Below, piece after piece: positions 1 to 64,000 of a stretch of 64,000 bases of DNA (the stretch's first letter is position 1; every line of letters starts with the position of its first letter). The position numbers and the translations under genes were made by a program. The stretch comes from Rhodococcus rhodochrous (GTDB lineage Bacteria; Actinomycetota; Actinomycetes; Mycobacteriales; Mycobacteriaceae). A model generated the notes under the pieces. That model was not told where the DNA came from, made no database searches, and worked only from the letters and a program-made list of their open reading frames with translations. The stretch is taken from positions 4,207,444-4,271,443 of the forward strand of contig NZ_LT906450.1 of NCBI RefSeq assembly GCF_900187265.1, read 5' to 3'.

Positions 1-140
1 CGTTCCTCACCAACACCCAGCAGCTCACGGACGAACCGGTCTGGGAGCACCTCGAAGCCTGGGACCGCATCCGCGCGGAATTCCTGGAGCTGGAACCGGA
101 TCCACGCGACCGGAGCGGAAAGGGCTTCCGTCACTCCTGA
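1..140 (+). CDS. 3' end of an unidentified protein (partial)
   Basis: An open frame runs in from the left edge and ends at the TGA at 138-140. The visible 45 residues are hydrophilic, begin FLTNTQQLTDEPVWEH and end GKGFRHS. It is on the same strand as metE and stops just upstream of the metE riboswitch. I do not recognise the family from this tail. The reading is supported only by an uninterrupted frame with normal high-GC codon use. Confidence 0.5.
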   Translation, partial: FLTNTQQLTDEPVWEHLEAWDRIRAEFLELEPDPRDRSGKGFRHS

Positions 141-174
141 TTCGACGCAGGTCTATAGTGGTGGGTGCAGTCGG

Positions 175-395
175 TTCGTCCCTGCCCGGTCGTGAGGAGC
201 CCCAAAGACCGGGAAGTGACGTCGAAGCACCTTCCGAGGTGTCGAAGAGGGAACCCGGTGAGAATCCGGGACTGCCCCGCAGCGGTATGCAGGAACGACC
301 GCCGTCAACAGCACTGGGTGCACACCCGGGAAGCGACGGCCAGTAGGTTCGAGCCTCACGGCTCGGGCGCCTGCGAGTCCGAATACCTGCCGATC
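175..395 (+). promoter_or_regulatory. Cobalamin riboswitch ahead of metE
   Basis: The conserved core is easily read: GAACCCGGTGAGAATCCGGG followed by ACTGCCCCGCAGCGGT at about 250-285, the GCGACGGCCAGTAGG B12-box region near 333-347, and GAGTCCGAATACCTGCCG near 374-391. The element sits in the 410-base leader of metE. In this class, adenosylcobalamin binding lowers expression of the downstream gene, so the B12-independent methionine synthase should be shut off when B12 is available. Boundaries are approximate because P1 was not folded rigorously. Confidence 0.93.
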
Positions 396-397
396 GT

Positions 398-418
398 GTC
401 GGGCACGCCGTGCCCGAC
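398..418 (+). terminator. Hairpin in the metE riboswitch expression platform
   Basis: A perfect 9-bp stem GTCGGGCAC / GTGCCCGAC closes a 3-base loop directly 3' of the riboswitch core and about 130 bases before the metE start. There is no U-run, so it may act as an intrinsic-like terminator, a pause or Rho-assisted element rather than a classical terminator. Confidence 0.4.
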
Positions 419-550
419 GGTATGCCGCCTCGTGGAATGGGCGCACGCCGATCGGCAACACCTCGACCACGGTCGAGAATACGGGGCTCGTATCGGGATG
501 TGCGTTCGTCGGGCGGTAGACCACCCGCGACGAACACCGGAGAAAACCTG

Positions 551-2833
551 ATGTCTGTTCCGACAGCTACCCCGTTCACCGCGACCGTGCTCGGCTCCGC
601 GCGTATCGGACCGAACCGGGAGCTGAAGAAAGCCACCGAAGCCTACTGGGCCGGTCGTCTCGACCGCGCCCGCCTCGAAGCGGTCGCCACGCAGTTGCGT
701 GCCGAAACATGGTCTCGCCAGCACTCGGCCGGACTCGATTCGATTCCGGTCGGAACGTTCTCGTTCTACGACCAGATCCTCGACACAGCGGTCATGCTCG
801 GGGCTCTTCCTCCCAGAGTCGAAGGCATCACCGACGACCTGGACCGCTATTTCGCCGCTGCGCGCGGAACCGACGACGTCGCTCCCCTCGAGATGACCAA
901 GTGGTTCGATACCAACTACCACTACCTGGTCCCCGAGATCGGGCCCGACACCACCTTCCGACTCGACGCCACCAAGATCCTCGCCGAGGTCGCACAGGCG
1001 CGCGAACTCGGAATTCCGGCGCGTCCGGTCGTCGTCGGCCCCTTGACGTTCCTGTTGCTGTCGAAACCGGTCGACGGCCAAGGCTCGTTGCTCGACCGCG
1101 TGGACGAACTCGTACCCCTCTACCAAGACCTGTTCGCACAACTCGCCGGCACCGGAGTCGACTGGGTACAGGTCGACGAACCGGCACTCGTCCGCGATCT
1201 GGACGACGCCACCCTCGACGCCGTCGGACGCGTGTACAGAGCCCTGTCACAAGCACACGAGCGGCCTGCACTCCTCGTCGCGTCGTACTTCGGCAGCCTC
1301 GGTGCAGCGCTGGACAAGCTTGCGCATACTGCGATCGAAGGCATCGCCGTCGATCTCGTGGCCGGAACCAGCGAGGGCATCGCGGGACTGCCCGCTCTCG
1401 CCGACAAACTGATCGTCGCCGGTGTCGTCGACGGCCGGAACGTCTGGCGCACCGACCTCGAACGAGCCCTTTCCAGTCTCGCCACACTCTTCGGATCCAC
1501 AGCGGCGGTCGCGGTGTCGTCCTCGTGCTCGCTGCTGCACGTGCCGTACACGATCGAGGCGGAGCCCGGTCTCGACGAGTCGCTGCGTAGCCGGCTCGCA
1601 TTCGGCGACGAGAAGATCACCGAGATCGTGGCACTCTCGAAGGCGCTTCGCGGGGGCCGCGACGCCGTCTCCGAAGAGCTCGAGGCATCCCGCGCCGCTG
1701 CGCAGGTACGTGCCTCGGACCCGCGGCTGCGCAACGATCGGATCCGCGGGGTCCTCGCGTCCCTTTCATCGAAGCGGACGCGCACACCGGCCGATCGGCG
1801 TCGGGAGATCCAGCGGGGCCACCTCGATCTGCCTTTGCTGCCCACGACGACGATCGGGTCGTATCCCCAGACCACTCGCATCCGAGTTGCCCGAACGGCA
1901 CTGCGCAAGGGCGAGATCGACCGCACCGAGTACGTGCAGCGGATGCGTGACGAGATCGCTGAAGTCGTTGCATTGCAGGAGAAGTTGGGCTTGGACGTCC
2001 TCGTTCACGGTGAACCGGAACGCAACGACATGGTGCAGTACTTCGCTGAGCAACTGGATGGCTTCTTTGCCACCGAGAACGGTTGGGTCCAGTCCTACGG
2101 CAGCCGCTGCGTGCGACCGCCGATCCTCTACGGCGATGTTGCACGGCACGCCCCGATGACCGTCGACTGGATCACCTACGCCCAATCTCTGACCGACAAG
2201 CCGGTCAAGGGCATGCTCACGGGGCCCGTCACGATCCTCGCCTGGTCGTTCGTCCGAGACGATCAGCCGCTCGCCGAGACAGCCGACCAGATCGCCTTGG
2301 CGATCCGCGACGAGACTGTGGACCTACAGGCCGCCGGGGTACGCATCATCCAGGTGGACGAGCCGGCACTGCGCGAACTGCTGCCGTTACGCGCCGCCGA
2401 GCATGCCGACTACCTGAAGTGGGCTGTGGGGGCGTTCCGCCTGGCCACCTCCGGCGTCGCGGATTCCACCCAGATCCACACCCACCTGTGCTATTCGGAG
2501 TTCGGCGAGGTCATCGAAGCGATCGCCGAGCTCGACGCCGATGTCACGTCCATCGAAGCGGCCCGGTCCCACATGGAGGTCCTCGACGACCTGAACGCCG
2601 TGGGATTCGATCTCGGGGTGGGCCCCGGGGTGTACGACATCCATTCGCCGCGTGTTCCGAGCGAAGCCGAGATCGCCGAATCGCTCCGCGAAGCGCTGCG
2701 AGCAGTGCCCGCTGAACGACTGTGGGTCAATCCGGACTGTGGGCTCAAGACCCGCCGTACGGAGGAGGTCACGGCCTCACTGACCAACCTCGTCGCGGCC
2801 GCCGCCACCGTTCGCGCCGAACTCGGCAACTAG
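551..2833 (+). CDS. metE: Cobalamin-independent methionine synthase
   Basis: This 760-residue protein transfers a methyl group from 5-methyltetrahydropteroyltri-glutamate to homocysteine, making methionine in the cytosol without B12. Length matches the family (about 755). The C-terminal barrel carries the zinc site: His645 and Cys647 in THLCYSEF and Cys730 in NPDCGLKTR, aligned with the E. coli ligands. The substrate motif [13 protein letters not shown] is present. The ATG at 551 is preferred over upstream in-frame codons because it follows GGAG closely and the homology begins there; the upstream frame would run through the riboswitch. It is regulated by the cobalamin riboswitch at 175-395 and followed after 27 bases by a MetE-like paralogue. 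Confidence 0.97.
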
Positions 2834-2860
2834 CCTCTCCCCAGCAAAGGTTTCTTCATC

Positions 2861-4078
2861 ATGTCCATCCGAAAGATTCGCACCACCCATGCCGGGAGCC
2901 TTCCCCGCACGCCCGAACTCGTCGAAGCCAACCGTGCGCGACGCGAGGCAGCCGACAGCTTCCGGCTCGACACCTCGCAAGAATTCTCGGAACTGCTCGC
3001 CGGCCAGGTCACCGCGCTGGTGCAGCGCCAAGTGGACCTCGGAATCACCACCCCCGGCGACGGCGAGTACGGCAAGGCCATGTCCTCGACCGTCGACTAC
3101 GGAGCATGGTGGTCGTACTCGTTCCAACGACTGTCCGGTCTCGAACTGACCGACGGCGGCCCGTTCGGCAGCACCCCGGTCCGATCCACGCCCGGCAACG
3201 TCCGGCTCACCACCTTCCCCGATCGGCGCGACTGGACACTGTTCGCCGAGGCCTACGGCGATCCCGACAGCGGGATCTCCGTAGGTAAGGAACCACCGCT
3301 GTTCCCCACAGCGACGGGTCCGGTCACATACATCGGCCACGACGCCATCGCATCCGACATCGCGAATCTGAAGTCCGCCCTCGCCGCCTCGGGTGCCGAG
3401 AACGGGTTCATGACGTCGCTGTCTCCGGGCAGCGCCTCCCGGATCGGCAACGAGCACTACGCCACCGAGGAGGAGTTCATCTGGGCGTGCGCGGATGCTA
3501 TGCGTGAGGAATACCAGGCGATCATCGACGCCGGCCTGATCCTGCAGATCGACGATCCCTCCATCGCCGAGAACTGGGATCAGATCAATCCCGAACCGAC
3601 GGTCGAGGACTATCTTGCGTTCACCCGGATCCGGGTCGAAGCACTCAACCACGCCCTTCGCGGCCTGCCTCAGGACCGGATCCGTTTCCACCTGTGCTGG
3701 GGCAGCTGGCACGGCCCGCACACCACCGACCTCGAATTCAAGTATCTCGTCGAGACGATGCTGCAGATCGATGCAGGTTCGTACTCCTTCGAGGCTGCCA
3801 ACGTCCGCCACGAGCACGAGTGGCGAGTATGGGAGAACGTGAAACTTCCCGACGGCAAACAGATCGTGCCCGGCGTCATCAGCCACGCCACCAACGTGGT
3901 CGAACATCCCGAACTGGTGGCCGACCGGATCGAGAGGTTCGCGAGTGTCGTCGGTCCGGAGAACGTGATCGCGTCGACGGACTGCGGGCTCGGCGGACGG
4001 ATCCATCCGCAGATTGCGTGGGCGAAGCTCGAATCGCTCACCAAGGGAGCAGAACTCGCGGCAGAACGCCTCTGGTGA
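2861..4078 (+). CDS. Short MetE-like (methionine synthase II family) protein
   Basis: A 405-residue protein resembling only the C-terminal catalytic barrel of MetE. It starts with IRTTHAGSLPRTPEL, and the zinc-type motif HLCWGSWHGPH (His277, Cys279) is present, as is a late ASTDCGLGGR cysteine. Members of this family are annotated as cobalamin-independent methionine synthase II or as zinc-dependent methyl/alkyl-thiol transferases of uncertain substrate. It lies 27 bases behind metE in the same direction, so it is probably co-transcribed and under the same riboswitch. It lacks the N-terminal folate-binding half, so it may use another methyl donor or thiol acceptor. Confidence 0.85.
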   Translation: MSIRKIRTTHAGSLPRTPELVEANRARREAADSFRLDTSQEFSELLAGQVTALVQRQVDLGITTPGDGEYGKAMSSTVDYGAWWSYSFQRLSGLELTDGGPFGSTPVRSTPGNVRLTTFPDRRDWTLFAEAYGDPDSGISVGKEPPLFPTATGPVTYIGHDAIASDIANLKSALAASGAENGFMTSLSPGSASRIGNEHYATEEEFIWACADAMREEYQAIIDAGLILQIDDPSIAENWDQINPEPTVEDYLAFTRIRVEALNHALRGLPQDRIRFHLCWGSWHGPHTTDLEFKYLVETMLQIDAGSYSFEAANVRHEHEWRVWENVKLPDGKQIVPGVISHATNVVEHPELVADRIERFASVVGPENVIASTDCGLGGRIHPQIAWAKLESLTKGAELAAERLW

Positions 4079-4083
4079 CACTT

Positions 4084-4119
4084 CCCGTGCGTGGTCCCGG
4101 TAATGGGACCACGCACGGG
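4084..4119. terminator. Bidirectional terminator between metE-like gene and citE-like gene
   Basis: A perfect 15-bp stem (CCCGTGCGTGGTCCC with its complement) closes a 6-base loop GGTAAT. It lies exactly between the stop codons of two convergent genes (4078 and 4124). Confidence 0.85.
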
Positions 4120-4123
4120 TTCG

Positions 4124-5035
4124 TCAGAGTCGGACCTGCGCCAGAATCGCCTCTGCGAGCTTGACGTGCGCGGCATCGACGAGTTGCCCGTCGACACTGG
4201 TTGCGCCCAGACCACGGGCCTGCGCGTCGCGGTACGCCTCCAGATTCCTCTTCGCGCGCCGGATCTCGTCCTCGCTCGGCGAGAAGACATCATTGGCGAT
4301 CTCTATCTGGGACGGGTGGATCGCCCACTTCCCGTCGAAGCCCAGCGCAGCGGCGTGCCGTGCTGCACGTTCGTATCCCGCAGCATTTCGGAAATCGGGG
4401 TACGGAGCATCGATCGCGAGCAACCCACCTATGCGAGCAGCCGTAAGTACCTTCATTCGGGCGTAGTGCCAGAAGTCGCCCGGGTATTCGTCGCGTGGTT
4501 CGAAATTCGTATCGACGCGCGCATGCTGGGAGACCGAGAGATCACCCGCTCCGAAGATGAGGGCGTCGAGCCTACTGCTGGATGTCGCGATCTCCTCGGC
4601 ATTCGCCACTCCGGCGACATCCTCGATGAGCACTTCGAGTCGGACGGGTTTCGTGATACCGAGGGTGCCTTCCACCTGTGTGAGCAGTGTGTCCACCCAC
4701 CACACGTCCCGAGCGGACGTAACCTTCGGGACGATGATGACGTCGAGGTTCTCACGCGCCCCCGAGAGCACTTCGATCACGTCCCCGTAAGCCCAGCGGG
4801 TATCGATGCCGTTCATCCGCAACGCTCGAACGGTGGTTCCCCAGTCGTAGTCGTTGAAGGCGCGCACCGCCTTGCCGCGCGCTTCCTCTCTGTTGGCGGG
4901 TGCCACGGCGTCCTCGAGATCGAGGAACACCAGATCGGCCTGCGAAGCCGCAGCTTTGGCGAACATCCGCTCGTTGGACGCAGGAGTGGCCAGTTCGGAC
5001 CGTCTGATCCTGCGCGGTGCAGCGGTTTCGGTCAT
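4124..5035 (-). CDS. CitE-like CoA-ester lyase (HpcH/HpaI family), copy 1
   Basis: A 303-residue protein of the HpcH/HpaI aldolase - citrate lyase beta family. The DLVFLDLEDAVAP strand near residues 33-45 carries the conserved acidic metal-binding region, and GFDGKWAIHPSQ near the C-terminus is the usual CoA-binding/lid motif. Relatives cleave malyl-CoA, citramalyl-CoA or related 3-hydroxyacyl-CoA esters. It is last in a minus-strand run LLM monooxygenase - CaiB transferase - CitE, 18 bases after the transferase; the start is preceded by GGAAGGA. A second paralogue lies at 8625-9584. The true substrate cannot be read from sequence. Confidence 0.85.
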   Translation of the reverse strand: MTETAAPRRIRRSELATPASNERMFAKAAASQADLVFLDLEDAVAPANREEARGKAVRAFNDYDWGTTVRALRMNGIDTRWAYGDVIEVLSGARENLDVIIVPKVTSARDVWWVDTLLTQVEGTLGITKPVRLEVLIEDVAGVANAEEIATSSSRLDALIFGAGDLSVSQHARVDTNFEPRDEYPGDFWHYARMKVLTAARIGGLLAIDAPYPDFRNAAGYERAARHAAALGFDGKWAIHPSQIEIANDVFSPSEDEIRRAKRNLEAYRDAQARGLGATSVDGQLVDAAHVKLAEAILAQVRL

Positions 5036-5053
5036 GATGGATTCCTTCCGTGG

Positions 5054-6271
5054 TCAGACGATGCTGCGTTCGCGGAGTTCGGCGAGTTCGGTTTCGCTCA
5101 ACCCGAGGATTTCGGTGAGCACTTCCGTGGTGTGTCGGCCGAGTGCCGGTCCGAGCGTGTCGACGATCCCGTCACTTCGTGAGAAGCGCGGCACAGGCGC
5201 CTGCACGAGCAGGTCCCTGAGTTCGTCGTCCTCGACCCGCACGAACACCCCTCGAGCCTTCATCTGCTCGTCCTCGACCAATTGTGCGACATCGTAGACG
5301 GGGGCAGCTGCGATCTCCTCCGCCTCGAACACCGCCATGGCCTCGTCGAGGGTATGCCGGCCCACCCACTCGGCGACGATCTCGTCGACTTCGTCCAGGC
5401 GAGAAAGCCGACTCTGGGGATCGGAGAAATCCGGATGGGAGATCAGGTCCGCGCGGCCGATCGCCTTGAAGACGCGCAGCGCGATCGAAGGGGCGCTGGC
5501 CGACATCGCGAGCCATCTGCCGTCTTTCGTGCGATAGGTGTTGCGTGGAGCAGAGATTTCCCAGCGGTTACCGGATCGATGAGCAATCGCACCGGTCCGG
5601 TCGTAGGCGAGCAGTGACTGTTCCAGCAACCGTGCGAGTGGATCGATCAGATTGATATCGATCAGTTGCCCGTCGGCACCGTGCACATCGCGGTGGTAGA
5701 GCGCCATCATGACGGCATACGCGGCGTTCAACGACGCGACACCGTCGGCGAGCATGAACGAAGGCAGAGTCGGTGGCCCGTCGCTTTCTCCCGTGCTGTG
5801 GGCGAAGCCGCTCATCGCCTCCCCCAACGTGCCGAAACCCGGCCGGGAGGCCTTCGGTCCGTGGAGCCCGAAGCCGGTGACGTGCAACATCACAAGCTTC
5901 GGGTTGAGTGAACTCAGTGCCTCGTAGTCCAGACCCCACCGGGTCAGGGTGTGCGGACGCGTGTTCGCCACTACCACGTCGCATTCGACGGCCAGTCGAC
6001 GTACGAGATCCTGTCCGGTATCGGTCCGGAGGTCGATGGTCACGGACCTCTTGTTGCGGCCGAGGCTTTTCCACATCAGCCCGATTCCACCGTCCTGTAC
6101 TCCCCATCCGCGGATCGGATCACCACCCTGAGGTTGCTCGATCTTGATCACATCGGCACCGAACTCACCGAGATAGGTGGCGGCAAGCGGTCCTGCCGCG
6201 AGAGTCGCCATGTCGAGAACGCGGATTCCGGCGAGCATCGTTCCGCGCGAATCTGCTGCCGGATCAGGCAT
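5054..6271 (-). CDS. CaiB/BaiF (class III) CoA transferase
   Basis: A 405-residue class III CoA transferase: GIRVLDMATLAAGPLAATYL at the N-terminus, GADVIKIEQPQGGDPIRGW, and the catalytic-position aspartate Asp176 in MLADGVASL. These enzymes move CoA between carboxylic acids through an aspartyl-CoA intermediate. The ATG at 6271 is chosen because it overlaps the stop of the upstream monooxygenase gene by 8 bases and homology starts within about ten residues; longer in-frame extensions run into that gene. With the CitE-like lyase downstream it suggests that a dicarboxylate or hydroxyacid is activated to a CoA ester and then cleaved. Confidence 0.88.
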   Translation of the reverse strand: MPDPAADSRGTMLAGIRVLDMATLAAGPLAATYLGEFGADVIKIEQPQGGDPIRGWGVQDGGIGLMWKSLGRNKRSVTIDLRTDTGQDLVRRLAVECDVVVANTRPHTLTRWGLDYEALSSLNPKLVMLHVTGFGLHGPKASRPGFGTLGEAMSGFAHSTGESDGPPTLPSFMLADGVASLNAAYAVMMALYHRDVHGADGQLIDINLIDPLARLLEQSLLAYDRTGAIAHRSGNRWEISAPRNTYRTKDGRWLAMSASAPSIALRVFKAIGRADLISHPDFSDPQSRLSRLDEVDEIVAEWVGRHTLDEAMAVFEAEEIAAAPVYDVAQLVEDEQMKARGVFVRVEDDELRDLLVQAPVPRFSRSDGIVDTLGPALGRHTTEVLTEILGLSETELAELRERSIV

Positions 6272-7664
6272 GCTCGACGACCTTTCCGGCATCGGCGAGA
6301 TCGGTTGTTCGTGTAGCCATGATGTTCTCGGGACGGGCGAGGCCGAGGTTCTCGCGTAATGTCCTGCCCTCGTAGTCCGTTCGTACGAGTTCACGTGCGC
6401 GGAGCTCGGGGACGACGAGACGCACGAAGTCTTCGAATGCTCCAGGGAAATGCGTTGCTGCAATAACAAATCCGTCGCACGAACGTGACTGGAACCAGTG
6501 CTCCATTTGTTCGGCTATCTGCGGTCCGGTTCCGACGAACCGCGGTCCTTGCAGCAGGGTGGCGCGGTGGTTGGCGAGCACACGCAAGGTCAGTTCCTGA
6601 TCTCTGATGTGGCGCTTGACCCCCTGCACGAGTCCACGGATGCCAGAGACCTGGTCGATGAGTTCGTCGGTGACCACATCGTCGAGGCTGTGACCGGAAA
6701 AATCGTAGTTGGTGACCTCCGACAGCAGAGTGAGGGAAGCCTGGGGGTGGACGAGGTCGTGCAGGAAGATGTTTTCCTTCTCGCGCGCAATCTGTTCGGT
6801 TTCGCCCGGAATGACGTAGACCATCGGCAGTACCCGGACGGAATCGGCGTCTCGACCGTATTCGGCGATGATCGCTTTCTGGTCGGCGTAGTGTTCGGCA
6901 GCCACCTCCCGACTCGGATCACCGGTGAAGATGAGATCGGCCCACTTCGCTGCGAATTGCCGTCCGCGGCCGGATTGGCCTGCCTGAATGAGAACCGGGC
7001 GTCCCTGCGGGGTGCGGGGCACGGTGAGCGGGCCCTGCACGTCGAAGAACTCGCCGTGGTGATCGAGTTTGTGTACCTTCGCCGGGTCGGCGAAGACTCC
7101 CGACTCACGGTCGGCGACGATGGCGTCGTCCTCCCACGAATCCCACAGCTTGGCAACTACTTCGACGAACTCCTCGGCACGGTCGTAGCGCTTGTCGTGC
7201 TCGGCGTGTTGGTCCACACCGAAGTTACGCGCCTCGGCGTCGTTGACGGAGGTAACGATGTTCCACGCCGCGCGGCCGCCACTGAGATGGTCGAGAGACG
7301 CGAATGTGCGGGCCACGTGGAACGGTTGGTAGTAGGTGGTCGAGTAGGTTGCGCCGAGCCCGAGATGCTGCGTCACCGCCGCGGCGGCACCGAGGATCGC
7401 AGTCAGGTCGAGCTTGATCGGACGGGCGCCGTATCGGACGGCGTCGTCGACCGAGTTGCCGTAGATTCCGGGCATCGCGAGGCGGTCGTCGAAGAACATC
7501 AGGTCGAACCTGCCTTCCTCGAGGACACGTGCAATGCGCTGGTAGTAGTCCAGACTCAAGAAGTCCTGCGCAGCATGCGGGTAACGCCACGACCCCGAGT
7601 ACACCGACACATTGCCGGCCTGCATGAAGGCTACGAGCGTCATCCGATCGTTTCTAAGTTCCAT
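6264..7664 (-). CDS. NtaA/SnaA/DszA-type flavin-dependent monooxygenase (LLM class)
   Basis: A 466-residue luciferase-like monooxygenase of the nitrilotriacetate/dibenzothiophene-sulfone monooxygenase family, which uses FMNH2 from a separate reductase. Typical segments are LGLGATYSTTYYQPFHVAR, SGGRAAWNIVTS, FDVQGPLTVPRTPQGRPVLIQAGQS and WADLIFTG. The ATG at 7664 is chosen over one slightly upstream because GAGGGG lies seven bases before it. It is the first gene of the minus-strand operon and is divergent from a GntR regulator. No flavin reductase is visible nearby. The substrate is unknown; the CoA-transferase/lyase neighbours suggest cleavage of a C-N or C-S bond in an acid that then enters CoA metabolism. 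Confidence 0.87.
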   Translation of the reverse strand: MELRNDRMTLVAFMQAGNVSVYSGSWRYPHAAQDFLSLDYYQRIARVLEEGRFDLMFFDDRLAMPGIYGNSVDDAVRYGARPIKLDLTAILGAAAAVTQHLGLGATYSTTYYQPFHVARTFASLDHLSGGRAAWNIVTSVNDAEARNFGVDQHAEHDKRYDRAEEFVEVVAKLWDSWEDDAIVADRESGVFADPAKVHKLDHHGEFFDVQGPLTVPRTPQGRPVLIQAGQSGRGRQFAAKWADLIFTGDPSREVAAEHYADQKAIIAEYGRDADSVRVLPMVYVIPGETEQIAREKENIFLHDLVHPQASLTLLSEVTNYDFSGHSLDDVVTDELIDQVSGIRGLVQGVKRHIRDQELTLRVLANHRATLLQGPRFVGTGPQIAEQMEHWFQSRSCDGFVIAATHFPGAFEDFVRLVVPELRARELVRTDYEGRTLRENLGLARPENIMATRTTDLADAGKVVEHA

Positions 7665-7765
7665 GGGTACCCCTCGCTCGAAAAACATATCTGATCTGAA
7701 CTGATATATTTATTACCCGGTGATAGATTGTCAACCCGACGACCGACCGGGCGAGAAGAGATGCA
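7665..7765. promoter_or_regulatory. Divergent promoter with candidate GntR operator
   Basis: This AT-rich 101-base gap separates the divergent monooxygenase operon and the GntR gene. It holds CATATCTGATCTGAACTGAT followed by ATATTTATTACC. A related element, ATACATCAGATCACC with a trailing ATGTAT, lies at about 8585-8603 ahead of the second citE-like gene. The shared ATCAGATC/GATCTGAT core suggests a common operator for the GntR protein. This is inference from two sites only. Confidence 0.45.
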
Positions 7766-8485
7766 ATGACAGACGTCGACCGCGGCCCCTGGACACTCAG
7801 GACAGCACCGACCGATGGTGGCGCCGCGCCGAAACGGACGAGCCGCGAACGCGCCACCGAAATCCTGCGTAATCGAATCCTCTCGGGCGACCTGTCACCC
7901 GGCGACCGCATCGACCTCGACGCCGTTGCCGACGAGTTCGGCACGAGCCGCACCCCGGTACGCGAAGCATGCCTCGCTCTCGCCCAGGAAGGGCTGGTGC
8001 GCGTCGCTCAGCGCAGCGGCGTCTCCGTCATCGGCGTCTCTCCCGAGACCATCATCGAGAACTTCGCGCTCATGGCGGCACTGTCCGGCGTCGCCGCACA
8101 GTGGGCGGCAGAGAAGATCACCGACCGGCAGCTACTGCGCGTGCGAGAACTGCACCGGGAGACTCGTGTTGCCGCCGCCACCGGCGACGACATCGCAACT
8201 CTGAACTGGATGTTCCACCGCGAAATCAACAAGTCGTGCGGTTCCGCTCGACTGCAGGCAATGCTCGGCGACGCCGGTCGCATGATCCCGCAACGGTACT
8301 TCGAACTGTTTCCCGAACGGGTGCCGTGCAGCCTCGACGAACACGACTCGCTGATCAGCGCTCTCGCACGAGGCGACGGCGCCGAGGCCAGGCGGATCAC
8401 CGAAGAGCACTTCGCCGGCGCATCGCAGATGCTCAGCGCGTACATCGCGCAGGCAGCTCGTAACAGCGCCGCCGCGATGGATTGA
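7766..8485 (+). CDS. GntR/FadR-type transcription regulator
   Basis: A 239-residue regulator. Residues about 28-92 form the GntR winged helix (ILRNRILSGDLSPGDRIDLD, then VADEFGTSRTPVREACLALA), followed by an all-helical FCD effector domain (about 100-225) with metal-site-type histidine and aspartate positions (MFHREINKSCGS; EHDSLISAL). It is transcribed away from the monooxygenase-CaiB-CitE operon and upstream of the second citE-like gene, so it most likely controls both in response to a small carboxylic acid or its CoA ester. GAGAAGAG precedes the ATG. Confidence 0.88.
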   Translation: MTDVDRGPWTLRTAPTDGGAAPKRTSRERATEILRNRILSGDLSPGDRIDLDAVADEFGTSRTPVREACLALAQEGLVRVAQRSGVSVIGVSPETIIENFALMAALSGVAAQWAAEKITDRQLLRVRELHRETRVAAATGDDIATLNWMFHREINKSCGSARLQAMLGDAGRMIPQRYFELFPERVPCSLDEHDSLISALARGDGAEARRITEEHFAGASQMLSAYIAQAARNSAAAMD

Positions 8486-8624
8486 ACCTTCCATCGAGCT
8501 CGTTCACTTCGGCAGGTCGCCGATCAGGAATCGAGCTCGTGGACGTGTAGCTGTATGACGTGTCGGTATGTTAATCCTAAACAGATACATCAGATCACCA
8601 TCAATGTATGAAAGGCGTCCCGCC

Positions 8625-9584
8625 ATGACGACCCGTCCGATCCGACCACGACGCAGCACACTTGCAGTACCCGGATCGAATCCGAAGATGATCGACAAGG
8701 CCCGCGGACTGCACGTCGATGCCGTATTCCTCGATCTCGAGGACGCGTGCGCCCCCGCAGCAAAGGCCGCCGGCCGCAAGAACATCATCGAAGCCCTCCG
8801 CGAAGGCGGATTCGGCGAGAAGATTCGCACAGTTCGGGTCAACGACTGGACGACCCCGTGGACCTACCGTGACGTCATTGATGTCGTCGAAGGCGCAGGA
8901 GCACAACTCGATTGCATCATGCTTCCCAAGGTCCAGGATGCTGCTCAAGTCCACGCCTTGGACATGTTGCTCACTCAGATCGAGAAGTCGCACGGCCTCG
9001 AAGTCGGTCGCATCGGAATCGAAGTGCAGATCGAGACCGCTTCGGGCCTGATCGCACTCGATGCGATCGCGCAGGCGAGCCCTCGCATCGAGACCCTCAT
9101 CTTCGGTCCTGCCGACTTCATGGCCTCGATCCAGATGAAATCTCTCACCGTCGGCGAGCAGCCGCCGGGCTACGACGTGGGTGACGCGTACCACCACATC
9201 CTGATGTCCATCCTGATGGCAGCACGGGCCCACGGAAAACAGGCGATCGACGGCCCCTACCTCGCGATAAAAGACCTCGACGGGCTCGGTCGGGTCGCAG
9301 GCCGGGCCGCTGCACTCGGTTTCGACGGTAAATGGGTTCTGCACCCGACCCAGGTGGACCTGATCAACGAAACTTTCAGCCCGAGCCAGGACGATTACGA
9401 TCACGCCGAGAACATCCTCGATGCATACGCATGGTGCACTTCCGAGGCCGGCGGCTCTCGCGGAGCCGCGATGCTGGGAGACGAAATGATCGACGAGGCG
9501 TCCCGCAAGATGGCTCTGGTGATCGCGGGTAAAGGACGCGCGGCAGGGATGAAGCGGGCAACGGTATGGCAGCCGCCCGAGTGA
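8625..9584 (+). CDS. CitE-like CoA-ester lyase (HpcH/HpaI family), copy 2
   Basis: A 319-residue paralogue of the 4124-5035 gene: STLAVPGSNPKMIDKA, then VDAVFLDLEDACAP with the acidic metal-binding residues, IGIEVQIETASGL and GFDGKWVLHPTQ. Members cleave or form malyl-CoA-like esters in the cytosol. The ATG at 8625 is chosen because homology starts there, although an ATG at 8604 is in frame. It lies 139 bases after the GntR gene and is preceded by the candidate operator at 8585-8603. Two CitE-like enzymes in one regulon could act on different intermediates or form a hetero-oligomer. Confidence 0.85.
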   Translation: MTTRPIRPRRSTLAVPGSNPKMIDKARGLHVDAVFLDLEDACAPAAKAAGRKNIIEALREGGFGEKIRTVRVNDWTTPWTYRDVIDVVEGAGAQLDCIMLPKVQDAAQVHALDMLLTQIEKSHGLEVGRIGIEVQIETASGLIALDAIAQASPRIETLIFGPADFMASIQMKSLTVGEQPPGYDVGDAYHHILMSILMAARAHGKQAIDGPYLAIKDLDGLGRVAGRAAALGFDGKWVLHPTQVDLINETFSPSQDDYDHAENILDAYAWCTSEAGGSRGAAMLGDEMIDEASRKMALVIAGKGRAAGMKRATVWQPPE

Positions 9585-9595
9585 GAACCGGAAAC

Positions 9596-9629
9596 GGCGG
9601 CCCGCACCGTGTCTACGGTGCGGGCCGCC
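9596..9629 (+). terminator. Terminator after the second citE-like gene
   Basis: A perfect 15-bp stem GGCGGCCCGCACCGT with its complement around a GTCT loop begins 12 bases after the stop codon at 9584. Confidence 0.8.
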
Positions 9630-9637
9630 AGGGGAAG

Positions 9638-9682
9638 GCACCCCGGGGTCAGGAGACGGTGACGGAAACCACCCCGGGGTGC
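9638..9682 (-). terminator. Hairpin downstream of prpC
   Basis: GCACCCCGGGGT (9638-9649) and ACCCCGGGGTGC (9671-9682) form a 12-bp stem with a 21-base loop, 15 bases beyond the prpC stop on the minus strand. Each arm is itself nearly self-complementary, so other foldings are possible. Confidence 0.55.
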
Positions 9683-9696
9683 TGCTCTGTGCGCCG

Positions 9697-10818
9697 TCAG
9701 GCCACCACCGGGCGTTGCGGGACACCCGAATACTCGCTGAGCGGTCGGATCAGTGCATTCGACTCACCCTGCTCGATAATGTGTGCGGTCCAGCCGGTGA
9801 TGCGGCTCATCACGAAGATCGGTGTGAACACCTCGATGTCGAAGCCCATCAGGTAATAGGCCGGGCCGGTGGGACAGTCGAGGTTGGGCTTGATGCCGGT
9901 GGCCTCGTTCATGGTGCGTTCGAGGATCTCGTACATCCGTACCCACTTCTCACCGCCGGTCTTCGCCGCGACGTCGAGGAAGGCCCGCTTCATCGTGGGC
10001 ACCCGGGAGTCACCGTTCTTGTAGACGCGGTGCCCGAAGCCCATGACCTTCTCCTTGCGGGCAAGCCTGCCGCGCAACCATTCCTCGGCCCGTTCGGGTT
10101 CACCGATTTCGAGCATGTCGTGCATGACGGCTTCGTTGGCGCCGCCGTGCAGCGGGCCCTTCAAGGTGCCGATCGCGGCGGTGACGGCACTGTAGATGTC
10201 CGACAGGGTCGACGTCACCACGCGCGCCGCGAAGGTCGATGCGTTGAAACTGTGCTCGGCGTACAGGATCAGCGAGACCTCGAACGCCTTGACGATCTCT
10301 GCGTCCGGCACCTCTCCGAAGCACATGTTCAGGAAATTCTCGGCGAACCCGAGCGAGTGGTGAGGCGCGATCGGATCGAGGCCGTGACGGCGCCGATGGT
10401 CGGCCGCGACGATCGTAGGCAGCAGAGCCATCATGCGAAGGGCCTTCTCACGCTTCGCCCGAGACGAGTTGTCCCATTCCTCTGGGTCCTCGGCGCCGAG
10501 ATAGCTGATAGCGGTGCGCACCACGTCCATCGGGTGGCAGTTCTCCGGCATCTTCGCCACCAGCGCCAAGAGCGATCGATCGGCGCGACGATTCGCACGC
10601 TCGCGTTGACAGAACAGCTCGAGTTGGGAGTGGGTCGGCAACTCGCCGTTCCACAACAGGTAGGCGACCTGCTCGAAACTGCAGTGTGCCGCGAGGTCCT
10701 GCACCGCATAACCACGGTAGGTCAGCGAATTCGTCTCGGGCACCACCTTGGAGATCGCGGTGGTGTCGACGACGACGCCGGCCAGCCCTTTGTAGATGGT
10801 CGGGACTGTGTTCGTCAT
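9697..10818 (-). CDS. prpC: 2-Methylcitrate synthase
   Basis: A 373-residue citrate-synthase-fold enzyme that condenses propionyl-CoA with oxaloacetate to 2-methylcitrate. Catalytic histidines are His224 in GPLHGGANEAV and His263 in GFGHRVYKNGDSR; the oxaloacetate-binding SLILYAEHSFNAST segment is present. The short length (about 370) and the operon with prpD and prpB mark it as methylcitrate rather than housekeeping citrate synthase. Its ATG overlaps the prpB stop by four bases (ATGA), indicating translational coupling. It is last in the prpDBC operon. Confidence 0.95.
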   Translation of the reverse strand: MTNTVPTIYKGLAGVVVDTTAISKVVPETNSLTYRGYAVQDLAAHCSFEQVAYLLWNGELPTHSQLELFCQRERANRRADRSLLALVAKMPENCHPMDVVRTAISYLGAEDPEEWDNSSRAKREKALRMMALLPTIVAADHRRRHGLDPIAPHHSLGFAENFLNMCFGEVPDAEIVKAFEVSLILYAEHSFNASTFAARVVTSTLSDIYSAVTAAIGTLKGPLHGGANEAVMHDMLEIGEPERAEEWLRGRLARKEKVMGFGHRVYKNGDSRVPTMKRAFLDVAAKTGGEKWVRMYEILERTMNEATGIKPNLDCPTGPAYYLMGFDIEVFTPIFVMSRITGWTAHIIEQGESNALIRPLSEYSGVPQRPVVA

Positions 10819-11729
10819 TGGTTCCCTCCGAGCGTGAAGTTGAATACTCCGGAATCGAACTCGTTGTAGCGCTCGTACTCGAGCAACTCGTACAGCCGCG
10901 ACCGCGTCTGCATCTGGTCGACGAGAGTTTCCTGAGTGCCCTCCTCATGGATCACTCGTAGACCCCGCTCGATCGCGCCCATCGCCAATCTCAGTGTGGT
11001 GACGGGATATATCACTGCGTTGTAACCGATCGCCTCGAGGGCCTGTGCCGGGATGAGTTGCGACTTGCCGAATTCGGTCATGTTCGCAAGTAGCGGGATA
11101 TCCACAGCTGTACGGAACTTCTCGAAGTTGGCGCGGGTGTGCAGCGCTTCGGTGAAGATCAGGTCGGCACCGGCCTCGGCATAGGCCTTCGCACGCTCGA
11201 TAGCAGCGTCGATGCCGTCGATCCCTGCGGCGTCCGTGCGTGCACAGATCACGAAATTCGGATCGCGGCGAGCCGTCACGGCGGCACGGAGTCGCCGAAC
11301 CATCTCGTCGGTCGGCACGATCGCCTTGCCGTCGAGATGTCCACAGCGCTTCGGATTGACCTGATCCTCGAGGTGCAGACCGGCAAGACCCGCATCTTCG
11401 GCTGCGAGCACGGTGCGCGCTGCGGACATCGGCTCACCGAATCCGGTGTCGGCGTCGATGAGCACAGGCAGGTCGGTGACCGCGGCGATCTGCCGACTGT
11501 GCGAGACAACCTCCGTGAGAGTCGTCAACCCGATGTCGGGGAGCCCCAGCCCGGCCGAGAAAGCGCCACCGGAAACGTAGACTCCCTCGAATCCGATTTC
11601 CTGGATCAGTTTGGCCGTCAACGGGTTGATCGCACCGGGGAACCGCTGGATCTTCCCCGATTGCAGTCCCGCCCGGAACGCCGCGCGCTTGTCCGCCACC
11701 GATGTGGAAGCTGCGATGAGTCCGGTCAT
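10815..11729 (-). CDS. prpB: 2-Methylisocitrate lyase
   Basis: A 304-residue isocitrate-lyase-superfamily enzyme that splits 2-methylisocitrate into pyruvate and succinate. The signature KRCGH loop lies at residues 127-131 (catalytic Cys129), with IDADTGFGEP for Mg binding and HLEDQVNPKRCGH. The ATG at 11729 starts one base after the prpD stop; an in-frame upstream ATG would overlap prpD by about 30 bases. It lies between prpD and prpC in a methylcitrate-cycle operon for propionyl-CoA from odd-chain fatty acids, sterols or branched amino acids. Confidence 0.95.
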   Translation of the reverse strand: MTGLIAASTSVADKRAAFRAGLQSGKIQRFPGAINPLTAKLIQEIGFEGVYVSGGAFSAGLGLPDIGLTTLTEVVSHSRQIAAVTDLPVLIDADTGFGEPMSAARTVLAAEDAGLAGLHLEDQVNPKRCGHLDGKAIVPTDEMVRRLRAAVTARRDPNFVICARTDAAGIDGIDAAIERAKAYAEAGADLIFTEALHTRANFEKFRTAVDIPLLANMTEFGKSQLIPAQALEAIGYNAVIYPVTTLRLAMGAIERGLRVIHEEGTQETLVDQMQTRSRLYELLEYERYNEFDSGVFNFTLGGNQ

Positions 11730-11730
11730 C

Positions 11731-13233
11731 TCAGAACAGTCCCTTCGGCGACTTCGGTGCACGGGCGAGAACCTCGTCGGACACGGTGAAGGTGAGCTCG
11801 TTCAGTTCGCCGGCCTTCAGTTCGGGGGTGCGCTGCGCGACGTCGAGGAAGCGTTCCTGCTCGGCCGGATCGATGACGCCCTCGGCGAGGGTACGGAACT
11901 TCGCGATGTACTGATCCCGAGCGAAGGGACGCGCCCCCAACGGATGCGCATCGGCGATCGCCAACTCGTCGACGATCACCTCGCCGCTCTTCAACGTCAC
12001 CTCGGCGCGCGCACCGAACGCCTTCTCGTCCGGATCGGTGGAGTGGTAACGGCGGGTCCACTCGGGATCCTCTGCGGTGGAGATCTTGCGCCACAGCTCG
12101 ATGGTGTCCGGGCGCTGCGCCCGCTCGGGCGCATAAGAACGCTCGTGGTGCCAGGTGCCGTCCTGCAACGCGACGGCGAAGATGTACATCACCGAGTGAT
12201 CGAGCGTCTCACGGCTGGCCTGCGGGTCGAACTTCTGCGGATCGTTCGAGCCGGTGCCGATCACGACGTGGGTGTGGTGACTGGTGTGCAGCACGATCGA
12301 CGCGACCTGATCCAGGTCGCCGATCCGATCGCGCATGCGCCGCGCCAGGTCGATCGGAGCCTGGCTCTGGTACTCGGCCGAATGTTCCTTGGTGTACGTG
12401 TCGAGGATGGCGCGCTTCGCCTCACCCGGTCCCGGCAGCGGCACCTGGTATTCGGCCTCAGGGCCGCCGAGCAGCCACGCGATGACGCCGTCCTCCCCTT
12501 CCCAGATCGGAGACGGTGCGCCCTCACCGCGCAGTGCCCGGTCCACGGCCTCGACAGCCATCTTCCCGGCGAAGGCCGGCGCATACGCCTTCCAGCTCGA
12601 GATCTCGCCCTTGCGGGACTGTCGCGTCGCGGTCGTGGTGTGCAGTGCCTGTCCGATCGCCTGATAGACCGTTTCGGTGTCGAGTCCGAGCAGCGTGCCG
12701 ATACCGGCAGCGGCCGACGGGCCGAGATGCGCGACATGGTCGATCTTGTGCTCGTGCAGACAGATCGCCCGCACCAGATCGACCTGGATCTCGTAGCCGG
12801 TGGCCAGGCCGCGGATCAGGTCCGCGCCGCTGCGGCCGGTGTGCTGGGCGACCGCCAGAATCGACGGGATGTTGTCGCCCGGATGCGAGTACTCTGCCGC
12901 GAGAAAGGTGTCGTGGAAGTCGAGTTCACGCACCGCGACGCCGTTGGCCCACGCTGCCCACTCGGGAGAGAACGTGCCACCGACACCGAAGACCGTGGAA
13001 CCGGGGCGGTACGGGTGGGCCAGCGCCTGGGCACGGGCATTGGCCACCGGACGACGCGTCACCGATGCCGCCGCGACCGCCGCGTTGTCGATGATCCGGT
13101 TGACGATCATCTCGGCTGTGTCGGCAGGGACCTCGACCGGATCGGTCGCGACCTCGGTGATCTTCCATGCGAGGTGCTCGTGCTTGGGGAACTCTTCAGC
13201 GGAACGGCGGGTGCGGACGAGATGGGTTTTCAC
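11731..13233 (-). CDS. prpD: 2-Methylcitrate dehydratase
   Basis: A 500-residue MmgE/PrpD-family protein, the usual length, dehydrating 2-methylcitrate to 2-methyl-cis-aconitate without an Fe-S cluster. Characteristic segments are [38 protein letters not shown] and [20 protein letters not shown]. It starts with GTG (complement of 13231-13233) and has GGAAGG about eight bases upstream. It is first in the prpDBC operon and divergent from the PrpR-type regulator, which is the known arrangement for PrpR control in mycobacteria. Confidence 0.94.
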
Positions 13234-13381
13234 TTCACGACCTTCCAGAGGATCTCAACTATCGATTTGCACGCTATGCAGGGCGGGGTGGAAGGGAAAT
13301 GGGTTGCACAGGAGTATTTGTGCGAACCGTGAAGATCGATTTTGTGTAAATTGCGGAAACGCTCCCTGTTACGTTTTTCGC
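13234..13381. promoter_or_regulatory. Divergent prpD/prpR control region
   Basis: This 148-base gap between prpD and prpR has several copies of a TTTGCA/GTGCGAA-like half-site (ATTTGCAC near 13263, TTGCACAGG near 13304, TTTGTGCGAA near 13317, GTGTAAATTGCGG near 13343). PrpR/RamB-family regulators in mycobacteria and corynebacteria bind TTTGCAAA-like sites, so these are plausible operators. The assignment is by resemblance. Confidence 0.5.
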
Positions 13382-14812
13382 ATGCAGAAGCTGTATGCGG
13401 GCGCCAAGTTGCGGCGGCTACGCGAAGAGCGAGGTTTGACCCAGACTGCCCTCGCTCGGCTGCTGCAGTTGTCCACCAGCTATGTGAACCAACTGGAGAA
13501 CGACCAACGCCCGCTCACTGTGCCGGTCCTGTTGCGTTTGAACTCGACGTTCGACCTGGACATGGGATTTTTCGCGGTCGACAGCGACGCCCGGTTGATC
13601 GCGGACCTGCAGGATGTGTTCGCCGACCACGCGACCACCGTCGACAGCACGGCAGCGGAGGTCGATGATCTGGTCACCCGCCATCCCGCCGCGGCGCAGA
13701 TGCTGGTCACGATGCACCGGCGCCTGAGGGGGGTCACGGAACAGGTGGAGCGTCTGTCGCCGACGGGCGACGGTTCCGCCCTGGACCATCGCGTGGCGAT
13801 GCCCTACGAGGACGTGCGGGACTTCTTCTACGACCGTCGTAACCACATCGCCGAGCTCGACGATGCCGCCGAGCAGATGTTCATATCCCGCGGGTTGTCA
13901 CTGGGCGGCCTCGATCTTCAGCTCGCGCGCCTGCTACGGGACGAGCACTCCGTCACAGTCAGGATCCGTACCGACCCGCCCGGCGAACCCGGACCCAAAC
14001 GCAGCTACGACCCGTCGACGAGAGTTCTCCTTCTCGCACGCCGCCTCACTCATGGGCAGCGCGCGTTCCAGTTGGCCACCCAACTTGCGTTCCTCACCCA
14101 GAACAGCACCCTCGACGCCCTCGTCGCAACGGCGCCCGAGCTACCGACCGAGTCGCAGGCACTCACGCGTATCGGCCTGGCCAACTATTTCGCCGGTGCC
14201 CTCATACTGCCCTACACCCAGTTCCTACGCAGTGCCGAGGACTTGCATTACGATATCGACCTGCTCGGCAACGCATTCGAGGTCGGGTTCGAAACCGTCT
14301 GCCATCGCCTCTCCACCCTCCAACGCCCCGGACAACGCGGAGTTCCTTTCTTCTTCGTACGCACCGACAAGGCGGGAAACATCTCGAAACGGCAGTCGGC
14401 CACGGCATTTCACTTCTCTCGGGTCGGTGGAAGCTGCCCACTGTGGATCGTCCACGACACCTTCGCCACACCCGGTCGGATTCACACCCAGGTTGCCCAG
14501 ATGCCCGACGGCCGGAAGTATCTGTGGATCGCACGGACCACCGACGAACACTCCACCGGCGGTTTCCTGGCCCAGCCCCGGAGCTTCGCCATCGGGCTCG
14601 GCTGCGACCTTGCCCACGCCCACAGGCTCGTCTACGCCCGAGGATTGAACCTCGACGACCCGGCAACTACCGTCCCGATCGGACCGGGTTGCAAGGTCTG
14701 CGACCGTATCGACTGCGCTCAGCGAGCATTTCCGCAAGTGGGCCGCTCCCTGGACACCGACGAGAACCTGGCTCCCCCTGTCCCCTACACTCCCGAGCGT
14801 TCCCAGAGATGA
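13382..14812 (+). CDS. prpR: PrpR/RamB-type (ScfR family) Fe-S transcription regulator
   Basis: A 476-residue regulator matching mycobacterial PrpR in length and layout: a lambda-repressor-type helix-turn-helix at about 8-62 (LRRLREERGLTQTALARLLQ, then LSTSYVNQLEN), a central IrrE/ImmA-like region, and a C-terminal domain with Cys352 (GGSCPLW) and the cluster Cys437, Cys440, Cys445 (GCKVCDRIDC). In M. tuberculosis the equivalent cysteines hold a 4Fe-4S cluster and the protein activates the methylcitrate genes. It is divergent from prpDBC. The ATG at 13382 is chosen because the helix-turn-helix begins there; the frame is open far upstream but antisense to prpD. The next gene, whiB, overlaps it by four bases. 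Confidence 0.93.
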   Translation: MQKLYAGAKLRRLREERGLTQTALARLLQLSTSYVNQLENDQRPLTVPVLLRLNSTFDLDMGFFAVDSDARLIADLQDVFADHATTVDSTAAEVDDLVTRHPAAAQMLVTMHRRLRGVTEQVERLSPTGDGSALDHRVAMPYEDVRDFFYDRRNHIAELDDAAEQMFISRGLSLGGLDLQLARLLRDEHSVTVRIRTDPPGEPGPKRSYDPSTRVLLLARRLTHGQRAFQLATQLAFLTQNSTLDALVATAPELPTESQALTRIGLANYFAGALILPYTQFLRSAEDLHYDIDLLGNAFEVGFETVCHRLSTLQRPGQRGVPFFFVRTDKAGNISKRQSATAFHFSRVGGSCPLWIVHDTFATPGRIHTQVAQMPDGRKYLWIARTTDEHSTGGFLAQPRSFAIGLGCDLAHAHRLVYARGLNLDDPATTVPIGPGCKVCDRIDCAQRAFPQVGRSLDTDENLAPPVPYTPERSQR

Positions 14813-15138
14813 ACCGAACGTCGGGCACGTCCCTGCGTCGTCAGCTCGACGACCTCGCACACTCGGAGGATCGAGTGACGGAACACTGGTGGGACAACGC
14901 TGCATGCCGTTTCTTCGGCCCGGCACCGTTCTTCGCTCCGGACGACGAGACCCCGGCGCAACGCGCCGGACGAGAGCGTACCGCCAAACTCATCTGCAGT
15001 GCTTGTCCCGTGCGGTGGACCTGCCTACAGCAAGCTCTGACGACCGGCGAGCATCACGGCGTGTGGGGTGGAACAACCGAGCACGAACGCAAACGGCTCG
15101 CACGCCCGTCCCCGCAAGGTAGGCAGATCGCTCGCTGA
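14809..15138 (+). CDS. WhiB-family Fe-S transcription regulator
   Basis: A 109-residue WhiB-like protein with all four cluster ligands: Cys33 (NAACRFF), Cys63, Cys66 and Cys72 (ICSACPVRWTC), followed by the turn GVWGG at 84-88 and a basic C-terminal tail (ERKRLARPSPQGR) for DNA or sigma-factor contact. Such proteins bind 4Fe-4S and sense oxygen or nitric oxide. Its ATG overlaps the prpR stop (ATGA), so the two Fe-S regulators are translationally coupled; a GTG at 14875 is an alternative start. Which WhiB subclass it belongs to I cannot say. Confidence 0.9.
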   Translation: MNRTSGTSLRRQLDDLAHSEDRVTEHWWDNAACRFFGPAPFFAPDDETPAQRAGRERTAKLICSACPVRWTCLQQALTTGEHHGVWGGTTEHERKRLARPSPQGRQIAR

Positions 15139-15157
15139 CACGTCGGGGTGGAATCCA

Positions 15158-16012
15158 CTACCGCCCCAGCCGACGGGCGCGTTCCGACAGGCGTGCGAGT
15201 CGAACATCGGGATGCTGGCGAGGACAGGTCGAGCACTTCACGCCGTGCGGACCGTTGTACAGCAGGCAACACGACACTCTGTGTACAAAGGTGTGTGGTG
15301 CCCCTTCGGATTCGGTCGCCACCTCTTGAAATCGTGGAGCAGGAAGCCGTGTCCCGCCGAGCTGCCCGGAGATTTCCCGTACCGTCGCGCGGGCAGATTC
15401 CAGTGCCTCGTCTACGCGCCCGGTCGCGGTTCCGGCCCACAGGTACCGGGTCGCGATGGAATCGACGGCCACAGCCCACAGCCGTCGCTCCCCCTTGCCA
15501 CAGAGCGAGGCCAAGTACTCGATGCCCGAACCCAATGCCTCGGCGAGCGCAGACTCGACCGGTGTCGTCAGCACCCGGGTGGACCGTGCTCCGACCAACC
15601 GGCCGTACATCTTCCGGTTCGGTGAGAACGTGCCATCCAGGGTCGAGATCGCGCCGGATGCAACAAAGTCGACGTCACGTCCGGTCAACGCGCGGCGGTG
15701 CAGGACCACGTCCTGAAGCCGTGGACTCAGCGCTGTCCCCGTGACGAACAGGCTCGCAACCGTCGGCAGGACCAGCGAACTACTGATCGCGCGCCACAGG
15801 ACCGTCCCCAGAATCAACGGGTCGTCGACCTGCCACCGCTCGGAACGCAGGTGCATCTCGTGCTCTACCCATTCGGGGTCGAGAATCGCGGAGGCGGGAA
15901 TCTCCTGGGAACCGCCATCGAGGATCAGTGGGGCGTGCTCACTCACCGGGAGCGTGTTCAACAGCCGGGTGAGCACAGCCTCCGCTGTCGGGTTCGGAAC
16001 AACCATCGTCAC
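15158..16012 (-). CDS. FhuF-like [2Fe-2S] reductase in B12 importer operon 1
   Basis: A 284-residue protein whose C-terminus has the FhuF-type cluster motif CC-x10-C-x2-C (Cys248, Cys249, Cys260, Cys263; RVSCCLLYNG, then KCSTCPR). E. coli FhuF is a [2Fe-2S] protein that reduces ferric siderophores in the cytosol. The rest is poorly conserved, as usual for the family. It starts 16 bases after the substrate-binding lipoprotein gene and is the last gene of an importer operon led by a cobalamin riboswitch. I infer a role in reducing the imported metal ligand, possibly a corrinoid rather than a siderophore. Confidence 0.8.
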   Translation of the reverse strand: MTMVVPNPTAEAVLTRLLNTLPVSEHAPLILDGGSQEIPASAILDPEWVEHEMHLRSERWQVDDPLILGTVLWRAISSSLVLPTVASLFVTGTALSPRLQDVVLHRRALTGRDVDFVASGAISTLDGTFSPNRKMYGRLVGARSTRVLTTPVESALAEALGSGIEYLASLCGKGERRLWAVAVDSIATRYLWAGTATGRVDEALESARATVREISGQLGGTRLPAPRFQEVATESEGAPHTFVHRVSCCLLYNGPHGVKCSTCPRQHPDVRLARLSERARRLGR

Positions 16013-16028
16013 CAGCGCCTTTCGTCGG

Positions 16029-17123
16029 CTACTCGAGTCCGCTCAAGTCCATCCGCGGCTCGATCTCGCTCTGAGGCAGCAGTTGTTCCTGTTCCAAAGC
16101 CTTCCGCACGTGTTCTGCAGTATCCATCATCAAGGCGCCACTGCGTCCCATGTCGGTCGGAAGGTTGAGGACGCGTCCCTGGGTGATGGCATCCAGTGAG
16201 CGGGTTGCGGGATTCTCGGAGAGAAGGGTCAGCTTCGCTTCGAATGCACCGGCACCGTCTCCGGTATCGGTGAGAACGATGAAGTCGGGGTTCGCGGCGG
16301 TCACCGATTCCCAGGACATCTTCGGGCTCTTCTCGTCCACGTCGTCGAGCGCGTTGCGGGCGCCTGTCACCTCGATGATGGATGTGAAGAGGTGGGGCTT
16401 TCCGGCGCTCGAGACTCCTTCGTTCGATACCGAGGTGATGTACATGACGGTGGGGGCGTCCTCTGCACGCGGTGCCGATTCCATCTCCCCTCGCCGCTCC
16501 CTCAACTCCTCGATCTTCGCCGCGGCGATATCGTCGTGACCGACGATGGCGCCGATGTTCGACAGGTCGGCGAACGCCTCGTCCCACGGTGACATGGTGT
16601 CGACAGAGCCGGGGAGGCACGTGGGGGTGACGGTGTAGGCAGGGATACCGAAGTCGTCGTTCAGGCGTTCCGGAGTGATGTTCTTCTCCACACTGAATCC
16701 CCAGCCGTAACCGGCCATCACCACGTCGGGCTTCTGGGCTTGAATACTCTCGAGGTTGAACGATTCCTCGGACTCGAACGGCAACTCGTCGATGCGCTCG
16801 GTGCCGTACATGCCGCGAAGCTGGTCGAGTCGCGAAGCACGAATGCCGCTGACGGCCGTGATGTGGTCGTCGGCGTCGAGCGCCAGCAAGTTCAGAAGAA
16901 TCTGGCTGTCGTTGGCGTAGATCGCCGTAGCCGGGGACGGGAAAGTGAGTTCCGTTCCGCAGTTCTCGACAGTGACTTCACCGTCGAGTGCGGCATCGTT
17001 GCTCTGATCGGAACTGCTGCAGCCGGTGAGGGCCACGACGGCTGCAACAAGTCCGGCAGCCAGAGGGGCCGGGGACTTCAGGCGGGACAGAATGCTCGAA
17101 TCGAACTGTAGGCGTTCAGACAT
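16029..17123 (-). CDS. btuF: B12-type ABC importer substrate-binding lipoprotein 1
   Basis: A 364-residue periplasmic-binding protein of the FecB/BtuF class. The N-terminus has a basic stretch, a hydrophobic segment and the lipobox ALTGC with Cys35 as the lipid-anchored residue, so it sits outside the membrane. The binding domain has the usual two-lobed signatures (LNLESIQAQKPDVVMAGYGW; KMSWESVTAANPDFIVLTD). The ATG at 17123 overlaps the ATPase stop by eight bases. BtuF and iron-siderophore binders look alike by sequence; the cobalamin riboswitch upstream of the operon argues for corrinoids. Confidence 0.85.
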   Translation of the reverse strand: MSERLQFDSSILSRLKSPAPLAAGLVAAVVALTGCSSSDQSNDAALDGEVTVENCGTELTFPSPATAIYANDSQILLNLLALDADDHITAVSGIRASRLDQLRGMYGTERIDELPFESEESFNLESIQAQKPDVVMAGYGWGFSVEKNITPERLNDDFGIPAYTVTPTCLPGSVDTMSPWDEAFADLSNIGAIVGHDDIAAAKIEELRERRGEMESAPRAEDAPTVMYITSVSNEGVSSAGKPHLFTSIIEVTGARNALDDVDEKSPKMSWESVTAANPDFIVLTDTGDGAGAFEAKLTLLSENPATRSLDAITQGRVLNLPTDMGRSGALMMDTAEHVRKALEQEQLLPQSEIEPRMDLSGLE

Positions 17124-17916
17124 GGTTCTCCGTGTGTGGTCGGGTCCCTGCGGAATCGGAACCGAGCACCAGGTGCTGCCGTCCGGTTGTGGGATCTGTG
17201 AGCTGGGTTGCAGGAACTGAGAAAACGTGTGCGACGGTGGCCGGCGACAGAGCGTCGGACGCATCGGCGTAGGTCGCAAGAGTGCCGTCGTGCAGGACGG
17301 CCACCCGGTCGAAATACGATGCGGCAAGGGTGAGGTCGTGCATTGCCGCGACGACTGTGCACCCGAGCCCCCGCAGCGTTTCCAGAAGGTGGATCTGGTG
17401 GCGGATATCGAGATGGTTCGTGGGTTCGTCCAGTATCAGCAAGGTCGACTCCTGGGCGAGCCCGCGGGCGAGCATCGCCCGGCGGCGCTCACCACCCGAA
17501 AGTTGGTCGCACCGCCGGTCGACTGCATGTGTCAATTCGACGGTGGACAGGGCGCGGAGAGTGACCTCCCGGTCCGAATCCTCGCCCATCGACCAGGGTG
17601 GACGATGAGGAATCCGGCCCATGGCAACCATTTCGCCGAGCAACAGGTCCTGCGGGGGTGTTTCTTCCTGCCCGACGTAGGCGATCGCCCTGGCCCGTAC
17701 CCGAGGCGGGAGAGAATAGAGATCCCGACCGTCGATGGTGACGGTTCCCTCTGCGGGCGCGCGTAGACCCGCGAGAGTGCGTAGCAGCGTCGACTTTCCG
17801 CTTCCGTTGACTCCCACCAGCGCAATCATGGAGCCGTACGCGAAATCGAGGTCGATGCCGGACAGAATGTCCGCACCCGCGACCGTGCAACGAACGTTGC
17901 GCACCTGCATGTGCAT
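17116..17916 (-). CDS. btuD: B12-type ABC importer ATPase 1
   Basis: A 266-residue FecE/BtuD-type ATPase. Walker A is GVNGSGKS at residues 35-42, the signature is LSGGERRRAMLARGLAQ, and Walker B is LLILDEPTNHLDIRHQ with the switch histidine in AAMHDLTLA. It energises import through the permease encoded just upstream. The ATG at 17916 shares one base with the permease stop (TGATG); TTG 17919 and ATG 17910 are alternatives. It is the second gene of a riboswitch-led operon permease - ATPase - lipoprotein - FhuF-like protein. Confidence 0.9.
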   Translation of the reverse strand: MHMQVRNVRCTVAGADILSGIDLDFAYGSMIALVGVNGSGKSTLLRTLAGLRAPAEGTVTIDGRDLYSLPPRVRARAIAYVGQEETPPQDLLLGEMVAMGRIPHRPPWSMGEDSDREVTLRALSTVELTHAVDRRCDQLSGGERRRAMLARGLAQESTLLILDEPTNHLDIRHQIHLLETLRGLGCTVVAAMHDLTLAASYFDRVAVLHDGTLATYADASDALSPATVAHVFSVPATQLTDPTTGRQHLVLGSDSAGTRPHTENHV

Positions 17917-18977
17917 CAATCACCGTCCGAGAAACTGTAGTGGCGCCGTCCGAGCAGGAAGAGGAAGACGGGCGCCCCGACCAGGCCCGTCATCACGCCG
18001 AGGGGAAGTTCCTCGGGACTGAGCAGAACGCGGGCGGCAATATCGATCCACAAGAGGAACAGGGCTCCACCGAGTGCAGCGACCGGCAGGACGATGCGGT
18101 GGCGTGCCCCCACCATGATCCTGGCCAGATGCGGCATGATCAGGCCCACGAACCCGATCCCGCCGGATACCGAGACCAGCACGCCGACCAGAATCGACGA
18201 CAGCGCGAACAACCCGAACCGAAGCCCCCGGACGGGAACACCGAGGGCTCTGGCGACGTCCGGTCCGCTCGCCAGCGCGTCGAGCCACGAATGGATCGCG
18301 AACAATATGCCCGCGGATACGAGCACGACGACAAGTGCCGGAAGGATCTGCTCCCACATCGAGCCTGCGACGCTTCCGAGTGTCCAGTGCAGGACCGAGC
18401 GAACGGCATCGCGGTCGTCGCTGAGGAAGACGAGAAAGCTCGATATCGACGAGAACGCTGACGCCATGACGACACCGGTGAGAATCAACCGAAGAGGTGT
18501 CAGTCCTCCTTGGGCCATGGAAACACCGAAGACCGCGGCTCCGGCAACCATCGCACCGATCAATGCGCCCAGCGACAACGCCCAGATGCCGAGTGTGGTC
18601 AGCACACCGAACATGATGACCAGGGTGGCTCCGACACCCGCTCCGGCCGAGATTCCCAGAAGGTACGGGTCGGCCAGGGGATTCTTCACGAGTGTTTGCA
18701 TTGCGGCGCCGGCCATCGCCAGGCCTGCGCCGACGATCAGCGCCATCAGGATGCGAGGTGCTCGGAGTTCCCAGATGATCGTGTCGTAGACGGGATCAGG
18801 GCCGGCCCCGCCACCGAGGCGGGCCCGCACCACGTCCCAGGTAGCCGACAAGGGCACGGGTTCCGATCCGAGAGTCAAGGAAACGAATCCACTGACGACG
18901 ACCGCGACGACAAGCGCGGCCAGTAGTGGAATCGCCGGAACCCGAGTGCGTCGAGGAGGTTTCGCGACCTCGAGCAA
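17916..18977 (-). CDS. btuC: B12-type ABC importer permease 1
   Basis: A 353-residue FecCD/BtuC-family permease with about ten membrane helices. Family motifs are ELRAPRILMALIVGAGLAMAG, KNPLADPYLLGISAGAG, the GGIGFVGLIMPHLAR loop that contacts the ATPase, and a final ELPLGVMTGLVGAPVFLFLL. The start appears to be TTG at 18977 with a weak ribosome site, and no better in-frame ATG/GTG lies nearby. It is the first gene after the cobalamin riboswitch at 19141-19318. Fusion of the two symmetric halves is not seen, so the transporter is a homodimer. Confidence 0.88.
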   Translation of the reverse strand: MLEVAKPPRRTRVPAIPLLAALVVAVVVSGFVSLTLGSEPVPLSATWDVVRARLGGGAGPDPVYDTIIWELRAPRILMALIVGAGLAMAGAAMQTLVKNPLADPYLLGISAGAGVGATLVIMFGVLTTLGIWALSLGALIGAMVAGAAVFGVSMAQGGLTPLRLILTGVVMASAFSSISSFLVFLSDDRDAVRSVLHWTLGSVAGSMWEQILPALVVVLVSAGILFAIHSWLDALASGPDVARALGVPVRGLRFGLFALSSILVGVLVSVSGGIGFVGLIMPHLARIMVGARHRIVLPVAALGGALFLLWIDIAARVLLSPEELPLGVMTGLVGAPVFLFLLGRRHYSFSDGD

Positions 18978-19140
18978 CTCGACTCACCGACAGGTGTAGT
19001 GCAGTGCCCCATTGCGGGGTCGGTGGCTTACTTCGGGGGAAGCAAATACACGAACAGGTATGAGGGGACCTCTGGCGTAGGCGCGCATCGATCGCTCTTT
19101 CGTAACTGGGGCCCAATCGCGAGGCCCGCGTTGTCATTCG

Positions 19141-19318
19141 GTGAGCCAGCTGGTATTCGGACTCAGGATCGTGCCCACTGGGCGCCTTCCCAGACCATCT
19201 ACGGTCCAGTGGCATGTGCCCTGTCGGTACCCTTTACCGCTGCGCGACAGTTCCGGATTCTCACCGGATTCCCTGTAGTTCCGATACATGTTGCGTATTG
19301 GAACTACGACTGACTCGA
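19141..19318 (-). promoter_or_regulatory. Cobalamin riboswitch ahead of B12 importer operon 1
   Basis: Read on the minus strand the element gives CAGGGAATCCGGTGAGAATC, ACTGTCGCGCAGCGGTAAAG, the CCACTGG segment, GGGAAGGCGCCC and GAGTCCGAATACCAGC, all in the order of the AdoCbl riboswitch consensus. A 7-bp hairpin TAGTTCC/GGAACTA forms its 5' arm near 19278-19308. It ends about 165 bases before the permease start; the same gap contains the CCCC-ATTG-CGGGG hairpin near 19012-19024, a possible expression platform. High B12 should reduce importer expression. Confidence 0.92.
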
Positions 19319-19577
19319 GGAGAACCTTACACAAAAAGGAGCAGGTGTTATAGGCCGGACCCGAAGACTGGGATTTCAGTACCCCAGGTAAGCTCGTGGA
19401 CTCCGGAATCTCTTGGCTCCCGGCATCTCAGCGGTGTCTGCATGATTCGACCCATCTCACCGTCGGCGATGGCATCACCAACTGTCGTCGCGTCGGTCGT
19501 ACCATCCCGCGCCCTCGGGCCTCCTCATCGAAAAGCAGGTACGTGGTGTACCGGCCGTGAAGGAAGAACTCAGACCT
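19319..19577. promoter_or_regulatory. Divergent promoter region, B12 importer 1 / FhuF-like gene 2
   Basis: This gap holds the start region for two divergent units: minus-strand riboswitch operon 1 and the plus-strand FhuF-like gene. On the minus strand GGCCTATAACACC, around 19345-19357, looks like a -10 element. No riboswitch is visible facing the FhuF-like gene. Promoter calls are tentative. Confidence 0.35.
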
Positions 19578-20354
19578 ATGACAGATCTCGACACGATCCT
19601 GGACACGATCGATGCGCTCGGTCCCCCTTTTCATGTCGGCACCACGCCGAGGAAGGGCACCGCAGACGACGCCGAGGTCGACTGGTTCGCCGGCGCACAA
19701 CTCTGCGACCCGGCGTCCGGGGAAGCACGAAGAATGATCGAGTTGCACGCTCGGTTTCGCCGGATGCCTGTCGCACGGCACGTCGGTTCCCTGGTCTTCC
19801 AACGCTACTGCCATCGTGTCTGCGCCGTCGCGGCAGCGGCGTGGGTACTGCACGGCGTCGCGCTGGACCTGCGTGCCCCGAACGTCCGCGTGCGCTTTGT
19901 TTCCGGCACGCCGGATCTGGTGGTGCTGGGCACACCGAGCGCACTGGCCGATGCCACCCCCGAAGATCTTCTCGAGGCGAGTGTCGACGGACACCTGGCG
20001 CCTCTCGCGCAGAGTGTGCGCGCCGAGACAGGCCCCGGGATGGGCAACCTCCTGGGCAATATCGCGGCGGGATTCGCCGGTGCCTTCCGAACACTTGCGC
20101 GACGACCCGACCCGAATCCGAACATGCAGGAAATCAGCGTTCTCGCAGAAAGTTTGCTCTCGGCCCGGCCCGAACTACAGCGTTGCGGTGACCTACGGAT
20201 TCTCACCGGCCCTGCCGGTCCTCGTCTCCAGTACGACCGCAGAACCTGTTGCCATTGGTATGCCGCCCCCGACGGCCGTTACTGTTCCTGGTGCTCTCGG
20301 CTTTCCTACGACGAACGGACACGACGTTTCCAGGAGTCCATGGCGCAGGAATGA
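19578..20354 (+). CDS. FhuF-like [2Fe-2S] reductase beside B12 importer operon 2
   Basis: A 258-residue protein with a C-terminal FhuF-type motif CC-x10-C-x2-C (Cys224, Cys225, Cys236, Cys239; RRTCCHWYAAPDG, then YCSWCSRLS). The ATG at 19578 is taken because AAGGAAG lies upstream; a GTG seven codons earlier is in frame. It is the second FhuF-like gene in 5 kb and is only distantly similar to the one at 15158-16012. It sits between the two riboswitch-controlled importers, convergent with importer 2 (38 bases apart). Cytosolic reduction of an imported metal complex is the inferred role. Confidence 0.78.
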   Translation: MTDLDTILDTIDALGPPFHVGTTPRKGTADDAEVDWFAGAQLCDPASGEARRMIELHARFRRMPVARHVGSLVFQRYCHRVCAVAAAAWVLHGVALDLRAPNVRVRFVSGTPDLVVLGTPSALADATPEDLLEASVDGHLAPLAQSVRAETGPGMGNLLGNIAAGFAGAFRTLARRPDPNPNMQEISVLAESLLSARPELQRCGDLRILTGPAGPRLQYDRRTCCHWYAAPDGRYCSWCSRLSYDERTRRFQESMAQE

Positions 20355-20391
20355 ACGGGGCCACGGGACCGGCCGGGGTCGTAGCGCGGAT

Positions 20392-21174
20392 CTACTGCAT
20401 CCGGGACGGCACCGGTGCGCGCAACCGCCGGTAACGGATTACCGGCGCACCCCCGTCGTCGTCCACCGTGGCACGCACGCCGTACACCTGCTCGATCATG
20501 TCGGCGGTCAGCGCCTCGGCCGGCGTTCCGCACGCGACGACCCGCCCCTTCTCGAGCACGACCACTCGATCACAGAACATGGCGGCGAGGTTGAGATCGT
20601 GCAGGGCAACATAACTCGTCACCGGTAGCGCTACGACCCGTTCGAGGATGTCGAGCTGATGCGCGATGTCGAGGTGGTTGGTCGGCTCGTCGAGCAGTAG
20701 CTCCTCGGGTTCCTGTGCCAGCGCCCGCGCGATCTGCGCGCGCTGACGTTCGCCGCCCGACATCGACCGCCACAGACGATCGGCGTGCTGCGTCATACCG
20801 GTCGCTTCGAGTGCGTTCGCGATGGCGAGGTCTCCCCCGTCGTCGCGTCCAAAAGTATCTGCATGAGGAATTCGTCCGAGACGCACCACGTCTCGCACTC
20901 GGATGTCGACCTCGGTGTGTGCGTGCTGTCCGACCATAGCGACGCGACGGGCAAGTGTCCGGCGGCCGAGGTTGCGCAGATCGGTGCCGTCGAGCGTCAC
21001 CACACCCGAGTCCGGCCGATCGACGCCGGCCAGCAGACGGAGCAACGACGATTTCCCCGAGCCGTTCGGTCCGAGCAGCCCGATCGTTTCCCCGGGCACG
21101 GGATCGATCGTCACTTCGTCGACGACGAGGTTTCCGCCGCGGCTCCACCGCAGCGACTTCGCGGACAGTGTCAC
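20392..21174 (-). CDS. btuD: B12-type ABC importer ATPase 2
   Basis: A 260-residue FecE/BtuD-type ATPase with Walker A GPNGSGKS at residues 35-42, signature MSGGERQRAQIARALAQ, Walker B ELLLDEPTNHLDIAHQ and switch ALHDLNLA. It starts with GTG at 21174, overlapping the permease stop by four bases (GTGA). It is the last gene of the second importer operon (lipoprotein - permease - ATPase), a different gene order from operon 1, so the two systems are not a recent tandem duplication. Confidence 0.9.
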   Translation of the reverse strand: MTLSAKSLRWSRGGNLVVDEVTIDPVPGETIGLLGPNGSGKSSLLRLLAGVDRPDSGVVTLDGTDLRNLGRRTLARRVAMVGQHAHTEVDIRVRDVVRLGRIPHADTFGRDDGGDLAIANALEATGMTQHADRLWRSMSGGERQRAQIARALAQEPEELLLDEPTNHLDIAHQLDILERVVALPVTSYVALHDLNLAAMFCDRVVVLEKGRVVACGTPAEALTADMIEQVYGVRATVDDDGGAPVIRYRRLRAPVPSRMQ

Positions 21175-22223
21175 GGGGTACTCCTCGTACGGAAGAGAAT
21201 CAGGGCAAAAGCGGGCACTCCGATCAGGGCCGTCACCACGCCGACGGGGACCTCTTGCGGTGCGAACACGGTGCGGGCGACCGCGTCGACCCACACCATG
21301 AAGACTGCTCCGACGACGGCGGTGACCGGGACCAGGCGGCTGTGGCGGGGGCCGACCAGGAAGCGGGCCGCGTGCGGAAGCACCAGTCCCACGAACCCGA
21401 TCGCGCCGGCCGCACTGACCAGGACAGCGGTGATCAGGGCCGTCACCATCAGGAACAGCAGCCGTGTGCGCCCGACCGAGATCCCGAGGGTCGCCGCGGT
21501 CGACGAACCGAAGGTGAAGGCGTCCAGTGACGATGCCTTCACCAGGCACACCACGATCCCGGCGGCGCAGACCGATCCGCAGAGCGCCACATCTGTCCAG
21601 GTGGCACCGGACAACGAACCGAGCAGCCAGAACAACACTCCCCGAGTGCGTTCCGCGTCGGCGGACGAGATGACGATGAACGATGTCAGAGCCGAGAACA
21701 GTTGTGTCCCTGCAACTCCGGCCAGAACCACGCGGGAGGTTCCGCCCCCTGCGCCGGTAGCCAACAGCAGCACGAGAGCAAACGAGGCGAGAGCACCGAG
21801 AAAGGCTCCACTCGACAGCGACACAGCGCCACCACCGATGCCGAGTACGGCGATCATCACGGCTCCGGTCGACGCACCCGACGAGATGCCGAGAACGAAC
21901 GGATCGGCAAGCGGATTGCGCAGCAGCGACTGCATGATCGCCCCGCACACCGCGAGTCCGGCGCCGCACACGGCGGCGAGCAGCGTGCGGGGCAGACGCA
22001 GTTCCCACACGATCCCTTCCCGAATCGCACTGACCGAGCTGTCACCCAGTCCCAAGCGTTCGAAGATCACCGCGTAGACGTCGACGACGGACAGCTCGGC
22101 CGGGCCGATCGTGACGGTCACCGCGATCGACAGTGCGAGAACGATCAGTCCCGCGACCACCACGACACCGGCCACCGGAACCCGGCGAACCTCCGCGGGT
22201 CGCCGGGCAGTGGACGTCACCAT
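21171..22223 (-). CDS. btuC: B12-type ABC importer permease 2
   Basis: A 350-residue FecCD/BtuC permease with about ten membrane helices: ELRLPRTLLAAVCGAGLAVCG, RNPLADPFVLGISSGAS, GAIGFVGLVLPHAARFLVG and VPVGVVTALIGVPAFALIL. The ATG at 22223 shares one base with the stop of the binding-protein gene (TGATG); a longer in-frame start would overlap that gene. It is the middle gene of operon 2. Iron-siderophore permeases of the same family are hard to separate by sequence; the riboswitch decides for corrinoids. Confidence 0.88.
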   Translation of the reverse strand: MVTSTARRPAEVRRVPVAGVVVVAGLIVLALSIAVTVTIGPAELSVVDVYAVIFERLGLGDSSVSAIREGIVWELRLPRTLLAAVCGAGLAVCGAIMQSLLRNPLADPFVLGISSGASTGAVMIAVLGIGGGAVSLSSGAFLGALASFALVLLLATGAGGGTSRVVLAGVAGTQLFSALTSFIVISSADAERTRGVLFWLLGSLSGATWTDVALCGSVCAAGIVVCLVKASSLDAFTFGSSTAATLGISVGRTRLLFLMVTALITAVLVSAAGAIGFVGLVLPHAARFLVGPRHSRLVPVTAVVGAVFMVWVDAVARTVFAPQEVPVGVVTALIGVPAFALILFRTRSTP

Positions 22224-23296
22224 CAGTTGTCGAGATTCCACTCGCGCAGGGCGTCGGCGACCTTCTCGATTCCGTCGATCGTGCGGATGGACGGGTTCAT
22301 ATCGGCGCCGTTGACCACGATGTACCGCCGGTTCTGCACCGCACTCAGGCGCTGGGTGACCGGATTCGATTCCAGGAACTCGATCTTGCTGTCCAGAGCG
22401 TCCCCGGTGATGCTGCGGCGGCTCAGGTCGGCCAGAACGAGCGCGGTCGGGTCACGATCGAGGATCGACTCCCAGCTCACCTGAGGCCACTCGTTCGTGG
22501 TGTCGTCGAAGACGTTCTTCGCTCCGACGGAATCGGTGATGATGCCCGACGATCCGCAGCAACCCGCCACATACGGGGTCTCGATATCGGCGAACCAGTA
22601 CGCGAGCGACACTCCGTTCGCGTTCACCTGTCCCGACGCGTCCTCGTACCGCTGTTCGAGTTCGGCGACGAACTGCTCACCGCGCTCACGCACGTCGAAG
22701 ATCGCGGCGAGGTCGCGGATCTCCTTGTACACCGCGTCCATGGTCAGCGGTTCGGTGCGGTTGCCGTCGGCGTTGACGCTGTTGTCGTCCTTGCCGTCGC
22801 AATCGGTGGGCGACAGGTAGGCGGGCACCCCGAGTTGCTCGAACTGCGACGGTTCGGCAACCCCACCGGGTCCGAGCGTTCCGCCGAAGGACGCCGAGAC
22901 GAAATCCGGTTCCGTATCGAGCACGACCTCGAAGGACGGCTTGTTGTCAGCCAGACGCGGAACCTTCGCGTTCTCGTCGGCGAGGTTCTCCCGAACGGGA
23001 TCGGTCCAGGTCGCGGTGCCGACCATGCGGTCGGCGAGACCGAGCGACAGCAGGATCTCGGTGGATCCCTGATTCAGGGACACCGCCCGCTGTGGTGGCG
23101 CGTCGACGGTGAGCGTCCTGCCGCAGTTCTCGATGGTGAGCGGGTACGCCGTCGCGGCTGTGTCCGGCTCGGGCGGAGTCGATTGTTCGTCGTTCGACGA
23201 GCATCCCGACACGGTCAGCGCCGCCGCCATCAATGCGACGCCGACGCGCACCACCGAATACCGCCTCGTACGGGCGGTGAATATCGAATTGTTCAT
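22223..23296 (-). CDS. btuF: B12-type ABC importer substrate-binding lipoprotein 2
   Basis: A 357-residue FecB/BtuF-class binding protein with an N-terminal signal (RRYSVVRVGVALMAAALTV) and lipobox TVSGC, Cys32. Binding-lobe segments include LSLGLADRMVGTATW, ADNKPSFEVVLDTEPDFVSA and PQVSWESILDRDPTALVLAD, and there is an unusual AGCCGSSG patch. The ATG at 23296 is preferred over the one two codons earlier because GAGG lies six bases upstream. It is first in operon 2, directly behind the cobalamin riboswitch at 23331-23464. Confidence 0.87.
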   Translation of the reverse strand: MNNSIFTARTRRYSVVRVGVALMAAALTVSGCSSNDEQSTPPEPDTAATAYPLTIENCGRTLTVDAPPQRAVSLNQGSTEILLSLGLADRMVGTATWTDPVRENLADENAKVPRLADNKPSFEVVLDTEPDFVSASFGGTLGPGGVAEPSQFEQLGVPAYLSPTDCDGKDDNSVNADGNRTEPLTMDAVYKEIRDLAAIFDVRERGEQFVAELEQRYEDASGQVNANGVSLAYWFADIETPYVAGCCGSSGIITDSVGAKNVFDDTTNEWPQVSWESILDRDPTALVLADLSRRSITGDALDSKIEFLESNPVTQRLSAVQNRRYIVVNGADMNPSIRTIDGIEKVADALREWNLDN

Positions 23297-23330
23297 GTCC
23301 ATCCTCGTGGGTCCTGCTTCGGCGACGCAG

Positions 23331-23464
23331 GTGTCCTGGCTCCCGGATCGACGCTCGCCCCCGGCCTTCCAACCCGTATGGGCCGTGACCATGCTGTTGG
23401 GGGATCACTCCTCGGTGACAGTTGCGGGACAGCCACGGATTCGCACCGTTGTTCCCTACGTCGC
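23331..23464 (-). promoter_or_regulatory. Cobalamin riboswitch ahead of B12 importer operon 2
   Basis: On the minus strand P1 is formed by GCGACGTAGG and CCTGCGTCGC. Between them are GGGAACAACGGTGCGAATCC, GTGGCTGTCCCGCAACTGTC, GTTGGAAGGCC and GATCCGGGAGCCAGGACACC, the compact AdoCbl riboswitch pattern. P1 ends only about 25 bases before the GAGG ribosome site of the lipoprotein gene, which favours control of translation initiation. Confidence 0.9.
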
Positions 23465-23576
23465 TACGAACAGTACAAGACCCGGCGTCGGTCCCGGAAC
23501 CGCGCAACCGGGCGTCCGCCACCCATCGACACCGGATGAGGCACCATGTCCGAATGGCATCCGGCCGAAGAACCCT

Positions 23577-23648
23577 CGTCGTCGCATGCGCGCCGAGGGC
23601 TACCGTTTCGTGACGGTGTCGGAGCTGCTCGACATGCAGTCCTCGTGA
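23577..23648 (+). pseudogene. Remnant of a polysaccharide deacetylase C-terminus
   Basis: The frame ending at 23646-23648 reads RMRAEGYRFVTVSELLDM before its last residues. AEGYRFVTVSELL is the typical last strand and helix of NodB-type polysaccharide deacetylases. Upstream in this frame is the antisense of the riboswitch, with no deacetylase catalytic motifs, so only the last 20 or so residues survive. This looks like a scar from a rearrangement that placed the B12 importer here. Confidence 0.5.
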
Positions 23649-23655
23649 ACTCCGG

Positions 23656-23713
23656 AGCGCGAAATGGTCATCGGTACGCGTTGTTACGCGCTCCGATGAC
23701 CATTTCGCGCTCT
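23656..23713 (-). terminator. Long hairpin terminator after the short-chain dehydrogenase
   Basis: A perfect 20-bp stem (23656-23675 with 23694-23713; arm begins GAGCGCGAAATGG) with an 18-base loop ends six bases before the stop of the minus-strand dehydrogenase gene. It could also serve the opposite strand. Confidence 0.75.
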
Positions 23714-23718
23714 GATCC

Positions 23719-24621
23719 TCAGGTGAACGGGACCCCGCCGGTGACGGCGATGGTCTCCCCGGTGATGTAACTCGACTCCTGGGAGGCGAGGAAGACGTAG
23801 GCCGGTGCAAGTTCCGCGGGCTGGCCGGGGCGACCGAGCGGGGTGTCCTTACCGAACTGCTCGTACGCATCCTTCGGCATCGTCGCGGGAATGAGCGGCG
23901 TCCAGATCGGACCGGGGGCAACCGCATTGACGCGGATACCCTTGCTCGCCACGTCGGAGGCGAGGCCCTTCGTGAAGTCGACGATGCCGGCCTTCGTGGC
24001 CGCGTAGTCGAGCAGACCGGGCGAGGGGCTGACCGCCTGAATCGATGTGGTGTTGACGATCGTCGAGCCCGGGGCCATCTCCGCGACCGCGAACTTCGAG
24101 AGCCAGAACAGGGCGTAGAGGTTCGTCTTCATCACGCGGTCGAACTGCTCGGTGGAGATGTCGCCGATGCCGCCGGGTTCGAGGTGCTGGTAGGTGGCGT
24201 TGTTGACGAGGATGTCGATGCCGCCGAGTTCGGACACCGTCGTGTCGATCAATCGCCGGCAGAATTCCTCCTCCCGGATGTCGCCGGGCATCCGCACCGC
24301 GCGGCGTCCCGCCTGTTCGACGAGTTCGGCGGTCCGCTTGCCGTCCTCGTCCTCCTCGTCGAGATAGGCCAGGACGACGTCGGCACCCTCCCGCGCGAAG
24401 GCGACCGCGACCGCCCGTCCGATACCGGAGTCACCACCGGTGATCAGGGCGCGGCGGCCTTCGAGCCGTCCGCTCCCCCGGTAGGTCGCCTCGCCGTGGT
24501 CGGGGGCGGAGAGCAGATCGGCGGTCGCGCCGGGATAGGTGATCTCCGGTTGCTCCTCGAGCGGCGGAACCGGGTGCTGCTCTCCCGGGTGCTGCATGCG
24601 GTACTGGTCCTGGTCCGGCAT
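23719..24621 (-). CDS. Short-chain dehydrogenase/reductase (YhdG-like)
   Basis: A 300-residue SDR. The 45-residue N-terminal extension (GEQHPVPPLEEQPEITYPG) is typical of the stress-related YhdG/YghA-type subgroup. The Rossmann motif TGGDSGIG lies near residue 60, followed by the NNAT motif and the catalytic YAATK pair, with a final GETIAVTGG. It is an NAD(P)-dependent oxidoreductase of unknown substrate. The ATG at 24621 is used because the family N-terminal extension begins there. It is monocistronic, with a strong hairpin behind it. Confidence 0.87.
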   Translation of the reverse strand: MPDQDQYRMQHPGEQHPVPPLEEQPEITYPGATADLLSAPDHGEATYRGSGRLEGRRALITGGDSGIGRAVAVAFAREGADVVLAYLDEEDEDGKRTAELVEQAGRRAVRMPGDIREEEFCRRLIDTTVSELGGIDILVNNATYQHLEPGGIGDISTEQFDRVMKTNLYALFWLSKFAVAEMAPGSTIVNTTSIQAVSPSPGLLDYAATKAGIVDFTKGLASDVASKGIRVNAVAPGPIWTPLIPATMPKDAYEQFGKDTPLGRPGQPAELAPAYVFLASQESSYITGETIAVTGGVPFT

Positions 24622-24797
24622 CGTCGCCCTCCCTCGATCGGTTCGTAAGGGGCGGTACCCGGTGCTCCGCGGCGCCACACCGGCACCGGTCCCGGCGAGT
24701 GTGTCGGAGCATAATGACAGGTGGACGACATGAGCGAGGTCACATCGGCGTCCGGCGCATAATGGCCACCCATGTGTCGGAACGGAGAGGTCGAGGC

Positions 24798-25331
24798 ATG
24801 AGCGCGGACGGTACGAGCGCGGACCTGTCGGCCTATCGGAACGACTTCGCCCGGATCGAGAAGAAGGTCGCCGGGGAGTTCGACGCCGGCCGCCGCGGCC
24901 GGGTTCTTGCGGTCTGCGTCGTCGTCCTGACGGTGTGCATGTTGCTTCCGCAGACGTCGTCGGCGTGGTCGTGGACGGTCTTCGGCAGTTGGTTCGGCGA
25001 CACCGCGCCCGTAGCGGTGCCGCTGCGGATCTTCGCGGTCCTGGCCCTGGTGTTCGGGGTGGTGATCTCGACGCTGGCGTTGTGGCTGCGACGGTGGAAG
25101 CTGGCGTCGCTCGCGATGCTCGGCTCGGGGCTGTCGTCGTTCTTCGGGCTGTTGGCGTACTGGTCGCAGGCGGGGATGATCACGAACGCTCCGCATCATC
25201 CGACCGTGGCGTTGATCGCCGAATGGCTGGTGATGATCGTGATGACGTCGCAGTGGTTGCCGATCGTGCTGAGCCGGTCGCCCACGGACGTCCCGCCCCG
25301 GCCGCATCCGCTGCGGACCGGTCGACGGTAG
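24798..25331 (+). CDS. Conserved four-helix membrane protein
   Basis: A 177-residue protein with about four membrane segments (AVCVVVLTVCMLLPQ; IFAVLALVFGVVISTLALW; LAMLGSGLSSFFGLLAYW; LIAEWLVMIVMTSQWLPIVL) after a charged 40-residue N-terminus (AYRNDFARIEKKVAGEFDAG). Similar small membrane proteins are common in Mycobacteriales without known function. The ATG at 24798 has GAGGTCGAGG just upstream. It is convergent, two bases from the neighbouring dehydrogenase gene. Confidence 0.75.
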   Translation: MSADGTSADLSAYRNDFARIEKKVAGEFDAGRRGRVLAVCVVVLTVCMLLPQTSSAWSWTVFGSWFGDTAPVAVPLRIFAVLALVFGVVISTLALWLRRWKLASLAMLGSGLSSFFGLLAYWSQAGMITNAPHHPTVALIAEWLVMIVMTSQWLPIVLSRSPTDVPPRPHPLRTGRR

Positions 25332-25332
25332 G

Positions 25333-26133
25333 TCAGCGCTCGACGAGCGAGCCCATCTTCTTCGCCAGGAACTCGATGCTGCGACGCGGCACGAGCCGGG
25401 CGAGCAGGTCGAGCATCATCGCGTCCTTGCCGATGCACACCCGGAAGGTGCCCTTCTCGATCGCGTCGGCGATCCTGTGTGCGGCCTCGGCGGACGAGGT
25501 GATCCTGACGGAGGCATCGGTGTTGCGTCCCGGGATCGCGGCACCGGAGTTCTCGGCGATGCCGGTGCGGACGGCGCCGGGGAACACCAGCGTCACCGCG
25601 ACCTTCGTCGTGCGCAGTTCGGCGTACAGGCCCTCGGTGAGCAGCTTGACCGCCGCCTTGCTCGCGCCGTAGACCGACTGGCCCGGCACCGGCACGAAGG
25701 CACCCATGCTCGACACGTTGAGCAGGCTCGCCTCGGGACGGCTCAGCAGCTCGGGGAGGAACGCCTTGCACATATGGACGACGCCCCAGTAGTTGACGTC
25801 GAGCACCTTGTTCATCTCGTCGTACGGCAGGTCTGCGAACGGGACGAACTTCTGGATGATGCCGGCGACGTTGGCGACCCCGTCGACCCGCCCGTGTGCT
25901 GCGGTCACCTCGCCCACCAGGGCTTCGACGGCGGCGCGATCGGAAACGTCGACCGTGTGGGTGGTCAGACGGTCGTCGTACGCGACCGCCAGGGCACGGG
26001 TGCCGTCGAGAGCCTCGGCGCGGAGGTCGACCGCCGCGACCCGCGCCCCACGCACGAGGAGTTCGAGGACGACGTCGCGTCCGATCCCGTTGCCTCCACC
26101 GGTGACGACGAAAACCCTGTCACGGATCTGCAT
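25333..26133 (-). CDS. Short-chain dehydrogenase/reductase
   Basis: A 266-residue classical SDR with cofactor motif TGGGNGIG near residues 11-18, Asp36 in AAVDLRAE suggesting NAD(H) preference, NVAG, and the catalytic SSMGAF...YGASK pair. The C-terminus (DLLARLVPRRSIEFLAKKMG) resembles actinobacterial SDRs linked to lipid or sterol metabolism. The substrate is unknown. It is transcribed alone, divergent from a very small gene at 26259. Confidence 0.87.
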   Translation of the reverse strand: MQIRDRVFVVTGGGNGIGRDVVLELLVRGARVAAVDLRAEALDGTRALAVAYDDRLTTHTVDVSDRAAVEALVGEVTAAHGRVDGVANVAGIIQKFVPFADLPYDEMNKVLDVNYWGVVHMCKAFLPELLSRPEASLLNVSSMGAFVPVPGQSVYGASKAAVKLLTEGLYAELRTTKVAVTLVFPGAVRTGIAENSGAAIPGRNTDASVRITSSAEAAHRIADAIEKGTFRVCIGKDAMMLDLLARLVPRRSIEFLAKKMGSLVER

Positions 26134-26258
26134 GCTGCCTCCTCGTGTCGTTGGGTCCAGTCAATCCGGTCCGGCGACCCGACGCCACCCGAAGTGTGCG
26201 CGTGCACGTCTGCGGGTATCCGCCCGGACACGAGTCGGCCCAGCGTACGGAGGTAGAA

Positions 26259-26396
26259 GTGACGACGTCGAAGAAGAAGGACGACGAGGTGCGCAAGGAC
26301 CCGCCGGGTCCGGTCGATCACGGTCGCAACGGCGGTATGGCGACCCGGGAGAACGCCCCCGAGGTGGTCGAGCGTTCGGACGACGACGAGAAGTGA
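26259..26396 (+). CDS. Small hydrophilic protein, 45 residues
   Basis: A GTG at 26259 follows a perfect GGAGG (26249-26253) with five-base spacing and opens a 45-residue frame, TTSKKKDDEVRKDPPGPVDH through ENAPEVVERSDDDEK. The peptide is almost all charged and proline/glycine residues and is probably disordered. I know no function. The strong ribosome site and the codon composition make it more credible than a chance frame. Confidence 0.55.
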   Translation: MTTSKKKDDEVRKDPPGPVDHGRNGGMATRENAPEVVERSDDDEK

Positions 26397-26455
26397 CCCG
26401 ATCCGGACGATGTGAACGGCCACGAGGCCACCGATCGGGCCGATAGGTTGAGTAC

Positions 26456-27247
26456 ATGCAGTTCGCCGGACCGGCCGAACAGTACAACCGCTTCATGGGC
26501 CGCTACGCAGCGACGCTCGCGCCCGCCCTGGCGGACGCGGGTGGGGTGAGGGGCGGGCATCGGGTCTGCGACGTGGGATGCGGACCGGGTGGGCTCACCC
26601 GTGAACTGGTCGCCCGGGTCGGTGCAGCGAACGTCGCAGCGATCGATCCCGCTCCCCAGTTCGCGGCGGCGTGCCGGCAGATCGCACCGGAGATCGACGT
26701 CCGCGTCGGGGTGGCCGAGAACCTGCCGTGGCCGGACGGAACGTTCGACGTCACCCTGGCATCGTTGGTTCTCGGATTCATGAACGATCCCGAACTGGGT
26801 GTGCGGGAGATGGTGCGGGTGACCCGTCCGGGCGGCACCGTCGCCGCGTGCATGTGGGACACCACGGCCGGCGGGATGACGATGCTCCGCGTCTTCTGGA
26901 CCGCAGTGGGAACGGTCGAGCCCGGCACTCCGGGTGAGAGGACACTGCCCGGTACCAGCGAAGGCGACATCGCCGACCGGTTTCGGCGGGCGGGTCTGCA
27001 CGAGGTGGTCGGCGGCGCCCTGTCCGCGCGCGCCGATTACGCCGATTTCTCCGACTTCTGGGAACCCTTCACGTTCGGTGTGGGACCGGCCGGTCGGCAC
27101 CTGGTCTCGATGTCCGAAAGGCACCGCGTCGCAGTGCGTGATGCCTGCCGTGCTGCTCTTCCGTCCGGACCGTTCTCGCTCGACGCCCGCGCCTGGTATG
27201 CGCGGGGAACGGTTCCGGACGAACGGAACTCACCCTCGCCGCAGTAA
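26456..27247 (+). CDS. Class I SAM-dependent methyltransferase
   Basis: A 263-residue methyltransferase (type 11 fold). Motif I is VCDVGCGPGGLTREL (residues about 37-51), the acidic strand is AAIDPAP, and motif post-I is GVAENLPWPDGTFDVTLASL. A domain of about 100 residues at the C-terminus probably sets substrate choice. It is convergent with cobF and their 3' ends overlap by 18 bases, so it is unlikely to belong to the B12 operon. The substrate is unknown. Confidence 0.85.
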   Translation: MQFAGPAEQYNRFMGRYAATLAPALADAGGVRGGHRVCDVGCGPGGLTRELVARVGAANVAAIDPAPQFAAACRQIAPEIDVRVGVAENLPWPDGTFDVTLASLVLGFMNDPELGVREMVRVTRPGGTVAACMWDTTAGGMTMLRVFWTAVGTVEPGTPGERTLPGTSEGDIADRFRRAGLHEVVGGALSARADYADFSDFWEPFTFGVGPAGRHLVSMSERHRVAVRDACRAALPSGPFSLDARAWYARGTVPDERNSPSPQ

Positions 27248-27976
27248 ATAGGTGTCCATCACCCAGCCGCGGGCCTGCTTGGCCCGCGCACGGGCCTCAC
27301 GGATCGCGGGAAGCACCTCGGCAAGCTTGCCCGCGACGAGTTCTTCGTCGTCGGTTCCCAGATTCGCACCCCACCACATGCTCCACGTCCCGTCGAGGTC
27401 GGCGCAGGCAAGGCCGCCGTCGAGCATCACCACGATGTTCGACGCACCCGCTGCGACGTCCCGAAGCAACCGACGACCGGTCGTCACGGTGATCGGCCCG
27501 CCGATGGTGTTGAGCACGAGACGATGTCGGGCCGCGAGCAGTTGCACGCTGCTGATACCGGGAACGACGTCGTAGTCGAACCACACCCTCCCGCGTTCGA
27601 GGATGCGTTCGACGACGCGGATCGTGCTGTCGTACAAGCTCGGATCCCCCCAGACCAGGAAGCCGACCGTCTCGTCCTCCCGAACCTGTTCGAGCAGAAC
27701 GGTCTCGTATGCCTCGGCGCGGGCGGCGTGCCAGTCGCGCACCTCGTCTCCGTAGCGCTCCGGGTTCCGGTCGCGGGGCGGGTCGGGCACCACGACCATC
27801 CGATAGGAACCGGAAGTGTGACGGCGCAGGATCTCTTCGCGGACCGCCACGAGATCGTCCACGCCCCGCTTCTTGTCGGGCACAAGGAAGACGTCGACGC
27901 TCTCGAGGGCGCGCACCGCCGCCACCGTGAGATCGTCCGGTCCCCCGGGGCCGATCCCGATGAGCCGAACCCTCAC
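27230..27976 (-). CDS. cobF: Precorrin-6A synthase (deacetylating)
   Basis: A 248-residue tetrapyrrole methylase that methylates C1 and removes the acetyl group from precorrin-5 in the oxygen-dependent B12 pathway. It shows the family start RLIGIGPGGPDDLTVAAVRA, VWGDPSLYDS and VVPGISSVQLLAA. It starts at GTG 27976, overlapping the cobN stop by four bases (GTGA), so it is coupled to cobN and lies under the riboswitch at 31637-31807. cobF is reported lost in M. tuberculosis, so its presence supports a complete de novo route in this strain. Confidence 0.94.
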   Translation of the reverse strand: MRVRLIGIGPGGPDDLTVAAVRALESVDVFLVPDKKRGVDDLVAVREEILRRHTSGSYRMVVVPDPPRDRNPERYGDEVRDWHAARAEAYETVLLEQVREDETVGFLVWGDPSLYDSTIRVVERILERGRVWFDYDVVPGISSVQLLAARHRLVLNTIGGPITVTTGRRLLRDVAAGASNIVVMLDGGLACADLDGTWSMWWGANLGTDDEELVAGKLAEVLPAIREARARAKQARGWVMDTYLLRRG

Positions 27977-30900
27977 CCCCGGTCCTCGAGATCGCCCTCG
28001 ACGTCGAGATAGGCCTGCTGCAGTCTGTTCATCGTCTCGGGATCCGGTTCGGACCACAGCCCGCGATCGGCCGCCTCGGTGAGCCGTTCGACGATCCCGC
28101 GCAGCGCCCACGGATTCGCTTCGCGGAGGAACTGCTGGTTCTCCGGGTCGAGCGCATAGTTCTGTGCGAGCGACTCGTACATCCAGTCCTCGACCACACC
28201 GGCAGTGGCGTCGTAGCCGAACAGGTAGTCGACGGTCGCGGCGAGTTCGAATGCGCCCTTGTAGCCGTGCCGGCGCATCGCACCGATCCACCGCGGGTTG
28301 ACGACCCGAGCGCGGAAGACCCGTGCGGTCTCCTCCGCCAGTGAGCGGGTGCGCACCGCATCGGGGGTGGTGGAATCGCCGATGTATGCCTTCGGGTCGG
28401 TGCCCGTCAGCGCCCGCACCGTTGCGACCATGCCGCCGTGGTACTGGAAGTAGTCGTCGGAGTCGGCGATGTCGTGTTCGCGGGTGTCGGTGTTCTTCGC
28501 CGCCACCGCGATCCGTCGATAGTTCGCACGCATGTCGTCGGCGGCCGGAACACCGTGCAGCCCACGCCCGTAGGCGAATCCGCCCCAGGCCGTGTAGACC
28601 TCGGCGAGATCGGCGTCGGTACGCCAGTTGCCTGAGTCGATGAGTTGCAGGATGCCGGCACCGTACGAGCCGGGCTTCGATCCGAAGATGCGCCGTACCG
28701 CACGGTCGGCGTCGCCGTGTTCGGCTTCGTCCCGCCGAGCGTGGGCTCGCACGTAGTTCTGCTCGTCGGGTTCGTCGAGGGCGGCGACCATGCGGATCGC
28801 GTCGTCGAGCATCCCGATGACGTGTGGGAACGCGTCCCGGAAGAAGCCGGAGATCCGGACCGTGACGTCGATGCGGGGCCGGCCGAGTTCCTCGAGCGGG
28901 ATCACGGTCAGTTCGCGCACCCGACGCGACTCGGCGTCCCATTCCGGCCGCACACCGATGAGTGCGAGCACTTCGGCGATGTCGTCGCCGGCGGTGCGCA
29001 TCGCCGAGGTCCCCCACACCGACAGGCCGACCGACTGCGGGTACTCCCCCGTGTCGGCGAGATACCGCCCGATCAGATTGTCCGCCAACGCGACACCGGT
29101 GTCGTAGGCGAGCCGGCTCGGGACGGCTTTCGGGTCGACGGTGTAGAAGTTGCGCCCGGTCGGCAGCACGTTGACCAGGCCGCGCAAGGGTGAGCCGGAC
29201 GGACCGGCCGGGACGTATCCACCATCGAGTGCGTGCAGCACCGCGTCGAGTTCGACCCTTGTGCCCGCGAGGCGGGGAACCACTTCGTCGGCAGCGAAGG
29301 TGAGCACCCTCGCGACCTCGGAATCAGGATGGCCGAGCACGGTTTCGACGATGCGTGCAGATGACCCGGCGTGCCAACCGTCGTCCTCCATGGCCTCCAC
29401 GAGCGACCGCGCGACGCTCTCGACGGCATCGACCTCCTTCGACGGAGCATCGGACTTCAGCCCGAGTGCGGTGCGCAGACCCGGGACGGCGTTGCTCCTG
29501 CCGCCCCACACCTGCGCGGCCCGCAGTATCGACAACACGAGATTCACTCGCGCCTCGCCGGTCGGCGCGTCGCCGAGGACGTGCAGGCCGTCGCGGATCT
29601 GCGCGTCCTTGACCTCGCACAACCATCCGTCGACGTGCAACAGGAAGTCGTCGAATTCGGCGTCGTGCGGGCGGTCGTCGAGTCCGAGATCGTGGTCCAG
29701 CTTCGCCGCCTGGATGAGCGTCCAGATCTGCGCCCGGATCGCGGGCAGTTTCGCCGGATCCATCGCGGCGATGTTCGAGTACTCGTCGAGCAGCTGTTCG
29801 AGACGAGCGATGTCGCCGTAGGATTCGGCGCGCGCCATGGGCGGGATGAGGTGGTCGACGATCGTCGCGTGCGCTCGGCGTTTGGCCTGCGCCCCTTCGC
29901 CCGGATCGTTGACGAGGAACGGGTAGATCAGCGGCAGGTTACCGATCGCGGCGTCGGTCGCGCAGGCGGCGGACAGACCCGCGTTCTTGCCCGGCAGCCA
30001 CTCCATCGACCCGTGTTTGCCGAGATGCACCACGGCGTCGGCACCGAAGCCGTGCTCGACCCACTTGTAGGCGGCGAGGTAGTGGTGCGAGGGTGCCATG
30101 TCGGGATCGTGGTAGATCGCCACCGGATTCTCGCCGAATCCGCGGGGCGGCTGGATCATCAGCACCACGTTGCCGGCTTGCAGGGTCGCCAGCACGATGG
30201 CGTCACCGTCGACGAACAACCGTCCCGGTGCCGGTCCCCACGCTTCGATCATGGCGTCGGTGAGCTCGGCCGGTAGACCGTCGGTCCACCGAAGATAGTC
30301 GGAGGTGCTCACCCGCACCGGATTTCCGGCGAGTTGTTCGGCGGTGAGCCACTCCTCGTCCTGCCCGCCGGCATCGATCAGGGCATGGATCAAGGCGTTT
30401 CCCGCCTCGGCGTCGTCCTCGACGTCCATACCGGGGAAACCGTCGCCGAGGTCGTATCCGGCATCGCGCAGCGCGCGCAGCATCCGGATCGCCGACACCG
30501 GCGTGTCGAGACCGACGGCGTTGCCGACACGGGAATGTTTGGTCGGGTAGGCGGACAACATGACCGCGATCCGGCGCTGCTCCGGAGGCACATGTCGTAA
30601 TCGCGCGTGAGCCACAGCGATACCGGCGACGCGCCGACACCGTTCCGGGTCGGTGACGTAGCGGGGCAGACCGTCGGCATCGAGTTCCTTGAACGAGAAC
30701 GGAACCGTGATGATGCGTCCGTCGAATTCGGGGACGGCGATCTGCGTGGCCGAATCGAGCGGCGACACACCGTCGTCCGATTCCGCCCAGTCGTCACGAC
30801 TCCACGTCAGGCACAGAGCCTGCAGGATCGGGATGTCGAGCGCGGCGAGCGCTCCGACGTCCCACGCCTCGTCCTCGCCTCCCGCGCTCACGGCGGCAGG

Positions 30901-31572
30901 TCTGGTGCCACCGGCAGCCAGCACCGTCACGACCAGCGCGTCGAGGGTGCCGAGTTCGGCGAGCAGATCCTCGGGCGCTCCACGCAGCGACGCGCAGTGG
31001 ATCACGACGCCGCAAGCCGTGCCGGTCGCGTCGATCGCGTCGGCGAGATCGTGCGCGAACTGCACGTTTCCGCTGGTGTGGTGGGCTCGGTAGAACAACA
31101 CGCCGACGCGCGGCAACCCCTCGCCGTCGACCGGATCGGGACGGTCGAGCACACCCCATTCGGGCAGCTCGGCGGGTGGTTCGAAACCCTCACCGCCGAG
31201 CAGCACGGTGTCGCTCAGAAAGGCGTGGAGCTGCCCGAGATTGGCCGGGCCGCCGTGCGCGAGATAGCGATGCGCTTCGGCGGCGATGCCGATCGGCACC
31301 GTCGAACGCCCCATGAGCTCGGCGTCCGGGGTCTGTTCACCGCCGAGGACGACCACCGGCACACCCGCGGCGAGCACGGTATCGAGTCCCGCCTGCCAAC
31401 TCCGAGCGGAACCCAGGATCCGCACCACGACCAGGGCGGATCCGCCGAGCAGCGCGGGCAGTTCGGCGGACACGTCGAGGCGCGACGGGTTGCCGAGCAC
31501 CCAGTCGGCACCGCTCGACCGCGCCGACAGCAGGTCGGTGTCGGACGTCGACAACAAAGTCAGGCGCGTCAC
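27973..31572 (-). CDS. cobN: Cobaltochelatase subunit CobN
   Basis: A 1199-residue protein, the family's usual size, the large subunit that binds hydrogenobyrinate a,c-diamide and inserts cobalt with ATP-driven partner subunits. Characteristic segments are HHTSGNVQFAHDLADAID, LGKHGSMEWLPGKNAGLS, PTGRNFYTVDPKAVPSRLAY and YKGAFELAATVDYLFGYDA. The GTG at 31572 is chosen because homology begins with TRLTLLSTSDTDLLSAR; the frame is open further up but runs through the riboswitch. No CobS or CobT gene is here; the fused AAA/VWA protein at 39488 is the likely partner. Confidence 0.95.
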   Translation of the reverse strand: MTRLTLLSTSDTDLLSARSSGADWVLGNPSRLDVSAELPALLGGSALVVVRILGSARSWQAGLDTVLAAGVPVVVLGGEQTPDAELMGRSTVPIGIAAEAHRYLAHGGPANLGQLHAFLSDTVLLGGEGFEPPAELPEWGVLDRPDPVDGEGLPRVGVLFYRAHHTSGNVQFAHDLADAIDATGTACGVVIHCASLRGAPEDLLAELGTLDALVVTVLAAGGTRPAAVSAGGEDEAWDVGALAALDIPILQALCLTWSRDDWAESDDGVSPLDSATQIAVPEFDGRIITVPFSFKELDADGLPRYVTDPERCRRVAGIAVAHARLRHVPPEQRRIAVMLSAYPTKHSRVGNAVGLDTPVSAIRMLRALRDAGYDLGDGFPGMDVEDDAEAGNALIHALIDAGGQDEEWLTAEQLAGNPVRVSTSDYLRWTDGLPAELTDAMIEAWGPAPGRLFVDGDAIVLATLQAGNVVLMIQPPRGFGENPVAIYHDPDMAPSHHYLAAYKWVEHGFGADAVVHLGKHGSMEWLPGKNAGLSAACATDAAIGNLPLIYPFLVNDPGEGAQAKRRAHATIVDHLIPPMARAESYGDIARLEQLLDEYSNIAAMDPAKLPAIRAQIWTLIQAAKLDHDLGLDDRPHDAEFDDFLLHVDGWLCEVKDAQIRDGLHVLGDAPTGEARVNLVLSILRAAQVWGGRSNAVPGLRTALGLKSDAPSKEVDAVESVARSLVEAMEDDGWHAGSSARIVETVLGHPDSEVARVLTFAADEVVPRLAGTRVELDAVLHALDGGYVPAGPSGSPLRGLVNVLPTGRNFYTVDPKAVPSRLAYDTGVALADNLIGRYLADTGEYPQSVGLSVWGTSAMRTAGDDIAEVLALIGVRPEWDAESRRVRELTVIPLEELGRPRIDVTVRISGFFRDAFPHVIGMLDDAIRMVAALDEPDEQNYVRAHARRDEAEHGDADRAVRRIFGSKPGSYGAGILQLIDSGNWRTDADLAEVYTAWGGFAYGRGLHGVPAADDMRANYRRIAVAAKNTDTREHDIADSDDYFQYHGGMVATVRALTGTDPKAYIGDSTTPDAVRTRSLAEETARVFRARVVNPRWIGAMRRHGYKGAFELAATVDYLFGYDATAGVVEDWMYESLAQNYALDPENQQFLREANPWALRGIVERLTEAADRGLWSEPDPETMNRLQQAYLDVEGDLEDRG

Positions 31573-31636
31573 GACGCAACCCGAAAACGCAGGCGTACAG
31601 CCATGTTCAGTCTCCAAAACCCTCGTGGACCTCACG

Positions 31637-31807
31637 TGCCGTGGCCGGTCTCCTGGCTGACGGGTCGTCGCTGCTCCACCGACCTTCCCGGACCGAGATC
31701 CAGTGGCCTCCGCACCGGCGGACCGGTACGGACGAGGGCGAGCAACTATCCGCTCACAGTGGCGAGGGCCGCGCCGGTTTCCCACCGGCTTCCCGAGCAC
31801 CACGGCA
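31637..31807 (-). promoter_or_regulatory. Cobalamin riboswitch ahead of cobN-cobF
   Basis: On the minus strand GCCGTGGTGC pairs with the downstream CCACGGCAC to form P1. Inside are GGGAAGCCGGTGGGAAACCG, GCGCGGCCCTCGCCACTGTG, the CCACTGG segment, GGGAAGGTCGG and GTCAGCCAGGAGACCGGCC, the classic AdoCbl switch order. It ends 65 bases before the cobN GTG. The opposite strand is the only upstream DNA available to cobG (start 31857). Confidence 0.92.
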
Positions 31808-31856
31808 AGCCGAGAGTAGCGCACCCGGCCGGAAAGGTGTGCAACCATGTGCGTCC

Positions 31857-32927
31857 GTGGATGCTCTGCCACCCTCTCTCCCTCCCGATCGGTGCCCCGG
31901 AATCCTTCGCCCGCATGTCGCGGCGGACGGTGCATTGGTGCGGCTTCGCGCGCCCGGAGGGCAGGTGCCCGCCGGTGCGCTCCGAGCACTGTCGAACGCG
32001 TCGATCGCCTACGCCGACGGCGACGTGCATCTGACGTCGCGCGGAAACCTGCAGCTCAGAGGCATCGACCTCGACGAGGACGGTGCCGTCCCCACGGGAC
32101 TGGCCGATGCCGTCGCCGCGGCCGGCCTGCTCCCGTCGGCGAGCCACGAACGGGTGCGGAACATCGTCGCGTCGCCGCTGTCGGGTCTCGTGGGCGGACT
32201 CGCCGACGTCCGGCCTCTCGTCCGCGAACTCGATACCGGGCTGTGCGCCGATCCGGCCCTCGTCAACCTACCGGGCCGGTTCCTGTTCGGCCTCGACGAC
32301 GGTCGCGGCGACATCGCCGCCTTGCGGTGCGACCTCACCGCTGTCGCACTCGACGACGGCACCGCACGCATCGTCGTGGGTGGTCTCGACGGGCCGACGG
32401 TGCCACTCGCGGAGGCTCCGGAGACGCTCCTGCGACTCGCCCGCCGCTTCGTCGAGATCCGCGGGTCGGTGTGGCACGTGCGCCAACTTCCGCGTGCGGG
32501 AGCGGAACTCGACGGTACCCTTCCCACATCACGGCCACCGGCCGTCACGATGCCGTACGGCACGCTCGGCGACGCGGTATCGGTGCTGGTCCCGCTGGGA
32601 ATTCTCACCCCCGCTATGGTCGCTGCCCTGCCCGATCGCGGTGTGGTCGTCACGCCGTGGCGCGGCCTGGTACTCCCGTCCGGGTCGAATCTCGTTGCGC
32701 TGCGCGAAACCGGCTTCGAGACGGCCCCGGATTCGGCGTGGCAGCGGGTGACCGCGTGCACGGGAGCACCCGGGTGTAGCCTCGCCGGAGGTGACACCCG
32801 AGCGCTGGCTCGCCGGATCGTCGCCGGAGATACCACCGATTCCCGAATTCACGTCGCCGGATGCGAACGCGCCTGCGGCGCACCGCACTCGCCTCACCGC
32901 CTCGTTTTCGCCAGGAGCACCCCGTGA
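31857..32927 (+). CDS. cobG: Precorrin-3B synthase
   Basis: A 356-residue member of the nitrite/sulfite-reductase ferredoxin-like family; CobG hydroxylates precorrin-3A to precorrin-3B with oxygen. Four late cysteines suit an Fe-S cluster: Cys301, Cys307, Cys336 and Cys340 (TACTGAPGCSLAGG; HVAGCERACGAPHSPH). The N-terminus DRCPGILRPHVAADGALVRL is typical. The GTG at 31857 is my choice; GTG 31839 is also in frame but too close to the GGAAAGG ribosome-like site. It is the first gene of cobG-cobH-cobIJ, divergent from cobN, and its stop overlaps the cobH start (GTGA). Confidence 0.88.
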   Translation: MDALPPSLPPDRCPGILRPHVAADGALVRLRAPGGQVPAGALRALSNASIAYADGDVHLTSRGNLQLRGIDLDEDGAVPTGLADAVAAAGLLPSASHERVRNIVASPLSGLVGGLADVRPLVRELDTGLCADPALVNLPGRFLFGLDDGRGDIAALRCDLTAVALDDGTARIVVGGLDGPTVPLAEAPETLLRLARRFVEIRGSVWHVRQLPRAGAELDGTLPTSRPPAVTMPYGTLGDAVSVLVPLGILTPAMVAALPDRGVVVTPWRGLVLPSGSNLVALRETGFETAPDSAWQRVTACTGAPGCSLAGGDTRALARRIVAGDTTDSRIHVAGCERACGAPHSPHRLVFARSTP

Positions 32928-33574
32928 CCCTTCGACCTCCCCCGCGTCGGTACGACTACGTCACCGACGGCGCCGAGATCTACGTCCGGTCGTTCGCGAC
33001 GATCCGCGCCGAGTCGGAGCTGTCCGCGATTCCTGCGAGTGCGGAGAAGGTCGCGGTCCGGATGATCCATGCAAGCGGGCAGACCGATCTGGCACGAGAT
33101 CTCGTGATCCACTCCGATCTTGTTCCGTCCGCCCGCACTGCTCTGAACGCAGGTGCTCCGATCCTCACCGACGCGAACATGGTGGCCTCCGGGGTCACCC
33201 GTACGCGCCTGCCCGCGGGCAACGACGTGGTGTGCCTGCTCGCCGACCCACGTGTCCCCGAACTCGCCGAGCGGTGGGGCACGACCCGCTCCGCAGCGGC
33301 GGTGTCGTTGTGGGCCGACCGCCTCGAAGGCTCCGTCGTCGCGATAGGCAATGCCCCGACGGCCCTGTTCCATCTGCTCGAGATGCTCGACGACGGCGCC
33401 CCGCGACCGGCCGCGATCGTCGGTGTTCCCGTCGGGTTCATCGGCGCCGCGGAGTCGAAGGAGGCGCTGCTCGACCATCCGCTGCAGATCCCCCATCTGG
33501 TGGTGCGGGGGCGCCGCGGCGGGTCGGCGATGGCGTCGTCCGCGATCAATGCACTTGCCCAGGAGAAGGAATGA
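32924..33574 (+). CDS. cobH: Precorrin-8X methylmutase
   Basis: A 216-residue CobH/CbiC protein that shifts a methyl group from C11 to C12 to give hydrogenobyrinate. The catalytic histidine is His49 in VRMIHASGQTD; AGAPILTDANMVASGVTR and VGVPVGFIGAAESKEAL are family hallmarks. It starts at GTG 32924, overlapping the cobG stop; its stop overlaps the cobIJ ATG (ATGA). The three genes are therefore tightly coupled in the order seen in M. tuberculosis (cobG, cobH, cobI). Confidence 0.95.
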   Translation: MTLRPPPRRYDYVTDGAEIYVRSFATIRAESELSAIPASAEKVAVRMIHASGQTDLARDLVIHSDLVPSARTALNAGAPILTDANMVASGVTRTRLPAGNDVVCLLADPRVPELAERWGTTRSAAAVSLWADRLEGSVVAIGNAPTALFHLLEMLDDGAPRPAAIVGVPVGFIGAAESKEALLDHPLQIPHLVVRGRRGGSAMASSAINALAQEKE

Positions 33575-35142
33575 GCGACACGATGCCAGGCAGGTTCTAC
33601 GGCGTGGGCCTCGGTCCCGGTGATCCCGAACTCATCACACGCAAGGCCGCGCGGCTGATCGCCGAGGCCGACGTGCTCGCCTACTATTCCGGCACGCACG
33701 GCCGCTCCATCGCCCGGTCGATCGCCGCCGACCTGATCCCGGACGGGGTGATCGAGGAACTGCTCGTGTACCCGGTGACGACGGGCACCACCGATCACCC
33801 GGGCGGCTACGACGGTGCGATCGCCGATTTCTACGACGAGTCCGCCGCCCGGCTGGCCGTCCACCTCGACGCGGGACGCACCGTCGTCGTGCTCTGCGAA
33901 GGCGACCCCCTGTTCTACGGCTCGTACATGTACCTGCACGACCGCCTCGCTCCGCGATACCCGACGGAAGTGGTGCCGGGGGTGACGTCGGTGTCCGCCG
34001 CATCTGCTGCGGCCGCCGAACCGATGGTGCGCCGCACCGACGTCCTCACCATCCTGCCCGGCACGTTGCCCGCCCCGGAACTCGCACGGCGGCTCGCCGA
34101 CACCGACGGCGCGGCGATCATGAAGCTGGGCAGGACGTTTCCCGCCGTCCGGGAAGCTCTCGCCCAGTCCGGTCGCCTCGACGACGCCGTCTATGTCGAA
34201 CGCGCGTCGATGGATCGGCAACGCATCCTGCCGGTCACCGAGGTCGACGCCGACGCGGTGCCGTACTTCTCGGTGATCCTCACGGCCGGTGACCGCTCGC
34301 CGAGGAATCGCGCCGTCGCCGACCGATCACGGCCCTCCGTAGCGACCGAGGTGACACATCCGGAGGCGAACGAACTGTTCGTCGTCGGGTTGGGTCCCGC
34401 GGACGAGAAGTGGCTGACCGCCGAGGCCGCCGACGCACTCGCGCAGGTCGATCACGTCGTCGGATACGGACCGTATGTCGATCGCGTCCCGGTACGTCCC
34501 GGCCTGCACCGTCATTCGAGTGGCAACACCGTCGAGGTCGACCGCGCGCGATTCGCTCTCGACCTCGCGCTGGCGGGCGAGAAGGTCGCGGTGGTCTCCG
34601 GTGGCGACGCCGGGGTGTTCGGGATGGCGTCCGCGGTGTTCGAGGCCGCCCAGGACGACACCTACGCGTCGGTGCCGATCCGCGTCCTGCCGGGTGTCTC
34701 CGCGGTGCAGGCCGTCGCGGCGCGTGCCGGCGCCCCGATCGGCGGCGACTTCGCGGTGATGAGCCTGTCGGATCGACTCAAGCCGTGGGACGTGATCGAG
34801 AAGCGGTTGGCTGCGGTGTCGGAGGCCGATCTCGTCCTGGGCATCTACAACCCGGCGTCCCGGTCTCGGACCACGCAGGTCGCGGATGCGAGAACGGTAC
34901 TGCTGAAGCATCGTCCGGCCGACACCGTCGTCGTGATCGGGCGCGATGTGGGACGGCCCGGTGAGTCGCTCGAGGTCACGACACTCGAGAAACTGGATCC
35001 GGCGAACATCGACATGAAGTGCCTGCTCATCGTCGGCGCTGCGGGCACCTCCGTGACACCGACCGGCGCGGTGTGGACGAAACGGTCGGTGGACGGTCAG
35101 AGTGCGGGATCGTCGACGACCGACTGGACGAGCCGGCCGTAG
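33571..35142 (+). CDS. cobIJ: Fused precorrin-2 C20- / precorrin-3B C17-methyltransferase
   Basis: A 523-residue fusion of two tetrapyrrole methylases. CobI (about residues 1-245) starts GRFYGVGLGPGDPELITRKA and has CEGDPLFYGSYMYL; CobJ (about 268-510) has ELFVVGLGPADEKWLTAEA, VVSGGDAGVFGMASAVFE and LVLGIYNPASRSRT with DVGRPGESLEVTTL. The two carry out C20 methylation and the ring-contracting C17 methylation. The same fusion is found in mycobacteria. The start is ATG 33571, coupled to cobH. The 3' end overlaps the convergent tetR gene by 46 bases. Confidence 0.95.
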   Translation: MSDTMPGRFYGVGLGPGDPELITRKAARLIAEADVLAYYSGTHGRSIARSIAADLIPDGVIEELLVYPVTTGTTDHPGGYDGAIADFYDESAARLAVHLDAGRTVVVLCEGDPLFYGSYMYLHDRLAPRYPTEVVPGVTSVSAASAAAAEPMVRRTDVLTILPGTLPAPELARRLADTDGAAIMKLGRTFPAVREALAQSGRLDDAVYVERASMDRQRILPVTEVDADAVPYFSVILTAGDRSPRNRAVADRSRPSVATEVTHPEANELFVVGLGPADEKWLTAEAADALAQVDHVVGYGPYVDRVPVRPGLHRHSSGNTVEVDRARFALDLALAGEKVAVVSGGDAGVFGMASAVFEAAQDDTYASVPIRVLPGVSAVQAVAARAGAPIGGDFAVMSLSDRLKPWDVIEKRLAAVSEADLVLGIYNPASRSRTTQVADARTVLLKHRPADTVVVIGRDVGRPGESLEVTTLEKLDPANIDMKCLLIVGAAGTSVTPTGAVWTKRSVDGQSAGSSTTDWTSRP

Positions 35143-35645
35143 GTCTCGATCAGCGACTCGCTGGGCATCTCGTCGCGCGGCAGCAACTCGAACGTCCTCA
35201 GGCTGCCCGCCAGTCCCAGCAGGAGGGTGACGACGATCTGCGAGCGCACCAGCCCTGCCGATTCGTCCCCGATCAGTGCCGCGATGCGGGCGACGACCCG
35301 CTCGTTCGTCCGTGCGCGGGCCACAGCCGGATCCGCTGCCTCACGGACCAGGAAGGGTGCCACCGCCCAGAAGTCGTAGTCGTCCGAATCCCGTCGCTCG
35401 ACGACCGCACGCACCATCCGGTACCCGACCGGCTCGTCGTGACGCGTGGCTTCGGCGAGTCCGGGCGAGTCCGGAGCTGCCGCCTGGAAGAGCTCGGCCT
35501 TGCTGCCGGTCAGTTTCATCACGAGAGCCGGTGAGACACCGGCTGCTTCGGCGACGTCCCTGATCGTGGTGCCGTTGAATCCGCGCTCGGCGAACAGCGG
35601 TCGTGCGGCGTCGAGGATGACGTCGCGGGTGGTTCGCTCGGTCAC
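35097..35645 (-). CDS. TetR-family repressor of the adjacent efflux pump
   Basis: A 182-residue TetR protein: DNA-binding helices at residues about 5-50 (ILDAARPLFAERGFNGTTI, RDVAEAAGVSPALVMKLTGS) and a ligand-binding C-terminal domain. It starts with GTG at 35645, directly against the MFS stop codon (35646-35648) with no gap, so it is coupled to the pump gene. The likely operator is the double palindrome at 37105-37151 upstream of the MFS gene. Its 3' end lies inside the end of cobIJ on the other strand. Confidence 0.88.
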   Translation of the reverse strand: MTERTTRDVILDAARPLFAERGFNGTTIRDVAEAAGVSPALVMKLTGSKAELFQAAAPDSPGLAEATRHDEPVGYRMVRAVVERRDSDDYDFWAVAPFLVREAADPAVARARTNERVVARIAALIGDESAGLVRSQIVVTLLLGLAGSLRTFELLPRDEMPSESLIETYGRLVQSVVDDPAL

Positions 35646-37076
35646 CTACGCCTTCGCCTCCACGGATGCGTCCGCAACGCTCGTCGTCGACGGTCGATGC
35701 CTCGGAAGGAACATGGCTGCCAGGCCAGCGGAGAACGTCGCGACGCCGGCGATCCCGAACATCGCCACGAAGGCGCTGTGGGCCGGGAAGACCGTCCCGG
35801 CGACTTCCATGGTGAGCCCGGCGACCAGTGCCGCGACCACCGCGCTCATGCTCGACGATCCGATCGTCCTCAGCAGGCTGTTGAGTCCGTTGGCCGCTGC
35901 GGTCTCCGAGAGCGGGACGGCACCCATGATCAACGCCGGCATGGTCGCGAAGGCCATCGCGTTACCGATGCTGACGAGGACGCTCCCGATGACGATGAGT
36001 GCGACGGTGTCGTCGAAGACCATGCGGAATCCGTAGGCCACGGTCATGAGCAGTCCTGCGGCCAACAGAGTGGTGCGGCCGCCGAATCGTGCGGTCATGC
36101 GCGCCGACAGCGGAGAGACGACAAGCATGGTGAGTCCACCCGGAACCATGCACAGACCCGCGGTCGCCGCACTGAGACCGAATCCGAAACCGGTGATCTC
36201 CGGAAGTTGCAGTTGCTGCGTCGTGGAGAGGGTGTTCGCATACGCCGCGAAGCCGACGAAGAGCCCGGCGATGTTGGTGAGCAGAACAGGGCGACGGGAC
36301 GAGACCCGCAGATCCACCATCGGGACGGGAACGCGCAGTTCGTACGGGACCCAGATCGCGAGAACGACGGCGGCCGCCCCGAGGCTCACGAGGGTCTGCG
36401 GACTCGACCAGCCCCAGACCGGTCCCTTCGAGATCCCGAGCAGCAGCGCCACCAGAGCGAGCGACAACAGCACTGCGCCGACGAGGTCGAAGCGGCCCCG
36501 GGTACCCGAGGCGCCCGCCGGGACCGTGACGAGGATGCCGACCAGCAGGAGCACACCGGCAGCCGCCGAGACGTAGAAGACCGAGGCCCACCCCAGGGTG
36601 TCGTAGAGAACGCCCGCTGCCGGTAGACCCAGTGCGCCACCGATGCCCATCGTGGCACTGGTCAGCGCCACCGCGCTCGCGACCTTCTCGCGGGGCAGCA
36701 GGTCGCGCAGCACGGCCATGGCGACCGGGATGAGTGCCGAGGAGAAGCCCTGCAGCGCGCGGCCGACGAGGACGGCGATGTAGCTCCCGCCGAGCGCGGC
36801 GATCAACGACCCCACGACCATCATCGCCAGCGACAGCACCATCATCCGGCGCTTGCCGAACATGTCGGCCGACCGGGAGACGATGGGGGTCGCCACCGCT
36901 CCGGTCAGCAACGTGATGGTGACCAGCCAGGTCGCGGCGCCGGCCGAGACGTCGAGGATCTCCGGGAAGTCCGGGAGCAGCGGAATGACCAGCGTGGTCT
37001 GCAGAGCCGCGACGAGACCCGCCAGGCTCAGCAGCGTCGTGACCGTCGTGCTCGACGCCGATGTCGTTCGTCCCAT
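35646..37076 (-). CDS. MFS drug-efflux transporter (DHA family)
   Basis: A 476-residue major-facilitator antiporter with about 14 membrane segments. It has the conserved loop GKRRMMVLS, motif C-like segment SATMGIGGALGLPAAGVLYD, and RALQGFSSALIPVAMAVLRD, typical of proton-coupled multidrug exporters. The ATG at 37076 has GGAG eight bases upstream. It is first in an operon with tetR. It is inserted between cobIJ and cobM, the place where mycobacteria carry cobK nearby, and has no evident link to B12. Confidence 0.88.
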   Translation of the reverse strand: MGRTTSASSTTVTTLLSLAGLVAALQTTLVIPLLPDFPEILDVSAGAATWLVTITLLTGAVATPIVSRSADMFGKRRMMVLSLAMMVVGSLIAALGGSYIAVLVGRALQGFSSALIPVAMAVLRDLLPREKVASAVALTSATMGIGGALGLPAAGVLYDTLGWASVFYVSAAAGVLLLVGILVTVPAGASGTRGRFDLVGAVLLSLALVALLLGISKGPVWGWSSPQTLVSLGAAAVVLAIWVPYELRVPVPMVDLRVSSRRPVLLTNIAGLFVGFAAYANTLSTTQQLQLPEITGFGFGLSAATAGLCMVPGGLTMLVVSPLSARMTARFGGRTTLLAAGLLMTVAYGFRMVFDDTVALIVIGSVLVSIGNAMAFATMPALIMGAVPLSETAAANGLNSLLRTIGSSSMSAVVAALVAGLTMEVAGTVFPAHSAFVAMFGIAGVATFSAGLAAMFLPRHRPSTTSVADASVEAKA

Positions 37077-37104
37077 GTCCCCATCTCCGTTGCCCCCCCC
37101 CTGC

Positions 37105-37151
37105 GGGGTGAACACCGTTCACCCAATGATCGAGTGAACGGTGTTCACCCC
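37105..37151. promoter_or_regulatory. Double palindromic operator ahead of the MFS-tetR operon
   Basis: An 18-bp arm GGGGTGAACACCGTTCAC (37105-37122) is repeated as an exact inverted copy at 37134-37151. Each arm contains its own palindrome: GTGAAC-ACC-GTTCAC and GTGAAC-GGT-GTTCAC. This gives two TetR-type 15-bp operators about 27 bases centre to centre, just upstream of the MFS start at 37076. A TetR dimer pair binding side by side would block the promoter. Confidence 0.75.
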
Positions 37152-37172
37152 CGGATTGTCAACAGGTTCGCG

Positions 37173-37222
37173 CGGTGAACCGGGGTTCGCCGCTGCTGCA
37201 ACCTGGGCAAACCCCGGTTCGG
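37173..37222 (-). terminator. Hairpin downstream of cobM
   Basis: GTGAACCGGGGTTCGCC and GGCAAACCCCGGTTCGGCAC form a long, slightly imperfect stem beginning 16 bases beyond the cobM stop (37238) on the minus strand. Confidence 0.6.
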
Positions 37223-37237
37223 CACGCAAGGAGGGAA

Positions 37238-37999
37238 CTATCCGAGACCGAGGCGCTCGCGAGCGGGGTCGTAGAGGTGCGAGCAGGCGACATCCGGCCG
37301 TTCACGCACGCCGAGAGCGTGTCCGACGACGATGACCGCGGTGTGCTTCAGGCCGGCCGCCTCGACACCGTCGGCGATGTCGGCGAGGGTGCCGCGCAGC
37401 ACGACCTGGTTCGGCCGCGACGCGAACGCGACCACCGCGACGGGACAATCGGCGCCGTATTCGGCAGTGAGTTCTTCGGCCAGGACACGGATGCGGGTGA
37501 TCGCCAGGTGCAGGACGAGACTCGCCCGGATCCCCGCGACCCGCGTCAGAGCCTCGGTGTCGGGCATCGCCGTCGACCGGGCCTGCGTGCGGGTCAGCAC
37601 GACCGTCTGCACGAGTTCGGGAACGGTCAACTCGGTGCCGAGTGCCGCGGCCGCCGCGGCGTAGGCGGGCACACCGGGCGTGACGTCCCAGGGCACGCCT
37701 GCGGCGTCGAGTCGTCGCGTCTGTTCGGTGAGCGCCGAGTACAGCGACGGGTCGCCGGAACACAATCGCACGGCGTCGAGCCCGCGCCGGTGCGCGTCGA
37801 CGAGATGCGCGGTGATCCCGTCGAGGTCCAGGTGCTGCGTGTCGATCAGTTCGGCGTCGTCACGACAGTGCGACAGCGTGTCGGCATCGAGATAGGTACC
37901 GGCGTACAGCACGACCGGGACCTCGCGCAGCAGGTTCACCGCTCGCAGCGTGAGCAGGTCGGCCGCTCCGGGTCCGGATCCGACGAAATGGACGGTCAT
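37238..37999 (-). CDS. cobM: Precorrin-4 C11-methyltransferase
   Basis: A 253-residue tetrapyrrole methylase (CobM/CbiF): VHFVGSGPGAADLLTLRAVN, the VLYAGTYLD segment, RLCSGDPSLYSALTEQ and TPGVPAYAAAAAALG. It methylates precorrin-4 at C11. The ATG at 37999 overlaps the cobL stop (ATGA); a longer in-frame start lies inside cobL. It forms a two-gene unit with cobL. cobK, which in mycobacteria lies next to cobM, is absent. Confidence 0.95.
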   Translation of the reverse strand: MTVHFVGSGPGAADLLTLRAVNLLREVPVVLYAGTYLDADTLSHCRDDAELIDTQHLDLDGITAHLVDAHRRGLDAVRLCSGDPSLYSALTEQTRRLDAAGVPWDVTPGVPAYAAAAAALGTELTVPELVQTVVLTRTQARSTAMPDTEALTRVAGIRASLVLHLAITRIRVLAEELTAEYGADCPVAVVAFASRPNQVVLRGTLADIADGVEAAGLKHTAVIVVGHALGVRERPDVACSHLYDPARERLGLG

Positions 38000-39216
38000 C
38001 GTTCGCCTTTCACTGCGCTCCACTGCACGACCGGTCGCTGCGCACGCCAGCCGGTGAATGTTCCTATGGGATCTGCGTGTTCGACGGACAGACGGGTGAG
38101 TTCACCGCCGTGCGTCTTCCACCACTGCACGAGGCCGGCCTCGGTCTCCAGCGTCACCGCGTGCGCGACGAGCCGACCGCCGGGAGGCAATGCGTCCCAA
38201 CACGTGTCGAGCACACCCTCACGACTTCCTCCCCCGCCGACGAAGATCGCGTCGGGCACCGGGAGTCCGTCGAGCGCGGCGGGAGCGGCACCACGGACGA
38301 CGCGCACGGTCGACGGCACTCCCAGAGCGGCGGCATTGCGCTCGATCGCGCCGGCGCGCCTCTCGTCCTTCTCGATCGCGAGAGTACGACAGCGCGGATC
38401 GGTTCGCGCCCATTCGATTCCGACGGACCCGGCTCCCGCACCGACGTCCCACAGCAACTCTCCCGGTCGCGGTGCGAGTGCGCACACCGCCGCGACACGC
38501 ACGGTCCGCTTGCTGAGCTGTCCGTCGTGCTCGAACAGGGAGTCGTCGAGACCGGGCACAGTCGACAGTCCTGCCGGTCCGTCGACCTCGACGCACATCA
38601 GACTCAGAGACCGGACGCCCGTATCGGTCAGATGGGCCGCCTTCGCATCGATCCGGGACTCGTCCGCAGCACCGAGATGCGACAACACCGCAACCCGTGA
38701 GTTCCCGAAACCGGCGGCCACCAGGAGCGTCGCAACATCCGCGACACGTGCACCGTCGACGAGGACGACGAGTTTGCGTCCGCGCGTCAGAACTCTGCGC
38801 AGAGCATCGATCTCACGCCCCACGACAGTGACCGTCTCGCACTCCTCTGCCCACCAGCCCATGCGTGCGCGGGCGAGTGCCACCGACGAGACCGCCGGGA
38901 TCACCTCCACGGCGTCGCGTCCGAGGCGCCGGATCAGTGTGGTGCCGATTCCGGAGACCAGTGGATCGCCGGACGCGAGCGCGACGACGTCCTTGCCGAC
39001 GTGCCGGTCGAGGAGGTCGTCGAGGCCGGGCAGGAGCGGCGACGGCCACTCCTCACGCACCGCCGCGCCGGCGGGAATCAGGTCGAGGTGGCGCCGGCCA
39101 CCGAGCAGGACCTCGGCCGCGAGAATCCGCTCCCGGACGGTGGACGGCACACCGGACCATCCGTCCGCCCCGATTCCGACAACGGTGATGCCTGTCGTCT
39201 GTCGCATCGGTCCCAT
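37996..39216 (-). CDS. cobL: Precorrin-6B C5,15-methyltransferase (decarboxylating)
   Basis: A 406-residue two-domain enzyme. Residues about 8-205 form the CbiE-like methylase (ITVVGIGADGWSGV; ALASGDPLVSGIGTTLI; EVIPAVSSVALARARMGW); about 215-406 form the CbiT-like domain with the SAM motif LLWDVGAGAGSVGIEWAR and IFVGGGGSREGVLD. Together they methylate C5 and C15 and decarboxylate the side chain. Starts at 39216 and 39207 are both possible; the first is taken. It is divergent from the riboswitch-led chelatase operon, and no riboswitch is visible on its own side. Confidence 0.94.
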   Translation of the reverse strand: MGPMRQTTGITVVGIGADGWSGVPSTVRERILAAEVLLGGRRHLDLIPAGAAVREEWPSPLLPGLDDLLDRHVGKDVVALASGDPLVSGIGTTLIRRLGRDAVEVIPAVSSVALARARMGWWAEECETVTVVGREIDALRRVLTRGRKLVVLVDGARVADVATLLVAAGFGNSRVAVLSHLGAADESRIDAKAAHLTDTGVRSLSLMCVEVDGPAGLSTVPGLDDSLFEHDGQLSKRTVRVAAVCALAPRPGELLWDVGAGAGSVGIEWARTDPRCRTLAIEKDERRAGAIERNAAALGVPSTVRVVRGAAPAALDGLPVPDAIFVGGGGSREGVLDTCWDALPPGGRLVAHAVTLETEAGLVQWWKTHGGELTRLSVEHADPIGTFTGWRAQRPVVQWSAVKGER

Positions 39217-39257
39217 GGCGGTGAACCATAACCCAGGCGCGGCGGCTACACTCGGCC

Positions 39258-39440
39258 GCGGCAAGGCAATCGAAGGTGCCCCTCACGGGGATAATCGGGA
39301 AGCCGGTGAGAATCCGGCACAGGCCCGCTGCGGTGACCCGGGAGTCGTCGATCATGCGCATCCGCGCAGCCACTGGACCGTCCGGTCCGGGAAGGCGATC
39401 GCACGGCGTCCGACCGGGAAGTCCGAATACCGGCCTTCGA
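39258..39440 (+). promoter_or_regulatory. Cobalamin riboswitch ahead of the chelatase-cobO-cobBC-cobD operon
   Basis: The plus strand reads GGGAAGCCGGTGAGAATCCG, CACAGGCCCGCTGCGGTGAC, AGCCACTGGACCG, CCGGGAAGGCGATCG and GGGAAGTCCGAATACCGGCC in consensus order. It ends about 48 bases before the start of the AAA/VWA chelatase gene. B12 should thus repress cobalt insertion, adenosylation and amidation together. Confidence 0.92.
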
Positions 39441-39487
39441 ACAGCTTGCCGCGGAGAACATCCCAGCGGGAGCCTGTGGAGGTCGAA

Positions 39488-41368
39488 ATGTACGTGTATC
39501 CGTTCGGCGCGGTGGTCGGTTCCGACGACCTCGCGCTGGCCCTGACCCTGTGTGCGGTGTCGCCGACGATCGGCGGTGTGCTGGTGCGTGGCGAGAAGGG
39601 CACCGCGAAATCGACGACGGTGCGTGCCCACGCCGCGCTGTTGCCGCCGGTCACCGTCGTGGACGGGTGCCGGTTCTCGTGCGATCCGGACGCGCCCGAT
39701 CCGTCCTGTCCGGACGGTCCTCATCCGGCCGATACAGCCTCGCATGTCCGACCGGTTCGGCTGGTGGAACTACCCGTCGGCGCGGCGGAGGATCGCGTCA
39801 CCGGAGCGTTGCATCTCGGCAAGGCACTGGCCGACCGCACGGCCGAATACGAACCCGGTCTTCTGGCCCTGGCCCACCGCGGTGTGCTGTACGTCGACGA
39901 GGTCAATCTCCTGCACGACCACCTGGTCGACCTGCTGCTCGACGCCGCGGCGATGGGTCGCTCGACCGTCGAACGCGATGGGGTCTCCGTCGAGCACGCC
40001 TCCCGATTCGTCCTGGTCGGAACGATGAATCCCGAGGAGGGTGAGCTTCGCCCGCAGTTGCTCGACCGCTTCGGACTCGCCGTGGATGTGGCCGCGCCCC
40101 GCGACCCGCACGTGCGCGCCGAGATCGTGCGGCGGCGGATGGCCTTCGACGCCGATCCGGCCGGATTCACCGCGCGGTGGGCGGATCGGGATGCCGAGTG
40201 GTCGCGTCGCGTCGTCGCCGCGCGCGAACGCGTCCCGCAGGTCGTACTGAGCGACGACGCGCTGGTCTCGATCGCCGAGGTGTGCGCGGCGTTCGATGTG
40301 GACGGCATGCGTGCCGACCTGGTCACCGCCCGCACGGCCATCGCGCACGCGGCCTGGCACGACCGCCTCGAGGTGACACGCGAGGACATCGCGGCAGCGG
40401 CCCGGCTCGCGCTTCCGCACCGTCGGCGGCGCAACCCGTTCGACGCCCCCACCAGCAGCGACGACCTGCTCGACGACCTGCTCGGCGGAGACGACCCCGA
40501 TCCCGGCCCCGACGACGATCCCGGTGGCGGCGAGAGCGCACCCGACGACTCGGCAGCGGAGACGTCCTCCGGCTCGGGCGACAGGTTGTCCACCAGCCTG
40601 GCGTCGGCATCGGATCCGTTTCGTGCCAGGGTGTTCTCCGTCGATCGGGTCGGGCGCGGGGCGGCCGGCCGTCGGTCGCGGGCGGTCACCACGATCGGCC
40701 GCACAGTGGGCAGTCGCCGCGGCGATTCCGGTCCGGTTCACCTTCCCGCCACGATCCGCGCGACCGTCCTCACCGATCAGGGTCTGCAGCTGCGCCGCAA
40801 GATCATCGAAGGCCGCGAGACCAATCTCGTCCTGTTCTGTGTCGACGCCTCCGGGTCGATGGCCGCACGCAACCGGATGGTGCAGGTCAAGACCGCTGTT
40901 CTGTCGCTGCTGCTCGACGCCTACCGCCGTCGCGACACCGTCGGCCTCGTGACCTTCCGCGGCGCCGGCGCGACCGTCGCACTCCCGCCGACGAATTCGG
41001 TGGACGTGGCCGCCGCACGGCTACGCGAACTCCCCGCCGGTGGGCGGACCCCGCTGGCGGAGGGCCTGATCGAAGCGGCCGAGATCATCCGGCGCCATTC
41101 GCTGCGGGATCCGCGACGACGCGCCCTGCTCGTCGTGGTCACGGACGGTCGCGCCACCGCCGGACCGGACGCCGTGCAGCGCTCGCTCGACACCGCGGAC
41201 GTCATTGCTGCACAGGGAATCTCCTCGGTGGTGGTGGATTCCGAGACGGGACGTTTCCGGATGGGTCTCGCGGCCCGTCTCGCCGAACGCCTCGGCGCCG
41301 ACTACGTACCCGTCGGCGAGGTCGATGCTGAGGCACTGACCGGAATCGTTCGGGAGAGGGCCGCCTGA
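39488..41368 (+). CDS. Fused AAA+/VWA chelatase subunit (ChlI-ChlD type), likely cobalt
   Basis: A 626-residue protein combining the two small chelatase subunits. The AAA+ part has Walker A GEKGTAKST at 35-43 and Walker B GVLYVDEVNLL, with ELPVGAAEDRVTGALHLGKA. A very acidic, glycine-rich linker (DDLLGGDDPDPGPDDDPGGG) near residues 335-360 leads to a VWA domain with the MIDAS motif DASGS at 453-457. It should drive metal insertion with CobN, replacing CobS/CobT. GGAGG precedes the ATG. Its stop shares a base with the cobO start (TGATG). Magnesium chelatase is the alternative label, but no bacteriochlorophyll genes are present and a cobalamin riboswitch leads the operon. Confidence 0.92.
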   Translation: MYVYPFGAVVGSDDLALALTLCAVSPTIGGVLVRGEKGTAKSTTVRAHAALLPPVTVVDGCRFSCDPDAPDPSCPDGPHPADTASHVRPVRLVELPVGAAEDRVTGALHLGKALADRTAEYEPGLLALAHRGVLYVDEVNLLHDHLVDLLLDAAAMGRSTVERDGVSVEHASRFVLVGTMNPEEGELRPQLLDRFGLAVDVAAPRDPHVRAEIVRRRMAFDADPAGFTARWADRDAEWSRRVVAARERVPQVVLSDDALVSIAEVCAAFDVDGMRADLVTARTAIAHAAWHDRLEVTREDIAAAARLALPHRRRRNPFDAPTSSDDLLDDLLGGDDPDPGPDDDPGGGESAPDDSAAETSSGSGDRLSTSLASASDPFRARVFSVDRVGRGAAGRRSRAVTTIGRTVGSRRGDSGPVHLPATIRATVLTDQGLQLRRKIIEGRETNLVLFCVDASGSMAARNRMVQVKTAVLSLLLDAYRRRDTVGLVTFRGAGATVALPPTNSVDVAAARLRELPAGGRTPLAEGLIEAAEIIRRHSLRDPRRRALLVVVTDGRATAGPDAVQRSLDTADVIAAQGISSVVVDSETGRFRMGLAARLAERLGADYVPVGEVDAEALTGIVRERAA

Positions 41369-41982
41369 TGCCGAAGGGACAGCCCACCGTCGTACCTGAC
41401 GACGGTCTCACGACCCGCCAGCGCCGCAACCGGCCGTTGCTGATGGTCAACACCGGTGACGGAAAAGGAAAGTCCACGGCCGCATTCGGTCTCGCGCTGC
41501 GGGGCTGGAACCAGGGCTGGTCGGTCGCCGTCTTCCAGTTCGTCAAGTCCGCCAAGTGGCGCCTCGGCGAGCAGACCGCCTTCGAGACCCTCGCCGACCT
41601 GCACGACGAGCGCGGCACCGGCGGACCCATCGAGTGGCACAAGATGGGATCCGGATGGTCGTGGTCGCGCAAGGAGGGCACCGAGGAGGACCACGCTGCC
41701 GACGCCCTCGCCGGATGGCGCGAGATCCAGCGACGCCTCGCCGCGGAGGAGCACGGCCTGTACGTGCTGGACGAGTTCACCTATCCGATCGCGTGGGGAT
41801 GGGTCGACATCGACGAGGTCGTCGATACGCTGACCTCTCGGCCGGGACGCCAGCACGTCATGATCACGGGGCGGCGGGCGCACCCGAAGCTCGTCGAGGT
41901 CGCCGACCTGGTGACGGAGATGACGAAGGTCAAGCATCCGATGGATGCGGGTCAGAAGGGCCAGCGAGGGATCGAGTGGTGA
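41368..41982 (+). CDS. cobO: Cob(I)yrinate a,c-diamide adenosyltransferase
   Basis: A 204-residue CobA/CobO-type ATP:corrinoid adenosyltransferase. The P-loop is NTGDGKGKSTAAFG (residues about 28-41); VAVFQFVKSAKW, EWHKMGSGWSW and the Walker B-like YVLDEFTYPIAWGW follow, ending in the KHPMDAGQKGQRGIEW tail. It adds the 5'-deoxyadenosyl ligand to cobalt. It is coupled to the chelatase gene by TGATG and to cobBC by GTGA. A CobO beside a ChlID-like gene and cobB is the mycobacterial order. Confidence 0.95.
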   Translation: MPKGQPTVVPDDGLTTRQRRNRPLLMVNTGDGKGKSTAAFGLALRGWNQGWSVAVFQFVKSAKWRLGEQTAFETLADLHDERGTGGPIEWHKMGSGWSWSRKEGTEEDHAADALAGWREIQRRLAAEEHGLYVLDEFTYPIAWGWVDIDEVVDTLTSRPGRQHVMITGRRAHPKLVEVADLVTEMTKVKHPMDAGQKGQRGIEW

Positions 41983-44354
41983 GAGTTCCACGTGTAGTCG
42001 TCGCCGCACCGGCATCCGGGCACGGGAAGACCACCGTCGCCACGGGTCTCATGGCGGCGCTGCGCCGCGCCGGGCACGTCGTGTCGGGCCACAAGATCGG
42101 TCCCGACTACATCGATCCCGGCTACCACTCGCTCGCCACCGGCCGACCCGGCCGCAACCTCGACCCGCATCTCGTCGGCGAGGACCTCGTCGCTCCCCTC
42201 TTCCTGCACGGCGCCGCCGGTGCGGACATCGCCGTGATCGAAGGTGTCATGGGGTTGTACGACGGGATGATCGGCACCGACGGGTACGCGTCCACCGCCC
42301 ACACCGCGGCCCTGCTGTCCGCACCGGTGATCCTCGTCGTCGACGTCTCGCACGCCTCCCGGTCGATCGCGGCGATCGTGCACGGCATAGCGTCCTACGA
42401 CCGCGGCACGCGGATCGCCGGCGTGATCCTGAACAAGGCCGGATCGCAGCGACATTCGGACGAGGTGATCCGCGCACTCGAACCGACCGGCATCCCGGTG
42501 ATCGGCGTGCTCGGTCGCGACGACGGCATCACCGTTCCGTCGCGCCATCTCGGCCTGGTGCCCGCCGAGGAACGCGACGAGGCGACCGCGCAGGTGGATC
42601 GGCTTGCCGCGCAGATCGCCGAACGCATCGACCTCGCCGACATCCTCGGTATCGCCTCGGCAGCACCCGACCTACCGGCGACGCCGTGGTCACCGGGCAC
42701 GTCCACCGAGGACGGTCCGGTGATCGCTGTCGCCGGAGGCCGTGCCTTCACCTTCCGCTACACCGAGACCGAGGAACTCCTGCGCGCACACGGATGCCGA
42801 CCGGTGACCTTCGATCCCCTGCGCGACGAACGACTACCCGCCGGCACCGCAGGTATCTACCTCGGCGGCGGGTTCCCCGAGGTGCACGCCGCCGACCTCG
42901 CCGCGAACCTCCCCCTGCGCACGCACCTGCGCGCCGCGATCGCGGCGGGAGTTCCAACCGTCGCCGAGTGCGCCGGTCTGCTCTATCTGGGGCGCGAGGT
43001 CGACGGACACGAGATGGTCGGCGCCCTCGACACGTCGGCACGGATGACCTCGCGCCTGACCCTCGGCTACCGCACCGCGATCGCACCGCAGGACGCCCTG
43101 CTCGCTCCCGCCGGCACCCGCGTCACCGGTCACGAATTCCACCGCACCGCGATCGACCCCGGCGCCTCTCCCGCGTGGCTGCTCGACGGCCGGCCGGACG
43201 GCGTCGCCACCGCGACGGTGCATGCGTCGTACCTGCACACGCACTGGGCCGGACATCCCGATCTCGCACGACGGTTCGCGGACGCCGCGCGGGCGGCGGA
43301 ACCCGCACCCGAACCCACCTCGGCACCGGCACGTCGTCGAACACACGAACCCGATCTGCATCATCACGGCGACCGCGACGCGACCGAAGGGCTGGTCGAC
43401 CTCGCCGTCAACGTCTCGCGCCGACCTCGACCGGCTTGGCTCGACGACGCCCTGCGTGCCTCGCTGGACGATCTCGCGCGCTATCCCGACCCGAGCGGTG
43501 CACGCGCCGCCCTCGCCGATCGTCACGGCCGCAGCAACGACGAGGTCCTCCCGACGGCCGGGGGTGCCGAGGCGTTCACGTTGCTCGCCCGGGCGCGGGC
43601 ATGGCGGAAACCGGTGGTGGTGCACCCGCAGTTCACCGAACCCGAGGCCGCACTGCTGGCCGCCGGACATCGTGTCACGCGGGTGGTGTTGCGCCGCGAC
43701 GACGGGTTCGTCCTCGATCCGGGTGTGATCCCGGAGGACGCCGACCTGGTGATCGTCGGCAACCCGACGAATCCCACCTCGGTCCTGCATCCGGCCGACA
43801 CGCTCCTGGCACTGACCCGACCGGGACGCGTCGTCGTGGTCGACGAGGCGTTCATGGACGCCGTTCCCGGCGAAGCCGAATCGTTGACGGGACAGTTCGT
43901 TCCGGGACTCGTGGTGCTGCGGTCGCTCACCAAGACGTGGGCGATCCCCGGCCTGCGAGCTGGATACGTGGTCGGCGACGCCGCGGTGCTCGCGGATCTC
44001 GCCGTGCAGCAACCGCCCTGGTCGGTGTCCACCCCCGCAGCGGCTGCGATGATCGCGTGCGCATCCGACGACGCAGTACGCGAGACCGACGTGATCGCGC
44101 ACGAGATCGCCGGAGACAGGGAGGTCCTCGTCGACGCCCTCACCGGACTCGGAATCCACGTGGTCTCCCCCGCGACGGCCCCGTTCGTGCTGGCGGAAGT
44201 ACCCGAAGGAACTCGGGAGAAACTGCGGCAGAAGGGGTTCGCGCTGCGTCGCGGAGACACCTTCCCCGGCCTCGGTGACGACTGGGTGCGGATCGCAGTG
44301 CGCGACGCGGCGACCACGACGGTGCTCGTCGAAGCATGGAGGACGATCCTGTGA
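41979..44354 (+). CDS. cobBC: Fused cobyrinate a,c-diamide synthase - CobC aminotransferase-like protein
   Basis: A single uninterrupted 791-residue frame. Residues 1-430 are CobB: P-loop APASGHGKTTVATG, GPDYIDPGYHSLATGRP, and a type 1 glutamine amidotransferase domain with nucleophile Cys331 in VAECAGLLYLG and its partner in ASYLHTHWAGHP. After a proline/alanine/histidine linker (about 435-457) comes a fold-type I PLP enzyme related to CobC/CobD threonine-phosphate decarboxylase, with Lys652 in RSLTKTWAIPGLRAGY. CobB amidates side chains a and c with glutamine; the second half should supply or attach the aminopropanol arm. In M. tuberculosis these are separate proteins. The start is GTG 41979. 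Confidence 0.92.
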   Translation: MRVPRVVVAAPASGHGKTTVATGLMAALRRAGHVVSGHKIGPDYIDPGYHSLATGRPGRNLDPHLVGEDLVAPLFLHGAAGADIAVIEGVMGLYDGMIGTDGYASTAHTAALLSAPVILVVDVSHASRSIAAIVHGIASYDRGTRIAGVILNKAGSQRHSDEVIRALEPTGIPVIGVLGRDDGITVPSRHLGLVPAEERDEATAQVDRLAAQIAERIDLADILGIASAAPDLPATPWSPGTSTEDGPVIAVAGGRAFTFRYTETEELLRAHGCRPVTFDPLRDERLPAGTAGIYLGGGFPEVHAADLAANLPLRTHLRAAIAAGVPTVAECAGLLYLGREVDGHEMVGALDTSARMTSRLTLGYRTAIAPQDALLAPAGTRVTGHEFHRTAIDPGASPAWLLDGRPDGVATATVHASYLHTHWAGHPDLARRFADAARAAEPAPEPTSAPARRRTHEPDLHHHGDRDATEGLVDLAVNVSRRPRPAWLDDALRASLDDLARYPDPSGARAALADRHGRSNDEVLPTAGGAEAFTLLARARAWRKPVVVHPQFTEPEAALLAAGHRVTRVVLRRDDGFVLDPGVIPEDADLVIVGNPTNPTSVLHPADTLLALTRPGRVVVVDEAFMDAVPGEAESLTGQFVPGLVVLRSLTKTWAIPGLRAGYVVGDAAVLADLAVQQPPWSVSTPAAAAMIACASDDAVRETDVIAHEIAGDREVLVDALTGLGIHVVSPATAPFVLAEVPEGTREKLRQKGFALRRGDTFPGLGDDWVRIAVRDAATTTVLVEAWRTIL

Positions 44355-45289
44355 AGCGCAGCGCACCCGGAAAACAGAGGGCACTCGGACTGGCGCTCGG
44401 CTACGCTGCCGACCAACTCGTCGGCGACCCGCAACGGTGGCATCCCGTGAGCGGCTTCGGGAAGCTGGCGCGCGCCGCCGAAGGCCGGCTGTATGGCGAC
44501 CACCGCGCTGCCGGGGTGGTGTTCACCTCGCTGCTGGTCGGCTCCGCCGGGGCGTTGGGATACGTCGCCGACCGCGCGACCCGCGGTCGTCCGGTGCTGT
44601 CGGTCGCGGTCACGGCGCTGGCCACCTGGACCGTGCTCGGTGGCCGCTCCCTCGGATTCGAGGCCCGGACGATCGACGCTCAGCTCCGCGACGGCGACCT
44701 CGCCGCGGCGCGGCAACAGGTGACCCACCTGGTGGGCCGCGACCCGTCGCGACTCGACGAGAACGGGATCGCGCGCGCCACGATCGAGTCGGTCGCCGAG
44801 AACACCTCCGACGCCGTCGTCGCGCCGCTGTGGTGGGGTGCGCTGCTCGGTCCGGCCGGCCTGCTCGCGTACCGGGCCGCGAACACCCTCGACGCACGCG
44901 TCGGCCACCGCACCCCGCGACTCGAACGGTTCGGGTGGGCTTCGGCCCGGTTCGACGACGTGCTCAACCTCGTCCCCGCTCGCCTCACCGCCCTGTTGGC
45001 CGTCGCACTCGGTGACGACGGCCGGGGTGCGATCCGGGCGTGGCGTCGGGACGCCCGTAAGCATCCGAGCCCTAATGCCGGTCCGGTCGAGGCGGCGTTC
45101 GCCGGCGCTCTCGGTCTCCGGCTCGGCGGCACGAACATGTATCACGGAGTGGTCGAGGATCGCGGCACGCTCGGCGACGGACCCGCGCCGGTCCCGGAGG
45201 ATATCGGCCGGACCGCGCGACTCGCCTCGAAGGTCGGAACCGGATCCGTGGCGACGGCTGTCGCCGTCTCACTCGCACGTCGTCGATAA
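44351..45289 (+). CDS. cobD: Adenosylcobinamide-phosphate synthase (membrane)
   Basis: A 312-residue CobD/CbiB integral-membrane protein that couples aminopropanol (or its phosphate) to adenosylcobyric acid. Signatures are GYAADQLVGDPQRWHPVSGF at the N-terminus, ARATIESVAENTSDAVVAPL, AYRAANTLDARVGHRTPR and RDARKHPSPNAGPVEAAFAG. The GTG at 44351 is chosen: GGAGG lies eight bases upstream and it overlaps the cobBC stop (GTGA). It is the last gene of the riboswitch operon. An IS256 copy begins 120 bases downstream; I see no further gene or terminator in that gap. Confidence 0.95.
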   Translation: MKRSAPGKQRALGLALGYAADQLVGDPQRWHPVSGFGKLARAAEGRLYGDHRAAGVVFTSLLVGSAGALGYVADRATRGRPVLSVAVTALATWTVLGGRSLGFEARTIDAQLRDGDLAAARQQVTHLVGRDPSRLDENGIARATIESVAENTSDAVVAPLWWGALLGPAGLLAYRAANTLDARVGHRTPRLERFGWASARFDDVLNLVPARLTALLAVALGDDGRGAIRAWRRDARKHPSPNAGPVEAAFAGALGLRLGGTNMYHGVVEDRGTLGDGPAPVPEDIGRTARLASKVGTGSVATAVAVSLARRR

Positions 45290-45409
45290 TCTGCTCGGTA
45301 TTTCCCCGCCTCGACGGACAATTCCGTTCCGAGGGTGAAATTTCGGGGTGAATCCGTGTTCGTTCTGCCCGAATACGTAACTCCGGTTACTGTTCGTGCG
45401 ATTCGTAGA

Positions 45410-46875
45410 GATAGTGCCCCGTGGAGTGGTGGACTTCGGATCGGCTCTGCAGTAGACGTAGTGATCAACGAGTCGTGCTGGATACTATGCTGTTTCGCTC
45501 GAGCCGGTCAACGACAACGCCGGTTCGGTAGCGTGCTGTTTGGCGGCGATCACCGCCCGGAGCTCGTCCATGCTCACATCCGAGACATACCGGCGGGTGA
45601 CCTGCCACTCGTCGTGCTGCTCGATGACCACCGCGGTCGCCAACCGGAGGAATGCCGCCGGGTTCGGAAAAATGTCCACGACGTCGGCTCGACGCTTGAT
45701 TTCCTTGTTCAACCGCTCAATGGGATTGTTGGACCACACCTTTTGCCAATGAGCCTTGGGGAACGCGGTGAACGCCAGCACATCGTGTTTGGCGGCTTCC
45801 ATCAACGCCGCGACCTTCGGAAACGACCCGGAGAAGGTGTCGGTGACCTGATCCCACTGCTCCGCGACGGCGTCCGGGTCGGTGTGCGCGAAGATCGTCT
45901 TGACCGCCGCCATCACCGGCGGCACATGCTTGGCCGCCACCGCCGCCCGAATGTTGCGCATGAAATGCACCCGGCACCGCTGCCACGAAGAACCCGCGAA
46001 CTGCTGCATCACAGCAGCTTTGAGGCCACTGTGTGCATCGGAGATCACCAGATGCACCCCCGACAGACCACGGGCCTTGAGGCTGGTGAGGAACTCGCGC
46101 CAGAACTCGTAGGATTCGCTGTCCCCGACGGCGGTTCCGAGTACCTCGCGGGTGCCGTCGATCGAGACTCCGGTGGCCACCACCAACGCCTGGGACACCA
46201 CGTGCGCACCGACCCGGACCTTGCAGAAGGTGGCGTCGAGAAACACGTACGGAAAGCTCGTGTGCGTCAGCGTGCGCTCGCGGAACCGGGCGATCTCGGT
46301 GTCCAGACCAGCGCAGATCCGCGACACCTCCGACTTCGAGATCCCGGATCCGACACCCAACGCGCCGACCAGGTCGTCGACGCTGCGGGTCGACACGCCG
46401 TGCACGTAGGCTTCCATGACCACTGCGTACAGGGCCTTGTCGATGCGGCGGCGTCGCTCCAGCAAGGAGGGGAAGAACGATCCTGACCGCAGTTCGGGGA
46501 TCTTGACCTCGACATCGCCGCTGGTGGTGGCCACGGTCTTCGTTCGATGTCCGTTGCGGTGCGTTATCCGGGTGTCGGTGCGTTCGTAGCGGCCGGCGCC
46601 GAGCTTGTCGGTGGCCTCGGCTTCGATCAGAGCCTGCAGGCCGGTACGGATCAGTTCGGCGAACACGCTGGCGCTGTCGGCGCCCTCGAGCGCGTGGAGC
46701 TGGGTGAGCAGTGCAGAATGATCGTGGGTCATCGCGTAGCTGCTTTCTGTGAGTCACTGTGAGAGGTAACTCGTTGATCACTACGCGATGGCCCACCCTC
46801 GGCGAGGGAGCGACACGCCGCGGACCTGGCCGGATGCGCTCAGCCGATTCCCACCACTCCCCGGGACTTACCCGG
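45410..46875 (-). mobile_element. IS256-family insertion sequence, copy 1
   Basis: This 1466-bp segment recurs, identical wherever compared, at 61880-63345 (offset 16470) in the same orientation; flanks diverge abruptly on both sides. The outer ends share an imperfect inverted repeat centred on GGAGTGGTGG, about 20-25 bp. A perfect inner pair CGTAGTGATCAACGAGT (45457-45473 and 46769-46785) flanks the transposase. No perfect 8-bp target duplication is seen around this copy, which suggests recombination or deletion between copies after insertion. Confidence 0.9.
45485..46732 (-). CDS. IS256-family (Mutator-type) transposase, copy 1
   Basis: A 415-residue DDE transposase. N-terminal segment YERTDTRITHRNGHRTKTV with VKIPELRSGSFFPSLLERRR, then catalytic aspartates in YVFLDATFCKVRVG and LVISDAHSGLKAAV, and the glutamate in NNPIERLNKEIKRRADVV. 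The Mutator signature region QRCRVHFMRNIRA is intact. The frame is complete and the protein is identical to that at 61955-63202, so both copies look active and recently moved. Transcribed on the minus strand towards cobD. Confidence 0.95.
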   Translation of the reverse strand: MTHDHSALLTQLHALEGADSASVFAELIRTGLQALIEAEATDKLGAGRYERTDTRITHRNGHRTKTVATTSGDVEVKIPELRSGSFFPSLLERRRRIDKALYAVVMEAYVHGVSTRSVDDLVGALGVGSGISKSEVSRICAGLDTEIARFRERTLTHTSFPYVFLDATFCKVRVGAHVVSQALVVATGVSIDGTREVLGTAVGDSESYEFWREFLTSLKARGLSGVHLVISDAHSGLKAAVMQQFAGSSWQRCRVHFMRNIRAAVAAKHVPPVMAAVKTIFAHTDPDAVAEQWDQVTDTFSGSFPKVAALMEAAKHDVLAFTAFPKAHWQKVWSNNPIERLNKEIKRRADVVDIFPNPAAFLRLATAVVIEQHDEWQVTRRYVSDVSMDELRAVIAAKQHATEPALSLTGSSETA

Positions 46876-47394
46876 TGCAATCCGTAGAATTTCGAAGCGC
46901 GGTTGCGTTAACACCTCCCCGGATTGATCTTGTTTCGTCCCAATTTTGCTGCCAGCCTCAAGATGACCCCTGCAACTCTCTATGATGTTCAGCACCGGAG
47001 TGGTCAAGTGGTCCGTGCCCTGCGTGGTATTCAAGTACCAGACGGGGTTTAACGCATTCTTCATTCCGAAATCCTTGCTGAACACAATCCCAAACGGTTT
47101 GAATTGGCGGGACCGTCCCGCAATATCTTGAACCATCGACCAACAGTGCTCCAACGGAGTCTCCGTGAAGCAACAGCATTTCTGGCCTAGGCCCGCAGCC
47201 TCGAGAGCGCCAGGGAATTCTTCTGCGAGTTCTTTGGCTAATCCCAGATTGCTACGTGCTTCGATTACGCCACTCGCGAGAATCTGCATCAGAGCATCCC
47301 TAGCAGATCCGTTACCTCTGTCCCGGGTAAAGTGCACTAAATATTCACTGAGATCGGACCTTTTGTGCAGCAATTCCGCAATATTTTGTTTCAC
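46840..47394 (-). pseudogene. AbiGi-like abortive-infection gene, 3' truncated by the IS
   Basis: The frame starts at GTG 47394 (KQNIAELLHKRSDLSEYLVH) and reads YLVHFTRDRG, a GLAKELAEEFPGALE helix, KCCCFTETPLEHCWSM and KPFGIVFSKDFGMKNALNPV. The HFTR - FTETPL - GIVFSK - NPVWY order resembles AbiGi-family proteins of abortive phage resistance. Native sequence ends at 46876 where the IS begins; the last dozen codons, to the stop at 46840, come from IS DNA. The rest of the gene is not found on the other side of the IS, so a deletion followed. Family assignment is by motif memory. Confidence 0.45.
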
Positions 47395-47904
47395 AGTCGA
47401 ATAATAGCTGCTTTACAATGCCCGGACCAGATCTTACTGATCTGGCAATGAAGGTAACCGGACCGTCGTCAGGGGTGTAACACGCATCACTACTGCTCTG
47501 CACGGGGTCCGTAGGCCCTGTGGCCCTCAGATGGCACCTCGCCCCCATCAGGTCTTCGCTAACTCCTGCCAGCAGCGCATCACCACAACGAAGACGGACA
47601 ACTTGTTCCCTTGCATTGGAGCGATGGCAGCGGGATGCGCGAAGAAGCCGAGAAATTGATACGACCGTGGAGCAAGCGGAACTGCAGCGGATCCACGCGC
47701 AGGTTCAGGAAAACGACATACCCCCGCGACGGATTGATACGCTGATCTCGAACATTCCTTCTTGGAAGTTCACTGAGGCCTACTGTGTCCGGACGGTGGG
47801 CCTCTTCTCTTGGCCGGACAACAGCCACGCTCAGCCTCGGTCCAGGTCAGGCTTGCCCTGCCCGTCTCCTACCGAATCCCTCCAGTTGTGCTAGGTTTCC
47901 CGCG
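47395..47904. other. Low-information 510-base gap
   Basis: There is no gene I can defend here. Base composition is more AT-rich than the chromosome around it. One plus-strand frame ending at 47894 contains a protein-like stretch (EQAELQRIHAQVQENDIPP, then DTLISNIPSWKFTEAYC) that could be a gene fragment, but it has no recognisable family or good start. Confidence 0.4.
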
Positions 47905-48219
47905 ATGGAGGGGGCCATTACGGTGCTGTATGCCGACACCGAGCGAATCCATGAGCTTGCAAACACGCTGAATCCCGGCGAGAACACGCGAGAATCCGGA
48001 GTTTGCGACCAGGCGATCTCAGGCGCCTCCAGTCTGATTTCATCGTCGGCCACGTCCGCCGTGCTGGCTGTCCTCGGTGGTCTGGCTGACACTGCGCTCA
48101 GTGCGTGTCATGACGAGTTCACCGCACTCAGCACCAATACCGAGCACGCGAGCGAGAGCTACCGGACCACTGACGACGAGACCGCCCAACAGCTCTCGGC
48201 AATCGAGATACCCGAGTGA
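47905..48219 (+). CDS. EspC-like type VII secretion partner protein
   Basis: A 104-residue, mostly helical protein (ADTERIHELANTLNPGENTR, ISGASSLISSSATSAVLAVL, DTALSACHDEFTALSTNTEH, ESYRTTDDETAQQLSAIE). Its size, helix-turn-helix layout and place directly before a WXG-bearing toxin match the EspC/type VII secretion target families, which pair with larger substrates for ESX export. Its stop overlaps the toxin start (GTGA), so expression is coupled. The family call rests on context and general pattern. No ESX core genes are in the window. Confidence 0.6.
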   Translation: MEGAITVLYADTERIHELANTLNPGENTRESGVCDQAISGASSLISSSATSAVLAVLGGLADTALSACHDEFTALSTNTEHASESYRTTDDETAQQLSAIEIPE

Positions 48220-49337
48220 TCGTGCAGGGATCCCGAGGGCTCCCCAGCAGATCGACGATCGAACATTGGGATGCACTGACTGCTTCTGACACGATCGTCC
48301 GCACTCTGGGCTACGAAGCTGAACGACTCGATTCGCACACCCGGTCCGTTGACAGGCAGCGCGCCGCCGTCTCGGGCGAGGACTGGATAGGAACTGCCAA
48401 CCAGGCAGCAGACGACCGGATCGCCGACGCATGCGCCCGTAGCCGGAAGCTGTCCACAGGGCTAGTCGAAGTTGCTGGCACCGTCGAGACCGGGCTTTCG
48501 GAGCTGCACTACGCCCGCAGAGCGTTGCTTTCGGCGGTCGCGGAGGCAGAGGCCGACGGATGCCGAGTCGCAGACGACTGGACTGTCACGATCATAGGGC
48601 CGCCGACCGAGGAGTCCGAGGCCAAGGTCTTCGAATGGGCCGGTTATCTACGCTTCAAGGCTGCGGCTGTCCAGGAGGCCGACTCCCGTGCCGCCCAATC
48701 CATTGCAGACGCGGCGGCGGCTCTGACCTTCGGCTCCAACTCTGGAATCCATGGCTTCGTGCCGATCATCGCGCTTGGCGCTGTCGATCTGGCGCTCATG
48801 GCAGCCCTCGCCGCCGGTGCGATCTCGGCAGGCGCGATCCTCCTATGGGTCTCTGAACACTTTCCGAGCATCAACCTGCAGCAGGTGCTCGACATCATGC
48901 CGTCGACCCTGACCAATGATGGTCCGGGACAGTGGGAGTACCCCAACCGTGGCGGCACCTCCGAACGCGCCGGTGCCTACGAGGAACAAGTCACCGGCAG
49001 CCCCGCCGGAGTTGAATATGCGATCCCCAAAGCGGACGGCTCGGGCAACGTCCTGTTCGACGGTTGGGACCCGGACGCCGGAGAGAGCGGCAAGCTCATC
49101 GAAGCGAAAGGACCCGGCTACGAATGGATGGTCGGCGACGACGGCCAGTTCAAGCCTAATATGGGCGCAGCCAAATCTCTCCCCGACCAGCTTCGACGGC
49201 AATCTGAAGCTGCCGAATCCGCTGGGGCCGAGATCGAGTGGCGTGTCGCCGAAGAGCGAGTAGCTGAAGCCATCGAGGACATGATCGACGAAGCTGGATA
49301 CGAGAACATTACGGTCAAGTACGTCCCGCCGGAGTAG
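48216..49337 (+). CDS. Type VII-secreted polymorphic toxin with Tox-REase-5 nuclease domain
   Basis: A 373-residue protein. Residues 1-130 are a helical ESX-substrate-like region with a WXG-type turn (SGEDWIGTANQAADD); residues about 180-212 are hydrophobic ([28 protein letters not shown]). The C-terminal 130 residues carry the restriction-endonuclease fold signature NVLFDGWDPDAGESGK, then LIEAKGPGYEWM with Glu296 and Lys298 as the ExK catalytic pair, and a helical EAAESAGAEIEWRVAEERVA tail. This matches Tox-REase-5 domains of polymorphic toxins. It should be exported and cut DNA in rivals. GTG start 48216; the immunity gene follows after 32 bases. Confidence 0.8.
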   Translation: MIVQGSRGLPSRSTIEHWDALTASDTIVRTLGYEAERLDSHTRSVDRQRAAVSGEDWIGTANQAADDRIADACARSRKLSTGLVEVAGTVETGLSELHYARRALLSAVAEAEADGCRVADDWTVTIIGPPTEESEAKVFEWAGYLRFKAAAVQEADSRAAQSIADAAAALTFGSNSGIHGFVPIIALGAVDLALMAALAAGAISAGAILLWVSEHFPSINLQQVLDIMPSTLTNDGPGQWEYPNRGGTSERAGAYEEQVTGSPAGVEYAIPKADGSGNVLFDGWDPDAGESGKLIEAKGPGYEWMVGDDGQFKPNMGAAKSLPDQLRRQSEAAESAGAEIEWRVAEERVAEAIEDMIDEAGYENITVKYVPPE

Positions 49338-49369
49338 CAGGCAACCACAGGTAGACAGGGAGGAACACG

Positions 49370-50047
49370 GTGGTACTGGATTTCATTGGTGGCTGGGGCG
49401 GACGGGTCGAGTCGCCTCGCGACGGCGCAGATCGCTTACAGCGCTCGCTACAGGAGATGCCCGACCTGTCCCATCTCTACTCTCCTTGGCTTCTCAACGG
49501 TGTCAAAGAAGACGGCACCTTCGTGCATCTCCCGAATGACATCGACGGCATCGAACAGGTAGTAGCCGACTCGATCCTCCGTGGAGACGATGGACTGGCC
49601 ATGGTCAAGACCGGGTACACACCCGACTTGATCCGGATGTGTGAAGGCAGCTACCGCAAGTACTCAGTACGCGTGGGATTCGACGGGACAGGATTGAAGA
49701 ACCATGTCCACTTCTCCCTGGACGATCCCGCGGACGATCCTTCCGGTGTAATCGACCCAGCACTCGTTGCCGACCATCTCCATATCCTGGTCCGTGCATG
49801 GGAACCCGACTACATCTATGTCGCCCCCAAGAAGCACCGTCGGTCGATCGGCTGCAAACCCGGACAGATCTGCGCCGGCTGGCTCACCTACGTCAAGGAC
49901 AACGTCCCGCTAGACGAAACAGCACTCCGCGCCCACGCAATCGAGATCACCTCAGGAGACGGCGGTCGCTACATCCAGCTCAACGGAACCCCCACCACCC
50001 CCGACCTCGAGCAGGCCACCATTGTCCGACAAGCTTTGGGCTACTGA
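49370..50047 (+). CDS. Imm52-like immunity protein for the nuclease toxin
   Basis: A 225-residue alpha/beta protein (GGWGGRVESPRDGADRLQRS, GYTPDLIRMCEGSYRKYSVR, IYVAPKKHRRSIGCKPGQIC, PTTPDLEQATIVRQALGY). The N-terminal GGWGxRxES start and the central RVGF...NHVHFSLD pattern resemble Imm52, a family that accompanies Tox-REase-5 toxins. It starts with GTG at 49370 after a clear GGGAGG with seven-base spacing, 32 bases behind the toxin stop. It has no signal peptide, so it acts in the cytosol, as expected for protection from a nuclease. Confidence 0.7.
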   Translation: MVLDFIGGWGGRVESPRDGADRLQRSLQEMPDLSHLYSPWLLNGVKEDGTFVHLPNDIDGIEQVVADSILRGDDGLAMVKTGYTPDLIRMCEGSYRKYSVRVGFDGTGLKNHVHFSLDDPADDPSGVIDPALVADHLHILVRAWEPDYIYVAPKKHRRSIGCKPGQICAGWLTYVKDNVPLDETALRAHAIEITSGDGGRYIQLNGTPTTPDLEQATIVRQALGY

Positions 50048-50215
50048 CGGAAACAACCTTCGGACCGCATGCGGCTCCCTGCCGGACGCCCCACGAGCGT
50101 CAAATTCAAGTTGCCCGAGGCCTTCAAGCCGGGTGATGCGACGAGGAACGCATCAGGTCATCCGCAGGATGGACAAAGTCCCATGTGCTGTCGTTCGATC
50201 CACTAACTTCGGGAA

Positions 50216-50392
50216 ATGACGTTCTCTCGTGAGTTCCTCGCAGACTTTCACGCTGGCGTGCATCCGGACGAACCCCAGCTACTCGCTCGTATCTACGCGG
50301 ACGAAAACGCTGTCACCTATCTGGAATCCTTGGAGCGCGTGACTGATCCGTTGCGACAGTATGGGCGGTCTCAATTCCCGCAACTGGACTGA
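50216..50392 (+). CDS. Small protein, 58 residues, unknown
   Basis: ATG 50216 opens a 58-residue frame, TFSREFLADFHAGVHPDEPQ, then LLARIYADENAVTYLESLER and DPLRQYGRSQFPQLD. The opening (FLADFHAGV...E..LLARI..D..A..YLESLE) recalls the N-terminal helices of some actinobacterial anti-sigma-like membrane proteins, but no membrane domain follows, so it may be a fragment. It lies 170 bases behind the immunity gene in the same direction. Confidence 0.4.
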   Translation: MTFSREFLADFHAGVHPDEPQLLARIYADENAVTYLESLERVTDPLRQYGRSQFPQLD

Positions 50393-50447
50393 ACCCAGCG
50401 CATGAACTGATCACAAGTTGTCGCCCCGTCTCGATATCCTCAGCGCT

Positions 50448-50750
50448 GTGAGCAACAGCGGTCAGGGCCATGCCATTTGCGTAGCTGTCGGCTGCACTCT
50501 CAAGGTCTCGGTCAAGAAGCACCAGTTGTGCGAGAAGCACTACCAAGCCTTCTGGAAGTACGGAGACCCGAACGGTAGCGGTAAACGTCAGGGTGGCCCA
50601 TGTTCCGTATCTGACTGCAACCGACCGCGGAGCAGCCGCGAAGGCTACTGCCATATGCACAGACTCCGACTGCTTCGCACGAACTCCCTGGGTGCGAAAG
50701 GGAGGCTAATACACGGGGACTCTGCAAACCGCATTACAACCGATGGCTAG
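50448..50750 (+). CDS. Small double zinc-finger-like protein, unknown
   Basis: A frame of about 100 residues contains two similar Cys/His units: ICVAVGCTLKVSVKKHQLCE, then KHYQAFWKYGDPNG, and PCSVSDCNRPRSSREGYCHM, then HRLRLLRTNSLG. Each has the C-x4-C ... C-x2-H spacing followed by a basic helix. The same pattern is common in phage HNH or homing-type DNA-binding proteins. The start may be GTG 50448 or ATG 50418; no strong ribosome site is visible. It is part of the island between the IS and the tRNA-like sequence. Confidence 0.5.
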   Translation: MSNSGQGHAICVAVGCTLKVSVKKHQLCEKHYQAFWKYGDPNGSGKRQGGPCSVSDCNRPRSSREGYCHMHRLRLLRTNSLGAKGRLIHGDSANRITTDG

Positions 50751-50798
50751 GGAATCGCCCCGTCCAGGCATGACGGCTAGCCAAGACCGCTCAGCCGG

Positions 50799-50835
50799 AT
50801 AAGTTATCGGTCACGTAGCGTCAAAGATAACTTAT
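50799..50835. repeat. AT-rich inverted repeat, possible recombination site
   Basis: ATAAGTTATC (50799-50808) and GATAACTTAT (50826-50835) are a perfect 10-bp inverted repeat around a 17-base spacer, in contrast to the GC-rich surroundings. It lies 120 bases from the tRNA-like sequence. It could be a tyrosine-recombinase core or arm site of an integrated element, or an operator. Two possible uses cannot be separated by eye. Confidence 0.5.
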
Positions 50836-50955
50836 TCAGCGAATGACAACTCGACTAGGCCCGGCACAGAGGTACGAGTTGAGGTACGTGCGGAAGCCCG
50901 TCATGGCCGTTCTTATCATGCCTTAGTCGGTCTTGTTCTTACCCAGCTGACCTGG

Positions 50956-51016
50956 GCCGATGCCATTCGTTCAGCTTCCCAAGCTGAATACGCGGGTTCG
51001 ATTCCCGTCATCGGCT
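50956..51016 (+). tRNA. tRNA-Gly(CCC)-like sequence lacking the D-arm; probable island boundary
   Basis: GCCGATG (50956-50962) pairs perfectly with CATCGGC (51009-51015) as an acceptor stem. TCAGC-TTCCCAA-GCTGA gives an anticodon arm with CCC, and GCGGG-TTCGATT-CCCGT a T-arm. Only eight bases (50963-50970) separate the acceptor from the anticodon stem, so the D-arm is missing and the whole is about 61 bases. No CCA is encoded. A tRNA-type terminator follows. The likely reading is a tRNA-Gly gene damaged by integration or deletion, its 3' half marking an attachment site. Confidence 0.6.
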
Positions 51017-51023
51017 CAGACGA

Positions 51024-51060
51024 AAAGCCCCGGCCGGATTATCTTCCGGTCCGGGGCTTT
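51024..51060 (+). terminator. Rho-independent terminator after the tRNA-like sequence
   Basis: AAAGCCCCGG (51024-51033) and CCGGGGCTTT (51051-51060) form a 10-bp stem extended by an inner CCGGA/TCCGG stem. It may also end the convergent alcohol dehydrogenase transcript. Confidence 0.85.
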
Positions 51061-51122
51061 CGCGATTCTCGGTACTGCGGTTCCGGGTGCCGATGTCGTC
51101 CTCGGAACGCGCGAGAGATGTA

Positions 51123-52136
51123 TCAGAATTCGAACACCACTCGAGCGGGAACAGATCCGCTGAGCACATCGCTGATCGACTGGTTCACCGATTCCAACGG
51201 TCGGGTTTCGGAGATGACCTGGGTGCGTCCCGCTGCGTGCAGGGCGAAGACGTCGGCCAGGTCGTTGCGCGTCCCCACGATCGATCCGATCACGGACTTG
51301 CCGCCGAGCACCGTGTCGAAGATCGGCACCGGCAACGACGCATCACCGGCCGGCAGCGCTACACAGACGAGTCGCCCGCCGCGACGCAGCGAGGCGTAAG
51401 CCTGCTGGAAGGACGCAGCCGAGGCCACGAGCGCGAGAGCCACATCCGCTCCCCCGAGGCGGGCGATCGCCTCCACCGGGTCCTCCTTCTTGGCGTTGAC
51501 AACATGGTCTGCGCCGAGACGCCGCGCCATTTCGAGCTTCTCGTCTTCGACGTCGACAGCGACCACGAAGCCGCCTGCAATCCGCGCATACTGCACTGCG
51601 AGGTGTCCGAGTCCGCCGATACCGAAGACGGCGACGGTCTGCGCGGGACGCACCTTCGCCACCAGTACCGCCTTGTAGGTCGTCACGCCGGCGCACGTCA
51701 GTGGCCCCGCGTCCACGGACGAAACACCGTCGGGGACAGGGGTTGCGAAAGCAGAGGGGAGCACCGCGTACTCACCGAAGCTGCCGTTGACGGAGTAACC
51801 GGAATTGCGCTGGTTCTCGCACAGAGTCTCCCAGCCGGAGATGCAATACCGGCACGCACCACACGCATATCCCAGCCAGGCGATGGCGACCCGCTCACCC
51901 ACCGGTCGGTCGGTGACGTCCGATCCGATCGCCTCGACACGTCCGATGCCCTCGTGCCCGGGTATGAACGGCGGAGACGGCTTGACCGGCCAATCACCGT
52001 GTGCCGCGTGGATATCGGTGTGGCAGAGCCCGGTCACTTCCATCTTCACCAGTACGTCGGTCGGTCCGGGCTCGGGAACAGGCAGATCTTGGATCTCGAG
52101 GGGTGCTGTGAAGTCGGTGACGACTGCTGCTTTCAT
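51123..52136 (-). CDS. Zinc-dependent alcohol dehydrogenase
   Basis: A 337-residue medium-chain dehydrogenase of the AdhP/AdhT type. Catalytic zinc ligands are Cys38 (GLCHTDIHAAHGDWP) and His61 (GHEGIG); the structural zinc ligands are Cys92, Cys95, Cys98 and Cys106 (YACGACRYCISGWETLC). The NAD-binding segment is VAVFGIGGLGHLAVQYAR with an acidic residue in VAVDVEDEKLEMA favouring NAD. It oxidises primary alcohols or reduces aldehydes. The ATG at 52136 is used because homology starts there. It is single-gene, between the tRNA-like sequence and the IS481-type element. Confidence 0.92.
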   Translation of the reverse strand: MKAAVVTDFTAPLEIQDLPVPEPGPTDVLVKMEVTGLCHTDIHAAHGDWPVKPSPPFIPGHEGIGRVEAIGSDVTDRPVGERVAIAWLGYACGACRYCISGWETLCENQRNSGYSVNGSFGEYAVLPSAFATPVPDGVSSVDAGPLTCAGVTTYKAVLVAKVRPAQTVAVFGIGGLGHLAVQYARIAGGFVVAVDVEDEKLEMARRLGADHVVNAKKEDPVEAIARLGGADVALALVASAASFQQAYASLRRGGRLVCVALPAGDASLPVPIFDTVLGGKSVIGSIVGTRNDLADVFALHAAGRTQVISETRPLESVNQSISDVLSGSVPARVVFEF

Positions 52137-52380
52137 CGCGAATCTCCTGTGGTGGGCGGGCCCGCACATCCACGAGCCGTACGACCCCGAGAGCCCCGTG
52201 CCCCCGAACCCGAAGACCGTCCATCCTTCTCCCGGCGTCGTGTCCCCATCCTCGACCACGAGGTGCCGGGATATCAGGGTTCTCGGTCACGAATCGGTAT
52301 GCAGTTGGTACCTGCTTCCTTCGCGAGGATGTGCCGCTCCACGCCAACTGTGCATCGCTTCCGCAGCGACGAACCGGCCG

Positions 52381-52386
52381 ACTAGT
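52381..52386. repeat. Left ACTAGT target duplication of the IS481-type element
   Basis: ACTAGT here and at 55512-55517 flank the inverted repeats of the element exactly. This 6-base NCTAGN duplication is what IS481 elements are known to make. The transposase stop codon is formed by this duplication. Confidence 0.85.
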
Positions 52387-53368
52387 TGTACTGACCGGGG
52401 ACGTTGGTCAATCGTGAGAAGGGCGGCTGGTTCCCGCAGGCCGTGTGGGGCCGGTGGTGGTTGTAGTAGTGCAGCCAGCCCTCCAGCTCGCCCCGGCGTT
52501 CCGTTTCGGAGGTGTAGCAGCGGGCGTAGGCCCAGCCGTCGGCCAGGGTGCGGTGGAACCGCTCGATCTTGCCGTTGGTCTGCGGCCGATACGGCCGCGT
52601 GCGCTTGTGCCTGACTCCGAGCTCTGCGCAGGTGTCTCGCCATAGGTGTGAGCGGTAGGCGCCGCCGTTGTCGGACAGGACGCGTTCGACGGTGACGCCG
52701 CGGGCGTTGAACCACTCGACGGCCCTCACCAGCACTGCGGTGGCGGTGATCGCGGTTTCGTTGTCGTGGATCTCGGCGTAGGCGACACGGGAGTGGTCGT
52801 CGATGACGGTGTGGACGTAGGCCTTGCCCATCAACGGGTCATAGTGCTTATTCCTGGGCTTGTCGGGGGTGGCTGCTCGGTTCTTCTCGCCTTGTCGTCG
52901 GCCGACGTAGCGCCAGCCTCCGCCGTCGGGGATATTGCCGAGCTTCTTCACATCGACGTGGAGCATCGCGCCAGGATGGTCGTGTTCGTAGCGACGGACG
53001 GGTTCGCCGGTAGCGCGGTCGACGTGGGAGAGCCGGTTGAGATGGGCATCCGTGAGGATGCGGTGGACCGTCGACGGCGCGATCCCGAGCCGATACGAGA
53101 GCTGCACCGGTCCTTCGCGGAGACGTAGCCGGAGCTGGATGCAGCGGCGGGTGACCCGCGCGCTGGTTTTGCTGGGCGAGTGGTGCGGGCGCGAGGAGCG
53201 GTCCTGCATGAGCTCGCCGGCGCGGTAGCGGTCGGCCCAGCGCTTCACCGTCGGCCACGACACCTGGAATCGTGCAGCGACCTCACTGACAGGCCAGCCC
53301 TCGCCGACGACGAGACGAGCGACGATCAGGCGATGACGCGGCGTCAGGGCCGCATTGGGGTGAGACAT
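52382..53368 (-). CDS. IS481-family transposase
   Basis: A 328-residue DDE transposase: N-terminal helix-turn-helix (RLIVARLVVGEGWPVSEVAA, RFQVSWPTVKRWADRY), a second helix-turn-helix with YRLGIAPSTVHRIL, then the rve core with the first aspartate in MLHVDVKKLGNIPDGGGWRY, the second in DNGGAYRSHLWRD and the glutamate in TNGKIERFHRTLADGWAYAR. It is intact. The stop codon lies in the target duplication. It is the last gene of the minus-strand cargo unit, 28 bases after the permease gene. Confidence 0.93.
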   Translation of the reverse strand: MSHPNAALTPRHRLIVARLVVGEGWPVSEVAARFQVSWPTVKRWADRYRAGELMQDRSSRPHHSPSKTSARVTRRCIQLRLRLREGPVQLSYRLGIAPSTVHRILTDAHLNRLSHVDRATGEPVRRYEHDHPGAMLHVDVKKLGNIPDGGGWRYVGRRQGEKNRAATPDKPRNKHYDPLMGKAYVHTVIDDHSRVAYAEIHDNETAITATAVLVRAVEWFNARGVTVERVLSDNGGAYRSHLWRDTCAELGVRHKRTRPYRPQTNGKIERFHRTLADGWAYARCYTSETERRGELEGWLHYYNHHRPHTACGNQPPFSRLTNVPGQYN

Positions 53369-53396
53369 TGCGTTCTCCGGAAAGTGCAGTCGAGGG

Positions 53397-54158
53397 CTAG
53401 CTGCGGCCGATCTGGATGCGTTTCCATGCCGACGACGTTGCGCACCCGCCGAGCAGACCGACCGCCAGGGGGATGACAAGTGCAACTGCCGGCACAGTCG
53501 GATCGCCAGAGGCCCACAGGGTCGGGATCGCCCACGGCACGTAGCGGCCGAGACCGAAGCCGGAGGTCAGGTTGGTGGCCACGAGAACGGCCAGGGTCGC
53601 GCCGATCCCGGCCAGGTATCCGCGCCAGTGGGTGGCCACCCAAGCGATGGGAAGCACGCTGCACACCAGGCAGAATCCGCTGATCGTCAGTGTCAACCCG
53701 GCATGGAGTGCCCCTGCCGGATCAAGCCCGAGACCGATCCCTGCCATGATCGATGCGACGCTTTGAACCAGAGTGAGGGCCAGGCCCCAGCCGAGGCAGG
53801 CGACAAGCTTTGCGCGTGCCACCGCTGCGCGGGACGTGCCGATCGCGAAGAGACCGACGATGGTGCCGTCAGTGAACTCGCGGCCGACTGCCCACGCCGC
53901 GACGATTCCGGCTGCCAGCAGCAGGGTGACTCCAAGGCTCAGGGCGGCCAGGCTGACATATCCGCTCCACCCCTGCCCGCTGATCATGGCGGCTGCCTTG
54001 CGGCCCATGTCTGTCCCTGGGGCGTGGACGGCTGCTGCGTAGCCACCGGCCGAGGTGGCTGTGGCCATGATGAGAACGGCACAGGCCGCGGTTCTGGCCA
54101 CGGGGGATGCGTAGAGTTTTCGGGATTCGATGCGCAGGACTGGGGCGTGTGGGGTCAT
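53397..54158 (-). CDS. ABC transporter permease (cargo of the IS481-type element)
   Basis: A 253-residue protein with about six membrane helices (TAACAVLIMATATSAGGYAA, YVSLAALSLGVTLLLAAGIV, the AGLTLTISGFCLVCSVLPIAW segment, and the last helix VPAVALVIPLAVGLLGG). The EFTDGTIVGLFAIGTSRAAV loop resembles ABC-2-type exporter permeases of the antibiotic-resistance class. Its ATG shares one base with the ATPase stop (TGATG). With that ATPase it should form a small exporter for an antimicrobial peptide, drug or lipid; the substrate is not evident. Confidence 0.8.
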   Translation of the reverse strand: MTPHAPVLRIESRKLYASPVARTAACAVLIMATATSAGGYAAAVHAPGTDMGRKAAAMISGQGWSGYVSLAALSLGVTLLLAAGIVAAWAVGREFTDGTIVGLFAIGTSRAAVARAKLVACLGWGLALTLVQSVASIMAGIGLGLDPAGALHAGLTLTISGFCLVCSVLPIAWVATHWRGYLAGIGATLAVLVATNLTSGFGLGRYVPWAIPTLWASGDPTVPAVALVIPLAVGLLGGCATSSAWKRIQIGRS

Positions 54159-54886
54159 CAGATCTCCTGCAACTGTTGGTCGGCGGCCAGTACGGTGTCG
54201 AAGAAGACCTTCTCGAGGTCACGTTCGTCGGGGGTGATGGTGGCGATGACCTGTCCGTGGTGAAGGACGTCGACCGCATCGGAGACACGGGCGAGTTCGT
54301 CGAAGTGGTGGCTGGTGATCAGGATCGAGCTGCCCTGGCCTGCCAGGCGACGCAGTTCGTCACGAAACGCCACGACCGCCAGAGGGTCGAGGCCGTTGGT
54401 GGGCTCGTCGAGGACGGCCACGCTGGGCTCATGGGCGAGCGCGCTGATCAGGCCCACCTTCTGACGCGTGCCTAGGGAAAGCCGCCGAACGGGCTGGTCA
54501 AGATGGGCTTCCATGCCGAGCGCCCGCGAAAGCTGCGCGACGCGTGGCGCGCACCCTGATGGGTCCATGCCGTGAAGCATGATCGCGTTGTCGATGTTGG
54601 CGCGCGCTGTCAGCTCGGGATAGGCGGCCGGCGTCTCGACCATGTGACCGACCCGACACCAGGCCTCTGCGGGGCTGGGCCAGATGTCCTGGCCGTGGAG
54701 CAGGACATGGCCCGCATCGGGTCGCAGCATGCCCAGCGCCACCCGCAGTGCGGTCGTCTTGCCCGCACCGTTGAGGCCGACGAGCGCACGAATCTGTCCG
54801 TGGGACAGCTCAAGGTCCAGTCCACGCAACACCTCGCATCCGCCCAGCCGGACCTGGATCCCCGACAAGGTCAGCGCGGCGGTCAT
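54158..54886 (-). CDS. ABC transporter ATPase (cargo of the IS481-type element)
   Basis: A 242-residue export-type ATPase: Walker A GLNGAGKTT near residues 37-45, Q-loop region VGHMVETPAAYPELTARANI, signature RLSLGTRQKVGLISALAHEP, Walker B VAVLDEPTNGLDPLAV and switch ITSHHFDEL. This matches the CcmA/BcrA-type group that works with ABC-2 permeases. The ATG overlaps the tetR stop (ATGA). The order regulator - ATPase - permease is a self-contained inducible export module. Confidence 0.9.
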   Translation of the reverse strand: MTAALTLSGIQVRLGGCEVLRGLDLELSHGQIRALVGLNGAGKTTALRVALGMLRPDAGHVLLHGQDIWPSPAEAWCRVGHMVETPAAYPELTARANIDNAIMLHGMDPSGCAPRVAQLSRALGMEAHLDQPVRRLSLGTRQKVGLISALAHEPSVAVLDEPTNGLDPLAVVAFRDELRRLAGQGSSILITSHHFDELARVSDAVDVLHHGQVIATITPDERDLEKVFFDTVLAADQQLQEI

Positions 54887-55443
54887 CGGGCCGAGCCCAA
54901 CAAGCTCTGCAGCCCGCCGGCAAGGGCCATCGCAACATGGCTGGGCTCGGGCTCGGCCGCCCAGCCCAGCAGGATCGCCGTGGCGGCCCCCATCACGGCC
55001 CCTGCAGCAGCTCGCGCCTGGTCGGCGGATGCGCCGGAGCTGACCAGGGCCTCGCGAATCGCCTGCTCCGTTGCCGCGCTGGAAGCCCAGACAGCCCCAC
55101 GCAAAGAGGGCGTGGCCGCGACGAGCTGGATGCGGTCCCGGAACTGGGGAGACGACAACTCGCGCGCCGCTTCGGGCTCGCTCAGCGCGGCCAGGAAGCC
55201 GCCCACCACTCGCTCGAGCGGGTGTGCTGACGCTGGCTGGGCGGCGACGGCCAGTGCGATCGCCGGATCGAACATGTCCTCCACCAGGACGGACTCCTTG
55301 CTGGAGAAGTGCCGGAAGAAGGTCATCCGTGACACTCCAGCCGCTTCAGCGATCTGGGCCACCGACACGGTGTCGTAGCCAAACTCGCGGAACAGGCGCA
55401 GGGCGATGTCATGCAAACGTCGGCGATCAATCGGAACAGTCAT
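54883..55443 (-). CDS. TetR-family regulator (cargo of the IS481-type element)
   Basis: A 186-residue TetR protein with a DNA-binding domain at residues about 5-52 (LHDIALRLFREFGYDTVSVA, QIAEAAGVSRMTFFRHFSSK) and a helical ligand domain ending AMALAGGLQSLLGSAR. It is the first gene of the cargo operon and probably represses it through the palindrome at 55466-55478, 23 bases before its start. The ATG at 55443 is preferred over an in-frame start seven codons earlier that would enter this palindrome region. Confidence 0.88.
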   Translation of the reverse strand: MTVPIDRRRLHDIALRLFREFGYDTVSVAQIAEAAGVSRMTFFRHFSSKESVLVEDMFDPAIALAVAAQPASAHPLERVVGGFLAALSEPEAARELSSPQFRDRIQLVAATPSLRGAVWASSAATEQAIREALVSSGASADQARAAAGAVMGAATAILLGWAAEPEPSHVAMALAGGLQSLLGSAR

Positions 55444-55465
55444 GCCCCAATGATACCCAGTCACA

Positions 55466-55478
55466 GTTACCGAGTAAC
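55466..55478. promoter_or_regulatory. Candidate TetR operator of the cargo operon
   Basis: GTTAC-CGA-GTAAC, extended as CAGTTACCGAGTAACAG, is a 13-17 bp palindrome 23 bases upstream of the cargo tetR start and 33 bases inside the element end. TTAC-N3-GTAA palindromes are common TetR-family operators. Confidence 0.65.
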
Positions 55479-55511
55479 AGAATCAGTCGATCAACGTGTC
55501 CGGTCAGTACA

Positions 55512-55517
55512 ACTAGT
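55512..55517. repeat. Right ACTAGT target duplication of the IS481-type element
   Basis: Exact copy of 52381-52386. The gadB stop codon (complement of 55513-55515) lies within it, so insertion left gadB complete. Confidence 0.85.
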
Positions 55518-56928
55518 GGTGGAACAGCACCGGCTGACCTTCACGCGGAATAGGCGTCTCCAGCCGATCGAGGAAGTCGACCTCCGTCTTGATTTCGGCC
55601 AGAAGCGCGGTGGCGAGGTCGTGGCTCAAACCGTTGCGCACGACGATCCGCTGCACCGTGACGTCGGCCAGGTCGTCGGGCATGGGATACGCGGGTACGA
55701 GCCATCCCTTCATCCGCAACCTGTCCGACAGGTCGTAGAGGGTCCACTTGTCGGTGTAGCCCTTTTTGAGCATCCACGCGAACACCGGAATGTCGGAGCC
55801 GTCGTTCCACAGTTCGAATGCCGGAAGCTTGGCTATCTCCTGCGCAAGGTACTGCGCGACTGCCAGCGACTCCTGTTGGACTCGTTTGTAACCGTTGGAC
55901 CCCAAGCGCAGGAACATGTAGTACTGCAACAGCACCTGCGCGCCCGGCCGTGAGAAGTTCAGCGCAAAGGTTGGCATGCTGCCGCCGAGGTAACTGACGT
56001 AGAAGACCAGTTCGTCCGGTAGCGCCTGCTTGTCACGCCATACCACCCAGCCCACGCCGGGATAGACGAGACCGTACTTGTGACCCGACGTGCTGATCGA
56101 CGCCACCCGGTCGAGCCGGAAATCCCACACCAGGTCCGGCTGACAGAACGGCGCGATCATCGCTCCGGACGCGCCGTCGACGTGAATCGGGACGTCGACG
56201 CCGGTGTCGGCGGCGATGCGGTCCAGTGCCTCACTGATCTCGGCAACAGGTTCGTACGCTCCGGTATACGTCACGCCCATGATGGCGACGACGCCGATGG
56301 TGTTCTCGTCCACATACTTGTCGAGTTCGTGCCCGTCGAGGGTTCTGTGCTCCAAGGTGATGGGTACATACCGTGCTTCGACTTCGAAATAGTTGCAGAA
56401 CTTCTCCCAGCACACCTGAACAGCGCTCGAAAGCACGAGGTTCGGCGCCTCGGTGGACTTTCCTTCGGAGCGCCGGCGCTTCTGCCACCTTCGTTTGAGT
56501 GCCAATCCGCCGAGCATGCACGCCTCGGAGGAACCGATCGTGGACGTTCCGATGGCGTTGTCGGGATCGTTGGCGTTCCACAAATCGGCAAGTATTGTCC
56601 AGCAACGCGTTTCGATAGCCGCCGTCTGCGGATACTCGTCCTTGTCGATCATGTTCTTGTCGGCGGACTCGGTATAGAGACGAACGGCAAAGTCGTCCAT
56701 CCACGTGCCGACGAATGTGGCCAGATTCAGCCGCGCGTTGCCGTCCAGCATCGCCTCGTCGTGCACAATCTGGTAGGCGGTCTCGGGGTACGACTCCGAC
56801 TGCGGCATCCGGTTTTTCGGGAGGTCGGTGGCCTCCCCCGGTCGCTCGAAGACCGGATTGAGCGAAAGCGAGTCGCTGGTGCCGACACCACGTCCACGGA
56901 ACTCGGTGGGATCGATCGGTTCAGACAT
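55513..56928 (-). CDS. gadB: Glutamate decarboxylase
   Basis: A 471-residue PLP-dependent group II decarboxylase converting glutamate to GABA with uptake of a proton. The PLP lysine is Lys284 in SISTSGHKYG; IHVDGASGAMIAPF holds the cofactor aspartate, and TSTIGSSEACMLGGLALKRR the substrate/phosphate loop. It ends with the short tail GQPVLFHH, whose stop is in the IS481 target site. The ATG at 56928 is preceded by GAGGG. It sits 63 bases behind an APC antiporter gene on the same strand, the usual GadB/GadC acid-resistance pairing, though that antiporter is frameshifted. Confidence 0.94.
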   Translation of the reverse strand: MSEPIDPTEFRGRGVGTSDSLSLNPVFERPGEATDLPKNRMPQSESYPETAYQIVHDEAMLDGNARLNLATFVGTWMDDFAVRLYTESADKNMIDKDEYPQTAAIETRCWTILADLWNANDPDNAIGTSTIGSSEACMLGGLALKRRWQKRRRSEGKSTEAPNLVLSSAVQVCWEKFCNYFEVEARYVPITLEHRTLDGHELDKYVDENTIGVVAIMGVTYTGAYEPVAEISEALDRIAADTGVDVPIHVDGASGAMIAPFCQPDLVWDFRLDRVASISTSGHKYGLVYPGVGWVVWRDKQALPDELVFYVSYLGGSMPTFALNFSRPGAQVLLQYYMFLRLGSNGYKRVQQESLAVAQYLAQEIAKLPAFELWNDGSDIPVFAWMLKKGYTDKWTLYDLSDRLRMKGWLVPAYPMPDDLADVTVQRIVVRNGLSHDLATALLAEIKTEVDFLDRLETPIPREGQPVLFHH

Positions 56929-56991
56929 TGTTCTCCCTCGGAAAGCGAATCGGACCATAGTCGTGTGTAGACGGCGGATTCGACGTATGCG

Positions 56992-58589
56992 TCATGATCT
57001 GCTCGCATTGCCGGTCCCCGAGCCGGTGGGGCGAGGACCGTCCGGGCCCTCCTTGGTGTAGTCCGTCTGATCAGCCACATCTTCACCTGCGGTGAGCATT
57101 ACGTGCTCGCCGCGTGCAATCGGCGGGACGAACTTGTTCACCTCGCCGTACCGTTGCCGAATCGGTTCGACAAGGCGCGGGTGGGACCTCTTGTCGTGGA
57201 GCGCGTAGATGATGAACGGAATGAGGACCGCGACGATGAATGCGCAGACCAAGATTCCCGTGTATTCCGTATCGTATCTCTTCGCCAAGGTCGAGGGCGT
57301 CACAAAGCTGATCGCCAGCGCAAATCCCGACACGATGAACCCGACCACTGCGACGAACAGTTTGACCACAGTTCCGCCCGGAATCTCGTACGCGCGTTCC
57401 AGATTCTTCTTCCTCAACACCAGGACCATGTACGCGATGAAGAACAGGAGATAGCCGACGAGATAGATCACCGTGGTCAGGGCGATGGCGGTGAAGAAGC
57501 TGACGTTGCCTGCACCGCCGCCGAAGGTGAGCAGAGCGGCCCAACCCGTGACGATCACACCCTGCACGACGATGAAATTGACCGGGACGTCTGCACGGTT
57601 CACTTTGCGCATGGACCTGGGCAGGATCCCTTTCTGGGCAGTCACATACATACCCCGGGCCGGGCCGACGACCCAGGCGCTCACTTCGGCCATGACGCCG
57701 ACCGCGAGCATCACCGCAAGCACCTTCGCCAGCCAGACAAGACTATGACTGAAGTGCTCGAGTAGCCCGGCGAACGTCTGGACCACGCCGGCGCTGAGCG
57801 AGAGTTCACTCTCCGGGACGACTGCCGCCACCGACAGGCCGCCCACGGTGTTGAGGACTACTGCCGCGATCACGAGCATCAGCATGGCCAACGGGTAATC
57901 CCGTTTGGGATTCACCATTTCGTTGGCATGACTGGCGCTGGCCTCGACACCCATGTACGCCAGGATGAACGACACGAACACGACCAACGTGGAGAGTTCA
58001 CTGAAGTCGGGCACCAGCGCGGCGGCACTGATCTCGACATCCGACTGTCCACCGGTGGCGAGATACGCGATCGCCAAGACGATGAGGACTATTCCGGGGA
58101 TGATCACGCCGCCCACAAAACCTGTTTTCGCAATACGGGCGGTGTATTTGGTGCCACCGAGTTGGCTGAACGTGAGTAGCCAGAAGATCACCAGCACCCC
58201 GGCGAACTTCATCCACGGAACCTCGTCGAGTTGTCCCAGTTGAAGACGTAGCCCAGGGCACCGAGGATGAAATAGATCATCGTGACGAATCCGACGGTTA
58301 TCTGCAGCCATTGGAAGAAGATGGCCGCGAAGCCGAATCGTTCGCCCAGAGTCGACCCGACCCATTTGAAGATGCCGCCCTCTTCCCATCCCTTGACCGT
58401 TGCCATTTCGGCAGCACACAGAGCCACCGGGATGAACCAGCAGAAGCCGCCGAGAACGAGGAAAAAGACCAGGCTCAGACCGGAAGTCGCGAACGTCGGA
58501 TACTCGTAGACGGTCATGACCATCGAAGCAGTGATCGCAAAGAACCCGAAGAGGGTCAGTGTCTTCGGCGGAGCCTTCGGAGCAACCAT
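56992..58589 (-). pseudogene. APC-type (GadC-like) amino-acid antiporter, frameshifted
   Basis: The N-terminal part, from ATG 58589 ([20 protein letters not shown]), covers about three membrane helices and runs to [17 protein letters not shown] then stops at 58209. The rest ([20 protein letters not shown] to NASRS) continues in another frame to 56992, about 400 residues and nine more helices. Restoring one base near 58229, so that WD[10 protein letters not shown] reads through, would give a normal 12-helix antiporter of about 530 residues. It lies directly upstream of gadB and should exchange glutamate for GABA. It is either a real one-base deletion or a sequencing error. Confidence 0.8.
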
Positions 58590-58850
58590 ACCCGTTCCTT
58601 ATTCACTAGGTATCGGTCAACAACACTGTCGCCCGGCGCTTTACTGCGGCACGCAAAGCGTATCGCAGTCCGAAAGCAAGAATCATGAAAGCGACGATCT
58701 TGAGATGCCGAACCGGACCGAACTGGCAATAGTTCAAGCACCTTCGCATTCCACGCAATATGCGCGCGTCGTCAAAGAACTCTCTCGACGCACCTGTCGC
58801 GGCCCACCCGCCAGGAACCGACCCACGGGCAGGCAGGCCACGGCTCGCAG

Positions 58851-59300
58851 CTACCAGCGGTAGTCCAGGAACTTTCCGTCGAAGGTGACGACCACGCGGT
58901 CACCGTCCGGATCGGGCCGCCGCGTGATGTCGACGGTGAAATTGATCGCGCTCATGATTCCGTCACCGAACTCTTCGTGGATGAGCGCTTTGAGCGCCGG
59001 TCCGTACACCGAGAGCGCCTCCGAGAAACGGTAGATCGTCGGGTCGCGCATGACCTCGGGTGAGGAACCGCGGTGAGGTTGCAGTGCAAGGCTTTCAGCG
59101 ATTTCCTCACCCAATCCGAGCCGCTCACATACGCGGCTCGCCTGCTCTGCGCTGAGGGGGTGCTGGCCCAGCAGTGCTGCAGTCGTCCACACCAGCGGCG
59201 CGCCGAGGTGCTCGGCGAGGTCCGCCCACGTGAGTCCCTGGCGGATTCTCGCCGCGTCCACAATTGCCGCAGCGTCGGCCTTCGGAAGAATCGGGTTCAT
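58851..59300 (-). CDS. cynS: Cyanate hydratase (cyanase)
   Basis: A 149-residue cyanase that converts cyanate and bicarbonate to ammonia and CO2. Catalytic residues are Arg91, Glu94 and Ser117 in YRFSEALSVYG and EEFGDGIMSAINFTVDI; the N-terminal helical domain (GLTWADLAEHLGAPLVWTTA) and final DGKFLDYRW are also conserved. Length is nearly that of E. coli CynS (156). It lies 66 bases downstream of an FNT channel gene on the same strand, which may supply its substrate or bicarbonate. No CynR-type regulator is nearby. The 261-base gap to the antiporter gene shows no feature I can name. Confidence 0.95.
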   Translation of the reverse strand: MNPILPKADAAAIVDAARIRQGLTWADLAEHLGAPLVWTTAALLGQHPLSAEQASRVCERLGLGEEIAESLALQPHRGSSPEVMRDPTIYRFSEALSVYGPALKALIHEEFGDGIMSAINFTVDITRRPDPDGDRVVVTFDGKFLDYRW

Positions 59301-59366
59301 GGGTACTGCCTTTCGATGTGGTTGCCGGGTGGACGTGGTTCGGCTGTTGTCGGGGCGGACGCTTGC

Positions 59367-60218
59367 TCAGGCCGGCGTGAGTTCCGATTCCGTCGTCTCC
59401 GTCTCGGCTCTTGCTCCCCGCTTCGGTGCAGTGCGCATGTGGGTCACATAGATCACCGCACCGACGAAAACAATTCCTCCCACGAGATTACCTATCACCG
59501 TGGGGATTTCGTTCCACACGAGATAATCGCCCAACGAGAATTCGCCGCCGAGCAACAATCCGGACGGGAAGAGGAACATGTTGACCACGGAGTGCTCGAA
59601 GCCCATGTAGAAGAACAGCATGACCGGCATCCACATGACCAGGACCTTGCCGGGAACACTCTTGGACATCAGCGCTGCAACGACAGCGGTGGACACCATC
59701 CAGTTGCACAGCACACCACGCAGGAACAGAGTCATCATGCCTGCGGCGCCGTGCTCGGCGTAGCCGACGGTGCGCGCTTCCCCGATGTGCATCAGTTGCT
59801 GGGCCACATCGTTCGGCGGGATGGAGTAGCCGTAGGTGAGAATGAAGGTGATCATGACGGCGACAGTGAAAGCACCCGCAAAGTTGCCGAGGAAGACCAG
59901 ACCCCAATTGCGCAGTACCGCACCGATGGTCACCCCCGGGCGCTTGTCGACGTAGGCGACCGGGGCGAGCGTGAACACCCCGGTGAGCAAGTCGAACCCG
60001 AGCAGATAGAGCATGCAGAAGCCGACCGGGAATAGCACCGCGCCGAGCAGTGCGTTGCCGGTCTGCACGGTGACCGTGACGGCGAATGCGGCCGCGAGCG
60101 CGAGGATCGCGCCACCCATGTAGGACCGGATGACGGTGTCCCGTGTGGACATGAGGACCTTGCTCTCGCCTGCGTCGACCATCGAACGGGCGAGTTCGGC
60201 GGGGGGAACGTAGGACAC
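59367..60218 (-). CDS. Formate/nitrite transporter family channel
   Basis: A 283-residue FNT protein with six membrane helices: a FDLLTGVFTLAP loop, VLRNWGLVFLGNFAGAFTVA, GVLCNWMVSTAVVAALMSKS, FEHSVVNMFLFPSGLLLGG and GNLVGGIVFVGAVIYVTHM. The FEHSVVNMF segment carries the central histidine. I choose GTG 60218 (SYVPPAELARSMVDAGE), because AGGAGG lies five bases upstream and FNT proteins begin this way; a GTG at 60269 would add 17 residues. FNT channels pass formate, nitrite or similar small anions. Next to cyanase, cyanate or bicarbonate traffic is plausible but unproven. Confidence 0.88.
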   Translation of the reverse strand: MSYVPPAELARSMVDAGESKVLMSTRDTVIRSYMGGAILALAAAFAVTVTVQTGNALLGAVLFPVGFCMLYLLGFDLLTGVFTLAPVAYVDKRPGVTIGAVLRNWGLVFLGNFAGAFTVAVMITFILTYGYSIPPNDVAQQLMHIGEARTVGYAEHGAAGMMTLFLRGVLCNWMVSTAVVAALMSKSVPGKVLVMWMPVMLFFYMGFEHSVVNMFLFPSGLLLGGEFSLGDYLVWNEIPTVIGNLVGGIVFVGAVIYVTHMRTAPKRGARAETETTESELTPA

Positions 60219-60369
60219 ATCAACCTCCTGGTCGGGTAGGCCAGTGTTTCGGGGTTGCGTGTCCGGCACATTGCCGAGCAGTAAAAGCGGTCGTTACGTT
60301 CTCCTCGCACGGGTGCCCGCCACGTTGTGAGGCCGCACGGCGGGTATTCCTGCGGGCTTGTGGCCGGGA

Positions 60370-61725
60370 CTAGGGCCGGTCGTCGCGGCGAGCGCTGTAT
60401 TCGCGATGCGGAACGAATTCGAAGGTCAGCATGGCGAACGCCGCAGGTAGGAGGTAACGCAGTTTGAAGAGGACGAACCGCCGGTCTGTCCCCGCGTGAA
60501 ACTTGTCCAGATAGCGATACAGCGACTCGAGCGCGATGATCGAGTCTCCGAGGCGGAGCACCATGCGCACTCCGGAACGCCATCGGCCGGTGCCGTTCGG
60601 GCCGAGAAGGTCCGGGAACGGGGCAAATGCCAACGACACCGACGTTCCGCCGATGCTGCGGACGTGGTCGATGACGGCGACGGCCATCCGCTCGTCGGTG
60701 CCGTTCGGTGCCCGGGGGCTACGCCATGGCACGTCCAGGCTCCATTCTTCGCCATGATCTGCAAGGCCGTATCGCTGAAACCCGACGGGAACCATGTCCC
60801 GGTCGCGTGCGATGACGATCATCATGTCCGGGTACGTCCCGTCGAGCAGATGGTCGAGGATCATCGAAAAGCCCCGGCGCTGATGGCCGGAGCGAGTGTG
60901 AGCCACGATGTCGAGCAGTTGACTCCGCACTTCGGGGGACAGATCCCTTTCGGCGACGATCTCGGTGGTGACTCCGGCGTTCTCGGCGCGGTGCACCGCC
61001 TGGCGGAGGTTACGGAAACGCCGGCCGACGAGGGTGAAATGCCCGACGTCGACGATGACGTCGCACCCGATGCAGACCGATCTCAGTCGTGGGCGACCCC
61101 GACCGCCCGACTGCCACAACCGAACGGTGTTCTCACCGGCCCCGAGGACAGCCACCCGCCACCCCCGGTCGGAGGCGAAGCGCGTGAAGTCCGAAAGCAG
61201 GTTGTCGAACGCCGGCGGGTGGCCCACCGGGTCGCCCGACACCACCGCGATACCGGCGCGCGTGCGATACCCGATCGCGGCGGTGCGACCGGAATTGTAG
61301 AAGTACGACTTGGTCGAATTCAGCGCAAACGGCGCCAACGGGTCACCGCTGGACTCCCGCACGAGCGAGGCGATGCGTTCTTCCTCCTCGGGTTCTGGCC
61401 TGCTCCCGACGGGAAGAACCAACACGGGCCCCGACACCGCGATCGCGACGAACGCGACATGGCTGTGTCCCCAGGCGTAGGCGAAACCTGCCACCAGCAG
61501 ACACAACAGGGCTGCTACCGCATGCATACGGGTCACGGGACGGCGCAACCACACCCCGCGGGCGACGAACGCGATCGCGACAGCGAGCGCGACGATCAGT
61601 TTTGTGTCCCTGCCCGACCGGAATGCCGCGATTTCCAGCACGATCATCGCGAGCAGGTACAAGCGGAGTCCCATTCGCTGCACGCCGGGTGTCGCCGAGG
61701 CTGCGGCGGTTTGCAGGGTCGTCAT
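60370..61725 (-). CDS. Lysyl-phosphatidylglycerol synthase-like (DUF2156) membrane protein
   Basis: A 451-residue protein with about four N-terminal membrane helices (GLRLYLLAMIVLEIAAF; IVALAVAIAFVARGVWL; VAALLCLLVAGFAYAWG; VAFVAIAVSGPVLVLPVG) and a soluble DUF2156 domain (about 145-440) of the MprF/LPG-synthase C-terminal type: ALNSTKSYFYNSGRTAAIGY, VVSGDPVGHP, RRFRNLRQAVHRAENAGV and SLAFAPFPDLLG. Related proteins transfer amino acids from tRNA to phosphatidylglycerol, changing surface charge. It is the last gene before the second IS256 copy; 61726-61879 holds only its upstream region. Confidence 0.8.
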   Translation of the reverse strand: MTTLQTAAASATPGVQRMGLRLYLLAMIVLEIAAFRSGRDTKLIVALAVAIAFVARGVWLRRPVTRMHAVAALLCLLVAGFAYAWGHSHVAFVAIAVSGPVLVLPVGSRPEPEEEERIASLVRESSGDPLAPFALNSTKSYFYNSGRTAAIGYRTRAGIAVVSGDPVGHPPAFDNLLSDFTRFASDRGWRVAVLGAGENTVRLWQSGGRGRPRLRSVCIGCDVIVDVGHFTLVGRRFRNLRQAVHRAENAGVTTEIVAERDLSPEVRSQLLDIVAHTRSGHQRRGFSMILDHLLDGTYPDMMIVIARDRDMVPVGFQRYGLADHGEEWSLDVPWRSPRAPNGTDERMAVAVIDHVRSIGGTSVSLAFAPFPDLLGPNGTGRWRSGVRMVLRLGDSIIALESLYRYLDKFHAGTDRRFVLFKLRYLLPAAFAMLTFEFVPHREYSARRDDRP

Positions 61726-61879
61726 GGCTCACTCTCGATTCTCCGCGGCATCGGGCGCCCTTACGACCGTATGCCCGTTGAATCGCCCACCCTGCGGTTT
61801 CTGATGAAGAGCGAGCAGTCAAGGGAACGAACACGATTTATCCGGCATTACGCCGCTCGCACTCGCTCACGATGCGGAG

Positions 61880-63345
61880 GATAGTGCCCCGTGGAGTGGT
61901 GGACTTCGGATCGGCTCTGCAGTAGACGTAGTGATCAACGAGTCGTGCTGGATACTATGCTGTTTCGCTCGAGCCGGTCAACGACAACGCCGGTTCGGTA
62001 GCGTGCTGTTTGGCGGCGATCACCGCCCGGAGCTCGTCCATGCTCACATCCGAGACATACCGGCGGGTGACCTGCCACTCGTCGTGCTGCTCGATGACCA
62101 CCGCGGTCGCCAACCGGAGGAATGCCGCCGGGTTCGGAAAAATGTCCACGACGTCGGCTCGACGCTTGATTTCCTTGTTCAACCGCTCAATGGGATTGTT
62201 GGACCACACCTTTTGCCAATGAGCCTTGGGGAACGCGGTGAACGCCAGCACATCGTGTTTGGCGGCTTCCATCAACGCCGCGACCTTCGGAAACGACCCG
62301 GAGAAGGTGTCGGTGACCTGATCCCACTGCTCCGCGACGGCGTCCGGGTCGGTGTGCGCGAAGATCGTCTTGACCGCCGCCATCACCGGCGGCACATGCT
62401 TGGCCGCCACCGCCGCCCGAATGTTGCGCATGAAATGCACCCGGCACCGCTGCCACGAAGAACCCGCGAACTGCTGCATCACAGCAGCTTTGAGGCCACT
62501 GTGTGCATCGGAGATCACCAGATGCACCCCCGACAGACCACGGGCCTTGAGGCTGGTGAGGAACTCGCGCCAGAACTCGTAGGATTCGCTGTCCCCGACG
62601 GCGGTTCCGAGTACCTCGCGGGTGCCGTCGATCGAGACTCCGGTGGCCACCACCAACGCCTGGGACACCACGTGCGCACCGACCCGGACCTTGCAGAAGG
62701 TGGCGTCGAGAAACACGTACGGAAAGCTCGTGTGCGTCAGCGTGCGCTCGCGGAACCGGGCGATCTCGGTGTCCAGACCAGCGCAGATCCGCGACACCTC
62801 CGACTTCGAGATCCCGGATCCGACACCCAACGCGCCGACCAGGTCGTCGACGCTGCGGGTCGACACGCCGTGCACGTAGGCTTCCATGACCACTGCGTAC
62901 AGGGCCTTGTCGATGCGGCGGCGTCGCTCCAGCAAGGAGGGGAAGAACGATCCTGACCGCAGTTCGGGGATCTTGACCTCGACATCGCCGCTGGTGGTGG
63001 CCACGGTCTTCGTTCGATGTCCGTTGCGGTGCGTTATCCGGGTGTCGGTGCGTTCGTAGCGGCCGGCGCCGAGCTTGTCGGTGGCCTCGGCTTCGATCAG
63101 AGCCTGCAGGCCGGTACGGATCAGTTCGGCGAACACGCTGGCGCTGTCGGCGCCCTCGAGCGCGTGGAGCTGGGTGAGCAGTGCAGAATGATCGTGGGTC
63201 ATCGCGTAGCTGCTTTCTGTGAGTCACTGTGAGAGGTAACTCGTTGATCACTACGCGATGGCCCACCCTCGGCGAGGGAGCGACACGCCGCGGACCTGGC
63301 CGGATGCGCTCAGCCGATTCCCACCACTCCCCGGGACTTACCCGG
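61880..63345 (-). mobile_element. IS256-family insertion sequence, copy 2
   Basis: Same 1466-bp segment as 45410-46875 in the same orientation, matching wherever compared. The left flank CGGAGGAT (61875-61882) and right flank CGTAGGAT (63346-63353) match at seven of eight positions if the left boundary is moved two bases inwards, a possible imperfect target duplication. With copy 1 it brackets 46876-61879. Confidence 0.9.
61955..63202 (-). CDS. IS256-family (Mutator-type) transposase, copy 2
   Basis: 415 residues, identical to the product of 45485-46732, with the same DDE motifs (YVFLDATFCKV, LVISDAHSGLK, NNPIERLNKEIKRR). It is intact. Identical coding sequence in two copies 16.5 kb apart points to recent transposition or gene conversion and provides a substrate for homologous recombination that could delete the 15 kb between them. 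Confidence 0.95.
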   Translation of the reverse strand: MTHDHSALLTQLHALEGADSASVFAELIRTGLQALIEAEATDKLGAGRYERTDTRITHRNGHRTKTVATTSGDVEVKIPELRSGSFFPSLLERRRRIDKALYAVVMEAYVHGVSTRSVDDLVGALGVGSGISKSEVSRICAGLDTEIARFRERTLTHTSFPYVFLDATFCKVRVGAHVVSQALVVATGVSIDGTREVLGTAVGDSESYEFWREFLTSLKARGLSGVHLVISDAHSGLKAAVMQQFAGSSWQRCRVHFMRNIRAAVAAKHVPPVMAAVKTIFAHTDPDAVAEQWDQVTDTFSGSFPKVAALMEAAKHDVLAFTAFPKAHWQKVWSNNPIERLNKEIKRRADVVDIFPNPAAFLRLATAVVIEQHDEWQVTRRYVSDVSMDELRAVIAAKQHATEPALSLTGSSETA

Positions 63346-63395
63346 CGTAGGATCGGAAAAAGAAATACGGAACCGTTGAGCAGGGGGAAGCCGAC

Positions 63396-64000
63396 GTGGA
63401 GGTGTCGAGATTTTTCCTTACTGTCGCGGTCGCCTGTTCTCGGAATTGTCCGATGCCCCACGTCTGGTGATCCTTCGCGGCCACCGTTTCTCGGGGAAGA
63501 CGACACTTCTGCGGACATGGCTCATGACCGATCCCGAACCTTGTCGCGTCATTGCGTACGTCGGTCCGTCCACTGCGGATTCTGCCGCCGACCGTTATTG
63601 GACCCGGATATTCGATTCCGTACGCCGTTGCATCGACATCGACGCCTCGCGCACGAGCCGGGGATTCGCCGCCCTCCGAACTGCCCTCTCGACCGCGGAC
63701 ACACCCGTCACCCTCGTCCTCGACGGCACGCGACTCGATGAGGACGTCGCCGAGGGCATCGGCACCCTGCTCGCCGACGAACCGACCCTGCGCATCGTCG
63801 TCGCGACCCGCACCACGAGTTCCGCCGGTGCGGGCATGCCCTCCGACACGAGGATCCTCACCTCCGCCGACCTCGCCTTCACCGTCGACGAAACAACCGC
63901 ATATCTGCGTGATGCCGGTGTTCCGCAGGAGCGGTGGGTCGTGGAGCGGATCGTTCACCGCACCGGAGGGCTACCGGCCGTGATCGGCCGTCTCCCCACA
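63396..64000 (+). CDS. MalT/LuxR-type ATPase regulator, N-terminal part, start apparently frameshifted
   Basis: From 63446 to the window end one frame reads LSDAPRLVILRGHRFSGKTT (Walker A GHRFSGKTT), TWLMTDPEPCRVIAYVGPST, DTPVTLVLDGTRLDEDV (Walker B), LRIVVATRTTSS and VVERIVHRTGGLPAVIGRLP, the order of STAND/MalT ATPases that usually end in a LuxR helix-turn-helix. The best start, GTG 63396 with GGGGGA seven bases upstream, opens EVSRFF in a different frame; adding one T to the run at 63411-63415 joins it as EVSRFFPYCRGRLFSELSDA. The right end is cut by the window. The IS copy ends only 50 bases upstream. Confidence 0.65.

Follow-up and report, generated by a model that had tools for sequence, protein, structure and literature searches.

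Cobalamin riboswitch-linked FhuF-like [2Fe-2S] proteins are candidate cobalt reductases in actinobacteria

Described FhuF, cobalt and corrinoid systems

FhuF of Escherichia coli reduces ferric siderophores and frees iron from ferrioxamine. Its potential of -0.36 V at pH 7.4 is sufficient to take Co(III) to Co(II) and weak for the reduction of free cob(II)alamin to cob(I)alamin. CobR-type corrin reductases, which are flavoproteins, reduce corrin cobalt before CobO acts, and the predicted cobalt transporter CbtAB carries free cobalt, for which no reduction is required. We know of no settled identity for the reductase that acts on cobalt before corrinoid adenosylation in actinobacteria and, to our knowledge, the cellular acquisition of scarce cobalt is likewise poorly known. 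FhuF genes have been counted in Frankia and were assigned to iron (PMC4531530). A search of open-licence literature found no connection between FhuF and cobalamin riboswitches.

We analyzed a window of 64,000 nt of Rhodococcus rhodochrous (GCF_900187265.1, NZ_LT906450.1, 4,207,444 to 4,271,443, forward strand; "the window" is this whole stretch) that contains two FhuF-like genes, FhuF1 and FhuF2. The proteins of this host share with E. coli FhuF (TIGR03951; structure 7qp5) a cysteine motif, the order of helices and strands in a structural model and a profile match, and one clade of their relatives shares its CGDC ending; they differ in scoring below the equivalog cut-off, in their link to cobalamin riboswitches, in the absence of an IdeR-like box and in having cobalt or corrinoid genes as neighbors. 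The accompanying importers resemble BtuFCD in belonging to the FecCD transporter superfamily and in lying behind cobalamin riboswitches, but all parts scanned fall below the BtuFCD cut-offs. Operons of CbtAB (PF09490/PF09489) are comparable in that CbtA stands beside a FhuF-like gene in relatives, whereas the CbtA of the host (L015) stands apart, with a riboswitch of its own in front and no FhuF. A FhuF-type corrinoid reductase would do the same job as CobR, but is a [2Fe-2S] type of protein.

FhuF-like proteins and importers of the R. rhodochrous locus

Table 1. Features of the window discussed in the text (scores in bits).
Feature	Position	Strand	Description	Model and score
Cobalamin riboswitch	209..408	+	before metE (MetE by Pfam)	RF00174 85.1
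FhuF1	15158..16012	-	FhuF-like [2Fe-2S], 284 aa, last gene of operon 1; start GTG, alternative ATG 6 bases further in	PF11575 23.9
SBP1	16029..~17123	-	Peripla_BP_2 binding lipoprotein, operon 1	PF01497 53.9
ATP1	17116..17919	-	ABC ATPase, operon 1	PF00005 110.1
PERM1	17916..18977	-	FecCD-family permease, first gene of operon 1	PF01032 309.3
Cobalamin riboswitch	19131..19329	-	head of operon 1	RF00174 96.5
FhuF2	19557..20354	+	FhuF-like [2Fe-2S]; possible ATG start at 19578	PF06276 26.7
ATP2	20392..~21177	-	ABC ATPase, operon 2; approximate start	PF00005 106.4
PERM2	21171..22241	-	FecCD-family permease, operon 2	PF01032 291.2
SBP2	22223..~23302	-	Peripla_BP_2 binding lipoprotein, first gene of operon 2	PF01497 113.3
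Cobalamin riboswitch	23309..23490	-	head of operon 2	RF00174 82.8
CobO/BtuR	41368..41982	+	corrinoid adenosyltransferase	PF02572 197

A first-pass annotation of this DNA had described two importer operons, each headed by a cobalamin riboswitch, with different gene orders, and two FhuF-like genes with CC-x10-C-x2-C motifs, one of them ending operon 1 behind a 16-base gap. All of this was borne out. Both importer operons have an RF00174 match above the cut-off of 31.5 bits, on their own strand and ahead of the leading gene, and our own riboswitch model R1, which had both copies in its training set, scores them at 101.9 bits (operon 1) and 84.1 bits (operon 2). Operon 1 reads permease, ATPase, binding protein and FhuF1, and operon 2 reads binding protein, permease and ATPase; the two FhuF-like proteins are 23% identical to each other. 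The listed reading frame of SBP2 extends to 23392, into the riboswitch, and its start was taken as ~23302. The further claim that each importer is paired with a FhuF-like protein stood in part: FhuF1 lies inside operon 1, but FhuF2 belongs to neither operon, being divergent from operon 1 and convergent with operon 2, with 37 bases between its end and that of operon 2, such that its pairing with operon 2 is positional only. CobO, which would take up the product of a corrinoid reductase, is encoded in the window 21 kb from this region.

A search of the genome recovered a third protein, FhuF3, at the end of a third operon (L014) composed of a RF00174 riboswitch, binding protein, permease, ATPase and FhuF3, which ends ~0.4 kb upstream of the window start, directly before the metE riboswitch. 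Two of the three FhuF-like genes found, FhuF1 and FhuF3, are thus last genes of riboswitch-headed operons, and all three lie within the 97-kb stretch that contains the eight cobalamin riboswitches of the genome. The host also has a CobU-terminated operon, which encodes the most BtuF-like binding protein of the genome and has no FhuF.

Each of the three proteins exceeds a Pfam cut-off for FhuF (20.5 bits for PF11575 in FhuF1 and FhuF3, 25.2 bits for PF06276 in FhuF2), FhuF3 with 36.7 bits to PF11575, and all carry CC-x10-C-x2-C at the C-terminus. The FhuF equivalog model TIGR03951 (cut-off 63.85 bits) was missed by FhuF1 (16.7), FhuF2 (30.5) and FhuF3 (18.6). The AlphaFold model of FhuF3 has a mean pLDDT of 90 and shows its elements in the order published for E. 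coli FhuF, and a profile of 20 relatives matches the solved E. coli structure with an E-value of 3.7e-10 and both cysteine pairs aligned; FhuF3 is accordingly predicted to have the FhuF fold. Judged only by sequence match to a 19-base IdeR consensus, the window loci contain no IdeR-like box, the best matches being 11/19 across the operons and 9/19 before FhuF2.

The label "BtuFCD-type" given to the importers by the first-pass annotation could not be established. Against the BtuF model (cut-off 234 bits), SBP1 scored 22.6 and SBP2 37.7 bits, and the binding protein of the third operon gave no reported match; the permeases of operons 1, 2 and 3 reached 222.9, 204.8 and 183.7 bits with the BtuC model (cut-off 334), and the ATPases of operons 1 and 2 reached 114.4 and 107.7 bits with the BtuD model (cut-off 281). 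Among the NCBIfam models, BtuC ranks first for the third permease. The binding protein (64.6 bits, the most BtuF-like of the four) and permease (218.5 bits) of the CobU operon fall below the same cut-offs, so the missed thresholds say little against B12 import. The best PDB match of that binding protein is 4m7o, an "iron-binding protein", with the B12-binding 5ysc second. The closest PDB entries to SBP1 and SBP2 are periplasmic binding proteins without a specific name, and the NCBIfam siderophore models EitA and EitC are the best or second-best matches for SBP2 and ATP2, below cut-off.

Riboswitch association and gene neighborhoods of relatives

We surveyed 150 genomes of the order, which contain 105 FhuF-like loci. 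The motif CC-x8-14-C-x2-C was found in 104 of the 105 recovered relatives, the exception being L106. The first-pass annotation had named a chance-level link to B12 riboswitches as an outcome that would refute its proposal. The survey came out in favor of the proposal, as 28/105 loci have a riboswitch within 6 kb compared to 0.85 expected, where the expectation assumes even placement and the counts leave out weak matches. These loci fall into clade A (23/39; 0.31 expected) and clade B (5/7; 0.11 expected), i.e., 28/46 for the two together, with 0/59 in all others (0.43 expected). As the clades were drawn after the riboswitch labels were known, the Fisher p for this contrast is too small; the comparison over all 105 loci is independent of the clade drawing. 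IdeR-like boxes close to the gene were found at nine loci, all outside clades A and B. FhuF1 falls in clade B, while FhuF2 and L163 form long branches of unsure placement; the only best-hit ortholog of FhuF2 among the loci of the genus sits behind a same-strand riboswitch.

We considered the Asp of a CGDC ending as a mark of the B12-linked branch, since it occurs in 37/39 clade A proteins and 0/59 others. However, it occurs in 0/7 clade B proteins and is shared by E. coli FhuF, and was therefore rejected as a functional signature.

Partners at the 46 clade A and B loci comprise CbtAB (16), FecCD importers (8) and Nik/Cnt-type importers (5), while some loci have a riboswitch and no further partner; at 14 of the 46, neither a riboswitch nor a cobalamin gene, CbtAB or the permease of an importer was recognized. 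All 16 loci where CbtA adjoins the FhuF-like gene are in clade A, and a riboswitch was detected at 14. The FhuF1 branch has a FecCD partner in the host and Nik/Cnt-type importers in relatives. The binding protein of L081 scores 226 bits for NikA (cut-off 600) and 83 bits for CntA (cut-off 800). The riboswitch lies immediately 5' of FhuF at L089 and L096 and also at L233, where permease, ATPase and binding protein follow. Several relatives have FhuF genes near corrin methylase-like and cobaltochelatase-like genes, and L090, L098 and L111 have a cluster with FhuF in back-to-back orientation to a cobaltochelatase-like gene, CobO and CobB.

In two distant genomes of one genus, G306 and G401, the order is riboswitch-FhuF-CobB-CobO (in G401, the examined stretch ends after residue 29 of CobO); two further genomes of this genus gave no match. 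There was no match to CobN in either genome and none above cut-off to CobJ/CbiH in G306 (best 32.3 compared to 246.35 bits), so this FhuF does not seem to be a helper of cobalt insertion. Within the order, CobN is present in 27/27 genomes with a riboswitch-linked FhuF compared to 87/122 others, a distribution that favors de novo synthesis over salvage.

Proposed corrinoid reduction and alternative roles

We propose that two FhuF branches belong to the actinobacterial vitamin B12 regulon. Proteins of clades A and B are probably made under B12 shortage, because many of their genes sit under or beside cobalamin riboswitches. We favor, with a probability of about 0.45, the reading that they are cobalt-directed reductases, most likely acting on a corrinoid before adenosylation. 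These small [2Fe-2S] proteins would pass single electrons to cobalt in an imported corrinoid or a late de novo intermediate, and the reduced corrinoid would then be adenosylated by CobO; in the host, three such proteins would accompany three FecCD-type importers. The first-pass annotation had suggested reduction of this kind. Its suggestion gains from the excess of riboswitches over expectation, from the absence of an IdeR-like box at the FhuF genes of the window and from the riboswitch-FhuF-CobB-CobO order in two congeners lacking a CobN match. The FhuF-free CobU operon and the presence of CobN in every genome of the order with a riboswitch-linked FhuF count against it. Also counting against corrinoid reduction are CbtAB as the commonest partner, the detection of the CobB-CobO operon in two genomes of a single genus, riboswitch-headed SBP2-type importers in two genomes that gave no FhuF match (G012, G018), the partnerless clade A and B loci, and the 57/80 named loci without a riboswitch within the examined flanks, which were nearly the full 7 kb at 63/80. 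We discounted a CobR-like function as their sole role, as the three copies go with three importers.

The main alternative, which we consider rather improbable, is that the substrate is instead a cobalt chelate: FecCD and Nik/Cnt-type importers would bring in an organic Co(III) chelate, which the FhuF-like protein would reduce to release Co(II) for cobaltochelatase, much as FhuF acts on ferrioxamine, with B12 shortage inducing the scavenging. The spread of partners over CbtAB, FecCD and Nik/Cnt-type systems is consistent with this role, as are the NikA and CntA scores at L081, the change of importer type within the FhuF1 branch, the restriction of riboswitch-linked FhuF to CobN-bearing genomes of the order, and the match of three importers to three FhuF-like proteins in a host whose BtuF-like CobU operon has none. 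The CobB-CobO operon in genomes without a CobN match is difficult to reconcile with it, CbtAB, by annotation a probable cobalt transporter, has a free cargo that needs no reduction, and the term "cobaltophore" was not found in a full-text literature search. If chelate reduction is true, actinobacteria would have a cobalt uptake route that parallels the siderophore route for iron, with FhuF-like proteins as its dedicated intracellular reductases.

That these are ordinary ferric-siderophore reductases with iron importers, B12-regulated by chance, appears improbable. The Pfam scores and the CGDC ending common to clade A and E. coli FhuF fit an iron role, and so do the structural neighbors of SBP1 and SBP2 and the sub-threshold EitA/EitC matches; across the phylum at large, a FhuF-like gene next to FecCD genes and without a riboswitch is a common arrangement (L221, L222, L224, L230, L231). 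The excess of riboswitches over expectation, the confinement of IdeR-like boxes to loci outside clades A and B, their absence near the window genes, and the CbtAB and CobB-CobO neighbors argue the other way, and we set the pure iron reading aside on the riboswitch counts and missing IdeR-like boxes. Very improbable, in our estimate, is that they supply electrons to a different protein that makes or uses B12, e.g., the ring-contraction oxygenase CobG or, for its reactivation, MetH, rather than acting on imported compounds. The position of FhuF3 before the metE riboswitch and the corrin methylase-like and cobaltochelatase-like neighbors in relatives are compatible with such a donor, and at L322 and L292 FhuF is kept behind a riboswitch with the importer only in pieces. 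The repeated pairing with three kinds of importer and the three divergent copies in the host would be left unexplained.

Whether the substrate is a corrinoid, as we favor, or a chelate, the B12-riboswitch-linked branches are good candidates for a cobalt-reducing enzyme en route to vitamin B12. A family annotated as iron reductases splits into B12-linked branches and the rest, the name "siderophore-iron reductase" may be wrong for such genes, and the genes to test are named here. A fourth weak FhuF match in the host genome (2922042, 17.6 bits, below cut-off) was discarded as a 362-aa frame lacking the CC pair and any Pfam match at E 0.001. Many of the 57 named loci without a riboswitch are from Streptomyces, where they lie in one conserved place.

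FhuF genes and riboswitch-headed importers in R. rhodochrous

The window spans positions 4207444-4271443 of a single-contig genome of 5.27 Mb, in which Rfam places eight cobalamin riboswitches, all confined to 97 kb. Two complete riboswitches head FecCD-superfamily importer operons in the window, and the differing gene orders described in the first-pass annotation were confirmed. Operon 1 encodes a permease, an ATPase (ATP1), a binding protein (SBP1) and, after a 16-base gap, the FhuF-like protein FhuF1; operon 2 encodes a binding protein (SBP2), a permease and an ATPase. FhuF2 lies between them on the opposite strand, with 37 bases separating its end from that of operon 2. A third operon, immediately upstream of the window, comprises a riboswitch, binding protein (SBP3), permease, ATPase (ATP3) and FhuF3; the FhuF3 and ATPase genes share 8 bases, and the metE riboswitch comes next. 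FhuF1-3 are the sole matches in this genome to a three-protein FhuF profile at an E-value of 0.001.

A fourth riboswitch-headed operon encodes a BtuF-like binding protein (SBP4), a permease and an ATPase, together with a CobU that carries a fused MBL-fold domain; FhuF is absent. In NCBIfam the window importers score highest, BtuC and heme/iron transporter models aside, against "putative F420-0" and siderophore Eit models, all below cut-off. Against the BtuF model (cut-off 234 bits), SBP4 scored 64.6, SBP1 22.6 and SBP2 37.7, and no match was reported for SBP3. PDB searches with SBP4 returned first 4m7o ("iron-binding protein", 111.8 bits) and second the B12-binding 5ysc (84 bits); the top matches of SBP1 and SBP2 were unnamed binding proteins, and SBP3 matched nothing. 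Because no binding protein or permease of the four importers, including those of the CobU operon, reaches the BtuF or BtuC cut-offs, the BtuFCD name is neither established nor excluded.

The AlphaFold model of FhuF3, built from a 20-row alignment, has a mean pLDDT of 90, and its helices and strands follow one another as described for E. coli FhuF (PMC8068687). A profile of these 20 rows hits the solved FhuF structure, 7qp5, at E = 3.7e-10, and both cysteine pairs line up in the alignment. The formal potential of E. coli FhuF is -0.36 V at pH 7.4 (PMC8068687).

Coordinates of features in and around the window
Feature	Position	Strand	Context
WhiB-like iron-sulphur regulator	window 14880-15138	+	convergent with FhuF1, 19 bases between ends
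Mutator-type transposase	window 45485-46732	-	adjoins CobD/CbiB gene, within cobalamin cluster
Rfam tRNA match, 35.5 bits	window 50956-51016	+	short; absent from ARAGORN output; perhaps a degraded tRNA
Riboswitch-bearing stretch	contig 4181957-4278895 (97 kb, spans window)		all eight riboswitches found, cobN, cobO, other corrin genes, metE, a smaller MetE-like gene, four riboswitch-headed FecCD importers
Riboswitch of the SBP4 operon	contig 4181957		
CobU with N-terminal MBL-fold, PhnP-like domain	L016:9746-11092 (outside window)		last gene of BtuF-like operon; could stand in for a missing alpha-ribazole phosphatase

Riboswitch association across the order

A FhuF profile search of 150 genomes of the order matched 95 genomes and listed 110 matches, our own three included; the 107 other neighbourhoods were examined, and the FhuF frame was recovered in 105 (L179 and L182 were dropped). 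Riboswitches at the 107 neighbourhoods were detected with a model built from 32 cobalamin-riboswitch cores, which re-finds all eight riboswitches of R. rhodochrous, five of these being training members. The above-chance association of FhuF genes with B12 riboswitches that the first-pass annotation anticipated was borne out: 28 of 105 loci carry a riboswitch within 6 kb of the FhuF gene, versus 0.85 expected under even placement. On a maximum-likelihood tree of 108 proteins, whose clades A and B were delimited with the riboswitch labels in view, the linked loci number 23 of 39 in clade A (0.31 expected), 5 of 7 in clade B (0.11 expected) and none of the 59 others (0.43 expected). Clade A also holds FhuF2 and FhuF3 (support 98/85) and clade B holds FhuF1 (94/85). 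Clade B adjoins unlinked branches, so this tree requires at least two gains or losses of the riboswitch link. We consider much of clades A and B to be members of the B12 regulon, with a probability of about 0.9.

IdeR-like boxes, defined by at least 15 of 19 matches to an IdeR consensus, lie 0.3-0.5 kb before the gene midpoint at nine loci, all outside clades A and B. Within the 6.5 kb examined, further boxes were found at 5.7 kb (L163, clade A) and 3.5 kb (L175), and the whole window holds no site with even 13 of 19 matches.

Gene partners and possible substrates of FhuF

Two substrates were weighed for the B12-linked proteins, namely corrinoid awaiting adenosylation and imported Co(III) chelates. 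At -0.36 V, Co(III) in corrinoids or in many chelates would be easy to reduce, and going on from Co(II) to Co(I) would require the adenosyltransferase to raise the potential. Among the 46 clade A and B loci, CbtA adjoins FhuF at 16 (riboswitch at 14), accompanied by CbtB except at L111, the families being confirmed on examples with Pfam. FecCD permeases are present at eight (riboswitch at seven), and the binding proteins of these seven best match SBP2 or SBP3, and in no case SBP4. Nik/Cnt-type transporters are present at five (riboswitch at four), one of the five, L097, being assigned by a permease match only. PMC2773004 calls CbtAB a cobalt transport system and reports no growth gain from overexpressing it under the form of cobalt limitation used there. 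CobN, present in 115 of the 150 genomes, was found in all 27 genomes with riboswitch-linked FhuF versus 87 of 122 others (p = 7e-4, relatedness ignored), a comparison that leaves out our own, CobN-positive genome; this co-occurrence favours a role for FhuF near cobalt supply or ring synthesis. CobN is missing from two clade A genomes (G017 and G134, the latter 82% complete), and FhuF is riboswitch-linked in neither.

The best single hint for corrinoid reduction comes from the wider phylum, where FhuF matched in 35 of 246 genomes and riboswitches were found in 4 of the 20 stretches examined from 49 listed places. Three belong to genomes with CobN and read riboswitch-binding protein-permease-ATPase-FhuF (L228), riboswitch-FhuF-permease-ATPase-binding protein (L233) and FhuF-riboswitch-CobN (L216). 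The fourth reads riboswitch-FhuF-CobB-CobO (L225), in a genome (G306) with no match to CobN and none over cut-off to CobJ/CbiH. A congener (G401) has the riboswitch, FhuF, CobB and the start of CobO, and again CobN was not found; two further genomes of the genus gave no match. This operon points to corrinoid reduction before adenosylation, which we tentatively hold for the B12-linked proteins at slightly under even odds; reduction of imported Co(III) chelates is the main, less likely, alternative.

Other arrangements were also seen. In the order, FhuF immediately follows a riboswitch at L089 and L096, and at L090 a riboswitch separates it from CobO, CobB and a cobaltochelatase-like gene, to which it stands back to back. 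At 14 of the 46 loci the analysis recognised neither a riboswitch nor a permease, binding protein, CbtAB or cobalamin gene, and three of these (L091, L115 and L127) show an ATPase-like match only. Outside the clades, FecCD neighbours occur at one of 59 loci (L175) and CbtAB or Nik-type partners at none; matches to the window's CobB-containing reference are found 3-6 kb away at L123 and L126, and L123 and L142 each have a CobB match at a distance of about 9.5 kb. At five phylum loci (L221, L222, L224, L230 and L231), FecCD genes neighbour FhuF and no riboswitch was found in the stretch. FhuF is the last gene after Nik/Cnt-type metal importers under cobalamin riboswitches at L081, L095, L099 and L102; these are candidate cobalt importers, and the binding protein of L081 is nearest to the NikA model, under cut-off.

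Named relatives and the genus

A scan for the word RRSCCLYY in named genomes yielded at least 556 confirmed relatives, 80 of which were kept; the nearest are Rhodococcus species at 66-67% identity. A riboswitch lies near the detected FhuF in 22 of the 80, and at L278 it adjoins a second FhuF copy. Operons of the riboswitch-SBP3-permease-ATPase-FhuF type occur in Rhodococcus, Streptomyces, Microtetraspora, Longispora and Sinosporangium, and FhuF-riboswitch-CbtB-CbtA in Saccharothrix and Lentzea. No riboswitch was seen near FhuF in 57 of the 80, many of them Streptomyces genes that share one conserved place, next to a glycosyltransferase and a nucleotidyltransferase gene (glgA/glgC-like in our own reading), which counts against a universal role. 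CGDC-type FhuF genes without a riboswitch occupy that place, near a transporter-like gene, at Streptomyces loci among L236-L313 and also at L214 and L217-L220.

All 18 genomes of the genus, our own included, have a FhuF-like match, viewed here with 1.5 kb on either side. At seven further loci where FhuF3 is intact (L320, L323, L324, L326, L329, L339 and L340) it still lies behind ATP3, FhuF1 follows ATP1-SBP1 in G441, and the sole FhuF2 best hit (G445) lies about 0.36 kb downstream of a same-strand riboswitch. From these placements, each FhuF type of R. rhodochrous is riboswitch-linked somewhere. Six weaker FhuF1-like matches follow FecCD-type genes, with no riboswitch in the 1.5-kb view. In a genus relative (L322, G437) and in Nonomuraea endophytica (L292), a riboswitch is followed by shrunken importer pieces and an intact FhuF, a pattern that would fit decay of the importer and retention of FhuF; alternatively, these could be assembly faults.
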